Assembly (NCBI GenBank): GCA_012735585.1 | Contig: JAAYGX010000104.1 | Span: 1-57,708, forward strand | DNA from: Tissierella sp. | GTDB lineage: Bacteria; Bacillota; Clostridia; Tissierellales; Tissierellaceae | Direction of reading: 5' to 3' | DNA length: 57,708 nucleotides | Shown here: one piece after another, positions 1 through 57,708 of the stretch | How the letters are laid out: every line of letters begins with the position of its first letter | How positions within the stretch are numbered: the first letter of the stretch is position 1 | Position numbers and translations under genes: made by a program | Notes under the pieces: model-generated | What the model saw: the letters and a program-made list of their open reading frames with translations, nothing else | Told to the model about the DNA's origin: nothing | The model's database searches: none

Positions 1-7
1 ATTGCAT
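1..7 (-). CDS. Start of a gene cut by the window edge, probably the partner sensor histidine kinase
   Basis: An ATG on the minus strand begins at base 7, a few bases after the response regulator stop codon. It is preceded by a GGAAGG ribosome binding site at about 14-20. Only the first codons lie inside the window. Tight coupling behind an OmpR-type regulator makes a sensor kinase the likely product, but this is inferred from position only; no domain can be seen. Confidence 0.4.
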
Positions 8-11
8 GATT

Positions 12-719
12 TTACCTTCCTTCCACAATAAATTTATATCCTAATCCCTTAATTGTAATTAGAGATTCAGGATAAGAAGGATTTTTTTCGATTTTCTCAC
101 GAATCCTCCTAATATGTGTCATTAGGGAGTTTTCATATCCATAATATGCATCGCCCCAGACAGATTGGCATAAGCCATCTATGGTGACAATACGGTTTGC
201 ATTTTGATATAAGGTCTGTAAAATAGAAAATTCTTTTGCAGTGAGAGCAAAGCTTTCATCGTCTCTTATGATTTCTCCTCTATCAAATCGTATGGCTGCA
301 TATTTTAAGTTTATTATCTCTGCTTCTTCTCTGTAAGCTCTTCGAAGAACAGCCTGTAATCGAAGTATTAAGTCTTTTGGGAGAAAAGGTTTTGTAAGAT
401 AATCATCTGCACCTAATGAAAATCCGTGATACTGGTCATCCATAGCATCTTTTGCTGACAAAAAGAGTACAGGAATATCTGATGATTTTCTAATGTTACT
501 TAATAACTGAAAACCGTCTCCATCAGGTAACATAATATCTAAAATAATCCCATCAGGTTCAAATTCATAAAATGCATTTAAGGCTTCATCCATTGTTTTT
601 GCCTTTTTAATATTGGAATATCCATCCTCATATAAAATAGTTTGAAGTAAATCTAATAATCCTTCTTCATCATCTACTAGAAGGATTTTTTTATTCTTTA
701 GATAATCCAAATTATTCAA
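12..719 (-). CDS. OmpR/PhoB-family DNA-binding response regulator
   Basis: Two-component response regulator of 235 residues. The N-terminal receiver domain shows the acidic pair near residues 16-17, the phosphoacceptor Asp61 in LDIMLPDGDGF and the conserved Lys110 in DDYLTKPF. The C-terminal winged helix ends with the typical IRRIREKIE and GLGYKF motifs. The longest frame starts at a GTG (728) that lies inside the ribosome binding site GAGGTGAT; the TTG at 719 is correctly spaced behind it and is chosen. The gene is divergent from the immunity-type ABC transporter at 888-3338, and the 11-bp repeats between them suit this regulator family, whose monomers bind direct repeats one helical turn apart. 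It probably controls that transporter; the input signal is unknown. Confidence 0.9.
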   Translation of the reverse strand: MNNLDYLKNKKILLVDDEEGLLDLLQTILYEDGYSNIKKAKTMDEALNAFYEFEPDGIILDIMLPDGDGFQLLSNIRKSSDIPVLFLSAKDAMDDQYHGFSLGADDYLTKPFLPKDLILRLQAVLRRAYREEAEIINLKYAAIRFDRGEIIRDDESFALTAKEFSILQTLYQNANRIVTIDGLCQSVWGDAYYGYENSLMTHIRRIREKIEKNPSYPESLITIKGLGYKFIVEGR

Positions 720-794
720 TAATATCACCTCTAAGTAAAATTATATCATATATCATTTCATAAAAAGAAACTATTCATGGATTTAAGGTAAATG

Positions 795-838
795 TAAGGA
801 GGATATAAGGAGGATATAAGGAGGATATAAGGAGGATG
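795..838. repeat. Four tandem 11-bp repeats, candidate operator of the ABC transporter
   Basis: The unit TAAGGAGGATA occurs four times head to tail at 795, 806, 817 and 828 (the last copy ends in G). Degenerate copies in the same register lie before (784, TAAGGTAAATG) and after (839, TAAAG...). The block is about 20 bp upstream of a TATATA (860-865) that could be a -10 element of the transporter. The 11-bp period matches the way OmpR/PhoB regulators bind direct repeats, so this is read as the operator of the regulator encoded at 12-719. The GGAGG cores look like ribosome binding sites, but no start codon follows them. Confidence 0.6.
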
Positions 839-887
839 TAAAGATCTATTGATATGCTGTATATATAAGGAAAAGGAGTGATAATAA

Positions 888-1793
888 ATGAGCATAATGA
901 TACAAGTTAAAAGACTTAAAAAGGAGTATGGTAAAGAAACAGTTGTAGATATTAATTCTTTACAAGTAAAAGAAGGAGAAATATATGGATTTCTTGGTCC
1001 AAATGGTGCAGGAAAATCTACCACAATGAAAATGTTATTATCTCTCGTGACGCCTACTGAGGGAGAAATTCAAGTCATGGGTAGAGAAATGAATGATAAG
1101 ACTAGGGTACAAATCTTGCAGCAAACAGGCTCATTAATTGAAGGACCTTCATATTATTCTCATTTGACAGGAATGGAAAATATGAAAATCATACAGGCAT
1201 TAAAGGATGCACCTAGAAAGAATATAGATAAGGTTATTCGAATAGTTGGACTTGAGAATCATATGAATAAAAAAGTAAAAAACTATTCCCTAGGTATGAA
1301 ACAAAGATTAGGAGTAGCTATGGCCATAATAAATTTTCCCAAATTACTTATATTAGATGAGCCTACCAACGGGCTTGATCCTGCGGGAATGGAAGAAATG
1401 AGAGAATTGATTAAAAGTTTTCCTAAAGAATATGGAATTACTGTTATGGTATCCAGTCATATCTTAGATGAAATGGAGAAGATAGTAACCAATATTGGTA
1501 TTATCAATAAAGGACATATGATTTTTGAAGGAAATTTAGCTCAATTTAAGAGAAGTAGTAGTCCAAGTATCTATTTTAAGACTTCTAATCCACAAAAAAC
1601 ATTCATTCTTCTACAAGGAAAAAATCCTAAGCTTGAAGAAAGTGGAATATTATTGGAAGACTTATCCGATGGGAAAGTTTCACATTATGCAAAGAAGATT
1701 ATTGATGAAGGAATTGAGATATTTCGTATAGAGGAGAGAACGAAGTCTCTAGAAGAATTATTTATTCAATCAACAGGTAAGGGGACTTTATAA
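888..1793 (+). CDS. ABC transporter ATP-binding protein, lantibiotic immunity (LanF/BcrA) type
   Basis: ATPase subunit of 301 residues for an export or removal pump at the membrane. Walker A is GPNGAGKS (about 37-44), the signature is the subfamily form SLGMKQR (about 134-140) and Walker B is LLILDEPT (about 153-160). The region normally holding the Q-loop reads GSLIEGPSYY, with Glu in place of Gln; such an E-loop is known from LanF proteins of lantibiotic producers. It starts at an ATG behind AAAGGAG and is followed by two permease genes, the LanE and LanG arrangement. No bacteriocin biosynthesis gene is visible, so it may be a stand-alone defence or signal-responsive pump. The substrate cannot be read from sequence. 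Confidence 0.88.
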   Translation: MSIMIQVKRLKKEYGKETVVDINSLQVKEGEIYGFLGPNGAGKSTTMKMLLSLVTPTEGEIQVMGREMNDKTRVQILQQTGSLIEGPSYYSHLTGMENMKIIQALKDAPRKNIDKVIRIVGLENHMNKKVKNYSLGMKQRLGVAMAIINFPKLLILDEPTNGLDPAGMEEMRELIKSFPKEYGITVMVSSHILDEMEKIVTNIGIINKGHMIFEGNLAQFKRSSSPSIYFKTSNPQKTFILLQGKNPKLEESGILLEDLSDGKVSHYAKKIIDEGIEIFRIEERTKSLEELFIQSTGKGTL

Positions 1794-1810
1794 AGAAAGG
1801 AGTTAATGTT

Positions 1811-2587
1811 ATGGAAAATAGAATAAAGGAGTTCCAAATAGAAAATAAAAAATATCGTCATTTATATATTCCTATTATCTTCTTTTTATTTTTATGTATG
1901 GATATAGGTACTGTTCTTATGACAGCTTTAGATTCAAGATTTCAGTCTACGATGAATTACATGGAAAGCTACCCATGGCTACAACTATTAAATAGTTATT
2001 TGATAGCAAAATTAATTTTTACACCAACGTTGCTTTCTGTAATCATAAGCAGGATGGTAGAAATAGAAAACACTGGTCATATGTGGAAGGTGCTAAAAAC
2101 TTCTGGGTGGACTGTTGAGGAAATTTTTAATATCAAATTTTTATCTATCTTTAAAAGATATACTATATTCCAAATGTTAGAATGGATATTATTTATTCAA
2201 ATAGGAAAAACAGTAGGGGTTACCATACCAATTCCCACGGAAAGATTTATCATTACGCTATTATCTATTATGGCCATAAGCTTTGCTATTATGACTTTTC
2301 ATTATTTTTTAGCTATGGTTTGTGAAAATCAACTTATTAGCTTAGTCTTTGGAGTATGTGGCTCTTTAACTGGAATCATAGGAACACTTTTACCTCTAAG
2401 TATTAGTAAGTTTATTCCTTATTCTTATTACGCTCATCTCCTAAGCACAGAATATGTTAGAATTGGAGAATCACAGTGGATTCAAAAGGAAGTTCCTCTA
2501 CGATTATATCCTCTCTTAGTTTCATTACTATTAGGTGGTCTAGTATTTTTGTGGAGTCGTAGAAAAATCAAAAGACTAGATATTTAG
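1811..2587 (+). CDS. Lantibiotic immunity ABC transporter permease, LanE/MutE type
   Basis: Integral membrane protein of 258 residues with about six hydrophobic segments (first at about 20-40, last at about 230-250). It is the size and topology of the LanE/MutE permeases that pair with LanF ATPases. It follows the ATPase gene by 17 bases and has an AAAGGAG ribosome binding site. An internal PWLQLLNSYLIAKLIFTP stretch and a charged cytoplasmic start are seen. Family assignment rests on gene order and general membrane-protein resemblance; the sequence has little conserved signature of its own. Confidence 0.75.
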   Translation: MENRIKEFQIENKKYRHLYIPIIFFLFLCMDIGTVLMTALDSRFQSTMNYMESYPWLQLLNSYLIAKLIFTPTLLSVIISRMVEIENTGHMWKVLKTSGWTVEEIFNIKFLSIFKRYTIFQMLEWILFIQIGKTVGVTIPIPTERFIITLLSIMAISFAIMTFHYFLAMVCENQLISLVFGVCGSLTGIIGTLLPLSISKFIPYSYYAHLLSTEYVRIGESQWIQKEVPLRLYPLLVSLLLGGLVFLWSRRKIKRLDI

Positions 2588-2597
2588 GAGGGATAGT

Positions 2598-3338
2598 ATG
2601 CTGGAGTTAATAAAAACAGAATTTTTTAAAATGAGAAGATCAGGTATATGGATTCCAATAGTTTTTATACCGATGGTTTCCGTGTTGTTTGGTAGTGGAA
2701 ACTACTATTTAAATAGAGAAATATTACAAAGTCAATGGTATTCTTTATGGACACAGGTTAGTCTATTCTATGGGTTGTTTTTTTATGCTATAACTATTGC
2801 AATAGCAGCTTCCTATAGTTGGAGAATGGAACACAAGGATAACAATTGGAATAGGATTTTAGCCTTACCATACGATTATTCACAGATTATTATTTCAAAA
2901 CTTATCTCCATATCTATTGTTTCTCTATGTATTCAATTTACACTTTTAATATTTTATTACTTAGTAGGAGAATTTGTATTTCAATTTCAATTAGATTTTC
3001 CCAGGGAAGTTATTATCTGGGGAGTAGTTAGTTGGATTGTATCTATTTCAATTTGTGCATTACAGTCTTTTATTTCTATGAAGATAAAATCCTTTTCTGT
3101 TCCTGTAGGTATTTCTTTTTGTCTATGTTTTATTGGGCTTGGATTTTATGCTTTTAAGGGACTAGGAGAGAATTTAACATATTTCTCACCGAATTCATTG
3201 TTAATAACTAGTATGCCCTCCAATAAAGCAGAGACATTTGAAGTATTAGAATATTTTAAAATGATAATATCGGGACTAGGGTTTACCATATTTTTTACTT
3301 GTTTATCAATAATGAGTATAAAAAAACAAAAAGTTTAA
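2598..3338 (+). CDS. Lantibiotic immunity ABC transporter permease, LanG/MutG type
   Basis: Second permease of the transporter, 246 residues, about six membrane spans. It starts ten bases after the LanE-like stop with a GGAGGGAT ribosome binding site. The N-terminus (ELIKTEFFKMRRSGIWIPI) is the short amphipathic start common in ABC-2 type permeases of this group, including LanG. With the ATPase and LanE-like subunit it should make an F2-E-G complex that removes a membrane-active peptide from the cell surface. A terminator-like hairpin follows directly, so the operon has three genes. Confidence 0.75.
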   Translation: MLELIKTEFFKMRRSGIWIPIVFIPMVSVLFGSGNYYLNREILQSQWYSLWTQVSLFYGLFFYAITIAIAASYSWRMEHKDNNWNRILALPYDYSQIIISKLISISIVSLCIQFTLLIFYYLVGEFVFQFQLDFPREVIIWGVVSWIVSISICALQSFISMKIKSFSVPVGISFCLCFIGLGFYAFKGLGENLTYFSPNSLLITSMPSNKAETFEVLEYFKMIISGLGFTIFFTCLSIMSIKKQKV

Positions 3339-3343
3339 GAAGA

Positions 3344-3397
3344 AATAGGCTAAGTCTTTAGGTTAATTTTAATGACCTATAGACTTAGTCTATTTTA
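3344..3397 (+). terminator. Rho-independent terminator of the immunity operon
   Basis: The 14-base arms AATAGGCTAAGTCT (3344-3357) and AGACTTAGTCTATT (3381-3394) pair apart from one G-U-type mismatch, with an inner AGGT/ACCT pair, followed by a short T run. It sits just after the LanG-like stop codon. Confidence 0.75.
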
Positions 3398-3469
3398 TCA
3401 TAAGATAAATAATAATATTACATATCTAATTCAACTCATAAGGGAATTGCACAAATATTCAATTTAGCA

Positions 3470-3694
3470 ATGGCATGCCACAATAAGGCAAACAAGAGTA
3501 TTAGAACTAGTGGATTAATATACGAAAAGATTGGATGTAATTTAGTCTTTTACATTAAAGATATACTACTATTTGCATTGACATCCTTTGTCTGTTATAT
3601 TTATTATAAGAATATAAAACTCAGTAGATTAAATAAAACACTTTTGATGGTAGAGTTTATTATCATTACGGGAATAAAGATGGCTTTGAGATAA
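3470..3694 (+). CDS. Doubtful small ORF, possibly a gene remnant
   Basis: A 74-codon frame lies in the 394-base space between the immunity operon and the YbaK-like gene. The open frame extends upstream of the ATG back to about 3416 without a start codon, and there is no ribosome binding site before the ATG. The product would be basic at the N-terminus with two hydrophobic stretches (about 26-46 and 58-70). I recognise no family. A decayed 3' end of a longer gene is as likely as a real small membrane protein. Confidence 0.15.
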   Translation: MACHNKANKSIRTSGLIYEKIGCNLVFYIKDILLFALTSFVCYIYYKNIKLSRLNKTLLMVEFIIITGIKMALR

Positions 3695-3741
3695 AGTTAA
3701 TGTTTACAGTAAATTAAATATAAAAATATAAGGTGATAAAA

Positions 3742-4215
3742 GTGAAGATTTCAAAAACAAATGCTATGAGAATACTTGATCAATTAAAAATAGAGTATAA
3801 TTCTTATAGTTATAAAAATGATGATGGAAAAATAGATGGAATTTCAGTTGCTAATAAAATAGGTAAAGATCCTAAAAATGTGTATAAAACATTAGTAGCT
3901 GAAGGATATAGTAAAGACATATATGTATTTGTAATACCTGTGGCTGAAGAATTGGATTTAAAGAAGGCTGCAAAAGCAGCAGGAGAAAAAAATGTTCATA
4001 TGATACACGTAAATGATATTCTTAAATTAACAGGTTATATTAGAGGAGGCTGCTCTCCAATTGGAATGAAGAAAACCTATAGAACCTTTATAGATTCTAA
4101 TGCTTCTAATATTGATAATATTATTGTCAGTGCAGGGAAAATAGGCGTACAAGTAGAGTTAGTTGTAGATGATTTAGTAAGAGCAGTTGATGGGATACTA
4201 GAAGATTTAATTTAA
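3742..4215 (+). CDS. ybaK: YbaK/EbsC-family aminoacyl-tRNA deacylase (Cys-tRNA(Pro) type)
   Basis: Editing enzyme of 157 residues that hydrolyses Cys misattached to tRNA-Pro. Diagnostic stretches are KTNAMRILD at the N-terminus, the lysine in NVYKTLVAEG (the conserved catalytic Lys of the family) and the glycine-rich YIRGGCSPIGMKK, followed by ISAGKIGVQ-like residues. Length is typical. The frame can be opened at GTG 3733, but that codon lies in the ribosome binding site AGGTGAT; GTG 3742 is correctly spaced and is used. It stands alone, closed by a hairpin 46 bases downstream. Confidence 0.9.
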   Translation: MKISKTNAMRILDQLKIEYNSYSYKNDDGKIDGISVANKIGKDPKNVYKTLVAEGYSKDIYVFVIPVAEELDLKKAAKAAGEKNVHMIHVNDILKLTGYIRGGCSPIGMKKTYRTFIDSNASNIDNIIVSAGKIGVQVELVVDDLVRAVDGILEDLI

Positions 4216-4261
4216 AATTAGCAAATATATTTTTTAACAAAATATATGCTATAGTTATTAT

Positions 4262-4290
4262 AATGGGAGGACGTTGGTCTCCCATTTTAT
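4262..4290 (+). terminator. Terminator after the YbaK-like gene
   Basis: AATGGGAG (4262-4269) pairs with CTCCCATT (4279-4286), with GAC/GTC extending the stem, followed by TTAT. It closes the deacylase gene before the next ribosome binding site. Confidence 0.75.
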
Positions 4291-4310
4291 ATTTAAAAGG
4301 AGAAAGCTAA

Positions 4311-4967
4311 ATGTCAAAACCTAAAAAAGAGATTACTATCTTAAAACCACAGATACCTAAAAATTTAGGGAGTTTAGATATTGCTAATAATCCTATTAAA
4401 GATGAGGATTTTTTTACCATGGGGATTATTAGTGGATGCTATATTGATGAACAAAGGGCGGAAAAAGTAATATTTGAAAACATAGTATTTGAAAATGTAG
4501 TATTTACAGATTCTTATTTTGAAAATATTGAATTGACCGATGTAAAGTTTATAAATTGTGATTTATCCAATATTGATTTTAGAGGTGCAATTGTACATAG
4601 GGTAGAGTTCGTAGATTGTAAAATTATAGGGGCTAGTTTTATAGATGGAACTTTTAGGAATGTATTATTTAATAATTGCAATTTGAATTATACAAATTTT
4701 AGATTTTCTGATTTAAAACAGGTGGAATTCTCACAGTGCTTATTAAATAGTTCTGATTTTCAGAATTCTAAATTTGTAAAAGTAGAATTTCTTGAAAACA
4801 ATATGAAACAAATACAGTTGTCAGGAGTTAAATTAAAAGATATAGATTTTACTACTTGTGATATAGAAGGTATAGGGGTTAGAGTAGAGGATCTACAAGG
4901 AGCCATAATTACAAGTACCCAAGCAATAGTATTTGCTGGGTTATTGGGGTTGAAGATTAAAGAATAG
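4311..4967 (+). CDS. Pentapeptide-repeat protein
   Basis: Protein of 218 residues built mostly of A(D/N)LxX-like five-residue repeats from about residue 40 to 190, for example VIFEN IVFEN VVFTD SYFEN and CDLSN IDFRG. Such repeats fold as a right-handed square beta-helix. A short non-repeat start and a C-terminal hydrophobic tail (VFAGLLGL) flank the helix. Soluble family members include the gyrase-protecting DNA mimics Qnr and MfpA, but many have no known role, and the sequence alone does not place this one. It has a good AAAAGGAG ribosome binding site and no operon partner. Confidence 0.85.
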   Translation: MSKPKKEITILKPQIPKNLGSLDIANNPIKDEDFFTMGIISGCYIDEQRAEKVIFENIVFENVVFTDSYFENIELTDVKFINCDLSNIDFRGAIVHRVEFVDCKIIGASFIDGTFRNVLFNNCNLNYTNFRFSDLKQVEFSQCLLNSSDFQNSKFVKVEFLENNMKQIQLSGVKLKDIDFTTCDIEGIGVRVEDLQGAIITSTQAIVFAGLLGLKIKE

Positions 4968-5064
4968 AGTCTGGTCATATGTAATCCTTGGAAAAATCTT
5001 CTGTGGATGTTATAATTTATAGATAAGTATGGTAATAATAGAAAAGAAACAAGGAGATGATAAT

Positions 5065-5574
5065 ATGGACATAATAGAAGGAATAATGACTAGAAGAAGT
5101 ATTAGGCATTTTACTGGTGAACTCATAAGTGATGAACAATTGGATACAATGTTAAGGGCAGGCTTTCAGGCTCCCAGTGCTCATAACTGTCAACCATGGG
5201 AGTTCATTGTTCTAAGAGATAAAGAAAAGCTTAAACATATCAAAGAGTTCCATAAATATGCTAAGATGATAGAGGATGCAGGGACGGCTATTGTGGTTTG
5301 TGGAGATAAAAATAGGCAAGAGAGAATAGGTTTTTTAGTATCTGATACATCAGCGGCTATTCAAAATATGCTATTAACAGCCCATGGACTAGGATTAGGT
5401 GCAGTTTGGTGTGGTATATATGACCAACCTAGTTTAGTGGATAATTTTACTGAAATCTTAAATTTACCAGAAAATATACTACCTATAGGTATGGTAGTTG
5501 TGGGCAACAAAATAAAAGATAGAAGTATACAAGATCGATATGATGAAAATAAGATACACTATGATGCTTGGTAA
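5065..5574 (+). CDS. Nitroreductase-family FMN oxidoreductase
   Basis: Flavin enzyme of 169 residues. The N-terminal signature is [11 protein letters not shown], followed by [20 protein letters not shown] (FMN phosphate binding) and a central [12 protein letters not shown], all typical of small NAD(P)H-dependent nitroreductases. The frame is open upstream to 5029, but ATG 5065 lies behind AAGGAGAT and matches the family start. The physiological acceptor is unknown. The next gene starts about 35 bases downstream on the same strand. Confidence 0.88.
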
Positions 5575-5609
5575 TATATTTATCTAAAAAAATAGATTGG
5601 TGGATGACA

Positions 5610-6344
5610 ATGAGGAATAAGATTTTACATTTATTATTGATGCTAAGTATAACAGCTTTATTGTTTGGATGTGGTAACTTAGCAGATGGCAATTTAGATA
5701 ATAATGCACCAAATGAGAATTCACAAGGAGGAATAGAGATGAAATTTGATCAATTAGATTTACCTAAACAAGGTGAGGAGATTGCAGTAATTAAAACAAA
5801 CCATGGGGATATTAAAATAAGATTATTTCCAGAAATAGCTCCAAAAGCAGTAGAAAATCTTAAAACCCATGCAAAAGATGGATATTATGATGGTGTAACA
5901 TTCCATAGAGTTTTAAATGAATTTATGATTCAAGGTGGAGATCCAGAAGGTACTGGCAGAGGTGGAAAGAGTATTTGGGGTAGTGCCTTTGAAGATGAAT
6001 TTAATCTTAACTATCATAATATCAGAGGTGCCTTATCTATGGCTAATGCGGGGGCAAACACAAACGGCAGCCAGTTCTTCATAGTTCAAAAAACTCAAGT
6101 GGAAGCTGATTTTATTGAACAAATGGAAAGTATTGGTGAAGAAGGAGGTTTCCCTGAAGATGTTGTAAAGGCATATAAAGAGCTAGGTGGTACTCCTTGG
6201 TTAGACTACAAACATACTGTATTTGGTCAAGTATTTGAAGGTATGGATGTAGTAGATGAAATCGCAGGTGTAGAGGTTGACTCACAAGGTAAACCTGCTG
6301 AGCCGGTAGTTATAGAAACCATTGAAATAATAGAATATCAATAG
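5610..6344 (+). CDS. Cyclophilin-type peptidyl-prolyl cis-trans isomerase, lipoprotein
   Basis: Extracytoplasmic folding catalyst of 244 residues. A basic start and hydrophobic stretch end in the lipobox LLFGC, so the mature protein is lipid-anchored at the outer face of the membrane. The cyclophilin domain carries the core motifs [37 protein letters not shown] and [17 protein letters not shown]. The longest frame overlaps the nitroreductase gene (from 5568); ATG 5610 (or 5604) gives a proper signal peptide with a GGTGG just before it. A strong terminator follows. Confidence 0.92.
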
Positions 6345-6350
6345 TATAAG

Positions 6351-6393
6351 TCAAGAGTCGGTCTAAAATTAGATTGACTCTTGATTTGTTTTT
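6351..6393 (+). terminator. Terminator after the cyclophilin gene
   Basis: TCAAGAGTC pairs with GACTCTTGA (6351-6384), with GTCTAA/TTAGAT inside, followed by a T-rich tract to 6393. A close relative of this hairpin follows the next gene (7831). Confidence 0.85.
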
Positions 6394-6517
6394 GAGGCTA
6401 AATTTCAGACTCAATTTAATTACTCTAATAGTTATTTCGCGTAATTTAGAATTGTTCGAAAATACATTCAATCTATATTAATTTTGTGATATAGTTTATT
6501 GTGAGAGGGGGATGATC

Positions 6518-7819
6518 ATGATCTCTATGAATAAAAGACAAAAAACTAGGTTTATTATTAAAATTATTTTAATAATTCTTCTAATTATATTTGCAGTAGA
6601 AAGAATATATAATATGAAAGATGAGTTTCGTGTAAGTGCATTAGATGCATCGGACTATGGAATAACTGAAACTCATTTACCAATATGGGATAAACTTTAT
6701 GATTTTGAGTATCTATATGATGTTTTGGAAGAAAACTATCCATTTTTTAAAGTAAATGAAAGACTACATAATATTGATTGGTTGGGAAATAAGAGGAAAT
6801 ATAAAAGAATCATTAGAAATACTAAAAATGATGCAGAATTTTTAGTTGCTATAGACCACATTTTAAAAGACCTAAATAATGGACATGTCAATGTATTTGA
6901 TGGTCAAAGATACAGGCGGTATTTTAAAAATGCTTACCTATATAATTCCAAATTTGGTGACCCATGGGGATCCCTACGAAAAATCGAAATTTTATCAAAT
7001 CATCATATAATGGGTAGATATAACTTTTTTGGAGATATGGATGAAATAGAACATATTAAGTTATATGATGATTCCGCATTAGAAACTAAGGTATTAATAG
7101 ATAATGAACTAGCCTATATGGAAATTAAAGAAATGGCAGAGTTTGACACTGCGATAAATGACCAGATAAAAATAAAGGATTTTTTAAGAGAAATTAGTGA
7201 TTATGATAAACTGATTATTGATATCAGAGGCAATAGAGGAGGGTATGATTCCTACTGGAATTATATAGTTTCTTTATTGATAAAGGAACCTATAAGTTAT
7301 AATTACTATTCATTTTTCAAAGGGGACTACAGACATAGTTATAATCCATATAGAATAAGTTACCTTTCGAAAATAAATAAATTAGAGGAAGGAATACTAG
7401 ATCAATTCCCAGAGGAAGTAAAGACTGATTTTAACTTTTACAGAAATTATACGGTTCGCATAAACCCATGGCTAACTGCGACGAATTCATCAGATTATAT
7501 AAATTTCAAAGGAAAAGTATATTTGTTAGTAGATAATCTAGTATTTTCTGCATCAGAAAATTTTGCATCCTTTGCAAAGGATTCAGGTTTTGCTACATTA
7601 GTTGGAGAAACAACGGGTGGAGACAGAGTATTTGAAGTGATTCCTTTTATCTCCTTACCAAAGAGTAGATTTGTAATTAGGTATAGTAGAGAATTAGGCA
7701 TTAATGCTGATGGAACTATCAATATGGAAACAGGAACAATTCCACACATCCAAGTGGATCCAACTCCACATGAGGACTTTACTAAAGATCAATGCATTCA
7801 AGCAGTTATTAATGATTAA
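6518..7819 (+). CDS. S41-family serine peptidase with N-terminal membrane anchor
   Basis: Predicted extracytoplasmic peptidase of 433 residues, anchored by a single N-terminal membrane span (about residues 12-28). The S41 core is visible: DLNNGHVNVFDG, LIIDIRGNRGGYDSYW and the nucleophile region LVFSASENFASF, then ATLVGETTGGDRVFEVIPF. C-terminal processing peptidases have a catalytic Lys after the GE(P/T)xxG segment; here the aligned position is Asp. This points to the Lys-less S41 branch (tricorn/IRBP-like, also nisin-resistance protein), which uses Ser with His; the His of NGHV is a candidate. ATG 6512 is possible, but 6518 is better spaced behind GAGAGGGGG. Substrate unknown. Confidence 0.82.
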   Translation: MISMNKRQKTRFIIKIILIILLIIFAVERIYNMKDEFRVSALDASDYGITETHLPIWDKLYDFEYLYDVLEENYPFFKVNERLHNIDWLGNKRKYKRIIRNTKNDAEFLVAIDHILKDLNNGHVNVFDGQRYRRYFKNAYLYNSKFGDPWGSLRKIEILSNHHIMGRYNFFGDMDEIEHIKLYDDSALETKVLIDNELAYMEIKEMAEFDTAINDQIKIKDFLREISDYDKLIIDIRGNRGGYDSYWNYIVSLLIKEPISYNYYSFFKGDYRHSYNPYRISYLSKINKLEEGILDQFPEEVKTDFNFYRNYTVRINPWLTATNSSDYINFKGKVYLLVDNLVFSASENFASFAKDSGFATLVGETTGGDRVFEVIPFISLPKSRFVIRYSRELGINADGTINMETGTIPHIQVDPTPHEDFTKDQCIQAVIND

Positions 7820-7830
7820 TTAAATAAATA

Positions 7831-7866
7831 AAGAGTCAGTCTAAATTTAGATTGACTCTTATCTTT
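7831..7866 (+). terminator. Terminator after the S41 peptidase gene
   Basis: AAGAGTCA/AGTCTAAA pairs with TTTAGA/TGACTCTT over 7831-7860, followed by ATCTTTT. Its arms nearly match the hairpin at 6351-6384. Confidence 0.8.
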
Positions 7867-7969
7867 TAGGGTATCATACTATATTAATGGTTAATATAGT
7901 GTAATATAATCATAAAGATATAGTTCTTTGGCATATTATATTATAAAATTGATTTAAGGGGAAACTGGA

Positions 7970-8650
7970 ATGGTAAATAATTTCGAAATTATTATAAGGT
8001 TGATTTTAGCATCAATATTAGGTGGGTTGATAGGTTTAGATAGGGAATCTACCAATAGACCAGCAGGATTTAGGACTCATATATTAGTATCTATAGGTTC
8101 AGCATTGATGATGATGGTTTCCATAGATAATAGTAAGTACGGGGCAGATGCTTCCAGAATAGCTGCCCAGGTTATTAGTGGAATAGGGTTTTTGGGAGCT
8201 GGAACTATAATGAGGACTGGTACCAATATTGAGGGATTAACCACAGCAGCCAGTCTTTGGGTATGTGCGGGGATTGGTTTAGCAACAGGCAATGGGTATT
8301 ATGTAGGTGCAGTAGTAACTACAGGGATTGTTTTATTCTTCTTAAGAAACTCCAAAACCTTTGAGAAAACTCTTCTGAAAAGTTCTTTCAAGAATATTGA
8401 AATAATTGGATTAACTCGGTCAGGTCTTATTGGGGATATAGGTACATTGTTTGGGAAATATCACATAATTATAAAAGATATTTCAATAATTAGTTTGGAA
8501 GAGGGAGATGTTTCTAAGGAAGAATTACATTTTACATTGAAATTACCCCATAATATGGACTTAAATCGAATAATACAGGAATTGACCTTGATTGATGGTA
8601 TAACAAGGATCAAAATTGAAGACAAATCAATTAATGTGGAAAAAAACTAA
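7970..8650 (+). CDS. MgtC/SapB-family membrane protein
   Basis: Inner-membrane protein of 226 residues. The N-terminal MgtC domain has about four spans and the hallmark stretches GGLIGLDRE, RPAGFRTHILVSIGSAL, GIGFLGAGTI and GLTTAASLWV. A soluble ACT-like C-terminal region starts at about residue 140. Family members affect Mg2+ homeostasis, and in Salmonella MgtC lowers ATP synthase activity; the role in Clostridia is not established. No Mg2+ sensor leader is recognised upstream; the ribosome binding site is AAGGGG. Confidence 0.9.
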   Translation: MVNNFEIIIRLILASILGGLIGLDRESTNRPAGFRTHILVSIGSALMMMVSIDNSKYGADASRIAAQVISGIGFLGAGTIMRTGTNIEGLTTAASLWVCAGIGLATGNGYYVGAVVTTGIVLFFLRNSKTFEKTLLKSSFKNIEIIGLTRSGLIGDIGTLFGKYHIIIKDISIISLEEGDVSKEELHFTLKLPHNMDLNRIIQELTLIDGITRIKIEDKSINVEKN

Positions 8651-8695
8651 TAAGTAAAAAGCAAAAAGAACCGTCCCTACTGCTTTATGTATTGC

Positions 8696-8717
8696 GGAAT
8701 GACACGGATGTCATTCC
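8696..8717. repeat. Short intergenic palindrome
   Basis: GGAATGACA (8696-8704) and TGTCATTCC (8709-8717) form a 9-bp stem with a CGGA loop. The TGTCATTCC core is the same as in the dispersed repeats at 11151, 43044, 45426, 51026 and 57564, so this may be a shortened copy. Between it and the next gene lies AAGATTGACTCTTATTT, matching one arm of the hairpins at 6351 and 7831. Confidence 0.55.
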
Positions 8718-8745
8718 CTGCAATTAAGATTGACTCTTATTTAAT

Positions 8746-9552
8746 TTATTCAATCCATTTGATGAATTTCTTCTCTATAGTGGAAATAAGTTTATACATT
8801 AAAGCTGAAATAACAGCTAATATAACTACTCCCATCATTACTATATCTAGTTTAAACACTTGGCTACCATATATTATAATATAACCTATACCAGCCTTTG
8901 AAACTAAAAATTCACCTGTAATTACTCCAACCCAAGAGAGGCCAATACTTATTTTTAAAGTACTTATTAAATTAGGAATAGAGGAAGGTAATACTAATTT
9001 CCTTAAAACTTGAAATTTTGTAGCTCCAAATGTGTTTAATAGTTTAATTTTATCTCCGTCTGTAGATATAAAACTTCTATACATATTCATAATCGTCACA
9101 ACGATTGAAACTGAAATAGCGGTCACTATAATACCTGTATACCCAGCCCCTACCCATATAATAATTATAGGTGCTAAGGCTGTCTTTGGTAGACTGTTTA
9201 GAATAACAATATATGGATCAAATACTTTTGCCCAATAATTTGACCACCAAAGTCCAATGGATATTAGAAGACCAAGTATAGTGCCTATACTAAACCCCAC
9301 TATGGTTTCTGTAACAGATACTAAAACATGGTGGGGGAGTCTACCCCTTGTAAGATATTCTAAGAATAGTTTCCATATCCTTGAAGGACTACTCATAATA
9401 AAGGGATCTATCCATTTAAAATATGCAGCAACTTCCCATAAAAATAGTCCAAAAAACAATATACCAATTTGAACTATAAAAATAGACCTTTTCCTTCTTT
9501 TAACGGATTGTAAAAATTCCTCATGATTTTTAGAAATATTTTTATTCGACAT
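8746..9552 (-). CDS. ABC transporter permease, NitT/TauT (SsuC/TauC) family
   Basis: Membrane subunit of 268 residues with six predicted spans. The binding-protein-dependent transport signature is LNTFGATKFQVLRKLVLPSSIPNLISTLKISIG-like around residues 170-205 (EAA loop GATxxxVLxxLVLP), and the family phrase LNSLPKTALAPIIIIW precedes it. Homologues import sulfonates, taurine, nitrate, or thiamine and pyrimidine precursors. The start overlaps the ATPase gene by 11 bases, so the two are translationally coupled. No substrate-binding protein is encoded next to them, which leaves the ligand open. Confidence 0.88.
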   Translation of the reverse strand: MSNKNISKNHEEFLQSVKRRKRSIFIVQIGILFFGLFLWEVAAYFKWIDPFIMSSPSRIWKLFLEYLTRGRLPHHVLVSVTETIVGFSIGTILGLLISIGLWWSNYWAKVFDPYIVILNSLPKTALAPIIIIWVGAGYTGIIVTAISVSIVVTIMNMYRSFISTDGDKIKLLNTFGATKFQVLRKLVLPSSIPNLISTLKISIGLSWVGVITGEFLVSKAGIGYIIIYGSQVFKLDIVMMGVVILAVISALMYKLISTIEKKFIKWIE

Positions 9553-10321
9553 GAATATCCAGCTCCTTCCATATTTCGTTAAAGTAGTGTCTAAATTCTG
9601 GAGCCTCTCTACATTTTAGTGGTGACCATTCACCTGGGCAGGTTAATTCAATATCAAATACTCTTTTTATAGTTCCAGGTCTATTACTCAGGACTACTAC
9701 TCTATCTGACATACTTATAGCCTCAGATATATCATGAGTTACCATTATTGCTGTCTTTTTTTCCTTTTTCAGTATGGATCCTATTTCATCTGAAATTGCC
9801 AGCCTTGTTTGATAATCAAGTGCTGAAAATGGTTCATCTAATAGTAGCAAATCAGGTTCTAATAATAAAGTCCTGATTAAGGCAACTCTTTGTCTCATAC
9901 CACCAGAAAGTTGATATGGATATGAATTTATAAAGTCGCCTAATCCATAACTATGAAGCAACTCTTTTGCTTGTTTAATATTTTCATCATTTAATTTCCC
10001 TTGAATCTCTAGACCAATAATGACATTATCTAGGATATTTCTCCATTCAAATAGATGGTCTTTTTGAAACATATAGCCCACATTTTCAAGGGGTTTGTCT
10101 ACTATATTTCCATTGACCTTAACCTGACCTATCGTAGGCTTTAACAAGCCTGAAATCAATGATAATAATGTGGACTTGCCACAGCCACTTGGACCTACAA
10201 TACCGATTATTTCATTATGAAAAATATCAAAATTAATATTTTTCAAAGCAGTGGTTTCTTCTTCTAAAGTATGGTAGGTTATACCTAGATTATTTATTTC
10301 AACAACCTTTGTACTGTCCAT
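9542..10321 (-). CDS. ABC transporter ATP-binding protein, NitT/TauT (SsuB/TauB) family
   Basis: ATPase subunit of 259 residues. Walker A GPSGCGKST, signature LSGGMRQR, Walker B LLLLDEPFSALD and switch His in MVTHDISEA are all intact. The frame is open up to 10399, but ATG 10321 sits right behind GGGAGGGAG and matches family starts. First gene of the two-gene operon with the permease. It is divergent from tdk. A binding protein must be encoded elsewhere if this is a working importer. Confidence 0.9.
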   Translation of the reverse strand: MDSTKVVEINNLGITYHTLEEETTALKNINFDIFHNEIIGIVGPSGCGKSTLLSLISGLLKPTIGQVKVNGNIVDKPLENVGYMFQKDHLFEWRNILDNVIIGLEIQGKLNDENIKQAKELLHSYGLGDFINSYPYQLSGGMRQRVALIRTLLLEPDLLLLDEPFSALDYQTRLAISDEIGSILKKEKKTAIMVTHDISEAISMSDRVVVLSNRPGTIKRVFDIELTCPGEWSPLKCREAPEFRHYFNEIWKELDIHVE

Positions 10322-10419
10322 CTTCTCCCTCCCTAACATAAAATCTATATAACTTATATTATTCACATAGCTTATCTTTGGTGAAATTATAAATTTCATA
10401 TAAAAAATCTTGGTTTCAT

Positions 10420-10427
10420 GGTATAAT
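10420..10427 (+). promoter_or_regulatory. Extended -10 promoter of tdk
   Basis: TGGTATAAT, an extended -10 element with TATAAT at 10422-10427, lies about 33 bases before the tdk start. I see no good -35 box at the usual distance, which is common for extended -10 promoters. Confidence 0.5.
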
Positions 10428-10459
10428 ATATTTGTTAATAGCTATAAGGGGTGACTAGT

Positions 10460-11089
10460 TTGCATCAATATAAAGGTAAATTAATAGTACATACAGGATC
10501 CATGTTTTCTGGGAAAACTTCTAGTTTAGAGAAGGATGTCAAAAGGTTTGCTATTGCTGGATATAATGTTGTAGCATTTAAGCCATCAGTAGATACTAGA
10601 TATTCAGATCCTGAAATAGTAACACATGATAACACAACATTACAGGCAGTATTAGTTGATAATATAAATGATATTATTGAATTTATTAATGAAAATAAAC
10701 CAAATGTAATTGCTATAGATGAAGTACAATTTTTAGGTGGAGAAATTCAAAATATTGTAAACTCAATTAATAGACTATTGGAGAAAGATATAACAGTAAT
10801 AGTTGCGGGCCTTGATATGGATTTTACAGGACATGCTTTTGAGATTGTTAAAGAGTTGATGCCCATTGCAGATTATCTATACAAACATCATGCAGTATGT
10901 GTTAAATGCGGTACAGATGGCTGGGTAAGCCATAGAAAGACCAAGGATAGGGAAAGGGTCGTTATAGGAGCATCTAAGGAGTATGAGCCATTATGTAGAA
11001 GCTGTTTCATAGAAGAAAAGGCCATAGAAGATGCAATCGTAAATAAAAACCAAGTATCCTTTGATCAGTTAGACAATATTAAAGAATAA
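10460..11089 (+). CDS. tdk: Thymidine kinase
   Basis: Salvage enzyme, ATP + thymidine to dTMP, type II (zinc-containing) kinase of 209 residues. P-loop GSMFSGKTSS, the DEVQF element, AGLDMDF and the lasso with the zinc cysteines CVKCG and CRSC are present. Frame opens at GTG 10451, but that codon overlaps the ribosome binding site AAGGGGTGA; the TTG at 10460 is correctly spaced and preferred. Monocistronic, closed by a strong hairpin. Confidence 0.95.
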   Translation: MHQYKGKLIVHTGSMFSGKTSSLEKDVKRFAIAGYNVVAFKPSVDTRYSDPEIVTHDNTTLQAVLVDNINDIIEFINENKPNVIAIDEVQFLGGEIQNIVNSINRLLEKDITVIVAGLDMDFTGHAFEIVKELMPIADYLYKHHAVCVKCGTDGWVSHRKTKDRERVVIGASKEYEPLCRSCFIEEKAIEDAIVNKNQVSFDQLDNIKE

Positions 11090-11094
11090 TATAA

Positions 11095-11129
11095 AATAAG
11101 GCAAGAGAAGATTCTCTTGCCTTATTTTA
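11095..11129. terminator. Strong terminator after tdk
   Basis: A 15-bp perfect stem (AATAAGGCAAGAGAA at 11095-11109, TTCTCTTGCCTTATT at 11112-11126) with a two-base loop and a T run. The A-rich left flank allows it to work for the opposite strand as well. Confidence 0.85.
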
Positions 11130-11150
11130 TGCTGTAACCAATTGGATCTA

Positions 11151-11206
11151 TGTCATTCCCAATGAAATGAGGAATCTTAAGATCCTTCGCTATGCTTAGG
11201 ATGATA
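11151..11206. repeat. Dispersed palindromic repeat, copy 1
   Basis: Starts with TGTCATTCCCAATGAAATGA and continues into AAGATCCTTCGC...TAGGATGATA, the reverse orientation of the repeat seen at 43044 and 57564. It lies between the convergent tdk and DUF4097 genes. Confidence 0.6.
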
Positions 11207-11213
11207 GTTCCTA

Positions 11214-12398
11214 TCATCTAAACCAAACATCACCAGAGGAAGTAGTGATATTTATTGATTTTTCACCAGATCCTGTAATTGCTTCAAAATCACCTTGGTT
11301 ATTGACTCTAACATCCATATTTCTTGAAGGGGTATATCTTCCAGATGAACTCGATCCTTTTATGGTATAATCGGAATTATCGGGTAAATTTATCTCAACA
11401 TCTCCTGAATTAGTGGATAACTCATAGTTATCATAGTTACTAAGGTTATACAAAGTCATATCTCCGGAACTTGATGATAAATTAAAGTCTCCTATAGAAT
11501 CTTTTGTTGTAATATTTCCAGATGAAGTCTCTACATATGTTTTATTAGTATCTAGACTAGAGAAGCTGACGTTTCCAGAACTTGAAGTTATATAAAACAC
11601 GTCTCCTGATATATTATCTAAATACATATCTCCAGATGAAGTCGTGATATTTATAGTTTCACTTTCCAAATCCTCTAATCGAATATCCCCAGAACTTGCA
11701 GTAATACTAAATTTATCTCCATTGGTATTTTTCATAAAAATATCTCCTGAAGAACTAACAGTGCCTATATTTCCTATAAATGATTTAGGTAAAGAAACCT
11801 CTAATACAACATCGGATTCAGTAACTGAATAGCTATTTCTATTACTTTTTAGCTCTATATCTAATCTATTGCCAATCTTATTAACTTCCAAAGTTGGAAT
11901 TACATTGGACCTTAGTCTTCCATGATAATTTATATAAATATCATCCCTATCTTCCGAAGTTACTTTAACATCAATAAAAGATGAACCCACATTTATATTT
12001 TCAATTCCAGCTACTTCCACATTTTTTTGTTCGCTGATATCTACTGTTTTTAAACTTCTATTACCAAAAGCAAACCAGCTATCAAAATTAAATAAATCAA
12101 ACTTAACATCTGAACCTTCTTTAATTTTTACTCCATCCCACCCCACATTGACTTCTTCATTTCCATCTTTGACCTTGATACCGTCCCAGCCTACTTGAAC
12201 ATGATCATCGCCATCCTTTACATCTATACCATCCCATCCAATTCTAACATTTGAATCATTGGATTTTACATTAAAGAAACTTTTACCATCAATACTTAAA
12301 GGACCTATATTATCATTATATCTTAAAGAATATATTCCTACACCAAAGGCAATAAGAACGACACCAGCTAATATAGTTGCAAATCTTTTAACATCCAT
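11214..12398 (-). CDS. DUF4097-type beta-helix protein with membrane anchor and GWDG repeats
   Basis: Predicted surface protein of 394 residues. One N-terminal membrane span (about 7-26) is followed by three 16-residue repeats of the form VxVGWDGIKVKDG (about 51-98), then by many short repeats ending in SSGD or SSGN, as in DUF4097 proteins that fold as a parallel beta-helix. The start at 12398 is used because AGGAGGT lies just upstream; the frame is open further. It is the last gene of an operon PadR, DUF1700, DUF4097, an arrangement common in Firmicutes and linked to envelope stress by association only. Biochemical role unknown. Confidence 0.8.
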   Translation of the reverse strand: MDVKRFATILAGVVLIAFGVGIYSLRYNDNIGPLSIDGKSFFNVKSNDSNVRIGWDGIDVKDGDDHVQVGWDGIKVKDGNEEVNVGWDGVKIKEGSDVKFDLFNFDSWFAFGNRSLKTVDISEQKNVEVAGIENINVGSSFIDVKVTSEDRDDIYINYHGRLRSNVIPTLEVNKIGNRLDIELKSNRNSYSVTESDVVLEVSLPKSFIGNIGTVSSSGDIFMKNTNGDKFSITASSGDIRLEDLESETINITTSSGDMYLDNISGDVFYITSSSGNVSFSSLDTNKTYVETSSGNITTKDSIGDFNLSSSSGDMTLYNLSNYDNYELSTNSGDVEINLPDNSDYTIKGSSSSGRYTPSRNMDVRVNNQGDFEAITGSGEKSINITTSSGDVWFR

Positions 12399-12409
12399 TA
12401 TTTGACCTC

Positions 12410-12976
12410 CTATCCATTGATTATACCAATATTCCATTTAATATACTTCACTGTAAGTCTGTATAGTAATTTTGCAAGATAAACTCCAAGTAAAACAATT
12501 AAAATTCCTAAACCAATAAAACCTATGCAAAAACCAATTGCTGTCAAAATGTGCAATTGTCCAATACTTCCTATTGCCACAAAGGGAACTCCAAACAGTA
12601 TTCCAATACCAGCAAAGAAAAGTCCGACTCCAAGCCCAAATATGCCAAGTAAGATTCCAACTAGACCTATATAAGGTCCTAACACTATAACTAGATTAAA
12701 TAATCCTAATAAAATAAGCAATACAAATTTCCAAGCTGTGTCATTGTGCCTTACTGTTATGATCTCTTCTCTATAGGCCCCTGATGATTGATTGATATAG
12801 TTTTTTGCAATATCCCTAGGGCTTCCTAACTCATTTGATATTTCCTCTTGGGATTTTCCCTTGGACAATCCGATTTGAAAATGTTCTTCATAATCTAAAA
12901 CAATATCATTGATTTCTTCCTGAGATAATCCATATAAATTATTTCTTAGTTGCTTTAAATAATCATCCTTGTTCAT
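12410..12976 (-). CDS. DUF1700 (HAAS-domain) membrane protein
   Basis: Protein of 188 residues. The first 65 residues form the HAAS domain ([20 protein letters not shown]... [13 protein letters not shown]), a helical domain typical of proteins co-encoded with PadR regulators. The remainder has three to four glycine-rich membrane spans. The start overlaps the end of the PadR gene by 14 bases. The HAAS domain is thought to take part in signalling with the PadR partner; this is family knowledge, not visible here. Confidence 0.85.
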
Positions 12977-13289
12977 CTAATTCACCTCTTAAGATATTAT
13001 TTACGCCATCGATAAAACTCTCCCATTCAATTTCCAATTCTTCAAATGCTTCTTCACCAGTTGAAGTTAACTTATAATATTTTCTTGGGGGACCTTCTTG
13101 AGATTCCTTTAGATAATTAGTCACATATCCTTCAGTCCTAAATCTCCTTAGCAAAGGATATATAGTTCCTTCTGAAATATTGATATATTTTGAAATATGT
13201 TCGACTAATTCATACCCATAAAAATCTCTTCTGTTTAGTAGGGAGAGCACACATAGTTCCAGTACGCCTTTTTTGAATTGAATATTCAT
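12963..13289 (-). CDS. PadR-family transcriptional regulator
   Basis: Winged-helix repressor of 108 residues: [13 protein letters not shown] at the start, GYELVEHI, the recognition region [19 protein letters not shown] and the wing with [16 protein letters not shown]. Small (subfamily 2-like) PadR protein. It leads the operon with DUF1700 and DUF4097 and most likely represses it; the ligand or signal is unknown. Ribosome binding site is AGGAGAG. Confidence 0.92.
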
Positions 13290-13374
13290 AGATTTCTCTC
13301 CTCTTAATTATTATTTACTATAGTTTATCATATGCTACCTTTCAAAGCAAGGTACCTATGGAAAAAATATAGTT

Positions 13375-13406
13375 AAAATATGGGCAAATATTTATGCCCA
13401 TATTTT
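13375..13406 (-). terminator. Terminator of rodA
   Basis: AAAATATGGGCA (13375-13386) pairs fully with TGCCCATATTTT (13395-13406), loop AATATTTA, immediately after the rodA stop codon on the minus strand. Confidence 0.8.
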
Positions 13407-13408
13407 AA

Positions 13409-14515
13409 CTAATAAGTTAATGCTTCTCTATGGATACCAACACTTAAACAAATACCTAGCCCAACCATATTTACTAGCATAAAAGTACCACCGTGGCTAA
13501 TAAAGGGAAGGGGTATGCCTGTTATTGGCATCAATCCTATCGTCATACCGATATTTTCCCATATGTGGAAAACAAATATAGCAGCTATTCCAATGACCAT
13601 TAGGGATCCAAATAGATCATTACTATTTTTCGCTATTCTTACTAGACGGGTCATGAGTAAAAGATATAGACCTATAAGGCCAACGCCACCAATAAAGCCA
13701 AGCTCTTCAACCAGTACAGCAAATATAAAGTCTGTTTGCTTCTCAGGAATATAGTTAAATTGAGTAAATACCCCTTGGAATAATCCTCTTCCAAAGACTT
13801 TCCCGGACCCTATGGCAATTTTACCTTGTAATGCTTGATAGCCTGTACCAATAGGGTTCCTTTCTGGTTCTAAGAAGTCAAAGATCCTATCCTTTTGATA
13901 CTGATCTAGTCTAAACCATAGCACAGGCAGTGCTGCTAGACCAGACAATAAAGCCATGCCAATATACTTCCACTTAATTCCAGCAACAAATAACATCATA
14001 GCAATAAAGAATATAAACACCATTGCAGTACCAGCATCTGGTTGTCTTAATATAAGTAATACTGGAAGTCCTGCAAATCCTAATATTTTAAGTAAAGTAA
14101 AGGGTTCATTCATTTGTTCTTTGTTATTATCAATAAATTTTGCCAATGAGATGATCAGACCGATTTTTACAAATTCTGCCGGCTGAAATATGATTGGTCC
14201 AATTTTAAGCCATGATCTAGCGCCCCATTCATCTTCACCAAATCCAAAAATCAAAACAGCAAGAAGTAAGGCGTTACAAATAACATAAATTGGTATGTAC
14301 ATTTTTCCTAAAAATTCATAATCTAGTAACACTAAGAATAAGATTGCCAATAGGCCTATAATGATTGCAATAGATTGCGATTTCATATAGGAATTTGTCT
14401 CAAAGCTTAATGTAGCTGACTTAAGTATTACTAAACCGTAGATGCATAATATTATCATGGTAAATAATAATACAAAATCAAACTTTTTAAAAGACTTTAA
14501 CTTCAAATTAAACAT
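13409..14515 (-). CDS. rodA: Rod-shape peptidoglycan glycosyltransferase RodA (SEDS family)
   Basis: Polytopic membrane protein of 368 residues that polymerises lipid II during cell elongation, working with a class B penicillin-binding protein. SEDS hallmarks: RSWLKIGPIIFQPAEFVKIG, RQPDAGTAMVF, GTGYQALQGKIAIGSG, GLFQG, PEKQTDFIFAVLVEELGF and the C-terminal LPFISHGGTFMLVNM. The FSYGG-type motif is SHGG here, as in RodA rather than FtsW/SpoVE. It stands alone; an extended -10 (TGATATAAT) lies about 30 bases upstream of the start. Confidence 0.9.
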   Translation of the reverse strand: MFNLKLKSFKKFDFVLLFTMIILCIYGLVILKSATLSFETNSYMKSQSIAIIIGLLAILFLVLLDYEFLGKMYIPIYVICNALLLAVLIFGFGEDEWGARSWLKIGPIIFQPAEFVKIGLIISLAKFIDNNKEQMNEPFTLLKILGFAGLPVLLILRQPDAGTAMVFIFFIAMMLFVAGIKWKYIGMALLSGLAALPVLWFRLDQYQKDRIFDFLEPERNPIGTGYQALQGKIAIGSGKVFGRGLFQGVFTQFNYIPEKQTDFIFAVLVEELGFIGGVGLIGLYLLLMTRLVRIAKNSNDLFGSLMVIGIAAIFVFHIWENIGMTIGLMPITGIPLPFISHGGTFMLVNMVGLGICLSVGIHREALTY

Positions 14516-14631
14516 TAAAAACTTCCTTTCAATATACTAAAAAAATTATATCATATTTAATATGTTTATGACAGTTAAAATTGTTTACAATATGATATCA
14601 TATTATAGATGAATAAATTTAATACAGAAAA

Positions 14632-14656
14632 ATAACCACCTAAAAAAGGTGGTTAT
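14632..14656. other. Hairpin upstream of queG
   Basis: ATAACCACC (14632-14640) pairs with GGTGGTTAT (14648-14656), loop TAAAAAA. It lies between the divergent rodA and queG genes in the likely queG leader. No T run follows it on the plus strand. It does not fit the preQ1 riboswitch patterns I know, though queG is a queuosine gene. Confidence 0.45.
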
Positions 14657-14709
14657 CTATGGGAGTAAACTGTAAAGCAAAATCTTGGAGGGGATGAAAG
14701 GTAAGATAG

Positions 14710-15735
14710 ATGAAAGATTTAAAAGAGTTTATAATAAATAAGTCAAAAGAACTAGGTATTGATGTAATAGGTTTCACAGATGGGGAGCCACTTTTAGATA
14801 TAAAAGAATATTTAAAGTATAGAATAGACAACAATATAAATACAGAATTTGAAGAAAAAGATATAGAAAAAAGAATAAATCCCAAGATTACCTTTCCGGG
14901 ATGTAAATCCATTATTGTAATAGCTATGTCTTATAATATTGATTTTAAAAGGCATAATCCAAATATTCTAAAGGGTAGTCTATCTAAGTCATCTTGGGGG
15001 GCGGATTATCATAAGGTATTAAAGGAAAGAATAGAAAAGCTGATTGATGAAATTAAGATGGCTACAGACTTTGAATATAAATATTTTGTAGATACAGGAC
15101 CATTAGTAGATAGAGAATTAGCTAAAAAAGCTGGAATAGGATATTATGGAAAAAACTGTTCAATTATCAATAAGGAATATGGATCCTTTATATTTATAGG
15201 ATATATAATGACGGACTTGGATATAAATTTTGAAAAAGCACAAGTAGAGAATGATTGTGGTGATTGTAATTTATGTATAAAGGCCTGTCCAATAGGGGCA
15301 TTAGAAAGTAAATATGGATTAAATCCAAAGAAATGCATATCCTATTTAACCCAGACAAAGGAAATTATCCCTGATGGGTATTTAGACAAAATGGGTATAA
15401 AGATTTATGGCTGCGATACTTGCCAATTAGTATGTCCAAAGAATAAGGATATAAAAAAATCTAACCATGAAGAATTTCTTCCAAAAGATACTCATGGCAT
15501 AGTAGATATAAAAGAGTTACTAAGCATGTCCAATAAGCAATTTAGAGACAAATATGGTTCAATGGCTGGGAGCTGGCGTGGTAAAAATATTTTGAAGAGA
15601 AATGCTATAATAGCTCTAGGGAACATGAAGGATAAGAAAAATATAGACTTACTACTAGAAGAAAAGAAAAAGGGTATTGAAATGCTAAGACCATATATTG
15701 ATTGGGCTTTGAATAAGATAACAAAGGTAGATTGA
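14710..15735 (+). CDS. queG: Epoxyqueuosine reductase
   Basis: Last enzyme of tRNA queuosine synthesis: reduces epoxyqueuosine to queuosine using cobalamin and two 4Fe-4S clusters. 341 residues. Cluster motifs CGDCNLCIKACP (about 180) and CDTCQLVCP (about 237) are present, with the N-terminal cobalamin-binding domain before them (DVIGFTDGEPL, GYYGKNCSIIN) and a HEAT-like helical tail. Cobalamin dependence links it loosely to the corrinoid importer 2 kb downstream. Followed closely by the DUF503 and nth genes. Confidence 0.93.
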   Translation: MKDLKEFIINKSKELGIDVIGFTDGEPLLDIKEYLKYRIDNNINTEFEEKDIEKRINPKITFPGCKSIIVIAMSYNIDFKRHNPNILKGSLSKSSWGADYHKVLKERIEKLIDEIKMATDFEYKYFVDTGPLVDRELAKKAGIGYYGKNCSIINKEYGSFIFIGYIMTDLDINFEKAQVENDCGDCNLCIKACPIGALESKYGLNPKKCISYLTQTKEIIPDGYLDKMGIKIYGCDTCQLVCPKNKDIKKSNHEEFLPKDTHGIVDIKELLSMSNKQFRDKYGSMAGSWRGKNILKRNAIIALGNMKDKKNIDLLLEEKKKGIEMLRPYIDWALNKITKVD

Positions 15736-15756
15736 TTATTCATATGAGGTGACAAA

Positions 15757-16038
15757 ATGATTATAGGTGCTTGCGAATTAAAATTACAGATTTATGAAGC
15801 AAATTCTTTAAAGGAAAAAAGGCATGCTATTAAAAGTTTAATTGGGAGACTGAAATCAAGGTTTAATATATCAATAGCAGAAGTTGGATTAAATGATAGC
15901 TGGAAGACCACTGTCGTTGGCTTTGCTTGTGTAACTAATGACACCAATCATGCAAATGAAATTATCTCCAAAGTAATAAAATTTATAGATGGTGATAGTA
16001 GGGTTGAAATTATAGAGTATAATATAGAATTGTTGTAG
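15757..16038 (+). CDS. DUF503 (YlxP-like) protein
   Basis: Small protein of 93 residues with the DUF503 pattern: IIGACELKLQIYEANSLKEKRHAIKSLIGRLKSRFNIS-like start (key residues SLKEKR and KSRFN) and AEVGLND further on. The family is near rbfA/infB in Bacilli (ylxP) but its function is not established. Twenty-two bases after queG with AGGTGA as ribosome binding site, and nine bases before nth, so co-transcribed. Confidence 0.85.
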   Translation: MIIGACELKLQIYEANSLKEKRHAIKSLIGRLKSRFNISIAEVGLNDSWKTTVVGFACVTNDTNHANEIISKVIKFIDGDSRVEIIEYNIELL

Positions 16039-16046
16039 GTGATAAA

Positions 16047-16700
16047 ATGAAAAAGAAAATGTTAAAGAAAAAAGATATCAATAAAGTATTGGACTTGCTC
16101 TTAGATCTTTATCCAGATGCTAAGGCGGAACTTGATTTTACAAATCCCTTTGAATTATTAATAGCTACTATCCTTTCTGCCCAATGTACCGATGTCCAGG
16201 TGAATAAAACAACTTCTAAGTTATTTAAAGAGTTTAAAACTCCCGAAGAATATTTAACCATGACTGAAGAACAGTTGGGAAGAAAAATATATAGCTGTGG
16301 ATTTTATAAGACTAAAAGTAAAAATATATTGGAAACATGTAGAATTCTAATAGCTAAATATAATAGTCAAGTACCAGATACAATAGAAGAATTGATGACA
16401 CTGCCTGGAGTGGGTAAAAAGACGGCAAATGTAGTAGTGAGCAATGCTTTTGGTGTGCCTGCCATAGCAGTAGATACCCATGTATTTAGAGTATCCAATA
16501 GGATAGGACTAGCCGATAGTAAAAATGTTGAAGATACAGAAGTTGATCTAATGAATAACATAGATAAGGAAATGTGGACTAAGGCTCATCATCTGATAAT
16601 ATTCCATGGAAGAAGGATGTGTAGGGCTAGGGGGCCATCCTGTGAAATATGCCCAATTAGTCCCTATTGTTTTTATTATAATTCTATATCTAAAAAGTAA
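16047..16700 (+). CDS. nth: Endonuclease III (DNA glycosylase/AP lyase)
   Basis: Base-excision repair enzyme for oxidised pyrimidines, 217 residues. Helix-hairpin-helix LPGVGKKTANVV holds the catalytic Lys, VDTHVFRVSNRIGL the catalytic Asp, and the C-terminal cluster motif C-x6-C-x2-C-x5-C is visible in CRARGPSCEICPISPYC. Ribosome binding site TAGGTGAT. Third gene of the queG operon. Confidence 0.95.
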   Translation: MKKKMLKKKDINKVLDLLLDLYPDAKAELDFTNPFELLIATILSAQCTDVQVNKTTSKLFKEFKTPEEYLTMTEEQLGRKIYSCGFYKTKSKNILETCRILIAKYNSQVPDTIEELMTLPGVGKKTANVVVSNAFGVPAIAVDTHVFRVSNRIGLADSKNVEDTEVDLMNNIDKEMWTKAHHLIIFHGRRMCRARGPSCEICPISPYCFYYNSISKK

Positions 16701-16829
16701 TCTTCTCATCCCAGCTTTAGCTGGGAGAGATTTTGATTTACTGAAACATTAGATTGATTGTAGCTATCATTTTGTTCTTGTACTAATACTTAAACTTTGA
16801 TATCATATCTATGAGAAAATTAAATATAT

Positions 16830-16985
16830 TGTAGTCCGTAAGGGACAAAGGGAAAGTGGTAAAATCCACTGCAGCCCCCGCTACTGTAATTGGGTACGAA
16901 ACCAACAAGATCCACTGGGAAACTGGGAAGGTGTTGGGATTAGGATGATCCATAAGCCAGGATACCTTTAAAACAATATTGCCTC
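16830..16985 (+). ncRNA. Cobalamin riboswitch
   Basis: The conserved core is plain: GGGAAAGTGGTAAAATCCAC (about 16850), the GCAGCCCCCGCTACTG block at 16871-16886, and the B12-box end AAGCCAGGATACCT at 16954-16967. It precedes the corrinoid importer genes and a terminator hairpin at 17006-17038. Bound adenosyl- or methylcobalamin should favour the terminator and shut off the importer. Confidence 0.93.
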
Positions 16986-17005
16986 GGTGGGAGGGATAAA
17001 ATTTT

Positions 17006-17038
17006 AAACTTATCCTATTTAGGCATAAGTTTTTTTAT
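17006..17038 (+). terminator. Riboswitch-controlled terminator
   Basis: AAACTTATCC (17006-17015) pairs with GG-C-ATAAGTTT (17022-17032), followed by seven T. It lies between the cobalamin aptamer and the first importer gene. Confidence 0.8.
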
Positions 17039-17116
17039 TTGTTAGATACACTAGAGGTGGATATACTGTTGCCCTAGTAAGCAAAAAAATCATATTAACC
17101 AGGAGGAAAGAATCAA

Positions 17117-18097
17117 ATGAAAAGAAATTTAAAGAAGATTTCATTACTTTTTGTAATGATGTTGATTTTAGTAGGACTTGCAGCTTGTGCAAATGAAGCA
17201 TCAGATAAAGGTGAAGATATAGTAGAGCCACCCGTACAGGAAGAAACAACAGGTGATGTAGAAATAGCAGATAAATTCCCTTTAGAAATAGAAGACGCTT
17301 TTGGTAATGTTGTTGTAATAGAAAATGCTCCAGAAAGAATAATATCATTGGCACCAAGCCACACTGAAATTCTATATGCATTAGACTTAGGTGACAAAGT
17401 AGTAGGAGTTACTGCTTTTTGTGATTACCCAGAAGAAGCACTAGCGGTAGAAAAAATCGGTGATTTTAATGGAACAAACCTTGAAAAAATTATTGAACTT
17501 GAACCAGATTTAATTGTAAGCTATGGAGAAGTCAGTGATGAAGAAAATAGTATGTTTGAAAGTGCAGGTATACCAGTAATTGCATATATGCCAGAATCAA
17601 TGGATGAAGTAATCGAAACTATAAATCAAATAGCCAAGGCGACTGATGTAGTTGAAGAAGGTAATACTTTAACAAATAATATGATACAAAAAAGAGATGA
17701 AATAGTAGCGAAGGTACAAGATTCTCAAGCAGTTAAAGCATTTTATGAAGTTTGGCATGAACCTCTAATGGCTGCAGGATCAGGCTCATTTGTAGATGGT
17801 CTAATTAACTTAGCTAATGGAATAAATATAGCTAGTGATGCAGAGGGTGCTTATCCAAACTATGATGTTGAACAATTAATAGAAAATGACCCACAGGTCT
17901 ATCTGACAGCAAATATGGATTCGCCAGACATTACAGTAGAGACTATTTCAGCAAGGCCTGGCTATGACAATATAACTGCAGTAAAAAATGGAGATATTTA
18001 TCTATTGGATGGAAATATCATATCAAGACCTGGGCCAAGAATAGTCGAAGGATTAGAACTAATTGCTCGTGCTTTACATCCAGAAGCATTTGAATAA
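17117..18097 (+). CDS. btuF: Corrinoid ABC transporter substrate-binding lipoprotein
   Basis: Periplasmic-type binding protein of 326 residues, lipid-anchored through the lipobox LAAC after a hydrophobic signal (about 9-24). It belongs to the BtuF/FhuD class with the family phrases PERIISLAPSHTEILYAL, VVGVTAFCDYPEEA and LEPDLIVSYG. The class also binds ferric siderophores; the cobalamin riboswitch upstream makes corrinoids the likely ligand. First gene of a three-gene operon with AGGAGGA ribosome binding site. Confidence 0.9.
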   Translation: MKRNLKKISLLFVMMLILVGLAACANEASDKGEDIVEPPVQEETTGDVEIADKFPLEIEDAFGNVVVIENAPERIISLAPSHTEILYALDLGDKVVGVTAFCDYPEEALAVEKIGDFNGTNLEKIIELEPDLIVSYGEVSDEENSMFESAGIPVIAYMPESMDEVIETINQIAKATDVVEEGNTLTNNMIQKRDEIVAKVQDSQAVKAFYEVWHEPLMAAGSGSFVDGLINLANGINIASDAEGAYPNYDVEQLIENDPQVYLTANMDSPDITVETISARPGYDNITAVKNGDIYLLDGNIISRPGPRIVEGLELIARALHPEAFE

Positions 18098-18112
18098 AAT
18101 GGGGTTATATAA

Positions 18113-19156
18113 TTGAGAAGGAATAAGACCAAATATAGTCTAATAATTATTGTGCTAATAATTTCATTAATATTTGCTATCGGATTATTTACAACAATAG
18201 GTACTGCTAAAGTTAGTGTATTAGATATATTTAAAATAATAGGTTCAAAAGTATCTTTTATGGAGAAATATATAGATATTTCAGATATAGCCGATTCATC
18301 TAAGACAATTATCTGGAATATTAGATTGCCTAGGGTCTTATTAGGTGCCCTAGTTGGTGCCAGTTTATCCATGGCTGGCGCTTCCTTTCAGGGGATGTTT
18401 AAAAACCCTATGGCTGATCCCTATGTAATCGGGATATCCTCTGGGGCAGCTTTAGGAGCTACTTTAGCAATTGTTTTTAAACTTAATATTGGAATCTTTA
18501 ATATACCTACTATAACAATATTTGCATTTGTAGGAGCTTTACTAGCTGTTAGTCTAGTCTATAATATAGCAAGAATAAAAAATAAGGTTCCTGTAACTAC
18601 ATTATTACTAGCTGGTGTTGCAGTAGGGCAATTTTTGACTGCTATAATGTCATTTTTAATGGTGATTTTTGATAAGGATATGGTGAAGATCACCTACTGG
18701 ACCTTAGGAAGCCTATCAGGAAAAGGCTGGGAGCCGGTATTAACTATAGCATTACCTGTTATTATATGTATGATAGTTATTAACTTTTTTGCTAGGGATT
18801 TAAATATTTTACTGACAGGAGAGGAGTCAGCCCAAAGTTTAGGTATTGATGTTGAAAAGACTAAGACCTATATTCTTTTGCTAGGAACATTTATTACTGC
18901 AATAAGCGTATCTGTAAGCGGTATTATTGGATTTGTTGGACTGATCATACCTCATATAGTGAGACTTTTAATAGGTCCCGATCATAGAATTCTCCTACCA
19001 GCATCAGCACTGTTAGGAAGTATATTTATGATATTTGCTGATACAATTGCAAGGACTTTAATTTCTCCAATTGAGATACCTGTAGGCATAATCACTGCAT
19101 TATTTGGAGGACCATTTTTCATATATCTATTAAGATCAAAGAAGAAAAGTATATAG
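18113..19156 (+). CDS. btuC: Corrinoid ABC transporter permease (FecCD family)
   Basis: Permease of 347 residues, about ten spans. Family hallmarks: RLPRVLLGALVGASLSMAGA, FKNPMADPYVIGISSGAALGA, the cytoplasmic GEESAQSLGID coupling loop and GFVGLIIPHIVRLLIGPDHR. Starts with TTG fifteen bases after btuF. Assigned to corrinoid rather than iron transport by the riboswitch. Confidence 0.92.
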   Translation: MRRNKTKYSLIIIVLIISLIFAIGLFTTIGTAKVSVLDIFKIIGSKVSFMEKYIDISDIADSSKTIIWNIRLPRVLLGALVGASLSMAGASFQGMFKNPMADPYVIGISSGAALGATLAIVFKLNIGIFNIPTITIFAFVGALLAVSLVYNIARIKNKVPVTTLLLAGVAVGQFLTAIMSFLMVIFDKDMVKITYWTLGSLSGKGWEPVLTIALPVIICMIVINFFARDLNILLTGEESAQSLGIDVEKTKTYILLLGTFITAISVSVSGIIGFVGLIIPHIVRLLIGPDHRILLPASALLGSIFMIFADTIARTLISPIEIPVGIITALFGGPFFIYLLRSKKKSI

Positions 19157-19162
19157 AAGGTA

Positions 19163-20404
19163 GTGGAGAATATGAATGCTATAGATGTAAATAATTTAGA
19201 GTTTGGATATAAAGACAATTTAGTTATAAAGGACATTAGCTTTAGCATTAAAGCTGGAAGTTTTGTAAGTATTTTAGGTCCTAATGGATCAGGAAAATCA
19301 ACATTACTTAAAACCTTAAACAATCTATATAACCCAAATAATGGCAGTATACAATTATATGGCAAGGATATATTATCCTATAAAAAAAGGGAACTTGCCA
19401 AGAAGATTGCCCTAGTTCCCCAGGATACCAATATTGAATATGAGTTTACAGTGGAAGACATAGTTATGATGGGTAGACATCCATATAAAAATCGTTTTGA
19501 AAATGAAAATGAGATTGATCATAAAATTGTAAATGAATCCTTAGAATTGACCTATACTTTAAATTTAAAGGATAGAATTATAAATCAAATATCAGGTGGA
19601 GAGAGACAAAGGGCTATTATTGCTAAAGCATTAGCACAAAAGCCTGCAATAATATTATTAGATGAGCCAACATCAAACCTTGATATAAATCATCAAATGG
19701 ATATTCTAAATCTATTAAAAAAATTAAATCATGAAAATGGACTTACAGTAGTTTTAGTTATACATGATATTAACCTAGCTTGTAGATATTCAGATGAAAT
19801 AATATTGCTTCATAAAGGAAAAATTCTAGGTATTGGGGCACCGGAAGAGGTTATCACAGTTGAAAATATGGAAGATGCATATGATATGAAGGTAGCTCTA
19901 GAAAAGAATAAATACACAGATACAATTCATTTAACACCAATTGAGATTAAAGAAAAGAATAAAAACTTTAAAAATAATAAAGTTCACATAATCTGCGGCG
20001 GAGGATCAGGCCAAGAAATTATAAATAAACTATATTCTGAAGGATTTGAACTATCATTAGGAGTGCTAAATATAGGTGATAGTGATTGGGAACATGGTAG
20101 AAATTTAAATATTCCTATGGTTGAAGAGATTCCATTTTCAGGTATCAGTAATCAATCATATCAGGAAAATGTAGAGGTAATGAATAAATCAGATATTATA
20201 GTAATTTCAAACGTTCCCATAGGATCAGGTAACTTAAAAAATTTACTAGGTGCTAAAGATGCCTTAGAAAAAGGGAAGAAGGTATATTACATAGCCGAAA
20301 ATTCTCAGGAGTATGATTATACAGAGGGAGAAGCAAAAAAGATTATAGAGGAAATGCTAAAAAAAGGAATGCAAAGTGTAAGGTCAGTAGATGAATTATT
20401 ATAA
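19163..20404 (+). CDS. btuD: Corrinoid ABC transporter ATPase with an extra C-terminal domain
   Basis: ATPase of 413 residues, about 150 longer than the usual 255-265. Residues 1-255 form a complete BtuD/FepC-type domain: Walker A GPNGSGKST (39-47), signature SGGER (143-147), Walker B ILLDEP (164-169), switch His201. Residues about 272-413 form a second domain starting KVHIICGGGSGQEII, with a glycine-rich loop after a beta strand, then GVLNIGDSDWEHG and IVISNVPIGSGNLKNL. This looks like a Rossmann-type nucleotide fold. I recall similar extensions on other corrinoid transporter ATPases but know no function. Start is GTG 19163 or ATG 19172; neither has an ideal ribosome binding site. Confidence 0.88.
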   Translation: MENMNAIDVNNLEFGYKDNLVIKDISFSIKAGSFVSILGPNGSGKSTLLKTLNNLYNPNNGSIQLYGKDILSYKKRELAKKIALVPQDTNIEYEFTVEDIVMMGRHPYKNRFENENEIDHKIVNESLELTYTLNLKDRIINQISGGERQRAIIAKALAQKPAIILLDEPTSNLDINHQMDILNLLKKLNHENGLTVVLVIHDINLACRYSDEIILLHKGKILGIGAPEEVITVENMEDAYDMKVALEKNKYTDTIHLTPIEIKEKNKNFKNNKVHIICGGGSGQEIINKLYSEGFELSLGVLNIGDSDWEHGRNLNIPMVEEIPFSGISNQSYQENVEVMNKSDIIVISNVPIGSGNLKNLLGAKDALEKGKKVYYIAENSQEYDYTEGEAKKIIEEMLKKGMQSVRSVDELL

Positions 20405-20444
20405 TGGGACAGGGAGTCAGTGAACTGACTTCCTGTCCCATTAT
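20401..20444. terminator. Long hairpin between convergent btuD and the Na+ symporter gene
   Basis: A 21-bp stem, with one mismatch, joins 20401-20421 and 20424-20444 (ATAATGGGACAGG ... CCTGTCCCATTAT). It overlaps the btuD stop and ends just before the stop of the convergent gene. There is no strong T run on either side; probably a bidirectional terminator. Confidence 0.6.
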
Positions 20445-20446
20445 AG

Positions 20447-21853
20447 CTAAACTAGAATCCCCAATGAGTTTAAAAATACAATAATAATTAGGAAAAGTGC
20501 TATATATTTTGTTAGAAAATAATAGATAGATATCATTCTATTATTAGCCAATGAATAATCATTACTAAGTTCCTTCACAAGATCTGATTTTGCTGTAAAA
20601 TATCCTAAGAATATTATAATCAAAGATCCGTTAATCGGCATTAAAATATTGGATGAGACGAAGTCAAAAAAATTAAAAAGACTCATTCCAAATAGTTGGG
20701 TATTTCCAAAAATACTTTCTGGATGTACCGTCAAAACCCCTACAATACTAATAATGGCGATGGTAGAAATAACGGCAGTCTTTCTTTTAAGATCAAACTC
20801 TTCAGTTAGAAAGGCTACAGGTACCTCAACTAGTGAAAGCATAGCCATAGTAGCAGCTAAAGATGTTAATAGAAAAAATATAATTATTAATAGATTTCCA
20901 AAAGGAATCCTTGAGAATACCAATGGGATCGTATTAAAAAGCAATGCTGGACCTGAAGTAGGTTCCAATCCAAAGGTAAATACCACAGGAAATATTGCTA
21001 AACCAACAGTTATAGACACCAATGTATCTGATAATACAACTTTAAATGCATTATTTATCATATTATTATCCTCAGTAATATAACTACCATAAGTAATCAT
21101 AGTCCCCACACCTATGGACACTTTAAAAAAAGCTAAACCCAATGCTGCTAGTATCATTGATGGGGTTATAGTAGAAAAATCCACTCTAAAAAGAAAATCT
21201 ACACCTTCTTTAGCGCCATCAAGATTTAAGGCTACTACACATGTTACAATTATTAGCAAAAATAAAATTGGCATAGATGTTTTTGTCACTTTTTCTATTC
21301 CATTTTTAACCCCAGCAATTAGTATAATAGTTACAAATAATATTGGCACTAGTTGCCATATCATAGGTGAAATAGAACCAGACACTGTTGAATTATATAG
21401 ATTTACAATAATATCGGCTGCTTCATTTATTGGAAGAGATGAAATATCAAGAAAATCTCCTTTAATAGCCTTAAATAAATATGAGTAAACCCATCCTGCC
21501 ACTGCACTATAGAAGAACATTATAAAAAATGTAGCTATTACACCAAGATATCCGACGACTTTAAAGAACGTTGGAGTTTTTAGTTTTTCAAATGCTCCTA
21601 CAGGATTACTTCTAGATCTTCTTCCTATATAGAATTCAGATATCATCACCGGTACACTTACTAATAATACTGATATAAGATATATTAATATAAATGCTCC
21701 ACCACCATTGGTTCCAACCATGGATGGGAACTTCCATATATTCCCTAGTCCAACTGCTGAGCTTAATGTGGCAAAAAATACAGCTATACCAGATGAAAAA
21801 GTTTCACGATTGTCTATTACATTATTTGTCTCTTTTTTTCTGATCTTGTACAT
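20447..21853 (-). CDS. Sodium-dependent transporter, neurotransmitter:sodium symporter (NSS/SNF) family
   Basis: Na+-coupled amino acid transporter of 468 residues, about 11-12 spans. The first span carries the NSS Na+-site motif SAVGLGNIWKFP with GTNGGGAFILIY after it, as in LeuT and MhsT. Substrate is not predictable, though Na+ symport of an amino acid fits this organism. The ATG is used because the frame offers no other start, but the AAAGGAG touches it with no spacing, which is odd. A good sigma-A promoter lies 27 bases upstream. Confidence 0.9.
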   Translation of the reverse strand: MYKIRKKETNNVIDNRETFSSGIAVFFATLSSAVGLGNIWKFPSMVGTNGGGAFILIYLISVLLVSVPVMISEFYIGRRSRSNPVGAFEKLKTPTFFKVVGYLGVIATFFIMFFYSAVAGWVYSYLFKAIKGDFLDISSLPINEAADIIVNLYNSTVSGSISPMIWQLVPILFVTIILIAGVKNGIEKVTKTSMPILFLLIIVTCVVALNLDGAKEGVDFLFRVDFSTITPSMILAALGLAFFKVSIGVGTMITYGSYITEDNNMINNAFKVVLSDTLVSITVGLAIFPVVFTFGLEPTSGPALLFNTIPLVFSRIPFGNLLIIIFFLLTSLAATMAMLSLVEVPVAFLTEEFDLKRKTAVISTIAIISIVGVLTVHPESIFGNTQLFGMSLFNFFDFVSSNILMPINGSLIIIFLGYFTAKSDLVKELSNDYSLANNRMISIYYFLTKYIALFLIIIVFLNSLGILV

Positions 21854-21879
21854 CTCCTTTCATAATAAGCATACCTTGC

Positions 21880-21908
21880 ATTGTATAATCTTATTATTTT
21901 CAAGTCAA
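21880..21908 (-). promoter_or_regulatory. Sigma-A promoter of the NSS transporter gene
   Basis: On the minus strand, TTGACT (21908-21903), a 17-base spacer and TACAAT (21885-21880). The predicted transcript starts about 20 bases before the coding start. Confidence 0.65.
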
Positions 21909-22004
21909 GGACAATTATACCTTCCCTTAAGCCTCCATCCCCAAAAAATAATGTTAAATGTATCATTAAATGTGATAAAATAAAGTAATAATAATCAGGG
22001 AGGC

Positions 22005-22106
22005 TTGCTAAGATTTATTCCCAAAATTAGTGGCACTATCATGGTAATATTTGGGGTATTGATATTTTTTAATAAGATAATGGCAATTAGTAATTTTTTA
22101 TTGTAG
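22005..22106 (+). CDS. Possible 33-codon hydrophobic peptide
   Basis: Within the 372-base gap between the NSS symporter and the HAD phosphatase gene, a frame from TTG 22005 to TAG 22104 encodes a basic start (LLRFIPKISG) and one membrane-like stretch (IMVIFGVLIFF) with further hydrophobic residues. It has GGGAGG just upstream, but only one base from the TTG, so the start is unsure. A promoter-like TGTGATAAAAT lies before it and a terminator hairpin directly after the stop. No family recognised. Confidence 0.3.
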   Translation: MLRFIPKISGTIMVIFGVLIFFNKIMAISNFLL

Positions 22107-22146
22107 AATCCATAGTGTGATAAATTTTCTCACATGGATTTAGTTT
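22107..22146 (+). terminator. Terminator-like hairpin in the gap before the HAD gene
   Basis: AATCCAT (22107-22113) pairs with ATGGATT (22134-22140) and GTGA with TCAC inside, then TAGTTTT. It follows the candidate small ORF, while the HAD gene has its own extended -10 (TGGTATATT) further on, so the hairpin should end an upstream plus-strand transcript. Confidence 0.55.
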
Positions 22147-22225
22147 TACTATGTCTTTAAATTCTTGTTCAATTTCTGTCAGAATTATGGTATATTAAAG
22201 TTGGTATGTAAAGAGGAGGTAAAAT

Positions 22226-23041
22226 ATGAGTTACAAATTAATAGCAATTGATATGGATGGGACACTATTAAACAGCAAAGGAACGGTAAGTGATAGGACT
22301 AGACAAGCCATTTATGAGGCAGGTAAAAAAGGTGTATATGTTGTTTTAGCTACTGGTAGAATCTTAAAATCAGCTATCAATCATTCCATAGAACTAAATC
22401 TTAATAGGCCCATAATATCAAGTAATGGTGCTATAATTGTAGATGAAAAGAAAAATATCATATATGAAAGACCAATGAAATTAGAGGCCGTTGAAAAGGT
22501 TGTAAAATTGGGTCAAAGTGAAAATATCTACTATCACTTTTATGATAAAGATAGTTTCTATGCCAATACTTACATTGAAGAGATTTTAAGCTTTTATAAC
22601 ACAGAAGACTCAAAAAAGAATGCTAGAGATATCAAAATGAATATTTTTCAAGATATTAATGAGATCACTAGTAATGATATCAATGTCTATAAGTTTTTAT
22701 TTATAGATGATAACAGGAATAAACTAGATAGTTTAAAGGAAAAACTTATGAGTGTAGAGAATATCAGTGTATGTAGTTCCTGGGGAAATAACTTAGAGGT
22801 CATGGACATGGAAGTTTCAAAAGGAAAGGGCTTAGAATATCTATGTAATCGGTTGAATGTATCATCGGATCAAGTTATAGCTATTGGTGACAATGAAAAT
22901 GATATATCTATGATTCAATATGCAGGATTAGGAGTTGCCATGGGTAATGGAGTAGAAAAAACAAAATCAGTGGCAGATTTAATTGCGAAAACCAACGATG
23001 AAGATGGCGTCGCAAAGATTATTGAGAAGTATATTTTATAA
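22226..23041 (+). CDS. Cof-type HAD-superfamily phosphatase
   Basis: Sugar-phosphate-phosphatase-like protein of 271 residues. Motif I is DMDGTLLNSKG, motif II ATGR, the C2B cap lies between, and motifs III/IV are VSKGKGLEYL and GDNENDISMIQYAG. Class IIB HAD enzymes of this type act on small phosphorylated metabolites such as sugar phosphates or flavin nucleotides; the substrate cannot be told. Ribosome binding site AGGAGG. Confidence 0.92.
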   Translation: MSYKLIAIDMDGTLLNSKGTVSDRTRQAIYEAGKKGVYVVLATGRILKSAINHSIELNLNRPIISSNGAIIVDEKKNIIYERPMKLEAVEKVVKLGQSENIYYHFYDKDSFYANTYIEEILSFYNTEDSKKNARDIKMNIFQDINEITSNDINVYKFLFIDDNRNKLDSLKEKLMSVENISVCSSWGNNLEVMDMEVSKGKGLEYLCNRLNVSSDQVIAIGDNENDISMIQYAGLGVAMGNGVEKTKSVADLIAKTNDEDGVAKIIEKYIL

Positions 23042-23058
23042 TGGGAGATGAGAAGTAA

Positions 23059-23526
23059 GTGGCTTTGAATATAGTTTTAGTAGAGCCTGAAATACCACAT
23101 AATACTGGGAGCATTGCAAGAACTTGCGCATTAACAAATGTCTCATTACATTTAATTCGACCTTTAGGTTTTTCTGTAGATGATAAACATCTTAAGAGAG
23201 CGGGACTTGATTATTGGCATCTTGTGAATATCTACTATTATGATAGTTTTAATCAATTACTAGAGAAATATCCAGATGGACATTTTTACTATGCAACTAC
23301 AAAGGCATCAAAAAATTATACTGAATTTGAATATAAAGATAATACCTTTTTTGTATTTGGCAAGGAGACTAAAGGTCTACCCAAAGAAATACTTGAGGAA
23401 AATTTAGATAGGGCTATTAGAATACCAATGAAGAAAGACATAGCAAGATCCTTAAATCTGGCAAATTCAGTAAATATTATTATTTTTGAAGCTTTAAGAC
23501 AATTAAGCTTCCCAAATTTAGACTAA
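23059..23526 (+). CDS. trmL: tRNA (cytidine(34)-2'-O)-methyltransferase
   Basis: SPOUT-family methyltransferase of 155 residues modifying the wobble base of tRNA-Leu. Motifs: LVEPEIPHNTGSIARTC, FGKETKGLPKEIL and the trefoil-knot end IPMKKDIARSLNLANSVNII. Starts GTG 23059 (or TTG 23065) 17 bases after the HAD gene, so co-transcribed. Length is typical. Confidence 0.93.
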   Translation: MALNIVLVEPEIPHNTGSIARTCALTNVSLHLIRPLGFSVDDKHLKRAGLDYWHLVNIYYYDSFNQLLEKYPDGHFYYATTKASKNYTEFEYKDNTFFVFGKETKGLPKEILEENLDRAIRIPMKKDIARSLNLANSVNIIIFEALRQLSFPNLD

Positions 23527-23574
23527 TTTATTTAAATTAAAGTACAATTTACTTACTTAGGAGGAATTATTATT

Positions 23575-25179
23575 ATGGATATTGCAATACCTGTCTTTGG
23601 TGGGCTAGGATTATTCCTTTATGGAATGACAATGATGGGAGATGGACTACAAAAGGCGGCAGGAGACAGACTTCGTAGATTAATAGAAGTACTTACAAAT
23701 AATAGGCTAATGGGAGTAATAGTAGGTGCTCTTGTAACCATGGTAATTCAAAGTAGTAGTGCTACTACTGTTATGGTAGTAGGTTTTGTAAATGCTGGAT
23801 TGATGTCTTTGCCACAAGCAGCTGGGGTTATAATGGGTGCCAATATAGGAACAACTATAACAGCTCAAATAATTGCATTTGATGTGGTTGAATATGCTCC
23901 AATAGCTGTAGCATTAGGTGTAGCAGTATGGCTATCAGCTAAAAAGAAGAGGAATAGGGATATTGCTGAAATTATTATAGGTATAGGTATTTTGTTTATC
24001 GGTATGGATATGATGAGTGGTGGACTTAAGCCATTAGCAGAGCTTCAAGCTTTTTCTGATATAATGATAAATTTAAATAATCCAATTATAGGAGTTATAG
24101 TAGGCTTATTAATTACTACAATTGTTCAAAGTAGTAGTGCTTCTATCGGTTTATTACAAGCATTAGCAGGTCAAGGATTAATAAGTATTAATATGGCATT
24201 TCCCATATTATTTGGAGATAATATTGGAACCACTACAACATCACTAATATCAAGTGTAGGAGCAAATAAAACAGCTAAAAGAGCAGCAGTTATACATTTC
24301 TTATTTAATTTAGTTGGTACAATTATATTTATTACTGTTTTACGGATTCCTATTCAATATTTTGTAGAGAGGATATCACCTGGTGATGTAAAAAGACAAA
24401 TAGCTAATGCACATACATTATTTAACTTAATTAATGTTGTGATTCAATTCCCGTTTGCTAAATTTTTAGTAATGGCTGCGGAAAAATTAGTTACTGGCGA
24501 AGATATATCTGATTTGGATGCTACAATTTACTTGGATAATAGGATTTTAGAAACTCCTGGAATTGCATTAGGACAGGCAAAAAAAGAAGTACTTAGAATG
24601 GGAGAAATAGTAGCAAAAAACTTAGAACTAAGTAGAGAAGCTTTAATAAATGGCGGTGAAGAAACAGTAGAAAAAGTTCTTGAAACTGAAAAACTTATAA
24701 ATAAAATAGAAAAAGAGATAACCGAATACTTAGTTCATTTATCTAAAGAACCATTATCAGGAACTCAACACACTACAATCAACAATTATTTATATACAAT
24801 TAATGACATTGAAAGAGTAGGAGATCATATAGAAAATATTGTTGAGTTGGCACAATACAAGAATAATAGTGGGCTCTCATTTAGTAAAGATGGTATGGAC
24901 GGTTTAAATGAAATGTTTGATAAATGTGAAGAAGTATTTAAAATAACAATAAAAGCTTTTGATACTGATGATGAGACTTTAGCTAGAAAAGTCCTTGTAT
25001 TAGAAGATGAAGTAGATGCAATTGAAAAAAGAAATAGAGAAGATCATATGAATAGGCTAAATAAAATGGAATGTTTAACTGAACCTGGAGTATTATATCT
25101 TGATACCATAAGTAACTTAGAAAGAGTATCCGACCACTCAGTGAATATTGCAATGTATGTTTTAGATAAGTATAAATAA
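23575..25179 (+). CDS. Na+/phosphate cotransporter with C-terminal PhoU-like domain
   Basis: Type II Na/Pi cotransporter of 534 residues. Two inverted half repeats carry QSSSATTVMVVGF with GANIGTTITAQI, and QSSSASIGLLQAL with GDNIGTTTTSLI, the QSSS signatures that form the Na+/Pi sites. From about residue 345 a helical PhoU-like domain follows (GDHIENIVELAQY, ERVSDHSVNIA). Bacterial members import phosphate or regulate it. Ribosome binding site AGGAGGA, terminator directly downstream. Confidence 0.93.
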   Translation: MDIAIPVFGGLGLFLYGMTMMGDGLQKAAGDRLRRLIEVLTNNRLMGVIVGALVTMVIQSSSATTVMVVGFVNAGLMSLPQAAGVIMGANIGTTITAQIIAFDVVEYAPIAVALGVAVWLSAKKKRNRDIAEIIIGIGILFIGMDMMSGGLKPLAELQAFSDIMINLNNPIIGVIVGLLITTIVQSSSASIGLLQALAGQGLISINMAFPILFGDNIGTTTTSLISSVGANKTAKRAAVIHFLFNLVGTIIFITVLRIPIQYFVERISPGDVKRQIANAHTLFNLINVVIQFPFAKFLVMAAEKLVTGEDISDLDATIYLDNRILETPGIALGQAKKEVLRMGEIVAKNLELSREALINGGEETVEKVLETEKLINKIEKEITEYLVHLSKEPLSGTQHTTINNYLYTINDIERVGDHIENIVELAQYKNNSGLSFSKDGMDGLNEMFDKCEEVFKITIKAFDTDDETLARKVLVLEDEVDAIEKRNREDHMNRLNKMECLTEPGVLYLDTISNLERVSDHSVNIAMYVLDKYK

Positions 25180-25237
25180 ATCTTATTGTTAATGTATTAG
25201 AGAATGCCTATTATTGGGATAGCTCTCAAGAAATTTG

Positions 25238-25277
25238 ACAGAACAAATAGGCAAAGTCTATTTGTTCTGTTTTTTTA
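25238..25277 (+). terminator. Terminator of the Na/Pi cotransporter gene
   Basis: ACAGAACAAATAG (25238-25250) pairs fully with CTATTTGTTCTGT (25258-25270), then seven T. Confidence 0.9.
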
Positions 25278-25278
25278 T

Positions 25279-25400
25279 GACCTAACCCGATTTATGGTGA
25301 ATTTCCATAAATCGATGGTAGGTCAAACGCAACGAGCACCAAATTCATGTGAGTGAAACGAACAAATGAATTTGAGTTGCGAGACTGCGAAGTCGTCTTG
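25279..25400. repeat. Three consecutive palindromes upstream of the glycine reductase operon
   Basis: First, GACCTA...CGATTTATGG (25279-25297) pairs with CCATAAATCG...TAGGTC (25305-25324). Second, GCAAC and CAAATTCAT (25329-25348) pair with ATGAATTTG and GTTGC (25366-25380). Third, a short GACT/AGTC hairpin (25383-25394). The block occupies much of the 330-base gap before trxB. It codes for nothing I recognise and does not look like a glycine riboswitch. It may be an interspersed repeat element. Confidence 0.6.
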
Positions 25401-25509
25401 GTTAAATTAAACTTATATATAGGCTTTAATATCCAAGAAATTGGGAATATATTATATAAGTAATATAAAAGCATTAAAATTAATATTACATTATAAGGAG
25501 GAAAACATT

Positions 25510-26442
25510 TTGTTATACGATGTTATTATTATAGGTGGAGGGCCTGCAGGTTTATCAGCAGGTTTATATGCAGCAAGATCAAGACTTAGTACTTTAATAA
25601 TTGAAAAGGAAGCAGATGGTGGACAAATTGCTACAACAGCAGAGGTAGAGAACTATCCTGGTTCAGTACTTAATGCAACAGGTCCTACATTAGTTGCAAG
25701 AATGGTTGAGCAAGCTTTAGGATTTGGAGCTAAAAAGATTTCAGATGAAATAATTGAAGTTGACTTTAGTGGAAAAGAAAAAATAGTAAAAGGTAAAAAT
25801 AAGGAATATAAAGGGAAAACCGTAATAATTGCCACAGGCGCTGTTCCAAGGTTGATTGGATGCCCAGGTGAAAAAGAACTTACAGGTCGTGGAGTTTCCT
25901 ATTGTGCTACTTGTGATGGACCATTTTTTGAAGGTCTTGAAATATTTGTAATGGGTGGAGGAGATTCCGCGGTTGAAGAGGCGATCTACCTATCAAAGTT
26001 TGCAAGAAAAGTTACCATAATCCATAGAAGGGATGAACTAAGGGCTGCAAAATCCATACAGGAAAAAGCCTTTGAAAATCCAAAAATTGATTTTATGTGG
26101 GATTCTGTAATTACGGAAGTGAAAGGTGAAGGAATGCTAGAATCCTTTATAGTAAAAAATGTAAAAACTGAGGAAGAAAAGGAAATATTCCCAGATGAAG
26201 AAGATGGTGCATTTGGAATATTTGTTTATGTTGGGCATATACCTTCAACGAAACTTTTCGAAAATATGATAGATATGGAAAGAGGATATATAATTACTAA
26301 CGATGACATGGAAACAAATGTGTCAGGAGTTTACGCTGCTGGTGACAATCGAGTGAAATCCCTAAGACAGGTCGTAACTGCTGCTGCAGATGGAGCAATT
26401 GCAGCTGTTCAAGCAGAAAAATATATAGACGAGAATTTCTAA
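25510..26442 (+). CDS. trxB: Thioredoxin reductase of the glycine reductase operon
   Basis: NADPH-dependent flavoprotein of 310 residues feeding electrons to the glycine reductase thioredoxin. FAD-binding GGGPAGLSAGLYAARS at the N-terminus, redox-active CATCDG with two Cys, NADPH-binding GGGDSAVEEA and the C-terminal FAD motif GVYAAGDNR...QVVTAAADGAIAA. The frame is open to 25441, but TTG 25510 follows AAGGAGG with an eight-base gap and begins right at the FAD strand, so it is chosen. First gene of the grd locus. Confidence 0.93.
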   Translation: MLYDVIIIGGGPAGLSAGLYAARSRLSTLIIEKEADGGQIATTAEVENYPGSVLNATGPTLVARMVEQALGFGAKKISDEIIEVDFSGKEKIVKGKNKEYKGKTVIIATGAVPRLIGCPGEKELTGRGVSYCATCDGPFFEGLEIFVMGGGDSAVEEAIYLSKFARKVTIIHRRDELRAAKSIQEKAFENPKIDFMWDSVITEVKGEGMLESFIVKNVKTEEEKEIFPDEEDGAFGIFVYVGHIPSTKLFENMIDMERGYIITNDDMETNVSGVYAAGDNRVKSLRQVVTAAADGAIAAVQAEKYIDENF

Positions 26443-26464
26443 AAAATTTGGAGGGATGATGTAA

Positions 26465-26782
26465 ATGTTAGAATTAAACAAAGATAACTTTGAACAAGAA
26501 GTACTAGAGGCTGAAGGCTATGTGCTAGTTGATTTTTGGAGCCCGTCTTGTGAACCTTGTAAGGCATTAATGCCTCATGTAGAAGAGATGGAAAAAGCTT
26601 TTGGAGACACGATAAAATTTACTTCTTTAGATATTACCAAAGCTAGAAGACTTGCAATAGGGCAAAAAGTATTAGGTTTGCCAGTTGTAGCCATTTATAA
26701 AGACGGTGAAAGAATAGACTCTGTAGTAGCAGATGATGCAAATAAGGAATCTGTAGAAGCATTGATCAAGAAATATGCTTAG
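26465..26782 (+). CDS. trxA: Thioredoxin with CEPC active site
   Basis: Small redox protein of 105 residues, electron donor of the glycine reductase complex (reduces selenoprotein A). The active site reads SPSCEPCKAL, so the usual CGPC is CEPC and the preceding Trp is replaced. The conserved cis-Pro is in GLPVVAIYKDG. Non-standard active sites are known for thioredoxins encoded in grd operons. Lies 22 bases after trxB. Confidence 0.92.
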   Translation: MLELNKDNFEQEVLEAEGYVLVDFWSPSCEPCKALMPHVEEMEKAFGDTIKFTSLDITKARRLAIGQKVLGLPVVAIYKDGERIDSVVADDANKESVEALIKKYA

Positions 26783-26840
26783 GTGTTTTTAATTTTCATT
26801 CATGAAAATTAAGATATATTAAATTTAAGGGGGTGAATTT

Positions 26841-28127
26841 ATGCATCTAGAATTAGGACATATTCTAATTAATGATGTTCAATTCGGTCAACAAACTGCC
26901 ATTGAAAATGGAGTATTGTATGTAAATAAAGAAGAGTTGATCAATCTTATTAAAGAAGATGAACACATATCAAAAGTAGATGTAGAAATTGCAAAACCTG
27001 GTGAAAGTATAAGGATTACACCTGTAAAGGACGTAATTGAGCCTAGGGTTAAGGTTGAAGGCCCTGGAGGTATATTTCCGGGTACTTTATCCAAGGTAGA
27101 AACTGTAGGATCAGGCAAAACCAATGTACTGAAAGGATGTGCAGTGGTTACTACTGGAAAAATAGTAGGCTTTCAAGAGGGAATAGTCGATATGACTGGC
27201 CCTGGAGCAGAGTATACTCCATTTTCTAAGCTCAACAATATTGTGCTGATCTGTGAACCTAGGGAAGATTTAAAGCAACATGATCATGAAAAAGCTGTAA
27301 GATTTGCTGGCCTTAAGGCTGCATCATATTTAGGTAAAGTTGCAAAAGAACTTACACCGGATAAGGTGGAGACTTATGAAACATTACCATTATTAGAGAG
27401 TATCGAAAAGTATAAGGATTTACCTAAGGTTGCATATGTTCAAATGCTTCAGTCCCAGGGATTACTTCATGATACTTATGTATATGGGGTAGATGCTAAG
27501 CAGATTATACCAACGATTCTTTATCCAACTGAAATAATGGATGGAGCAATTATCAGTGGTAACTGTGTATCGGCATGTGACAAAAATACAACTTATCATC
27601 ATCAAAACAATCCTGTGGTAGAGGATTTATATGCACAACATGGTAAGGAAGTCAATTTCCTGGGAGAAAAAATAACCAATGAAAATGTAAATTTAGCTGA
27701 TAAGGAAAGATCATCTGATTGGACTGCAAAGCTAGTAGAATTTTTAGGTTTAGATGGTGTGGTTATTTCCCAAGAAGGGTTTGGTAATCCTGATACTGAT
27801 TTAATTATGAATTGCAAAAAGATTGAAGAAAAAGGTATCAAAACTGTAATTATAACAGATGAGTATGCAGGACGGGATGGTGCTAGCCAGTCATTGGCAG
27901 ATGCTCATTTATCTGCAGATGCTGTGGTTACAGGGGGAAATGCAAACGAAGTAATTGTATTACCTAAGATGGATAAGGTTATAGGCACATTAGATTATAC
28001 AGATATAATCGCAGGTGGATTTGATGGAAGTTTATCACCTGATGGAACAATTACAGTTGAAATTCAAGCAATAACAGGTGCAACAAATGAATTGGGATTT
28101 AATAAAATGAGTACTAAGATGTTATAA
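26841..28127 (+). CDS. grdE: Glycine reductase complex component B, alpha/beta proprotein
   Basis: Proprotein of 428 residues. It is processed between Asn241 and Cys242 in [10 protein letters not shown], giving the 47-kDa family's two chains with a pyruvoyl group on the new N-terminus; Cys242 is the position known in Eubacterium acidaminophilum. The pyruvoyl group forms a Schiff base with glycine, which is passed to selenoprotein A as a carboxymethyl-selenoether. A second Cys-rich segment is [11 protein letters not shown]. Ribosome binding site GGGGGTGA. Works with GrdB as protein B. Confidence 0.95.
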
Positions 28128-28155
28128 ATCAAATACAAGGAGGGGAAGTGAAGAT

Positions 28156-28635
28156 ATGTCACTATTTGGTGCTGATAAAAAAGTCATTATTATAGGAGAT
28201 AGAGATGGAATCCCTGGACCAGCTATAGAAGAATGTGTCAAAACTACTCCAGCAGAAATCATATTTTCTGCAACTGAGTGTTTTGTCTGAACGGCTGCAG
28301 GGGCAATGGATCTGGAGATCCAAGGAAGAGTAGTAGATTTAGTAGATAAATACGGTGCTGAAAATATTATCGTATTAATCGGTGGTGCTGAAGCTGAAGC
28401 GGCAGGATTGGCTGCAGAAACAGTAACAGCAGGAGACCCAACCTATGCAGGTCCATTGGCAGGAGTCCCGTTGGGACTTAGAGTGTATCATGTTGTAGAG
28501 CCAGAATTCAAAGATAGTGTAGATGAACAAGTATATGAAGATCAAATAAGTATGATGGAAATGGTACTTGATGTAGATGAGATCATCAGTGAAGTAAGTA
28601 CGATGAGAAATGAGTTTGGACAATTTAATGAATAA
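28156..28635 (+). CDS. grdA: Glycine reductase selenoprotein A (in-frame UGA = Sec45)
   Basis: Protein of 159 residues including selenocysteine. Reading from ATG 28156 behind AAGGAGGGG, the frame runs through a TGA at 28288-28290 in the context TECFV-U-TAAGAMD and continues to the stop at 28633, exactly the CxxU active site of GrdA. It carries the carboxymethyl group from protein B to protein C and is re-reduced by thioredoxin. A gene finder treating TGA as stop would report only the fragment from 28306. A hairpin GGATCT-GG-AGATCC at 28308-28321 is a candidate SECIS. The selA, selB, selD and selC genes are not in this window. Confidence 0.96.
28288..28321 (+). promoter_or_regulatory. Candidate SECIS region of grdA
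   Basis: Begins with the UGA codon; the stem GGATCT/AGATCC lies 17 bases downstream, at 28308-28321. Bacterial SECIS hairpins sit directly after the UGA within the coding frame. Stem placement is my hand fold, not a computed one. Confidence 0.5.
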
Positions 28636-28670
28636 TAGAAAAAATAACTGTTACGAAAGGAGGGACATTG

Positions 28671-29981
28671 GTGGGTAATATTAGAGTCGTGCATTATCTA
28701 AACCAATTCTTTGCGGGGATCGGTGGAGAGGAAAAAGCAGATCACAGACCTGAAGTGAGGGAAGCAGTAGTAGGCCCAGGTATGGCTATTAAAGCTGGAT
28801 TCAAAGGTCAAGCTGATATCGTTGCTACAGTTATTTGCGGCGATAGCTACTTTGGTGAAAACACAGAAGAAGCTAAGGCTGAAATATTAGAATTAATTAA
28901 AAAGTACGAGCCTGATTTATTCATAGCGGGGCCAGCTTTTAATGCAGGTAGATATGGATTTGCATGTGGTGAAGTTGCAGATATGGTCCAAAAAGAACTT
29001 AATATCCCTGCGATTACTGGTATGTATATTGAAAATCCAGGTGCAGAGATGTTCAAGAAATCTGTCTATATAATATCTACTAAAAATAGTGCTGCAGGCA
29101 TGAGAGATGCTGTAGGCAAGATGGTTCCACTGGCATTAAAACTCATTAATGGTGAAGAAATAGGTTCACCAGAGAAAGAAGGCTATATAGAAAGAGGACT
29201 AAGGAAGAACTACTTTGCGGATAAAAGAGGATCTGAAAGAGCTGTGGATATGATTATCAAAAAGCTTAAAGGTGAAGAATATAAAACCGAATATCCAATG
29301 CCAGCTTTTGATAGAGTGCCTCCAAATCCAGCTATAAAGAATATGTCCGAAGCCACAATAGCTTTAGTAACATCAGGAGGAATTGTTCCAAAGGGCAATC
29401 CAGATCATATTGAATCATCATCTGCTTCTAAATATGGGAAATATGATATATCGGAGTTTGATAATTTAACTGATATCACTCATGAAACAGCCCATGGAGG
29501 GTATGACCCTGTTTATGCAAATTTAGATCCAGATAGGGTACTACCAGTAGATGTACTAAGGGATTTAGAAAAAGAAGGAAAAATAGGTAAACTCCATAGA
29601 TATTTCTATACAACAGTAGGCAATGGTACGGCAGTAGCTAGTGCTAAAGCATTTGCCGAAGAGTTTGGAAAGGAATTAAAAGCTGATGGAGTGGATGCAG
29701 TGATCCTAACTTCAACCTGAGGCACCTGTACACGTTGCGGTGCAACAATGGTTAAAGAAATTGAAAGGGTAGGTATTCCTGTAGTTCATGTTTGTACAGT
29801 TGTTCCAATATCCATGACTGTAGGTGCAAACAGGATAGTCCCTGCCATAGCTATACCTCACCCACTTGGAGATCCAAAATTGGATCCAAATGAGGAAAAA
29901 AATCTTAGAAGAAAAATAGTTAATAAAGCACTAGAAGCATTATCAACAGAAGTTGAGTTACAAACAGTTTTTGAAGATTAG
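28671..29981 (+). CDS. grdB: Glycine reductase complex component B, selenoprotein gamma subunit (in-frame UGA = Sec350)
   Basis: Protein of 436 residues with selenocysteine. The frame begins VVHYLNQFFAGIGGEEKAD, typical of GrdB, and passes through TGA 29718-29720 in LTST-U-GTCTRCGAT before ending at 29981. With GTG 28671 as start the Sec is residue 350, the known position in the family, and the AGGAGGG spacing is also better than for TTG 28668. Sec and the nearby CxxC residues take part in release of the glycine carboxymethyl group. Without UGA decoding it would be annotated as two ORFs. Confidence 0.96.
29718..29746 (+). promoter_or_regulatory. Candidate SECIS region of grdB
   Basis: The UGA is followed directly by GCACC (29722-29726) pairing with GGTGC (29739-29743); an alternative stem GTTGC/GCAAC lies at 29734-29746. 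Hand fold only. Confidence 0.45.
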
Positions 29982-29986
29982 TATAT

Positions 29987-30018
29987 AAAATGGGTGATTT
30001 TTAATCACCCATTTTATG
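29987..30018 (+). terminator. Terminator-like hairpin between grdB and grdC
   Basis: AAAATGGGTGATT (29987-29999) pairs fully with AATCACCCATTTT (30003-30015). The right arm ends in TTTTAT. It stands inside the grd operon, 25 bases before grdC, and should reduce readthrough or set mRNA ends. Confidence 0.75.
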
Positions 30019-30039
30019 AAAATTCTTGGAGGTGGATAA

Positions 30040-31578
30040 ATGAATTATTCAGTAATTAAGGGTTCCAGTTATGTTCTTATCAACGCACCAGATATGATCA
30101 TCCATAATGGAACGACTCAAACAACGGAAAAGTTATTAAATCCTGAATCTGAGTATCTTAAATCACTACCAGATCATATTAGAAGTTTTGATGAAGTGAT
30201 TAATTATTTGCCTAATCAAATTTATATAGGCAATCATAAACCTGAAGAATTAAAAAATCTAGAACAACCATGGCTTGATAAAAAGACGCTTGATGGAAGT
30301 AGAGATGGAAGATTTGGAGAGATAATGCCCCAAGATGAATTTATTGGTCTAATAAAAATCGTCGATGTATTTGATTTAGTTAAGTTAACTAAAGAATTTA
30401 CAAAAGATGTAAATGAAAAATTAAGCATTCATCCATTAATTAAGGAAGATACAGTTGCTAGGCTTAAAGAAGGGGAAGAATTAATAGATATTAAAAATTT
30501 AATAGAGAAAAATGGAGCTGAAGGACTATTTCATAATGGAGAATTAGTTGGTTGTATAAAAAGGGCTCATGATATAGATGAAAATCTAACAGCGCATGTA
30601 TTATTTGAAAATCTTGTATCAAAAGCTTCGGGAGTCTTATCTGCACTTCATCTAATAGACAAATATGATATCAATCCTGAAGAGATTGATTATGTAATAG
30701 AATGTTCAGAAGAAGCTTGTGGAGATATGAACCAAAGAGGTGGAGGCAATTTTGCCAAAGCAATAGCTGAGTTTGCTGGTCTTGCAAACGCTACCGGTTC
30801 AGATATAAGGGCATTTTGTGCGGCACCAGCCCATGCAATAGTTCAAGGTGCATCATTGGTACAGGCTGGCACATTTAAAAATGTAATGATAGTATCAGGT
30901 GGTTCAACTGCAAAACTAGGTATGAATGGTAAGGATCATGTGAAAAAGGGTATACCTATATTAGAAGATGTCATCGGTGGATTTGCAATGCTGATATCTG
31001 AAAATGATGGCATAAATCCAATTCTTAGAACTGATATAGTAGGGCGACATACTGTGGGAACAGGCTCATCACCACAGGGAGTTATATCATCTCTTGTAAC
31101 TGAACCATTAGATAGAAATGGACTTAAGATTACTGATATTGATAAATATTCAGTAGAGATGCAAAATCCAGATATAACGAAACCGGCAGGGGCTGGTGAT
31201 GTACCCACTTCTAATTATAAGATGATTGCAGCATTAGGAGTAAAAAGAGGAGAGCTTGAAAGAAGTCAGCTAAATGATTTTATACAAAATCATGGCATGG
31301 AAGGTTGGGCACCTACTCAGGGTCATATCCCTTCTGGAATACCATATATAGGATTTGGAAGAGAAGATATATTAGATGGAAATATCAACAGAATCATGAT
31401 CGTGGGTAAAGGTAGTCTATTTTTAGGAAGAATGACAAATTTATTTGATGGTATATCCATTGTTATAGAAAAGAATCCAGGTATAACTAAGGAAGAGAAA
31501 TCTGTTTCTGAAGAAGAGGTTAGACTATTAGTAGCTGAAGCTATGAGAGATTTTGCTTCTCATCTACTAAAAGATTAG
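30040..31578 (+). CDS. grdC: Glycine reductase complex component C, beta subunit
   Basis: Subunit of protein C, 512 residues, resembling beta-ketoacyl synthase III in its second half (EEIDYVIECSEEACGDMNQRGG, FCAAPAHAIVQGAS, IVSGGSTAKLG, NHGMEGWAPTQGHIPSG). With GrdD it converts the carboxymethyl group on selenoprotein A to an acetyl thioester and then to acetyl phosphate, which acetate kinase turns into ATP. Ribosome binding site GGAGGTG. Ten bases before grdD. Confidence 0.95.
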   Translation: MNYSVIKGSSYVLINAPDMIIHNGTTQTTEKLLNPESEYLKSLPDHIRSFDEVINYLPNQIYIGNHKPEELKNLEQPWLDKKTLDGSRDGRFGEIMPQDEFIGLIKIVDVFDLVKLTKEFTKDVNEKLSIHPLIKEDTVARLKEGEELIDIKNLIEKNGAEGLFHNGELVGCIKRAHDIDENLTAHVLFENLVSKASGVLSALHLIDKYDINPEEIDYVIECSEEACGDMNQRGGGNFAKAIAEFAGLANATGSDIRAFCAAPAHAIVQGASLVQAGTFKNVMIVSGGSTAKLGMNGKDHVKKGIPILEDVIGGFAMLISENDGINPILRTDIVGRHTVGTGSSPQGVISSLVTEPLDRNGLKITDIDKYSVEMQNPDITKPAGAGDVPTSNYKMIAALGVKRGELERSQLNDFIQNHGMEGWAPTQGHIPSGIPYIGFGREDILDGNINRIMIVGKGSLFLGRMTNLFDGISIVIEKNPGITKEEKSVSEEEVRLLVAEAMRDFASHLLKD

Positions 31579-31588
31579 AGGTGATGAT

Positions 31589-32767
31589 ATGACGAATAAT
31601 ATTAAGCCGATGATTGGAAAAGTATTTAATGATATTGCAGATGCAATTGAGACAGGACAATTTGGAGAAAAAGTCAAAGTAGGCATCACTACAATGGGTA
31701 GTGAATTAGGTATAGACAATATAGTCAAAGGTGCAGAATTAGCTCGGAAAAGAGATAATTCAATTGAAGTAGTATTGGTTGGTCCAAAAGTAGACTCAAA
31801 TCTAAAACAAGTAGTAGTGGATACGGAAGAGGAAGCTTACAATAAAATGGAAGAACTACTCGACTCTAGTGAGATCGATGCATGTGTGACTATGCACTAT
31901 AATTTCCCTATAGGTGTCTCTACAGTAGGGAGAGTAGTTGGGCCTGCTAATGGTAAAGAAATGTTCATAGCAACTACTACAGGGACCTCATCAACGGATA
32001 GAAATGAAGCTATGATTTTGAATGGAATCAATGGAATAATTACTGCAAAGGCCATGGGTATCCCAAATCCTACATTAGGCATATTAAATGTAGATGGCGC
32101 TAGACAAGTAGAAAGGGTATTTAAAGAGCTAATAGACAAAGGTTATCCATTAGAGTTTGCAGAATCAGCTAGAGCCGATGGTGGACATATGATGAGAGGC
32201 AATGATTTGCTCACGGCTGTTCCAGATATCATGATCACTGATACACTGACGGGAAATATAATTATGAAGATGCTCTCTTCCTATACTACTGGAGGAAACT
32301 ATGAGGCTGTAGGCTTCGGTTATGGTCCTGGTATCGGGGAAGGTTATGAAAGAATCATATTAATTCTATCAAGAGCATCTGGAGTTCCAGTAGTAGCCAA
32401 CGCAATCAGCTATGGTGCTGATTTAGTTAGAGGTAATATAAAATCAATAATTAAAAAAGAATTTGATGAAGTTAATAAATATGGATTAAAAGAAATCTTA
32501 GAGAAAAATAAAAATGATAAAAAGACTACTAAGGAAGAAGAAGTAATTGTTCCTCCTCCTGAAGAAATTGTTACTGAAACTATTTCTGGAATAGACATAC
32601 TAGAATTAGACGATGCGATTAAAGAGGTATGGAAAGCAGGCATATATGCAGAGTCTGGTATGGGCTGCACGGGTCCAGTTGTTATGGTCAATGAAGCAAA
32701 ATTAGAAGAAGCAAAGGATGCCCTATGTAAGGTAGGATATTCTGTAGATGGAAGAAGTGTGTGTTAG
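31589..32767 (+). CDS. grdD: Glycine reductase complex component C, alpha subunit
   Basis: PlsX-like subunit of protein C, 392 residues. It holds the acetyl thioester that is phosphorolysed to acetyl phosphate. Cysteines at about 99 (EIDACVTMHY) and 361 (SGMGCTGPVVMV) match the two conserved Cys regions of GrdD. Glycine-rich GFGYGPGIGEGYER and TTTGTSSTDRNEAM stretches are typical. A charged Lys/Glu-rich linker lies at about 305-320. Last gene of the locus, followed by a terminator. Confidence 0.94.
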   Translation: MTNNIKPMIGKVFNDIADAIETGQFGEKVKVGITTMGSELGIDNIVKGAELARKRDNSIEVVLVGPKVDSNLKQVVVDTEEEAYNKMEELLDSSEIDACVTMHYNFPIGVSTVGRVVGPANGKEMFIATTTGTSSTDRNEAMILNGINGIITAKAMGIPNPTLGILNVDGARQVERVFKELIDKGYPLEFAESARADGGHMMRGNDLLTAVPDIMITDTLTGNIIMKMLSSYTTGGNYEAVGFGYGPGIGEGYERIILILSRASGVPVVANAISYGADLVRGNIKSIIKKEFDEVNKYGLKEILEKNKNDKKTTKEEEVIVPPPEEIVTETISGIDILELDDAIKEVWKAGIYAESGMGCTGPVVMVNEAKLEEAKDALCKVGYSVDGRSVC

Positions 32768-32804
32768 GGTAAGCTATAAAACTTTATAAAGTAATCCAAA
32801 TAAT

Positions 32805-32857
32805 GGCAGGATAGTATTTTAAATATGATTTTTAAAGGAAGACTATCTTGCCTATTT
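32805..32857 (+). terminator. Terminator of the glycine reductase operon
   Basis: GGCAGGATAGT (32805-32815) pairs with ACTATCTTGCC (32842-32852) with one G-T pair, then TATTTTG. Confidence 0.75.
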
Positions 32858-32928
32858 TGTATCCCAACTATAAAACACGGAGTCAATACGTCAACTAACT
32901 AAAGCGTCCTATTTACAACGTTTTCATA

Positions 32929-32957
32929 TTGAAATAAAACTTTGAATATATTATAAT
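32929..32957 (+). promoter_or_regulatory. Strong sigma-A promoter of the BMP transporter operon
   Basis: TTGAAA (32929-32934), 17-base spacer, TATAAT (32952-32957), with the start codon 78 bases after the -10. The leader is too short for, and does not resemble, a purine riboswitch. Confidence 0.8.
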
Positions 32958-33034
32958 ATAGATGTTAAATATTAACACCAATTGGGGTATATAATCTATA
33001 GAACTCAATTGATGAAAAACAAGGGGGAAATAAA

Positions 33035-34195
33035 ATGAAAAAAGTACTAGCCATTGCTTTAGCAATAAGCTTATTAGCTGTGAGTTTAGTAGGTTGTACT
33101 CAAGACACTGGTACAGGTGGCTCAGGTGGCGCTGGTGGTGCAGAAATCGCACTTATTACCGACAAAGGTAATATAGATGACAAGTCATTTAACCAAGGTT
33201 CATGGGAAGGTGTAGTAGAATTTGCTGAAAGAGAGAATATCTCACATAACTATATCAAGCCTGAAGACGCATCAGATGACTTTTACCTAGCAGCTATCGA
33301 TTTAGCTGTAACTGGTGGAGCAAAAGTAATTGTAACACCTGGATTCTTATTTGAAGTTGCTGTTTACCAAGCACAAGATAAATATCCAGATGTAAAGTTT
33401 ATACTGTTAGATGGGGCTCCACGTAATGCAGATTACTCAGATTTCAAAACAAATGAAAATGTAGCATCTGTATTATATGCAGAAGAAGAATCAGGCTATT
33501 TAGCAGGATACGCAGCAGTAATGGATGGTATGACGAACTTAGGATTCATGGGTGGTATGGCTGTACCAGCTGTTCAAGCCTTTGGTTATGGTTATCTTCA
33601 AGGTGCTGAAGATGCTGCAACTGAGTTAGGACTTGCTGATGGTTCCATTAAAGCAATTTATCATTATACAGGGGACTTTGATGAAAATGATACAAACAAA
33701 GCAACTGCAAGAACTATGTACCAAGAAGGTATGGAAGTCATATTCGCATGTGGTGGTTCAGTAGGTAAATCTGTAATGTCAGCTGCTGCTGAAGCTGAAG
33801 CAAAAGTAATTGGTGTTGACGTTGACCAAAGATATGATAGTGAAACTGTTATAACATCAGCTACAAAAGGTTTAGCAGAGTCAGTTGTACAAGTTTTAGA
33901 CTCAATTTATAATACAGATAGTTGGGATACATTTGGTGGTAAAACAACATATTTCAATGCAGAAAATAATGGTGTTGCACTTCCAACAGTTGTATTAGAT
34001 GATGCAAATGCTGATGCATTTGATAGATTTGAATCATTTACGATAGAACAATATGAAGAAGTATATGCGAGTCTTGTTGCTGGTAGCGTGGATCCAATTC
34101 GTGAAATCGAAGTTTCTGATCCATCAGGTGCTGCTACAGCTGAAGAACTTACAGATGCATTAAGTCTTTCAAAAGTAAGTGTAATAACTAGATAA
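33035..34195 (+). CDS. BMP-family substrate-binding lipoprotein, nucleoside importer
   Basis: Extracellular binding protein of 386 residues anchored by the lipobox LVGC after a 20-residue signal, with a Gly-rich linker. BMP/PnrA family motifs: LITDKGNIDDKSFNQGSWEG, KVIVTPGFLFE, YAEEESGYLAGYAA, GFMGGMAVPAV and EVIFACGGSVGKS. Characterised relatives (PnrA of Treponema) bind purine nucleosides. The ATPase and two permeases follow after a strong hairpin, as in nupABC-type importers. Ribosome binding site AGGGGG. Confidence 0.92.
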   Translation: MKKVLAIALAISLLAVSLVGCTQDTGTGGSGGAGGAEIALITDKGNIDDKSFNQGSWEGVVEFAERENISHNYIKPEDASDDFYLAAIDLAVTGGAKVIVTPGFLFEVAVYQAQDKYPDVKFILLDGAPRNADYSDFKTNENVASVLYAEEESGYLAGYAAVMDGMTNLGFMGGMAVPAVQAFGYGYLQGAEDAATELGLADGSIKAIYHYTGDFDENDTNKATARTMYQEGMEVIFACGGSVGKSVMSAAAEAEAKVIGVDVDQRYDSETVITSATKGLAESVVQVLDSIYNTDSWDTFGGKTTYFNAENNGVALPTVVLDDANADAFDRFESFTIEQYEEVYASLVAGSVDPIREIEVSDPSGAATAEELTDALSLSKVSVITR

Positions 34196-34244
34196 TTTAA
34201 TTATAGGATTAACTAATTTTGGTTAACCTTATGAATTAAGAATT

Positions 34245-34282
34245 AAAAAATGGGGGAAGACCAAAATTTTCCCCCATTTTTT
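34245..34282 (+). terminator. Intra-operon terminator after the BMP gene
   Basis: AAAAAATGGGGGAA (34245-34258) pairs with TTCCCCCATTTTTT (34269-34282), a perfect stem with T run. It should let the binding protein be made in excess over the ATPase and permeases downstream. Confidence 0.85.
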
Positions 34283-34346
34283 CACAAATTGTTATAATAT
34301 TTTTTATGTAAAGAGACAAAAATTCAATTGATAAGAAGAGGTTAAA

Positions 34347-35897
34347 GTGGAAAAATATATTGTAGAAATGCTCAATATTACGAAAAGATTTCCAGGTATC
34401 ATTGCAAATGATAATGTTACCTTACAACTTAAAAAAGGAGAAATACATGCACTCCTGGGAGAAAATGGTGCAGGAAAATCCACCCTTATGAGCGTACTCT
34501 TCGGTCTGTATCAACCTGAAGAAGGTGAAATTAGAATAAAGGGAGAGAAAGTGTTTATAAACAATCCTAATGATGCAAATGCATTGGGGATTGGGATGGT
34601 ACATCAACATTTTAAATTGGTGGAGATATTTACTGTGCTTGAAAATATTATCCTAGGGGTCGAACCTAATAAAGCAGGTTTTCTTGAGATGAAAGAAGCT
34701 AGAGAAAAAGTTGTAGAACTTAGTGAAAGATATGGACTTAGAGTTGACCCTGATTCCTTAATTGAAGATATCACTGTAGGCATGCAGCAAAGAGTTGAAA
34801 TCCTTAAGATGCTTTATAGAGACAATGAGATCCTGATTTTTGATGAACCGACTGCAGTACTAACACCCCAAGAAATAAAAGAACTTTTACAAATTATGAA
34901 GGGGTTTGCAAATGAAGGTAAATCAATCCTTTTCATCACCCATAAACTTAATGAAATCATGGAAGTAGCAGATCGATGTACTGTTCTTAGAAAAGGCAAA
35001 TACATTGGAACAGTAGATATTAAAGATACAAATAAAGAAGAACTTTCAAAAATGATGGTTGGACGTGATGTAACCTTTGCTGTAGAAAAGGAAGAGGCAC
35101 AGATCAAAGAGGTTGTATTATCTATAAAAGATCTTAATGTGGCATCTAAAACAAAAAAGGATAATGCTGTAAAAAATGTAAGCTTTGATGTAAGAGCAGG
35201 AGAAATTGTATGCTTAGCTGGGATCGATGGCAATGGACAGACTGAGCTGGTAAATGCATTGACAGGTTTAGAAAAAGCAGTTTCAGGAAGTGTCATTTTA
35301 AAAGGGCAAGATATTACAAAGTCATCTATTAGACAACGTTCCATACTAGGAATTAGCCATATACCTGAAGATAGGCACAAGCATGGTCTAGTTCTAGATT
35401 ATAAGCTTGAAGAAAACTTAGTCTTACAAAGATATTGGCAACCAGAATTTCAAAAAGGTGGATTTATAAAATTTGATGCGGTTAGGAAATATGCAGAAGA
35501 ATTGATAGATAGTTATGATATCAGATCTGGGCAAGGGCCAATTACTGCTGCAAGTAGTATGTCAGGTGGTAATCAACAAAAGGCAATTATAGCTAGGGAA
35601 GTAGATAAAAAACATGAATTATTGGTTGCAGTACAGCCTACTAGAGGATTGGACGTTGGTGCAATTGAATATGTCCATAAAAGATTAGTTGAGAGTCGAG
35701 ATTCTGGAAAGGCAGTATTTTTGGTATCACTAGAACTAGATGAAGTTATGAATGTAAGTGATCGCATATTAGTTATTTACGAGGGAGAAATCGTAGGAGA
35801 ATTTGATCCAAAGAGAACAACTGTACAAGAGCTTGGACTTTACATGTCAGGAGCAAAACGCAGTACTGTAAAGGAGAATAACCATGCAGGAGAATAA
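34347..35897 (+). CDS. Nucleoside ABC transporter ATP-binding protein (double domain)
   Basis: ATPase of 516 residues with two fused ABC domains, as in sugar and nucleoside importers (NupA/YufO type). The first domain has GENGAGKSTL and FDEPTAVLTPQE with VGMQQRVEI as signature; the second has GIDGNGQTE, SGGNQQKAI and a degenerate Walker B region VAVQPTRGLDVG. Starts GTG 34347 behind AAGAGG. Overlaps the next gene by 14 bases. Confidence 0.92.
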   Translation: MEKYIVEMLNITKRFPGIIANDNVTLQLKKGEIHALLGENGAGKSTLMSVLFGLYQPEEGEIRIKGEKVFINNPNDANALGIGMVHQHFKLVEIFTVLENIILGVEPNKAGFLEMKEAREKVVELSERYGLRVDPDSLIEDITVGMQQRVEILKMLYRDNEILIFDEPTAVLTPQEIKELLQIMKGFANEGKSILFITHKLNEIMEVADRCTVLRKGKYIGTVDIKDTNKEELSKMMVGRDVTFAVEKEEAQIKEVVLSIKDLNVASKTKKDNAVKNVSFDVRAGEIVCLAGIDGNGQTELVNALTGLEKAVSGSVILKGQDITKSSIRQRSILGISHIPEDRHKHGLVLDYKLEENLVLQRYWQPEFQKGGFIKFDAVRKYAEELIDSYDIRSGQGPITAASSMSGGNQQKAIIAREVDKKHELLVAVQPTRGLDVGAIEYVHKRLVESRDSGKAVFLVSLELDEVMNVSDRILVIYEGEIVGEFDPKRTTVQELGLYMSGAKRSTVKENNHAGE

Positions 35898-37062
35898 TAA
35901 TATAAATAAAAAGAAGAAGTTTAATTTAGGAAATATTGTCCATAGTAGTGGATTTTCCTCTTTAACAGCTGCACTTATGGCAATTTTTTTAGGATTAGTC
36001 TTTGGTTTTATAATAATGCTTGTAGCTAGACCAGGATCAGCAGTGGCTGGATTTAGATTTATAATTTTAGGTGGATTCAATCGTTTAGGAGATGTTTTCT
36101 ATTTTGCTACACCAATATTGATGACTGGTTTAGCTGTAGGCTTTGCTTTTAGAATGGGCTTATTTAATATAGGGGCTTCTGGCCAGTATACAATGGGTAT
36201 GTATTTTGCCTTGTATGTAGGATTTATGTTTGATTTACCGGCGGGAATTCATTGGGTAGTTGCAATATTAGCTGGTATGCTAGGTGGAATGATATGGGGC
36301 TTTATCCCGGGTATATTTAAAGCTTATCTTAATGTAAATGAAGTTATTACATCAATAATGTTTAACTATATAGGTATGTTTTTTGTAGACATGTGGGTAC
36401 AAAATAGTTCTACTATGTATGTATCAAACATGGCAAGAACTAGATATTTGCCTCAATCTGCACAGATTCCTGCTTTAGGAATTACAGGATCAAATGTGAA
36501 CTTCGGAATAGTACTGGCTATAATCATTGGTATCATTCTTTATATAGTACTGGAGAAAACAACTTTTGGATATGAATTAAAGGCTACTGGCTTTAACAAA
36601 CACGCCAGTGAATATGCAGGTATGAGAGGTAAAAAAAATATTATATTAACAATGGTAATCGCTGGTGGACTTGCAGGACTTGGGGGGGCTTTTGCCATAC
36701 TAGCACCATCTGCCATTTCAGGATCTAGTATGACATATGAGCCTATAAATATTATAGCTGCCAATGGTTTTAATGGTATAGCAGTAGCCTTACTTGGAAG
36801 TTCTCATCCACTTGGAATAATTTTATCATCTATTTTTATTTCCCATATACAACGTGGCGGAACTTTAACTAGTTTAGTAGGTTTCAAACCTGAGATAATA
36901 GATGTGGTTATTGCAGTAATTATTTATTTCTCAGCTTTTTCAATGATTATGAACTCTGCTTTAGGTAGATTTATAAGAAGAAGACTACATCATGATGTGG
37001 ATGAAGAAGTTGCTGAAACTGCTAATGTAGTTACTGATCATAATAATAAGGAGGCAGAATAA
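35884..37062 (+). CDS. Nucleoside ABC transporter permease 1 (BPL/NupB type)
   Basis: Membrane subunit of 392 residues with about nine to ten spans, branched-chain/ribose permease fold. Typical: GLAVGFAFRMGLFNIGASGQYTMGMY, NVNEVITSIMFNYIG, and GYELKATGFNKHASEYAGM (EAA-like loop), then GGLAGLGGAFAIL. Begins inside the end of the ATPase gene, indicating translational coupling. Confidence 0.92.
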   Translation: MQENNNINKKKKFNLGNIVHSSGFSSLTAALMAIFLGLVFGFIIMLVARPGSAVAGFRFIILGGFNRLGDVFYFATPILMTGLAVGFAFRMGLFNIGASGQYTMGMYFALYVGFMFDLPAGIHWVVAILAGMLGGMIWGFIPGIFKAYLNVNEVITSIMFNYIGMFFVDMWVQNSSTMYVSNMARTRYLPQSAQIPALGITGSNVNFGIVLAIIIGIILYIVLEKTTFGYELKATGFNKHASEYAGMRGKKNIILTMVIAGGLAGLGGAFAILAPSAISGSSMTYEPINIIAANGFNGIAVALLGSSHPLGIILSSIFISHIQRGGTLTSLVGFKPEIIDVVIAVIIYFSAFSMIMNSALGRFIRRRLHHDVDEEVAETANVVTDHNNKEAE

Positions 37063-38027
37063 TGAATACTGTATATTATTTAATTCAAAACATGCTTCCA
37101 GTGGCAATTCCATTGCTGTTAGTAGCCCTAGGTGGGATGTTTAGTGAAGTATCAGGAGTAATAAATATTGCTCTTGAAGGTATTATGTTATTTGGAGCCT
37201 TCTTTGGTGCATTATTTGTATATGCAATTCAGGATTCTGGACTACAACCTCAAACAATTTTATTATTGGCAATGTTGGTTGCAGCAGTAGCTGGTGCCAT
37301 ATATTCATTATTACTATCCTTTGCAGCTGTTACGATGAAAGCAGATCAAACTATTACAGGAACATCATTGAATATGATGATACCAGCAGCGATTCTTTTA
37401 TTTTCAAAGATGTTTTTTGGAAGTGATGGTATTACAACAAGGGTGAATTTTTATATCCAAAAAATCCCTGTAGTAGGAGATATTCCAATTATCGGAAAGA
37501 TGTTTTTTCAAAAGACTTATTTAACTGTTATTATTGGGTTGATGTTCCTAGTAATTTCAGTAATAATATTTTATAAAACAAAATTTGGATTAAGACTTCG
37601 TGCATGTGGTGAGCATCCCCATGCTGCTGATTCAGTAGGAATCAATGTTCATAAAATGAGATATGCAGGAGTTAGTATCTCAGGTATACTAGGTGGTATT
37701 GGAGGATTTTTTTACTCCGTTGGTGTAATGGACGGAAATGTAAATGGGCATACAGGAGTAGCAGGATTTGGGTTCTTGGCTTTAGCGGTAATGATATTTG
37801 GTCAATGGCGACCGATGAAGATATTCTTTGCAGCAATATTTTTTGCATTCCTTAGAACAGTTGCATATTCTGTATCTTTGATTCCATTTTTAAGTAATCT
37901 AGGAATACATCAAACCTATTATAGAATGTTACCATATGTTGCCACAATGGTAGTTCTTGCCTTTACATCAAAGAAATCAAGGGCACCAAAGGCAGAAGGT
38001 ATACCATATGATAAATCTCAGAGATAA
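37062..38027 (+). CDS. Nucleoside ABC transporter permease 2 (NupC type)
   Basis: Second permease, 321 residues, same fold. Typical: PLLLVALGGMFSEVSGVINIALEGIMLFGAF and FGLRLRACGEHPHAADSVGINV, GGIGGFFYSVG. Its ATG overlaps the stop of permease 1 by one base. Last gene of the importer; terminator follows. Confidence 0.92.
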   Translation: MNTVYYLIQNMLPVAIPLLLVALGGMFSEVSGVINIALEGIMLFGAFFGALFVYAIQDSGLQPQTILLLAMLVAAVAGAIYSLLLSFAAVTMKADQTITGTSLNMMIPAAILLFSKMFFGSDGITTRVNFYIQKIPVVGDIPIIGKMFFQKTYLTVIIGLMFLVISVIIFYKTKFGLRLRACGEHPHAADSVGINVHKMRYAGVSISGILGGIGGFFYSVGVMDGNVNGHTGVAGFGFLALAVMIFGQWRPMKIFFAAIFFAFLRTVAYSVSLIPFLSNLGIHQTYYRMLPYVATMVVLAFTSKKSRAPKAEGIPYDKSQR

Positions 38028-38043
38028 TCAATTTTAAAAAGAT

Positions 38044-38090
38044 ACACCTCAATGGTAAATAATTTTACGAAATTGAGGTGTGTTTTAATT
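38044..38090 (+). terminator. Terminator of the BMP importer operon
   Basis: ACACCTCAAT (38044-38053) pairs with ATTGAGGTGT (38072-38081), followed by GTTTTAATTT. Confidence 0.8.
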
Positions 38091-38148
38091 TGTAAATATA
38101 TCCAAGTATTGTTAAAGTATAAACTTGTTTTGTGCTTTTACATAAATT

Positions 38149-38157
38149 TGATATAAT
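38149..38157 (+). promoter_or_regulatory. Extended -10 promoter of rpoN
   Basis: TGATATAAT with TATAAT at 38152-38157; TTGTGC sixteen bases upstream may serve as -35. About 30 bases before the rpoN start. Confidence 0.6.
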
Positions 38158-38186
38158 GAGAATATAATACTAAAGGAGGGAAATTG

Positions 38187-39566
38187 ATGAGGCTTGGATT
38201 TAATATTCTATTGGAACAATCGCAAAAATTAATTATGACACCAGAATTGAGACAAGCAATTCAGTTACTCCAGTATAACAGCTTGGAACTCAATGAGTAC
38301 TTAAAAAATGAAATAGAGGAAAACCCTTTACTGGAAATGGAAAATCCAAATAGTCAAATTGAAGAGGTTAGAGAACTTCCGCAAGAAAAAGAAGTAGATT
38401 GGAAAGAACTAGCAGAAAAATATGATGACTATAGTTACAAAGCACCAATAGATAAAAATCAAGAGGAATATAATTATGAGGCTTTTACAACATATACACA
38501 GACATTAAGGGAATATTTAATAGAACAATTAAATCTAACGATATTAGATGACAAAGAGTATTTGATTGGGGATTACATTATACAAAATATTGATGAAAAC
38601 GGTTATTTAGATGTAGAACTAAGTGAAATAGTAGACAAAACAAACTCTAATCAAGAAGATATAGAAAAAGTATTAAGTATTGTTCAAACTTTTGAACCCC
38701 TAGGGGTTGGTGCAAGAGATTTGAAAGAATGCTTATTGATTCAAATAAAGGAAAAAGGCGATATTGAACCTACACTGGTAAAGATTATAGAAGAACATTT
38801 AGATGATTTAGCATGCAATAGAATGGTTAAAATAGCTAAAGAATTGGATGTTGATATTTCAACTATGCAACAAGTATGTGATTATATCAAAACCTTAGAA
38901 CCTAAGCCAGGTAGGGCATTTAGTGATAGTGGTGCCCATGTCAAATTTATTATTCCAGATGCTACCATCGAAGAGGTTGAAGGAGAATTTGTAATTATAA
39001 TCAATGATATAACAGGCCCAAAATTGAATATCAATAGTTTCTATAGAGATTTATTAAAGAATAGCTCAGATAATGAGGCTACAACTTTTCTTTCAGAGAA
39101 GCTAGATTCTGCAATCTGGATAATTAAAAGTATAGAGCAAAGAAAACAGACAATATACAAAGTAATAGAGTCTATATTAAAGTTTCAAATAGAGTTTTTT
39201 AGAACTGGAGAAAAGGGTTTAGTACCTTTGACACTAAAGGAAGTAGCAGCTGATATAGATATGCATGAATCTACGATTTCTAGGGCAACAAATGGAAAAT
39301 ATGTTCAGACTCCAAGGGGTCTATTTGAACTAAAATTCTTTTTCACTACAGGGCTTCCTGGTAGTGCGGGAGATATTTCTTCTACTAGCATAAAATCAGT
39401 AATTAAGCAAATAGTAGAGGATGAAAATCCTAAAAAACCATTAAGTGATCAGAAAATATCTGAATTACTAAAAGAAAAAGGTGCTTCTATATCAAGAAGA
39501 ACAGTTGCTAAGTATAGAGATGAACTAAATATACCATCATCTTCAATGAGAAAAAGATTTGATTAA
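38187..39566 (+). CDS. rpoN: RNA polymerase sigma-54 factor
   Basis: Alternative sigma factor of 459 residues. The glutamine-rich activator-interacting region is at the N-terminus (LEQSQKLIMTPELRQAIQLLQ), the core-binding region in the middle, a helix-turn-helix (LKEVAADIDMHESTISRATNGKY) at about 355, and the RpoN box SRRTVAKYRDEL near the C-terminus. ATG 38187 is better spaced behind AAAGGAGGG than TTG 38184. It sits upstream of the glycolytic operon, a linkage seen in other Clostridia. I found no convincing -12/-24 promoter in this window. Confidence 0.95.
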   Translation: MRLGFNILLEQSQKLIMTPELRQAIQLLQYNSLELNEYLKNEIEENPLLEMENPNSQIEEVRELPQEKEVDWKELAEKYDDYSYKAPIDKNQEEYNYEAFTTYTQTLREYLIEQLNLTILDDKEYLIGDYIIQNIDENGYLDVELSEIVDKTNSNQEDIEKVLSIVQTFEPLGVGARDLKECLLIQIKEKGDIEPTLVKIIEEHLDDLACNRMVKIAKELDVDISTMQQVCDYIKTLEPKPGRAFSDSGAHVKFIIPDATIEEVEGEFVIIINDITGPKLNINSFYRDLLKNSSDNEATTFLSEKLDSAIWIIKSIEQRKQTIYKVIESILKFQIEFFRTGEKGLVPLTLKEVAADIDMHESTISRATNGKYVQTPRGLFELKFFFTTGLPGSAGDISSTSIKSVIKQIVEDENPKKPLSDQKISELLKEKGASISRRTVAKYRDELNIPSSSMRKRFD

Positions 39567-39612
39567 CTTCCATCTTATTCTTGTAATATGAAAGGGTTTG
39601 GTATATACTGTT

Positions 39613-39645
39613 AATAGTAGAAGAAAATTCTACTATTTCTTTGAC
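39613..39645 (+). terminator. Terminator of rpoN
   Basis: AATAGTAGAA (39613-39622) pairs with TTCTACTATT (39628-39637), followed by TCTTTG. It separates rpoN from the cggR promoter. Confidence 0.7.
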
Positions 39646-39686
39646 ACAAATGGGACAAAAAATGTAGTTGTGGGACGATAAGAGGC
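39641..39686 (+). promoter_or_regulatory. cggR-gap promoter with CggR operator
   Basis: A TTGACA (39641-39646) is the candidate -35; TGTAGT at 39663-39668 is a weak -10 with 16-base spacing. Overlapping it is the direct repeat TGGGAC-N6-TGTA-N4-TGGGAC-N6-AGGC at 39651-39686. This has the spacing of the Bacillus subtilis CggR operator (CGGGAC-N6-TGTC-N4-CGGGAC-N6-TGTC), although the second TGTC half is degenerate. The cggR gene starts 30 bases downstream. Confidence 0.75.
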
Positions 39687-39715
39687 CAACCCATAAAGAA
39701 TGGAAGTGAATAAAA

Positions 39716-40738
39716 ATGGAAACAATTGAGATAATTAAGAAGATGGCTCCTGAGATCATAGAGTTAATTGAAAAAAGATATTTGATATTACGTTCAATTT
39801 TTTATAATCAACCAATTGGAAGAAGAGCAATTTCCAATGAACTAGGATTAAAAGAGAGAAATGTAAGAGACGAAGTCAATATTTTAAAGGATCAGGGATT
39901 AATAAATATTGACAATATGGGTATGTATATCACGGAAGATGGAAAAGAATTAATTATAGAATTAAGTACTCTATATGGAGATTTAAAAGGTTTAACAAGT
40001 ATCGAAAAGGCATTACAAAAGAAACTTAATATAAAAAAAGTATATATATTGCCAGGGACATTTTTAGAAGATAATACAGTTATTAAAGATATGGCTAAGG
40101 TAGTCACTAAACTATTAGCCGATATTATACAACCAAAAGATATTATAGGCATCACTGGTGGCAACACTATGGCAGGTATTGTCAATGAGTTTCTAAAGGA
40201 TAGTAAAAAAAGGGACATCGTAGTTACACCAGCAAGGGGTGGATTGGGAAGTGATTTAAATACCCAATCAAATTCTATAGCGGCAAAGCTAGCTGATCAA
40301 TTAGGTGGCTCTTATAAATTACTATATGTACCAGATGGACTAGATGGTGAGGCCTTCGACCATATGCTTAAAAACAGGGAAGTAAGAGAATCCATTGAAA
40401 CTATTAATCAAATGAACATACTACTATTTGGCATAGGTAGAGCAGATACAATGGCTATAAGAAGGCAACTTCCCACTAATAAAGTTGATGAGTTATTAAA
40501 CAAAGGCGCTGTTGCAGAAGCCTTTGGACATTACTTTGATATAAATGGTAAAGAAATATGGGAATACAAAACCATAGGTCTTACCCTAGAAAAATTTAAA
40601 ACTCTAGAAAAAATACTTGGAGTAGCAGGAGGTGAAGATAAAGCACAAGCTATATTGGCTATATCAACATTAAACCCCAATATGGTATTGGTCACTGATG
40701 AAGCTGCAGCAAGAAAGATTTTAGCAATAGTAGATTAG
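39716..40738 (+). CDS. cggR: Central glycolytic genes regulator CggR
   Basis: SorC/DeoR-type repressor of 340 residues that controls the gap operon and is relieved by fructose-1,6-bisphosphate in B. subtilis. N-terminal winged helix (IGRRAISNELGLKERNVRDEV at about 35-55), C-terminal effector domain with GITGGNTMAGIV and TPARGGLGSDLNTQSNSIA. First gene of cggR-gap-pgk-tpiA-gpmI-eno, behind its own operator. The 46-base gap to gap holds that gene's AGGAGGA site. Confidence 0.93.
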   Translation: METIEIIKKMAPEIIELIEKRYLILRSIFYNQPIGRRAISNELGLKERNVRDEVNILKDQGLINIDNMGMYITEDGKELIIELSTLYGDLKGLTSIEKALQKKLNIKKVYILPGTFLEDNTVIKDMAKVVTKLLADIIQPKDIIGITGGNTMAGIVNEFLKDSKKRDIVVTPARGGLGSDLNTQSNSIAAKLADQLGGSYKLLYVPDGLDGEAFDHMLKNREVRESIETINQMNILLFGIGRADTMAIRRQLPTNKVDELLNKGAVAEAFGHYFDINGKEIWEYKTIGLTLEKFKTLEKILGVAGGEDKAQAILAISTLNPNMVLVTDEAAARKILAIVD

Positions 40739-40784
40739 GTTATAAAAACAAAATAATAAAATTATTTAAGGAGGAATTTATATT

Positions 40785-41789
40785 ATGGCTATGAAAGTTG
40801 GATTAAGTGGATTTGGAAGAATAGGTAGAGATTTCTTAAGGGCATACTTCGAAGGTGGAGTTGAGGAATTTGACCTTGTAGCAATTAATGCTTCAGGAAA
40901 TTTAAATGACCTAGCTCATCTATTGAAATATGACACAATGTATGGAAAATTTGATGGTACAATTGAAGTTGTAGAAGACGGATTTGTTATCAACGGTAAA
41001 CATGTGAAGGTAGTAGCTCATAGGGATCCTCTTGAAATTCCATGGAGAGAGCTAGGAGTAGAGCTGGTTGTTGACTCAACAGGAGCTTTTAAAGACAAAG
41101 AAGGTTTATCAAAACACATTCAAGCTGGGGCAAAGAAAGTGATTATAACAGCACCTGCTAAAGACGAAGATATAACAATAGTTATGGGTGTTAATGATGA
41201 ATTATATGACGCTGAAAACCACCATATAATTTCTAATGCTTCATGTACAACCAACTGTTTAGCTCCAGTATCTAAAGTAATATTAGACAAACTTGGCGTT
41301 AAGAAAGGCTTAATGACAACGATTCATGCTTATACAAATGACCAACAAATATTAGATAAGAGACATAAAGATTTAAGACGTGCTAGAGCAGCAGCACAAA
41401 ATATAGTTCCAACAACAACAGGAGCTGCTAAGGCGGTTGCATTGGTATTACCTGAATTAAAGGGTAAATTAAATGGATTCTCAGTTAGAGTTCCAGTTGC
41501 AACAGTTTCAATGGTAGATGTTACTTTTGAAGTAGAAAAATCAACTACTGCTGAAGAAGTTAACAAACTACTAAAAGAAGCTAGTGAAAATGAATTAAAA
41601 GGTATATTAGGATATACAGAAGAACCATTAGTTTCATCAGACTTTGTAGGAGATAAGAGATCATCCATAGTTGATGGATTATCAACTATGGTAATAGACA
41701 ATATGGTAAAAATAGTATCATGGTATGACAATGAGTGGGGATATTCAGAAAGAGTTATAGACTTAGCTAAATTAGTAGCAACTAAGTAA
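40785..41789 (+). CDS. gap: Glyceraldehyde-3-phosphate dehydrogenase, type I
   Basis: Glycolytic enzyme, glyceraldehyde-3-P + NAD+ + Pi to 1,3-bisphosphoglycerate. 334 residues. NAD-binding [11 protein letters not shown], catalytic Cys in [12 protein letters not shown], and WYDNEWGYS near the end. The initial motif is LSGFGRIGR rather than INGFGRIGR. Second gene of the operon; a hairpin without T run follows. Confidence 0.96.
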
Positions 41790-41798
41790 AAAATCTAA

Positions 41799-41822
41799 AG
41801 TCGGGTCTTACAAGACCCGACT
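41799..41822 (+). other. Hairpin between gap and pgk
   Basis: AGTCGGGTCTT (41799-41809) pairs fully with AAGACCCGACT (41812-41822), two-base loop, no T run. More like an mRNA processing or stability hairpin than a terminator; it would favour high gap levels. Confidence 0.6.
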
Positions 41823-41847
41823 ACTAATATTAGGCGAGGGTGATGTT

Positions 41848-43041
41848 ATGATAAATAAAAAAACTCTAAAGGATTTTGATTTTAGAGGTAAGAAAGTCCT
41901 AGTTCGATGTGATTTTAATGTACCAATGGACGAAAATCAAAATATTACAGATGATATAAGAATAAGAAGCTCACTTCCAACGATTGAATATTTAGTTGAT
42001 CATGGTGCAAAGGTTATACTGATGTCACATTTAGGAAGACCAAAGGGAGAAGCGAATCCTAAATATAGTCTATTACCAGTAGCCAATAGATTATCTGAAT
42101 TATTGAATAAACAAGTCGTATTTGCAAAAGATGATATGGTTGTATCAGAAGGTGTAAAAGATCAAATAGAAAAGCTAAAAGATGGAGAGGTAGCCCTTTT
42201 AGAGAATACCAGATTTAGAAAAGAAGAAGAGAAGAATGAAGAGAACTTCTCTAAAGAACTTTCATCCTTAGGAGATATATACGTAAATGACGCCTTTGGA
42301 ACATCCCATAGGGCCCATGCTTCAAATGTAGGGGTTTCAACACACTTACCTTCAGCAGTTGGTTTTTTAGTTGAAAAAGAAATATCTATCATGGGGAAGG
42401 CTTTGGATGATCCAGTAAGACCTTTTGTAGCTATATTGGGTGGAGCAAAGGTATCTGATAAAATAGGTGTTATAGTTTATTTAATTGAAAAGGTAGACTC
42501 TATTTTAATCTGTGGTGGAATGGCTTATACATTCTTAAAAGCACAAGGATATGAAATAGGAAAGTCACTTCTTGAAGAAGACAAGATGGATTTAGCTTTA
42601 AGTTTGGTACAAAAAGCTAAGGATAGAAATGTAAAACTGCTATTACCAGTAGATATTGTCATTGCAAAGGAATTTAAAAATGATACTGAAATAGGCGTAG
42701 TAAATATAGAGAGTATTCCTGAAAATATGATGGGATTAGATATAGGACCGGAAACATTAAAGCTATTTAGTGAAGAAATCAATAAAGCCAAAACTGTTAT
42801 ATGGAATGGCCCTTCAGGAGTTTTTGAAATGGAAAACTTCAGTAAAGGAACGTATGGTATAGCAAAGGCCCTAGTAGAGTCGGATGCCATAACAATTGTA
42901 GGTGGAGGAGACTCAGCTTCTGCAGTAGAAAAGGCAGGATATGCTGACCAAATCACACATGTATCAACAGGTGGTGGAGCTTCACTAGAATTATTAGAAG
43001 GAAAAACTCTACCAGGAATAGCAGCAATATCGGAGAAATAA
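41848..43041 (+). CDS. pgk: Phosphoglycerate kinase
   Basis: Glycolytic kinase, 397 residues, 1,3-bisphosphoglycerate + ADP to 3-phosphoglycerate + ATP. Motifs [60 protein letters not shown] and [13 protein letters not shown]. Ribosome binding site GCGAGGGTGAT. Third gene of the operon. Confidence 0.96.
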
Positions 43042-43043
43042 TT

Positions 43044-43072
43044 TGTCATCCTGAGCAGTAGCGAAGGATCTT
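43044..43072. repeat. Dispersed palindromic repeat, copy 2
   Basis: TGTCATCCTGAGCAGTAGCG followed by AAGGATCTT; identical over 29 bases to 57564-57592. It lies between pgk and tpiA inside the glycolytic operon, with a further AGAGCGACC...GGTTGCT.. arm to about 43095. Confidence 0.75.
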
Positions 43073-43116
43073 TAAGAGCGACCTTAAGGTTGCTAGTTAA
43101 TAAAGGAGGTATAAAA

Positions 43117-43860
43117 ATGCGAACTCCTATAATCGCAGGGAATTGGAAGATGAACAATACTATGGAAGAAGGACTTAAATTAGTAGCAGATATCAAGTCC
43201 CAAGACTTAAATAAAAATGTAGAGGCAGTACTTTGTGTACCTTTTACAGATATTAAATCCGTAAAAGAAGCCATTAAAGGTACAAATATAAAAGTCGGTG
43301 CCCAAAATATGCACTGGGAAGAAAGTGGAGCATATACTGGAGAGATTTCTCCAATAATGTTAAAGGAACTTGAAGTGGATTATGTAATTTTAGGCCACTC
43401 AGAAAGAAGACAGTATTTTAATGAAACAGATGAAACTGTAAACAAAAAGATGAAATCTGCATTAGCACACAATATAAAACCAATAATATGTGTAGGGGAA
43501 ACCCTTGAAGAAAGAGAATCAAGTAAAGAAAAAGAAGTAGTTAAGAATCAAATCATCAAAGGATTCCAAGATATAGATGAAAAACATGTAGAAGATATAG
43601 TGATCGCCTATGAACCGATTTGGGCAATAGGCACAGGAAAAACTGCTTCTGCAGATGATGCTAATGATATGATAGCCTTTATAAGAGAGATCATTGGCCA
43701 ACTATACGGTGATTTAAAGGATGTTATTAGGATTCAATATGGTGGTAGTGTAAAACCAGAAAACGTAGCTGAACTTATGAATAAAAGTGATATAGACGGT
43801 GCTTTAGTTGGTGGGGCAAGTCTTAAAGCAGATGACTTTGTTAAGCTGATCAACTATTAA
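43117..43860 (+). CDS. tpiA: Triosephosphate isomerase
   Basis: Interconverts dihydroxyacetone phosphate and glyceraldehyde 3-phosphate; 247 residues. GNWKMN near the start, catalytic His in LGHSERRQYF, catalytic Glu in AYEPIWAIGTG, phosphate-binding QYGGSVKPEN and LVGGASLK. The frame runs up to 43090 through the repeat, but ATG 43117 lies behind AAAGGAGG and matches the family. Confidence 0.96.
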   Translation: MRTPIIAGNWKMNNTMEEGLKLVADIKSQDLNKNVEAVLCVPFTDIKSVKEAIKGTNIKVGAQNMHWEESGAYTGEISPIMLKELEVDYVILGHSERRQYFNETDETVNKKMKSALAHNIKPIICVGETLEERESSKEKEVVKNQIIKGFQDIDEKHVEDIVIAYEPIWAIGTGKTASADDANDMIAFIREIIGQLYGDLKDVIRIQYGGSVKPENVAELMNKSDIDGALVGGASLKADDFVKLINY

Positions 43861-43874
43861 GTGGGGGATTATGA

Positions 43875-45407
43875 ATGACAAAAAAACCAGTAATGTTAAT
43901 GATACTAGATGGTTGGGGGATTGGTGAAGATTACCCGGGAAATGCAGTAAAACAAGCAAATACTCCTAATTTTGATAGATTAATGAAAGAAAATCCTAAT
44001 TCTGTATTAGCTGCCAGTGGATTAGAAGTCGGTTTACCTGTTGGACAGATGGGAAATTCAGAAGTTGGTCATTTAAATATAGGTGCGGGAAGGGTAATAT
44101 ATCAAGAACTTCCCCGAATTTCAAAAGCAATACAAGATGGTGACTTCTTTGAAAAGAAAGAATTCTTAAGTGCAATAGAGAATGCGAAGAAAAACAATTC
44201 AAAAGTTCATTTAATGGGATTAGTATCCGATGGAGGAGTTCATAGTCATATTGAACATCTATATGGACTACTGGAACTAATGAAAAGAAATAATCAAGAA
44301 GATGTATTTGTCCATGTATTTCTAGATGGTCGGGATGTACCACCGACAATAGGCAAAGAGCATGTATCACAATTGGTAGATAAAATGAATGAAATAGGCG
44401 TAGGAAAGATAGCCACGGTTTCAGGTAGATACTATGCTATGGATAGGGATAATAGATGGGAAAGGACTGAGTTAGCCTATGATGCAATTGTAGAAGGTGA
44501 AGGTGTGACTAGTACAGATCCCATATTATCCATAGAACAATCATATGCAGTTGATGTAAATGACGAATTCATAATACCAACTGTAATAACAGAAGATGAT
44601 AGGCCAGTGGCTACGGTAGAAGATGGAGACTCCATAATATTTATCAATTTTAGACCAGATAGGGCAAGACAGTTAACGAGAGCTTTCCTAGATATAGAAT
44701 TTGATGGTTTTGAAAGAAAGAAGATTGAAGATTTATTTTATGTAACTATGACAGAATATGATAAAAACATTGAGAATACACATGTGGCATATAGAAGTGA
44801 TGCGCCAGAAAACACATTATCCCAATATATTAGTGAAAAAGGATTTAATCAATTAAAAATTGCAGAGACTGAGAAATATGCTCATGTTACCTTTTTCTTA
44901 AATGGTGGTATAGAAGAGCCTTATGAGAATGAAGATAGAGCTTTGATACCTTCACCAAAGGTAGCCACTTATGATTTAAAACCAGAGATGAGCGCTATAG
45001 AGGTAAAAGATGAGGTCATAGATAGACTGAATATGGATAAATATGATCTGATCATATTAAACTTTGCTAACCCTGATATGGTTGGACATACAGGAGTTAT
45101 TGCAGCTGTTAAGAAAGCAGTGGAAACTGTAGATGTTTGTTTAGGCGAAATCATAGAAGTTCTTGAATCAAAAAATGGCATGGCCTTGATTACAGCAGAT
45201 CATGGAAATTCTGAAAAACTATTGGATGAAGATGGAAATCCGGTGACAGCCCATACAACAAATAAAGTACCATTGATACTAGTAGGCAAACAAAAGGCTA
45301 AGTTGAAAGATGGAAAATTAGCAGATTTAGCACCAACATTATTAGAACTATTAGGACTAGAAAAACCAGCAGAAATGACGGGAGAAAGTTTGATAATTAA
45401 AAATTGA
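43875..45407 (+). CDS. gpmI: 2,3-bisphosphoglycerate-independent phosphoglycerate mutase
   Basis: Mn2+ enzyme of 510 residues converting 3- to 2-phosphoglycerate. Metal site MLMILDGWG, catalytic Ser in QMGNSEVGHLNIGAG, VHSHIEHL and HVFLDGRDVPP, and the C-terminal ITADHGNSEKL and TAHTTNKVP. Fifteen bases after tpiA. Confidence 0.96.
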   Translation: MTKKPVMLMILDGWGIGEDYPGNAVKQANTPNFDRLMKENPNSVLAASGLEVGLPVGQMGNSEVGHLNIGAGRVIYQELPRISKAIQDGDFFEKKEFLSAIENAKKNNSKVHLMGLVSDGGVHSHIEHLYGLLELMKRNNQEDVFVHVFLDGRDVPPTIGKEHVSQLVDKMNEIGVGKIATVSGRYYAMDRDNRWERTELAYDAIVEGEGVTSTDPILSIEQSYAVDVNDEFIIPTVITEDDRPVATVEDGDSIIFINFRPDRARQLTRAFLDIEFDGFERKKIEDLFYVTMTEYDKNIENTHVAYRSDAPENTLSQYISEKGFNQLKIAETEKYAHVTFFLNGGIEEPYENEDRALIPSPKVATYDLKPEMSAIEVKDEVIDRLNMDKYDLIILNFANPDMVGHTGVIAAVKKAVETVDVCLGEIIEVLESKNGMALITADHGNSEKLLDEDGNPVTAHTTNKVPLILVGKQKAKLKDGKLADLAPTLLELLGLEKPAEMTGESLIIKN

Positions 45408-45425
45408 CATAAAGGGACGGTAGGC

Positions 45426-45525
45426 TGTCATTATGAGACGTAGTCGAAGAATCTTTTATACCATTATAATCAAGATCCTTCACTAGCGTTCACCCGGAAA
45501 TACGCCGGGTACAGGCAGGATGACA
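45426..45525. repeat. Dispersed palindromic repeat, copy 3 (two arms)
   Basis: TGTCATTATGAGACGTAGTC continuing to GAAGAATCTT (45426-45455) faces AAGATCCTTCACTAGCG (45472-) and CAGGATGACA (45516-45525) in the other orientation, with a CCCGG...CCGGG hairpin (ACCCGGAAATACGCCGGGT) inside. It fills most of the 205-base gap between gpmI and eno. Confidence 0.65.
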
Positions 45526-45594
45526 AAATAGGACCTTTTCGTTGGTCTAGGACGGTTCTATTGTGTCATATATTTTAAATTAAATTTTATATAA

Positions 45595-46905
<1,311 letters not shown>

Positions 46906-46918
46906 TAGGATCAAAAGC

Positions 46919-46947
46919 TTGACAAAATTACAAAAAAAACGTAATAT
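46919..46947 (+). promoter_or_regulatory. Sigma-A promoter of the T-box operon
   Basis: TTGACA (46919-46924), 17-base spacer, TAATAT (46942-46947), about 25 bases before the T-box stem I. Confidence 0.8.
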
Positions 46948-46971
46948 AGTTAACAATGTTAAATATATTTT

Positions 46972-47226
46972 CAGTGAAGCAAAGAAGTAATTATGTTGAG
47001 TATATCTTACAGAGAACTGGGTAAGCTGAGAGCCAGTAGATTGAAATCTTAATGAATAGAGTTGCTGAGATTAATGAGACAAAGCCTAGGTGAGTATCTC
47101 ATTACGTATTCAAAGCGTTATTTGATTTAAGTTGTATTTTATAAATGATTATAAAATATAATTAGAGTGGCACCACGGGTATAAAACTCGTCTCTTATAT
47201 ATAAAATAAGAGACGAGTTTATTTTT
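46972..47226 (+). ncRNA. T-box leader (tRNA-sensing riboswitch)
   Basis: Stem I is bounded by AGCAA (about 46978-46982) and TTGCT (about 47062-47066). It carries AGTA on its 5' side, the apical ACTGG...CCAGT with the AG-rich loop (47015-47037), and GAAATCTT (47043-47050) on the specifier side. The T-box sequence AGAGTGGCACCACGGGT is at 47164-47180 and a terminator at 47184-47226 follows. By alignment to the glyQS T-box the specifier would be UCU (Ser), but AUC in the next register is possible, so the amino acid is unsure. The UGGC bulge predicts a tRNA with discriminator G. It controls the amino acid importer downstream. Confidence 0.9.
47184..47226 (+). terminator. T-box-controlled terminator
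   Basis: AAACTCGTCTCTTAT (47184-47198) pairs with ATAAGAGACGAGTTT (47206-47220), then ATTTTTA. Uncharged tRNA should favour the competing antiterminator. Confidence 0.9.
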
Positions 47227-47243
47227 ATGAAGGAGGAAGTAAT

Positions 47244-47900
47244 TTGAATATTTTAGAAGTATTTGTAAAATATAGGGTTTATTATTTTACAGGAATTAAA
47301 ATCACTTTATTATTATCATTTGGAGCACTTATTATTGGGACAACTTTAGGGTCATTATTAAGTCTTGTACGATTATCAAAAAATAAGGTTCTCCAATTTC
47401 TTGCAAGGGTATATATAGAAGTAGTACGTGGTACCCCAATGATGGTACAAATATCTCTTGTATATTTTGGTTCATATGCCTTGTTAGGTATAGATATAGA
47501 TGGATTTGTAGCAGCATTAATTGCAGTTGCTTTAAATAGTACTGCATATGTAGCTGAAATTATTCGTTCAGGAATACAATCCATTGATAAAGGACAAACT
47601 GAAGCTAGTAGAAGTCTTGGCTTAACCAGTGGTCAAACTATGAGACATATCATATTACCACAAGCAGTTAAAAATATATTGCCTACTTTAGGAAATGAAT
47701 TTGTAACATTGATAAAAGAAACATCAGTAGCATCAACTATAGGTGTAGCAGAATTAATGTATGCATCAAAGATAGTACAAAGTACTAGTTTCCAACCATT
47801 TACTCCTTTGGTTATTGTAGCAGTATTATACTTTATATTTACATTTACAATATCCCAATTGGTAGCTTTGTTTGAAAGGAGATTATCACATAATGATTAA
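47244..47900 (+). CDS. Polar amino acid ABC transporter permease (HisM/GlnP family)
   Basis: Membrane subunit of 218 residues with about five spans. Family motifs: [81 protein letters not shown] (EAA loop) and [14 protein letters not shown]. Starts at TTG 47244 behind AAGGAGGA. The ATPase follows, coupled by overlap; the binding protein is not encoded nearby. Confidence 0.92.
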
Positions 47901-48621
47901 AATCGTAGGATTAAACAAATTTTTTGGAGAAAAACATGTATTAAAAAATATAAATTTAGAAATAAAAGATGGTGAAGTCATCGGATTAATAGGACCATCT
48001 GGCTCTGGGAAAAGTACATTAATTAGATGTATGAATTTTTTAGAAGAGCCAAGTTCAGGAAGTGTTTATATCAATGGTACTGATTTATCAAAGGCTGGCA
48101 ATGATATCAATATGATTAGACAGCAAATAGGAATGGTGTTTCAACATTTTCACCTATTTCCCCATAAAACAGTGCTTGAAAATATAACAACGGCTCCCAT
48201 ATTAACAGGTAAGTCTACTAAAGAAGAAGCTGAAAAGAAAGCGGTAGAGCTACTTAAGACTATGGATTTATTAGATAAAAAAGATGCATATCCTAATTCT
48301 TTATCAGGGGGTCAAAAGCAAAGAATTGCCATAGCTAGGTCCCTTGCCATGGATCCTAAGATCATCCTTTTTGACGAAGTAACATCAGCTTTGGACCCTG
48401 AAATGGTAGGTGAAGTCTTAAATGTAATGAAGGATTTAGCAAAAACAGGAATGACTATGGTGGTAGTTACCCATGAAATGGCCTTTGCAAAACAAGTGGC
48501 AGATCGAGTGATTTTTATGGCAGATGGAGAAATTGTAGAAGAAAATAAGGCTGTAGATTTATTTGAAAGACCACAAAATCCAAGAACCGTTGAATTTCTA
48601 TCAAAAGTCTTGGAATATTAA
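47893..48621 (+). CDS. Polar amino acid ABC transporter ATP-binding protein (GlnQ/HisP family)
   Basis: ATPase of 242 residues. Walker [11 protein letters not shown], signature [17 protein letters not shown], Walker [16 protein letters not shown] (Val where many have Pro), switch His in [12 protein letters not shown] 47893 overlaps the permease stop by eight bases and has AAAGGAGA nine bases upstream, so the earlier ATG 47872 is not used. Confidence 0.93.
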
Positions 48622-48640
48622 AAGCAAAGAATTGATTCTA

Positions 48641-48669
48641 TTGATTTTATCTAGTCCCTATGTTAAAAT
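48641..48669 (+). promoter_or_regulatory. Sigma-A promoter of secG
   Basis: TTGATT (48641-48646), 17-base spacer, TAAAAT (48664-48669), about 57 bases before secG. Confidence 0.55.
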
Positions 48670-48726
48670 AATAATGTTAATTAGAGGAATAATATATTAT
48701 AGATGATTTAAACAGGAGGTGTAGGT

Positions 48727-48954
48727 ATGCAAACTGTATTTTCAATATTTGTATTGATATCCGCTATCGGATTAATAATTAGTGTATTGTTACAAGAAGG
48801 AGAAGAGGGTGGCTTAGGAGCAATCAGTGGAAACTCTCCGGAATCTTTATGGGGTAAAAATAGAGGTTCAAGCAAAGAAGCAATTTTACAAAGAGCAACA
48901 ATAATTTCAGCAGCAGTATTTGTTATTTCAACATTAGTATTGGCTGCTAATTAA
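48727..48954 (+). CDS. secG: Preprotein translocase subunit SecG
   Basis: Small SecYEG channel subunit, 75 residues, with two membrane spans (about 3-22 and 54-73) and the conserved loop LLQEGEEGGLGAISGN...SLWGKNRGSSKE. Ribosome binding site AGGAGGTG. Heads the chromosomal block that ends with rnr, smpB and ssrA. Confidence 0.93.
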   Translation: MQTVFSIFVLISAIGLIISVLLQEGEEGGLGAISGNSPESLWGKNRGSSKEAILQRATIISAAVFVISTLVLAAN

Positions 48955-48972
48955 CTAAGGGGGAAATAGAAA

Positions 48973-50973
48973 ATGAATTATGCATTACTTTCAGCGCCAA
49001 TAGTTGGGATATTGGCACTTTTCTTTGCTTTTTACAAAGCAATGAGTATTGATAAAGTAGCTCCAGGTAATGATAGAATGAAGGAAATATCAAAACATAT
49101 AGCAGATGGAGCAATGGCATTCTTAAGTAGACAGTACAAATCATTAGTAATTTTCGTAGTAGCTTTATTTGTTATTTTAATATTCGCACCAGGACAAGGA
49201 TTAAAAACAGCGATATCTTTCCTAGTAGGGGCAGCGTTTTCAGTAGCAGCTGGTTATGTTGGGATGAAAGTTGCTACAAAAGCCAATGTTAGAACTGCTA
49301 ATGCAGCTATGGAATCAGGTATGACAAAGGCATTAAATGTAGCTTTCTCAGGTGGTTCTGTAATGGGTATGACTGTAGTAGGTTTAGGTATTTTAGGTGT
49401 AGGTATACTTTATATAATATTTGGTGATGTAAATATAGTTACTGGATTTAGTTTAGGAGCATCATCTATTGCTCTATTTGCTAGAGTTGGTGGAGGTATA
49501 TACACAAAGGCAGCAGATGTTGGTGCAGATTTAGTAGGTAAAGTAGAAGCTGGTATACCAGAAGATGATCCAAGAAACCCAGCAGTTATAGCAGATAACG
49601 TTGGTGATAATGTTGGAGACGTTGCGGGTATGGGGGCTGACCTTTTTGAATCATATGTAGGTGCAATTATTTCAGCTATTACTTTAGGAACTTTAGCTTT
49701 TGGTACTTCTGGTGTGCAATATGCAATAGCTCTTGCATCAGTTGGAGTTATAGCTTCAATCCTTGGCGTATTTTTCGTAAGAGGAGACAAGGATCCACAA
49801 AAAGCATTAAATAGTGGTACATTAGCTAGTGCAGTTATTACAGTTGTTGCAGGTTTCTTCCTAAGTAATATGATCATTGGCAATTTAAAACCATTTATAG
49901 CTATGGTTTCAGGTCTTGCAGTAGGACTTATAGTTTCAAGAATTACTGAATATTACACTTCAGGAGATTATGGTCCAGTTAAAAAGATAGCAAAAGAATC
50001 AGAAACGGGAGCTTCAACTAATATTATCGGTGGGCTATCAGTAGGTATGATGTCAACAGCAGGACCAATAGTGGTTATAGGTATTGGAATTTTAGTTGCT
50101 TATTATTTAGGTGGTGGATCAACGAACCCTATGGAAGGACTATATGGCATTTCTATGGCTGCAGTAGGTATGCTTTCAACAGCAGGTTTGACTATAGCTG
50201 TTGACGCTTATGGACCAATAGCGGATAATGCTGGTGGTATTGCAGAAATGTGTGAATTACCAGAAGAAGTTAGAGAAATCACAGATAAACTAGATGCAGT
50301 AGGTAACACTACAGCTGCAGTAGGTAAAGGATTTGCAATTGGTTCAGCAGCTCTTACAGCTTTAGCATTATTTGCATCTTATACACAAGCAGTTGAGCTA
50401 GAAAGTATAGATATGTCAAAACCAACAGTTATAGCAGGTGCTTTCATTGGTGGTATGCTACCATTCTTATTCTCAGCAATGACTATGGATGCAGTTGGTA
50501 AAGCAGCATTTTCTATGATTGAAGAAGTTAGAAGACAGTTTAGAGAGATGCCAGGTATCATGGAAGGAACTACAACTCCAGACTATGCTAAATGTGTAGA
50601 TATTAGTACTCAAGCAGCTCTTAAGGAAATGATTATTCCGGGATTGTTGGCTGTAGTAGTACCAGTTTTAGTTGGTGTATTATTAGGTGCAGAAGCATTA
50701 GGTGGATTATTATCAGGTGCTTTAATCACAGGCGTATTAATGGCAATATTTATGTCAAATGCCGGTGGCGCATGGGATAATGCAAAGAAATATATTGAAG
50801 AAGGACATCACGGTGGAAAAGGTAGCGAGGCACACAAGGCAGCGGTTACTGGTGATACAGTAGGTGACCCATTCAAAGATACATCAGGACCATCACTAAA
50901 TATATTAATAAAGTTAATGACAATCGTAGCTTTAGTATTTGCAGATTTATTTGGATCAGGTATTTTATTCTAA
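48973..50973 (+). CDS. hppA: Membrane-bound pyrophosphatase, K+-dependent type (H+ or Na+ pumping)
   Basis: Ion-pumping pyrophosphatase of 666 residues, about 16 spans, conserving energy from PPi at the cytoplasmic membrane. Substrate-site motifs: [53 protein letters not shown], and a C-terminal [12 protein letters not shown] and [13 protein letters not shown]. The K+-dependence signature [10 protein letters not shown] has Ala at the position that is Lys in K+-independent enzymes. K+-dependent types include Na+ pumps; which ion is moved here cannot be read with certainty. PPi recovery fits an anaerobic fermenter. Confidence 0.94.
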
Positions 50974-51007
50974 GATAGAAATGTTTATTCTTAAGATTAT
51001 ATAAGAA

Positions 51008-51101
51008 CGAGACCAAAAACTATTTTGTCATTCTGAGCAAGGCGAAGGACCTTAGAATTCTTCGTTGAACTCAGAATGACAGGATGTTTTAAATGGTCTC
51101 G
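51008..51101. repeat. Dispersed palindromic repeat, copy 4, inside an outer inverted repeat
   Basis: TGTCATTCTGAG (51026-51037) pairs with CTCAGAATGACA (51070-51081), with GAAGGACCTTAGAATTCTTCG between. CGAGACCA (51008-51015) and TGGTCTCG (51094-51101) enclose it, followed by TATTTATTT, so the whole unit may serve as the hppA terminator. Confidence 0.7.
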
Positions 51102-51199
51102 TATTTATTTGGCTGAATTTAATTGCGGTTTAGCCACTTATACTACTTTTCTTCTGTATAATTATATAATAATATGATATAATGTCTTATTGTGGATTA

Positions 51200-51208
51200 T
51201 GGTATAAT
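51200..51208 (+). promoter_or_regulatory. Extended -10 promoter of the alpha/beta hydrolase gene
   Basis: TGGTATAAT with TATAAT at 51203-51208, about 83 bases before the start codon. No clear -35. Confidence 0.5.
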
Positions 51209-51290
51209 ATATATAAGTAGTAGTAATTATCAAAGGAATAGAGTTTTAGAAATGTTAGAAGTTGGGAAAAATCAAGAAGAGGTATCTATT

Positions 51291-52055
51291 ATGATTAAAA
51301 AAATTAATGGACTAAATATCAACTACATAGTCGAAGGCCAAGGGGAGCCTATTATGGTTCTTCATGGATGGGGTTGCAATATCAACACAGTGTTATCCAT
51401 AGTAAATATCCTAAAGGATAGATTTAAAGTATATGCTTTAGACTTACCGGGATTTGGAGAATCAGAGGAACCTAAAGAGCCTATTGGTTCATTTGAGTAT
51501 GCAGAAATTGTAAAAAAGTTTATGATTGATGAAGGAGTAGAGAAAGCAGATTTTATTGGACATTCCTTTGGAGGCAAATTATCCATTATTATGGGTTCTA
51601 AATACCCTGATATGGTAAATAAAATAGTACTAATAGATAGTGCTGGACTTATTCCAAAAAGAGGACCAAAATATTACATAAGAGTTTATAGTTTTAAGAC
51701 ACTTCGATTTATTTATAAGAACTTTTTCTTCTGGATTAAAAATGATAAAAGGATGGAGAAATTCTACAAAAATTTTGGTTCGGATGACTACAAAAATTCT
51801 ACGGGTATGATGAGAAAAATCCTAGTTATAGTAGTCAACGAAAATCTAAAGGATTTACTAAAGACGATTAAAGCACCAACCCTAATAATTTGGGGAGACC
51901 AGGATATGGATACACCGCTATATATGGCACATACTATGGAAAAGGAAATTCAAGATAGTGGATTAGTTGTCTTTGAAGGGGCAGGACATTATTCTTACTT
52001 AGATGATTTCAACAAATTTAGAGCAGTAATAAATGTATTTTTAAATGGGAGGTAA
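51291..52055 (+). CDS. Alpha/beta-fold hydrolase
   Basis: Esterase/peptidase-like enzyme of 254 residues. Oxyanion region LHGWGCN, nucleophile elbow GHSFGG (Ser), acid WGDQD and catalytic His in AGHYSYLDD are all present. Frame is open to 51192, but ATG 51291 has GAAGAGGT upstream and begins right at the fold. It is four bases before the MurF-like gene, so it may act on cell-wall or envelope substrates, but the substrate is unknown. Confidence 0.85.
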   Translation: MIKKINGLNINYIVEGQGEPIMVLHGWGCNINTVLSIVNILKDRFKVYALDLPGFGESEEPKEPIGSFEYAEIVKKFMIDEGVEKADFIGHSFGGKLSIIMGSKYPDMVNKIVLIDSAGLIPKRGPKYYIRVYSFKTLRFIYKNFFFWIKNDKRMEKFYKNFGSDDYKNSTGMMRKILVIVVNENLKDLLKTIKAPTLIIWGDQDMDTPLYMAHTMEKEIQDSGLVVFEGAGHYSYLDDFNKFRAVINVFLNGR

Positions 52056-52058
52056 ATT

Positions 52059-53558
52059 ATGGATTATATTATGGCATTGGCCATTCTAGGCATCGCATTA
52101 ATTCTTATATCAAAAAGATCTAAGGATTCTTTACACATGGTCCAATTAGAAGAATACAATTCAGATAATTATAAAAAGTGGGTACAAAATAATAAGGAAA
52201 GAGCCTATAGTTTTGAAAAAAATACTTATCCAGTAAAGAAACCCCTGGTTTTTACACAAAGGGCAACAAGACTTTATACTGCAAATATAGTAATAAGTGG
52301 GTTATTGATATTATTACCTATATTAATGTATGTAATTTTTGATCAATTATTAATATTTATCCCTATATTATTAGTAGCATTTCTAGTATATAGATATCAG
52401 CCAGATACTATGCTACTATCTAATATGCTGATGGTACCTGTTGAAAGAAGCATAAACCAAGGATTCTATGATTCGGCCCAAAAGAAAATAAAGACCAGAG
52501 AAGATTTAAAAGTAGTAGGTATTACCGGAAGCTTTGGAAAAACAAGTACAAAATTTATTATAGGTACAATATTACAAGAAAAATATAATGTATTAAATAC
52601 ACCAGAATCCTACAATACGCCAATGGGATTATCAAAAGTTATCAATAATGAGCTTAATAATGAGCATGAAGTATTTGTAGCGGAAATGGGAGCAAGAGAA
52701 ATAGGAGAGATTAAGGAAGTAGCAGAACTTTGCCAGCCTAATATAGGAATCATAACTTCCATAGGTCCAGTCCATATTGAAACATTTAAAAATATTGATA
52801 ATATAATGAAAACCAAATATGAACTTATAGAAGAATTACCAGCTGATGGCGTAGCCATATTTAATTATGATAATGAGCACTTAAAAAAATTAGCGGATAA
52901 AACATTTAAAGAAAAATTATTATATGGTTTAGAAGATATTGAAAATCTTGATATATATGCAGATGATATCGTAGTATCAGAACTTGGTTCAACATTTACC
53001 CTTAGAGACAAAAAAGGCAATAGCATAAGTTGTACAACAAAATTGTTAGGTAAGCATAATATCTACAATATATTGGCAGGAGCCTGTGCGGCTATTTCCT
53101 TAGGTATGACCTTTGAAGAAATAAGTAAAGGTATTAGTAAGATAGAGCCTATACCTCATAGATTAAATATTATAGACTCAGGGACTGGAGTTATAGTTAT
53201 AGATGATGCTTTCAACTCTAATCCAATAGGAACCAAAGCAGCCCTAGATGTAATAAGCCAATTTAAAGAAGGCAGAAAGATCATAGTAACTCCAGGTATG
53301 GTTGAACTAGGTGCTATGGAAGAAGAGGCCAATAAAGAGTTCGGTGTCAATATAGGAAAAGTTTGTGATTATGCCATATTAGTTGGAGAAAAAAGAACCA
53401 AACCCATCTATGAAGGATTGATGGAAGCTAATTTTAATCCAGCAAATATATTTATTGTAAATAATCTAGATGAAGCAACTGGAGAGTTAGGAAAGATTAC
53501 TAGACCTAAGGATGTAGTACTATTTGAGAACGACTTACCAGATAATTATAATGAATAA
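52059..53558 (+). CDS. MurF-like Mur ligase with N-terminal membrane region
   Basis: Ligase of 499 residues. Residues 1-130 are unusual for MurF: hydrophobic spans at about 3-18, 70-90 and 95-112, then an arm before the ATP domain. The Mur ligase core begins VVGITGSFGKTSTK (P-loop) and continues NTPESYNTPMGLSKVI, EMGAREIGEI, NIGIITSIGPVHIETF, LGKHNIYNILAG, and IPHRLNII with DDAFNSNP. MurF adds D-Ala-D-Ala to the UDP-MurNAc tripeptide; ddl next door makes that dipeptide. The membrane part could bring the reaction to MraY at the inner face. Another amide ligase role cannot be excluded. Confidence 0.8.
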   Translation: MDYIMALAILGIALILISKRSKDSLHMVQLEEYNSDNYKKWVQNNKERAYSFEKNTYPVKKPLVFTQRATRLYTANIVISGLLILLPILMYVIFDQLLIFIPILLVAFLVYRYQPDTMLLSNMLMVPVERSINQGFYDSAQKKIKTREDLKVVGITGSFGKTSTKFIIGTILQEKYNVLNTPESYNTPMGLSKVINNELNNEHEVFVAEMGAREIGEIKEVAELCQPNIGIITSIGPVHIETFKNIDNIMKTKYELIEELPADGVAIFNYDNEHLKKLADKTFKEKLLYGLEDIENLDIYADDIVVSELGSTFTLRDKKGNSISCTTKLLGKHNIYNILAGACAAISLGMTFEEISKGISKIEPIPHRLNIIDSGTGVIVIDDAFNSNPIGTKAALDVISQFKEGRKIIVTPGMVELGAMEEEANKEFGVNIGKVCDYAILVGEKRTKPIYEGLMEANFNPANIFIVNNLDEATGELGKITRPKDVVLFENDLPDNYNE

Positions 53559-53572
53559 AGGAGGGTCTACAT

Positions 53573-54736
53573 TTGAAGAAAGTAGGAGTAGTATTTGGAG
53601 GAAGAAGTGTAGAGCACGAAGTATCTGTAATTACAGGAATGCAAGTAATGGAAAACATCGATAAGAAGAAATATGAAGTTGTGCCAATTTATATTACTAA
53701 AGAAGGTAAATGGATGACAGGAGACTGTTTATTAGATTTTGCCAACTTTAAAAATAATAAATTATCAGAAGCCCAAGAGATATTTGTATCACCAAATTGC
53801 GGTAATTATAATTTTTATCCTAATCCGGAAAGTATAGGACTATTTGGCAAAAAAGTATTAGGCAGCTTAGATGTTGTTTTTCCAGCATTACATGGTACAC
53901 ATGGAGAAGATGGTTCAATCCAAGGCTTATTTGAGCTAATGGATATTCCGTATGCAGGCTGTGGTGTATTGGCATCTAGTGTTGGAATGGACAAAATTCT
54001 TATGAAAGATGTTTATAAAGCTAACGGAATTCCAATAGTAAATTATCACTGGTTTTATAGAACTAATTGGAAAAATAACAAGGATACTGTAGTCAAAGAA
54101 ATTGAAGAGAAATTAAATTATCCAGTATTTGTAAAGCCAGCTAACTTAGGTTCAAGTATAGGAATAAATATTGCTAAGAATCAGGAAGATTTGATTGAAG
54201 CAATAGAGGTAGCAGTAAATTATGATAGAAAAGTAATAGTTGAGCAAGCAGTAGAGACCCCTAGAGAAATCAACTGTGCAGTGTTGGGCTATGATGAAGA
54301 ATTGACGACTTCATTGTGTGAAGAACCTTTAGGATGGGAAGATGTATTAACATTTGAAGATAAATACGTTAAAAGCAATGCCAAAGGTGGAAAATCTTCT
54401 GGAGAAAGAAGGATCATTCCTGCGGATATTTCAGATGAACTAAGAACAAAGATAGAAGAATTAGCAAAAAAATCTTTCATATGTATCGATGCTAAAGGGA
54501 CTGCAAGAATAGATTTCTTAGTAGATAAAGATGAAAATGTATTTGTAAATGAAATAAATACAATACCTGGATCCTTTGGATTCTACTTATGGGAAGGTAA
54601 AGGATACTCATTTGAAAAACTAGTTGACGAATTAATAAATATCGCTATGATTACCCATGAAGACAAAAAGTCTAATATGTATAATTTTGATGCAAATTTA
54701 TTTAATAGAATTCAATATGGTGGAAAAATAAAATAA
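53573..54736 (+). CDS. ddl: D-alanine--D-alanine ligase
   Basis: ATP-grasp ligase of 387 residues making D-Ala-D-Ala for peptidoglycan. VVFGGRSVEHEVSVITG at the N-terminus, PALHGTHGEDGSIQGLFELMDIPYAGCGV, KPANLGSSIGI and the metal site EINTIPGSFGFYLWE. TTG 53573 follows AAGGAGGG. The C-terminal NTIPGSFGFYLWE stretch is the branch that also includes VanA-like ligases; with no vanH/vanX beside it I call it a normal Ddl. A perfect hairpin overlaps the stop. Confidence 0.92.
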   Translation: MKKVGVVFGGRSVEHEVSVITGMQVMENIDKKKYEVVPIYITKEGKWMTGDCLLDFANFKNNKLSEAQEIFVSPNCGNYNFYPNPESIGLFGKKVLGSLDVVFPALHGTHGEDGSIQGLFELMDIPYAGCGVLASSVGMDKILMKDVYKANGIPIVNYHWFYRTNWKNNKDTVVKEIEEKLNYPVFVKPANLGSSIGINIAKNQEDLIEAIEVAVNYDRKVIVEQAVETPREINCAVLGYDEELTTSLCEEPLGWEDVLTFEDKYVKSNAKGGKSSGERRIIPADISDELRTKIEELAKKSFICIDAKGTARIDFLVDKDENVFVNEINTIPGSFGFYLWEGKGYSFEKLVDELINIAMITHEDKKSNMYNFDANLFNRIQYGGKIK

Positions 54737-54764
54737 TGTAAGGAAACTTACATTATTTTTCTTT
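54731..54764 (+). terminator. Terminator of ddl
   Basis: AAATAATGTAAG (54731-54742) pairs fully with CTTACATTATTT (54747-54758), GAAA loop, then TTCTTT. It includes the ddl stop codon. Confidence 0.85.
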
Positions 54765-54822
54765 AATCGGGTAAATACTATGTTAAGAATGAAAATAAGA
54801 CCTCAAAAGAGGAGGATATATA

Positions 54823-56934
54823 ATGACTATAAGAGAAAAAATATTAGAATTTGTTAATTCTGAAGAATATAGTCCAATGATCAAAGAAGAAATCTTAGTT
54901 CAATTTGAAATTGACTATAGTATGAAGAAAGAATTCTACAAGATTCTAAATGATTTAGAAAAAGAAGGATTATTAATCAAAACAGCAAACGAAAAATATG
55001 TCCCAATAAACAATGATTATCTAATCGTTGGTAAATTGCAAGGAAATGAAAGAGGATTTGGCTTTGTTATACCTGATGAAAAGGGTAAGGATGACGTTTT
55101 TATTCCTGCAGAAAATATGTTAGGTGCAATGCATGGAGATAGGGTTGTAGCTAATATTCTTAAGAAATCTCCAGAAGGTAGAAGAGACGAAGGAGAAATA
55201 ATTCGTATTCTAAGCCGTGAAAATCAATTTATCGTAGGAACTTTTGAAGAGAATAAAAGCTTTGGTTTTCTAATACCTGATGATCAAAAGATTGCATATG
55301 ATGTATTTATACCAAAGGGGTCCTTTGGGGATGCAAAAAATGGTCACAAAGTTGTAGTAGAGATAAAAAGTTGGCCAGAACCAAGAAGAAATCCTGAAGG
55401 AAAAGTAGTTGAAGTACTGGGATATATAGACGAGAAAGGGACAGATATACTTTCTATTATTAGACAGTTTAAATTGCCAGAGGAATTTCCAGAAAGAATC
55501 AAAGATATAGCAACGAATATAGAACAAGAAATATCCCCTAAGGATATGGAAGGAAGAACTGATCTAAGGGACCTAAAGACCTTCACAATCGACGGACCAG
55601 ATGCAAAGGACCTAGACGATGCTATATCCATAGAAGCCCTTGAGAATGGGAATTATAGCTTAGGAGTCCATATTGCCGATGTAGCCCATTATATTAAAGA
55701 GAACTCTCCACTGGATAAAGAAGCTTTAAATAGGGGTAATTCTGTTTACCTAATTGATAGGGTCGTACCTATGCTACCTAAGGAATTATCCAATGGTATA
55801 TGTTCATTAAATCCTAATGAAGATAGATTAACTCTTTCCGTTATAATGGAAATCAATAAAAATGGAAATGTAGTGAACCACAAGATATTAGAATCAGTCA
55901 TCAATAGTAAAGCCAGATTAATCTATGATGATGTGTCAGATTATCTAGAAAATGAGGATGAAGCAGCTAAGGAGAAACTTATAAATTTATTACCTGAATT
56001 AGATAATATGCTGGAATTGGCACAAATCCTTAATGACAAAAGAGATAAAAGAGGTAGTATAGACTTTGATTTTCCTGAGACTATGATTATCTTAGATGAC
56101 GAAGGCATACCAGTGGAAATAAAGAAAATGGATAGAAGAATAGCCAATAGAATGATAGAAGAGTTCATGCTGGTGACTAATGAAACTGTAGCTGAAGAAT
56201 ATTTCTGGGCAGAGATACCATTTTTATATAGAATACATGAAGAACCATCTGAAGATAAACTAGCTAATTTTGCAAAGTTTATACACAACTTCGGATATAG
56301 ATTAAAGGGTAAAGAGATTCATCCAAAGGAATTGCAACTATTGACTAAGGAGATTAAAGGTAAAAAAGAAGAAATAGTAATCAGTACTTTGTTATTAAGA
56401 TCCCTTAGAAAAGCAAAGTATAGCAGTGAACCAGATGTGCATTTTGGTTTAGCTTCTAAATACTATTCACATTTTACTGCACCAATTAGAAGATACCCAG
56501 ACCTGGTAATCCATAGAATCATTAAGGATAATCTAAAGGGTAAATTATCAATTGATAAACAAAGAATACTAGAAGACAGATTACCTGAAATAGCAGATCA
56601 TACTTCAATGACAGAAAGAAGAGCAGAAGAAGCAGAAAGAGAAGTTGAAGATATGAAAAAAGCACAATATATGAGTGATAAAATTGGTGAGAAATATGAA
56701 GGCATCATATCTTCACTGACCAGTTTTGGTATATTTGTACAACTAGAAAATACAATAGAAGGATTAGTCCATTTTAGCAATATGCTAGATGACTATTATA
56801 ATTTTGATGAAGAAAATTATTATATAATAGGAGAAAGGTCTAAGAAGATTTATCGATTGGGTGACACCGTAAATATAGAAGTAGTAGGAGCAGATCCACT
56901 TAAGAGAAATATTGATTTTGCCCTAATTGACTAG
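54823..56934 (+). CDS. rnr: Ribonuclease R
   Basis: Processive 3'-5' exoribonuclease of 703 residues for structured RNA, also acting with tmRNA-SmpB. An N-terminal helix-turn-helix, two cold-shock domains (GNERGFGFVIPDEKGKDDVFIP and SFGFLIPDDQ), the RNB catalytic core with TIDGPDAKDLDDAIS, GNSVYLIDRVVPMLP and APIRRYPDLVIHR, and an S1 domain GIISSLTSFGIFVQL. Shorter than proteins with a basic tail; it ends right after S1. Ribosome binding site AGAGGAGG. Upstream of smpB and ssrA, as usual in Firmicutes. Confidence 0.96.
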   Translation: MTIREKILEFVNSEEYSPMIKEEILVQFEIDYSMKKEFYKILNDLEKEGLLIKTANEKYVPINNDYLIVGKLQGNERGFGFVIPDEKGKDDVFIPAENMLGAMHGDRVVANILKKSPEGRRDEGEIIRILSRENQFIVGTFEENKSFGFLIPDDQKIAYDVFIPKGSFGDAKNGHKVVVEIKSWPEPRRNPEGKVVEVLGYIDEKGTDILSIIRQFKLPEEFPERIKDIATNIEQEISPKDMEGRTDLRDLKTFTIDGPDAKDLDDAISIEALENGNYSLGVHIADVAHYIKENSPLDKEALNRGNSVYLIDRVVPMLPKELSNGICSLNPNEDRLTLSVIMEINKNGNVVNHKILESVINSKARLIYDDVSDYLENEDEAAKEKLINLLPELDNMLELAQILNDKRDKRGSIDFDFPETMIILDDEGIPVEIKKMDRRIANRMIEEFMLVTNETVAEEYFWAEIPFLYRIHEEPSEDKLANFAKFIHNFGYRLKGKEIHPKELQLLTKEIKGKKEEIVISTLLLRSLRKAKYSSEPDVHFGLASKYYSHFTAPIRRYPDLVIHRIIKDNLKGKLSIDKQRILEDRLPEIADHTSMTERRAEEAEREVEDMKKAQYMSDKIGEKYEGIISSLTSFGIFVQLENTIEGLVHFSNMLDDYYNFDEENYYIIGERSKKIYRLGDTVNIEVVGADPLKRNIDFALID

Positions 56935-56994
56935 ATTGACAGCAAACTATTAATTTGCTAAACTTAATTGAGAGAAAACTATGAAGGTGATACT

Positions 56995-57459
56995 ATGAAA
57001 AAGGGTGGAGTAAAGATTTTAGCAAGTAATAGAAAGGCTAGACATGATTTTTTCATTGAAGATACAATAGAAGCAGGAATAGTCCTTACTGGAACAGAAG
57101 TCAAATCCATAAGACAAGGTAAGCTAAACCTAAAAGATAGCTATGCAAGTATAGATAATGGAGAAATTTATCTAAACAATATGCATATAAGCCCTTATGA
57201 ACAGGGAAATATCTACAATGTGGATCCTGTAAGGAAAAGAAAGTTACTTCTTCACAAAAGAGAAATTCGAAAACTTAATCAAGAGTTAACCCTTAAAGGG
57301 CTTACACTAGTTCCATTATCAGTATATCTAAAGGATGGAAAAGTTAAAGTGGAATTAGCTACAGCTAAAGGTAAAAAGCTTTATGATAAAAGAGATGATA
57401 TAGCAAAAAAAGATGCGGAAAGAAGAATGAAGCAGCATACATCTGAGAAATATATGTAA
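56995..57459 (+). CDS. smpB: SsrA-binding protein
   Basis: tmRNA partner of 154 residues for rescue of stalled ribosomes. [37 protein letters not shown]-type start (key residues NRKARHDF and GTEVKS), [11 protein letters not shown], and the C-terminal [22 protein letters not shown] tail that inserts in the mRNA channel. Frame is open to 56968; ATG 56995 lies behind GAAGGTGA and is used. The tmRNA gene follows within 200 bases. Confidence 0.96.
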
Positions 57460-57489
57460 ACTATAGATATATGAAAAGTACAATGTAGA

Positions 57490-57506
57490 GGCTGGCTTTG
57501 CCAGCC
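57490..57506 (+). other. Hairpin downstream of smpB
   Basis: GGCTGGC (57490-57496) pairs with GCCAGCC (57500-57506), TTT loop. No T run follows, so only a weak terminator candidate. Confidence 0.45.
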
Positions 57507-57563
57507 CGTGATTAAATATGGTCATTCTAAGGATTGTTCTGTCATCATAAGGGATAGCTTTCC

Positions 57564-57592
57564 TGTCATCCTGAGCAGTAGCGAAGGATCTT
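57564..57592. repeat. Dispersed palindromic repeat, copy 5
   Basis: Identical over 29 bases to the copy at 43044-43072 (TGTCATCCTGAGCAGTAGCG then AAGGATCTT). It ends just before the -35 box of the tmRNA promoter. Confidence 0.75.
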
Positions 57593-57598
57593 AATTAG

Positions 57599-57627
57599 TT
57601 GACATAATACTTTATCTTTGTTATAAT
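57599..57627 (+). promoter_or_regulatory. Consensus sigma-A promoter of ssrA
   Basis: TTGACA (57599-57604), 17-base spacer, TATAAT (57622-57627): a full consensus match. The likely start, about 57634, gives a short leader that would be removed in maturation. Confidence 0.9.
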
Positions 57628-57654
57628 TATTAAGCTGAATTATATAAAAATTAT

Positions 57655-57708
57655 GGGGGCGCACTGGTTTCGACGGGGATGTGGAATCAGGAGTAGCGAG
57701 TCGTTGTC
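57655..57708 (+). ncRNA. ssrA: tmRNA (5' end, cut by window edge)
   Basis: GGGGGCGCACTGGTTTCGAC followed by GGGGAT is the conserved 5' acceptor-stem and D-arm-like start of tmRNA. The tag ORF and 3' half lie outside the window. It is in the expected place after smpB. Confidence 0.93.

Follow-up and report, generated by a model that had tools for sequence, protein, structure and literature searches.

Uptake of vitamin B12 through BtuCDF is a textbook system of ABC transport. The ATPase chains of Escherichia coli BtuD (4fi3, B12) and Yersinia HmuV (4g1u, heme) comprise 248-262 residues and carry no tail. A longer form is collected in the NCBIfam family NF007082 ("corrinoid ABC transporter ATPase", 402 positions; also PRK09536, haloarchaeal BtuD type), in which an ABC part is followed by a C-terminal domain, with a BtuC-type permease and a B12 context alongside; the family names the whole protein and says nothing on the function of the tail. 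The btuCDF genes of Halobacterium have reportedly been the subject of genetic work.

C-terminal domains are also found on other importer ATPases, that of MetN being a NIL domain. In the portion of the source cited here, the C-terminal domains of E. coli MetN (C2) and Methanosarcina ModC, which have two different folds, bind substrate and stop the cycle, and protein-level control is documented there for these two transporters without mention of BtuCD (PMC10710835).

Here we describe the C-terminal domain of an ATPase from Tissierella sp. that shares its architecture, its type of permease and its B12 context with NF007082, and we weigh what this domain may do. On present evidence it is a real but unexplained module on a known importer family and not a new kind of system.

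Results

The importer locus

The window, by which we mean the whole stretch of 57,708 nucleotides of Tissierella sp. DNA that was analysed (contig JAAYGX010000104.1), holds a cobalamin riboswitch followed by genes for a BtuF-like protein, a BtuC-like permease and the ATPase, in that order:

16819..16985, + strand, cobalamin riboswitch RF00174 (cmscan 89.3 bits, E 8.7e-21)
17117..18097, + strand, BtuF-like substrate-binding protein (PF01497, E 5.5e-35)
18113..19156, + strand, BtuC-like permease (PF01032, E 1.3e-99)
19163..20404, + strand, corrinoid-type ABC transporter ATPase with C-terminal extra domain (413 aa, GTG start, intact open reading frame)
19163..19948, + strand, ABC (nucleotide-binding) part of the ATPase, residues 1-262 (PF00005 at residues 23-171; alignment with six of eight domainless orthologs)
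19976..20401, + strand, Rossmann-like C-terminal domain, residues 272-413 (AlphaFold2 and family alignments)

These neighbours place the ATPase firmly in a B12 context and bear out an earlier note on this DNA, which had read the host protein as the ATPase of a corrinoid importer. The BtuF-like protein has TIGR04281 as its best NCBIfam match (E 2e-45) and also matches NF002894 BtuF (E 1.9e-32), both under the cut-off, and the permease matches NF007081 BtuC at E 3.4e-104 with 349 bits against a cut-off of 461. The ABC part superposes on HmuV with Z 31.9 and rmsd 2.0 over 255, and on BtuD with Z 29.7 and rmsd 2.3 over 241. The earlier note had also claimed a complete domain past the ABC core, marked by CGGGSG, GVLNIGDSDWEHG and SNVPIGSGNLKNL; this was confirmed for residues 272-413, which contain all three and are conserved as a unit, with 30 invariant columns among the first nine sequences aligned.

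Three other features of the window were recorded in passing. A near-perfect inverted repeat at 20400-20445, TATAATGGGACAGGGAGTCAGT-GA-ACTGACTTCCTGTCCCATTATA, overlaps the ATPase stop, lies between the ATPase and a convergent SNF-type sodium symporter gene (20447-21853, - strand) and looks like a two-way terminator. An open reading frame at 28668-29720 stops just short of a SECIS_4 element (29721-29758), with thioredoxin reductase and thioredoxin genes nearby, and together (28668-29758) they probably encode a glycine-reductase selenoprotein made by UGA readthrough. A T-box leader (46965-47198) lies upstream of an amino-acid-type ABC transporter (47244-48621).

A known family already covers the fusion

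All 73 domain sequences in our alignment (73 of 82 non-redundant ones) match NF007082 at E <= 0.01, and since its profile spans the domain, the fusion falls within an already described protein family. The window protein scores 330.2 bits, with residues 6-355 on profile positions 3-351, and for two haloarchaeal copies the values are 499 and 480 bits, all three falling under the curated cut-off of 537; the window domain by itself matches profile positions 267-351 (E 2.1e-9). The description "uncharacterised" in the earlier note therefore holds for Pfam, where the tail alone has no family match at E <= 10; in NCBIfam, NF007082 includes the domain. The fusion of ATPase and domain is not new; the domain itself is without a name or an assigned function, and a survey of literature titles and abstract openings found no description of it.

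Predicted fold

AlphaFold2, applied to monomers, modelled the domain from nine sequences with pLDDT 87.9 and pTM 0.85 and with the element order b-a-b-a-b-a-b-a-b-a-b-a. In the full-length model the linker of residues 263-269 is the sole stretch of at least three residues below pLDDT 50. A folded, Rossmann-like alpha/beta domain is predicted with confidence, and the structure prediction and fold search that the earlier note had proposed for residues 270-413 thus returned a confident Rossmann-like model, with pocket-like conservation after the strands.

Comparison with known folds by VIA-align placed TIR at the top (Z 10.3, rmsd 2.7, 116 aligned), followed by LOG (Z 10.0, rmsd 4.0 over 137) and the Moco carrier (Z 9.9, rmsd 4.2 over 127), with deoxyribosyltransferase (NDT) further down (Z 9.4, rmsd 4.5 over 120). 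The SLOG proteins (LOG, Moco carrier, DprA), TIR and NDT thus rank high, but a catalase domain (Z 9.8), an oxidoreductase (9.6) and MurG (9.6) tie with them, and cinnamoyl-CoA reductase and lariciresinol reductases also fall within one Z unit. Foldseek against the PDB favoured NADP-type reductases, the best match being to one from a plant (E 3.2e-4, TM about 0.5). In a search against viral models, several of the matches listed are to SLOG and NDT proteins, and no model reached E <= 0.001. A sequence search of the domain against solved structures gave no credible match (best E 0.7), and the fold search with the whole protein was filled by matches covering residues 3-262.

Profile comparison by hhalign, with profiles built from the part of the loci returned (12 LOG, 18 DprA, 19 TrkA_N and 12 NAD_binding_10 rows), aligned the profile of one of the two subfamilies of the domain, group A, with that of the other, group B, at 99.8%. 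The group-A profile scored 65% with DprA, 60% with TrkA_N (89 columns), 6% with NAD_binding_10 and 1.3% with LOG; as controls, LOG and DprA (both SLOG) gave 63% and TrkA_N and NAD_binding_10 (classical Rossmann) gave 93%. Among 73 single members scanned against Pfam, weak and scattered matches were returned to F420_oxidored (14 of 73, best E 1.9e-5), DAGK_cat (14 of 73, best E 1.8e-4), CofD (8 of 73) and LDcluster4 (3 of 73, best E 0.0057); those to DAGK_cat and CofD are taken as shared glycine loops. Because fold scores were tied, profile scores were similar for DprA and TrkA_N and Pfam matches were weak and scattered, we name the domain Rossmann-like without assigning it to a superfamily.

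Classical NAD(P)-binding Rossmann domains combine a GxGxxG loop with an acidic residue at the end of strand 2. Here G279xG281 is kept and the third glycine (position 284) is not, the end of strand 2 has no acidic residue by our by-eye reading, and NAD_binding_10 scores 6%; a classical NAD-binding domain was not adopted. These features also bear on a reading in which the domain responds to redox or energy state by way of NAD(P)H or ATP, in the manner of the RCK/TrkA_N domains of potassium channels. The TrkA_N score, the F420_oxidored matches and the likeness to the TrkA ring 3l4b (Z 8.8, rmsd 3.5 over 114) point that way, but DprA scores as high as TrkA_N, a true classical pair reaches 93%, and in place of the expected acidic residue the conserved aspartate pair, D306 and D308, lies a few residues on. 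We regard such a sensor as improbable.

Two further assignments were tried and rejected. The motif of B12-binding domains is DxHxxG; the DWEHG of the window does not fit this spacing, position 311 varies (most commonly A, V, L or I in group A), and the tail matches no Pfam family. LOG phosphoribohydrolases carry PGGxGTxxE, seen as PGGIGTIEE in one LOG sequence. It is absent from the domain, which has P-x-G-x-G-N-x-x-N instead, with N360 in 66 of 67 group-A sequences; the two can be laid on each other with the LOG glutamate replaced by this conserved asparagine, a likeness that we treat as a lead only.

A candidate pocket under purifying selection

In Rossmann-like folds the ligand side is formed by the loops that follow the strands. 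Four such loops of the domain, all on the + strand, carry conserved motifs:

19997..20005, + strand, glycine loop G279-G280-G281 after strand 1 (66, 66 and 62 of 67 group-A sequences)
20078..20086, + strand, D306-x-D308 after strand 2 (67 and 64 of 67 group-A; 14 and 14 of 15 group-B)
20216..20242, + strand, P352-x-G354-x-G356-N357-x-x-N360 loop after strand 4 (65, 66, 63, 67 and 66 of 67 group-A)
20315..20329, + strand, D385-[YF]-T-x-G389 loop after strand 5 (D in 67 of 67 and G in 65 of 67 group-A; not kept in group B)

Fifteen positions are kept in at least 95% of the 67 group-A sequences (H275, G279, G280, L290, G300, D306, D308, P324, F325, P352, G354, N357, N360, D385 and G389), and 11 of these lie in post-strand loops (hypergeometric P 0.0025, with loop limits drawn by the analyst from the model). 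Group B keeps G279, G281, G300, D306, D308 and N360 in 12 to 15 of its 15 copies, in which H275 and D385 are not conserved. Of the two haloarchaeal copies, read by eye, one keeps the histidine, the aspartate pair and both asparagines, the other the histidine and the first aspartate only. Mapped on the predicted model, this pattern marks a pocket-like candidate site after the strands. The earlier proposal of a nucleotide- or cofactor-binding domain is borne out to this extent, in an intact Rossmann-like fold with pocket-like conservation.

The domain is under purifying selection in relatives, its dN/dS being about 0.09, 0.11, 0.13, 0.13 and 0.16 in five pairs (dS 0.3 to 1.1), against 0.05, 0.07, 0.06, 0.09 and 0.11 for the ABC part. 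The five usable pairs out of 11 are all between relatives, pairs with the window's own sequence being too diverged; the other six had dS over 1.6, no dS, or identical sequences. These ratios touch on the notion that the domain is a structural or scaffolding tail that binds no small ligand and steadies the ATPase dimer or docks downstream B12 enzymes. Its dN/dS is somewhat above that of the ABC part in all five usable pairs and it is missing from eight syntenic relatives (below), both in keeping with such a tail; but conservation is concentrated in post-strand loops, and D306 and D308 are kept in both subfamilies and jointly in one of the two haloarchaeal copies. We consider a purely structural tail unlikely.

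The conserved residues H275, D306, D308, N357, N360 and D385 have an enzyme-like character. They suggest a possible role as an acceptor or processing domain, which would take the imported corrinoid at the channel exit and hold, reduce or prepare it before adenosylation and nucleotide-loop assembly; removal of the upper ligand or handling of the lower ligand are possible examples of such chemistry. The likeness of the predicted fold to several kinds of protein, including the nucleotide-handling SLOG, TIR and deoxyribosyltransferase proteins, would agree with this. A further reading places the domain at the edge of this nucleoside-handling group and has it read, or cut, the nucleotide loop of the incoming corrinoid at the importer exit; we regard it as a long shot.

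Distribution and B12 context

Of 398 genomes sampled from the phylum (Bacillota), 125 carry the domain. So do 24 of the 60 relatives, 22 of them with a group-A copy and two with a copy of group B alone. On haloarchaeal plasmids of Halarchaeum and Natrinema the fused ATPase adjoins a BtuC gene. The Halarchaeum domain (L246) was found by tblastn at E 3e-8; it and the Lachnospira eligens copy (L248) are missed by our first domain profile, and their calls rest on NF007082 and by-eye reading, L248 being also placed among group-B ABC parts. The earlier note's view of an intact domain and not a run-on agrees with this spread, with the confident model and with the dN/dS values, against which a run-on or annotation artefact is hardly credible.

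Fusion to the ATPase of B12-type FecCD importers is the rule. An ABC part is present in 121 of 125 domain-bearing entries (duplicates included), and the remaining four trace to a contig end, a frame-broken copy and a degraded one. Open frames of at least 300 aa contain 133 of the 135 domain places, a portion of which the ABC-part check covered; of the two in short frames, one is at a contig end (L084) and the other (L085) at a frame break inside the glycine loop, next to a frame that encodes the ABC part. The idea that the domain might also occur as a stand-alone gene near cobalamin genes was not upheld: no intact stand-alone copy was found among the 135 places in the 398 phylum genomes, the apparent cases being those just listed. 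The seemingly broken copies L085:8820-10369 (- strand, frame break in the glycine loop) and L097:7711-8544 (+ strand, genome G342, ABC part degraded) are possibly draft assembly errors or decaying genes. Apparent long fusions at L086, L088 and L091 look, by our by-eye reading, like GC-rich out-of-frame run-ons preceding the ABC part, and L090, which has the same length as L091, is taken to be another. At L089:7525-9231 (- strand, group B), the end of an ABC part, the domain and a piece of CobN (PF02514 at residues 243-559, E 1.4e-99) share a single frame, which reflects either a true gene fusion or rearrangement or misassembly of this copy.

Both subfamilies are linked to B12, because riboswitches and B12-type neighbour genes occur at group-A and group-B loci alike. 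Among the relatives, 17 of the 21 testable group-A loci have a same-strand cobalamin riboswitch upstream; none was found at those of G033, G039, G041 and G049, and the contig of the 22nd relative, G059, was too short to be counted. Of 15 further phylum loci scanned, seven have a cobalamin riboswitch and none was found near the other eight. Group B comprises 15 loci; of the eight scanned, seven have a B12-class riboswitch no more than about 6 kb upstream. Group-B neighbours (56 of 59 listed were in the scanned alignment) include FecCD 10, binding protein 10, CobN 5, CbiZ 1, CbiC 1 and CbiD 1. In gene content alone, and as far as the cited portion of the source describes it, these loci resemble a Dehalobacter restrictus operon with corrinoid transporters, CbiZ and CobN, whose induction on corrinoid starvation has been reported (PMC4285132). 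The group-B-like copy on a Lachnospira eligens plasmid (L248, 1808-13047) sits in a de novo cobalamin operon with cobaltochelatase, which hints that cobalt or a precursor, and not a finished corrinoid, may be the cargo of this importer.

The same-strand genes downstream of 51 group-A loci bear on a processing role. The 92 proteins scanned include CobU (7), CobA/BtuR (5), histidine phosphatase (5) and CobD/CbiB (3), but the commonest families (HAD hydrolase 10, SpoU 6, Na/Pi cotransporter 5) are not B12 genes, and CobU is no discriminator because it is matched in 58 of 60 relatives (57 above cut-off). The de novo marker CbiC is rarer where a group-A domain is present (9 of 22 relatives) than where the domain is missing altogether (28 of 36; Fisher P 0.010), a pattern that would agree with a part in salvage. 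We give this tendency little weight because it is lost at genus level (P 0.17, seven mixed genera dropped) and against the eight syntenic losers (6 of 8 with CbiC, P 0.21). Domainless loci moreover retain the same downstream genes with no local substitute seen, and the lack of any stand-alone copy is unusual for a salvage enzyme. That we rank processing second among our readings reflects the polar character of the conserved residues and the presence of CobU and CobA among the neighbours.

Syntenic relatives without the domain

Eight ATPases with 61-68% identity (best ABC-part matches), in genomes G010, G025, G014, G020, G032, G009, G022 and G016, end before the domain at a length of 257-261 aa, tailless like BtuD and HmuV. 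In the six that were aligned the ABC core is kept and the chain ends near window residue 262, and no match to the domain profile was found elsewhere in any of the eight genomes. All eight loci keep the window order, with the permease before the ATPase, at 46-84% identity across the neighbours, and have genes for HAD, SpoU, a Na/Pi cotransporter, thioredoxin reductase, thioredoxin and GrdE after it; the symporter gene at 20447-21853 is missing from that place in all eight. A BtuF gene (47-57% identity) and a cobalamin riboswitch about 2.2 kb upstream are present in all five relatives whose contigs reach that far. The permease frame of G025 is short (271 aa against 347), which may reflect a draft error or damage.

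Trees were computed from 80 selected rows and then from 73, after removal of two long branches and five group-B rows. In the 73-row tree the eight domainless ATPases are nested within the clade that bears the domain, and three changes are required to explain them (bootstrap range 2-3, not fully settled); a single change for all eight appears in 1% of bootstrap trees. One further change comes from a paralog clade made up of 11 domainless rows (96/91). This suggests about three losses of the domain among the syntenic group and one in the paralog clade, loss being likelier than repeated gain because the domain is also present in other Bacillota and in haloarchaea.

The earlier note had named loss of the domain in close relatives that retain cobalamin uptake as grounds for refutation, and eight such relatives keep the uptake genes without it. 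Since riboswitch, binding protein, permease and ABC core stay when the domain is lost, it is not part of the pump. Judged from gene content, the losses would bar an essential role, yet they fit an optional role in sensing or processing.

Discussion

The reading that we tentatively place first is that the domain is an ancient, optional, cytosolic ligand-binding C-terminal module that tunes the corrinoid importer. Each of the two ATPase subunits would carry one copy facing the cytosol, whose loops after strands 1-5 might bind a small ligand from that compartment, be it a corrinoid, a corrinoid-nucleotide intermediate or some other nucleotide. Binding would alter the ease with which the two subunits close and would throttle import at the protein level, on top of riboswitch control. 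By analogy, the action of the domain may resemble that of the MetN and ModC regulatory tails, with which the domain shares its position on an importer ATPase; the Rossmann-like fold predicted here is apparently unrelated to their regulatory folds (NIL for MetN), and the tail has no Pfam match, hence none to NIL. What puts regulation ahead of the other readings is the fusion of the domain to the ATPase, the failure to find it as a free protein, and the two precedents of MetN and ModC, whose tails have unrelated folds.

Several observations weigh against regulation of the importer by the domain. Its conserved aspartate, asparagine and histidine residues suit an enzyme equally well, and the models are of monomers, placement at the dimer interface being presumed. 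No riboswitch was found near four of the 21 relatives' loci and eight of the 15 other loci, and the syntenic losers, of which the genes were read, reveal neither deregulated nor continued import.

If the domain did read the nucleotide loop, the importer itself would tell useful cobamides from foreign ones, and a module that recognises or remodels cobamides would lie within a transporter ATPase. More broadly, a widespread, ancient and unnamed domain is carried by a B12 importer ATPase, and syntenic relatives with and without it offer a natural comparison for the question of whether corrinoids are sensed or processed at the importer in bacteria and archaea.
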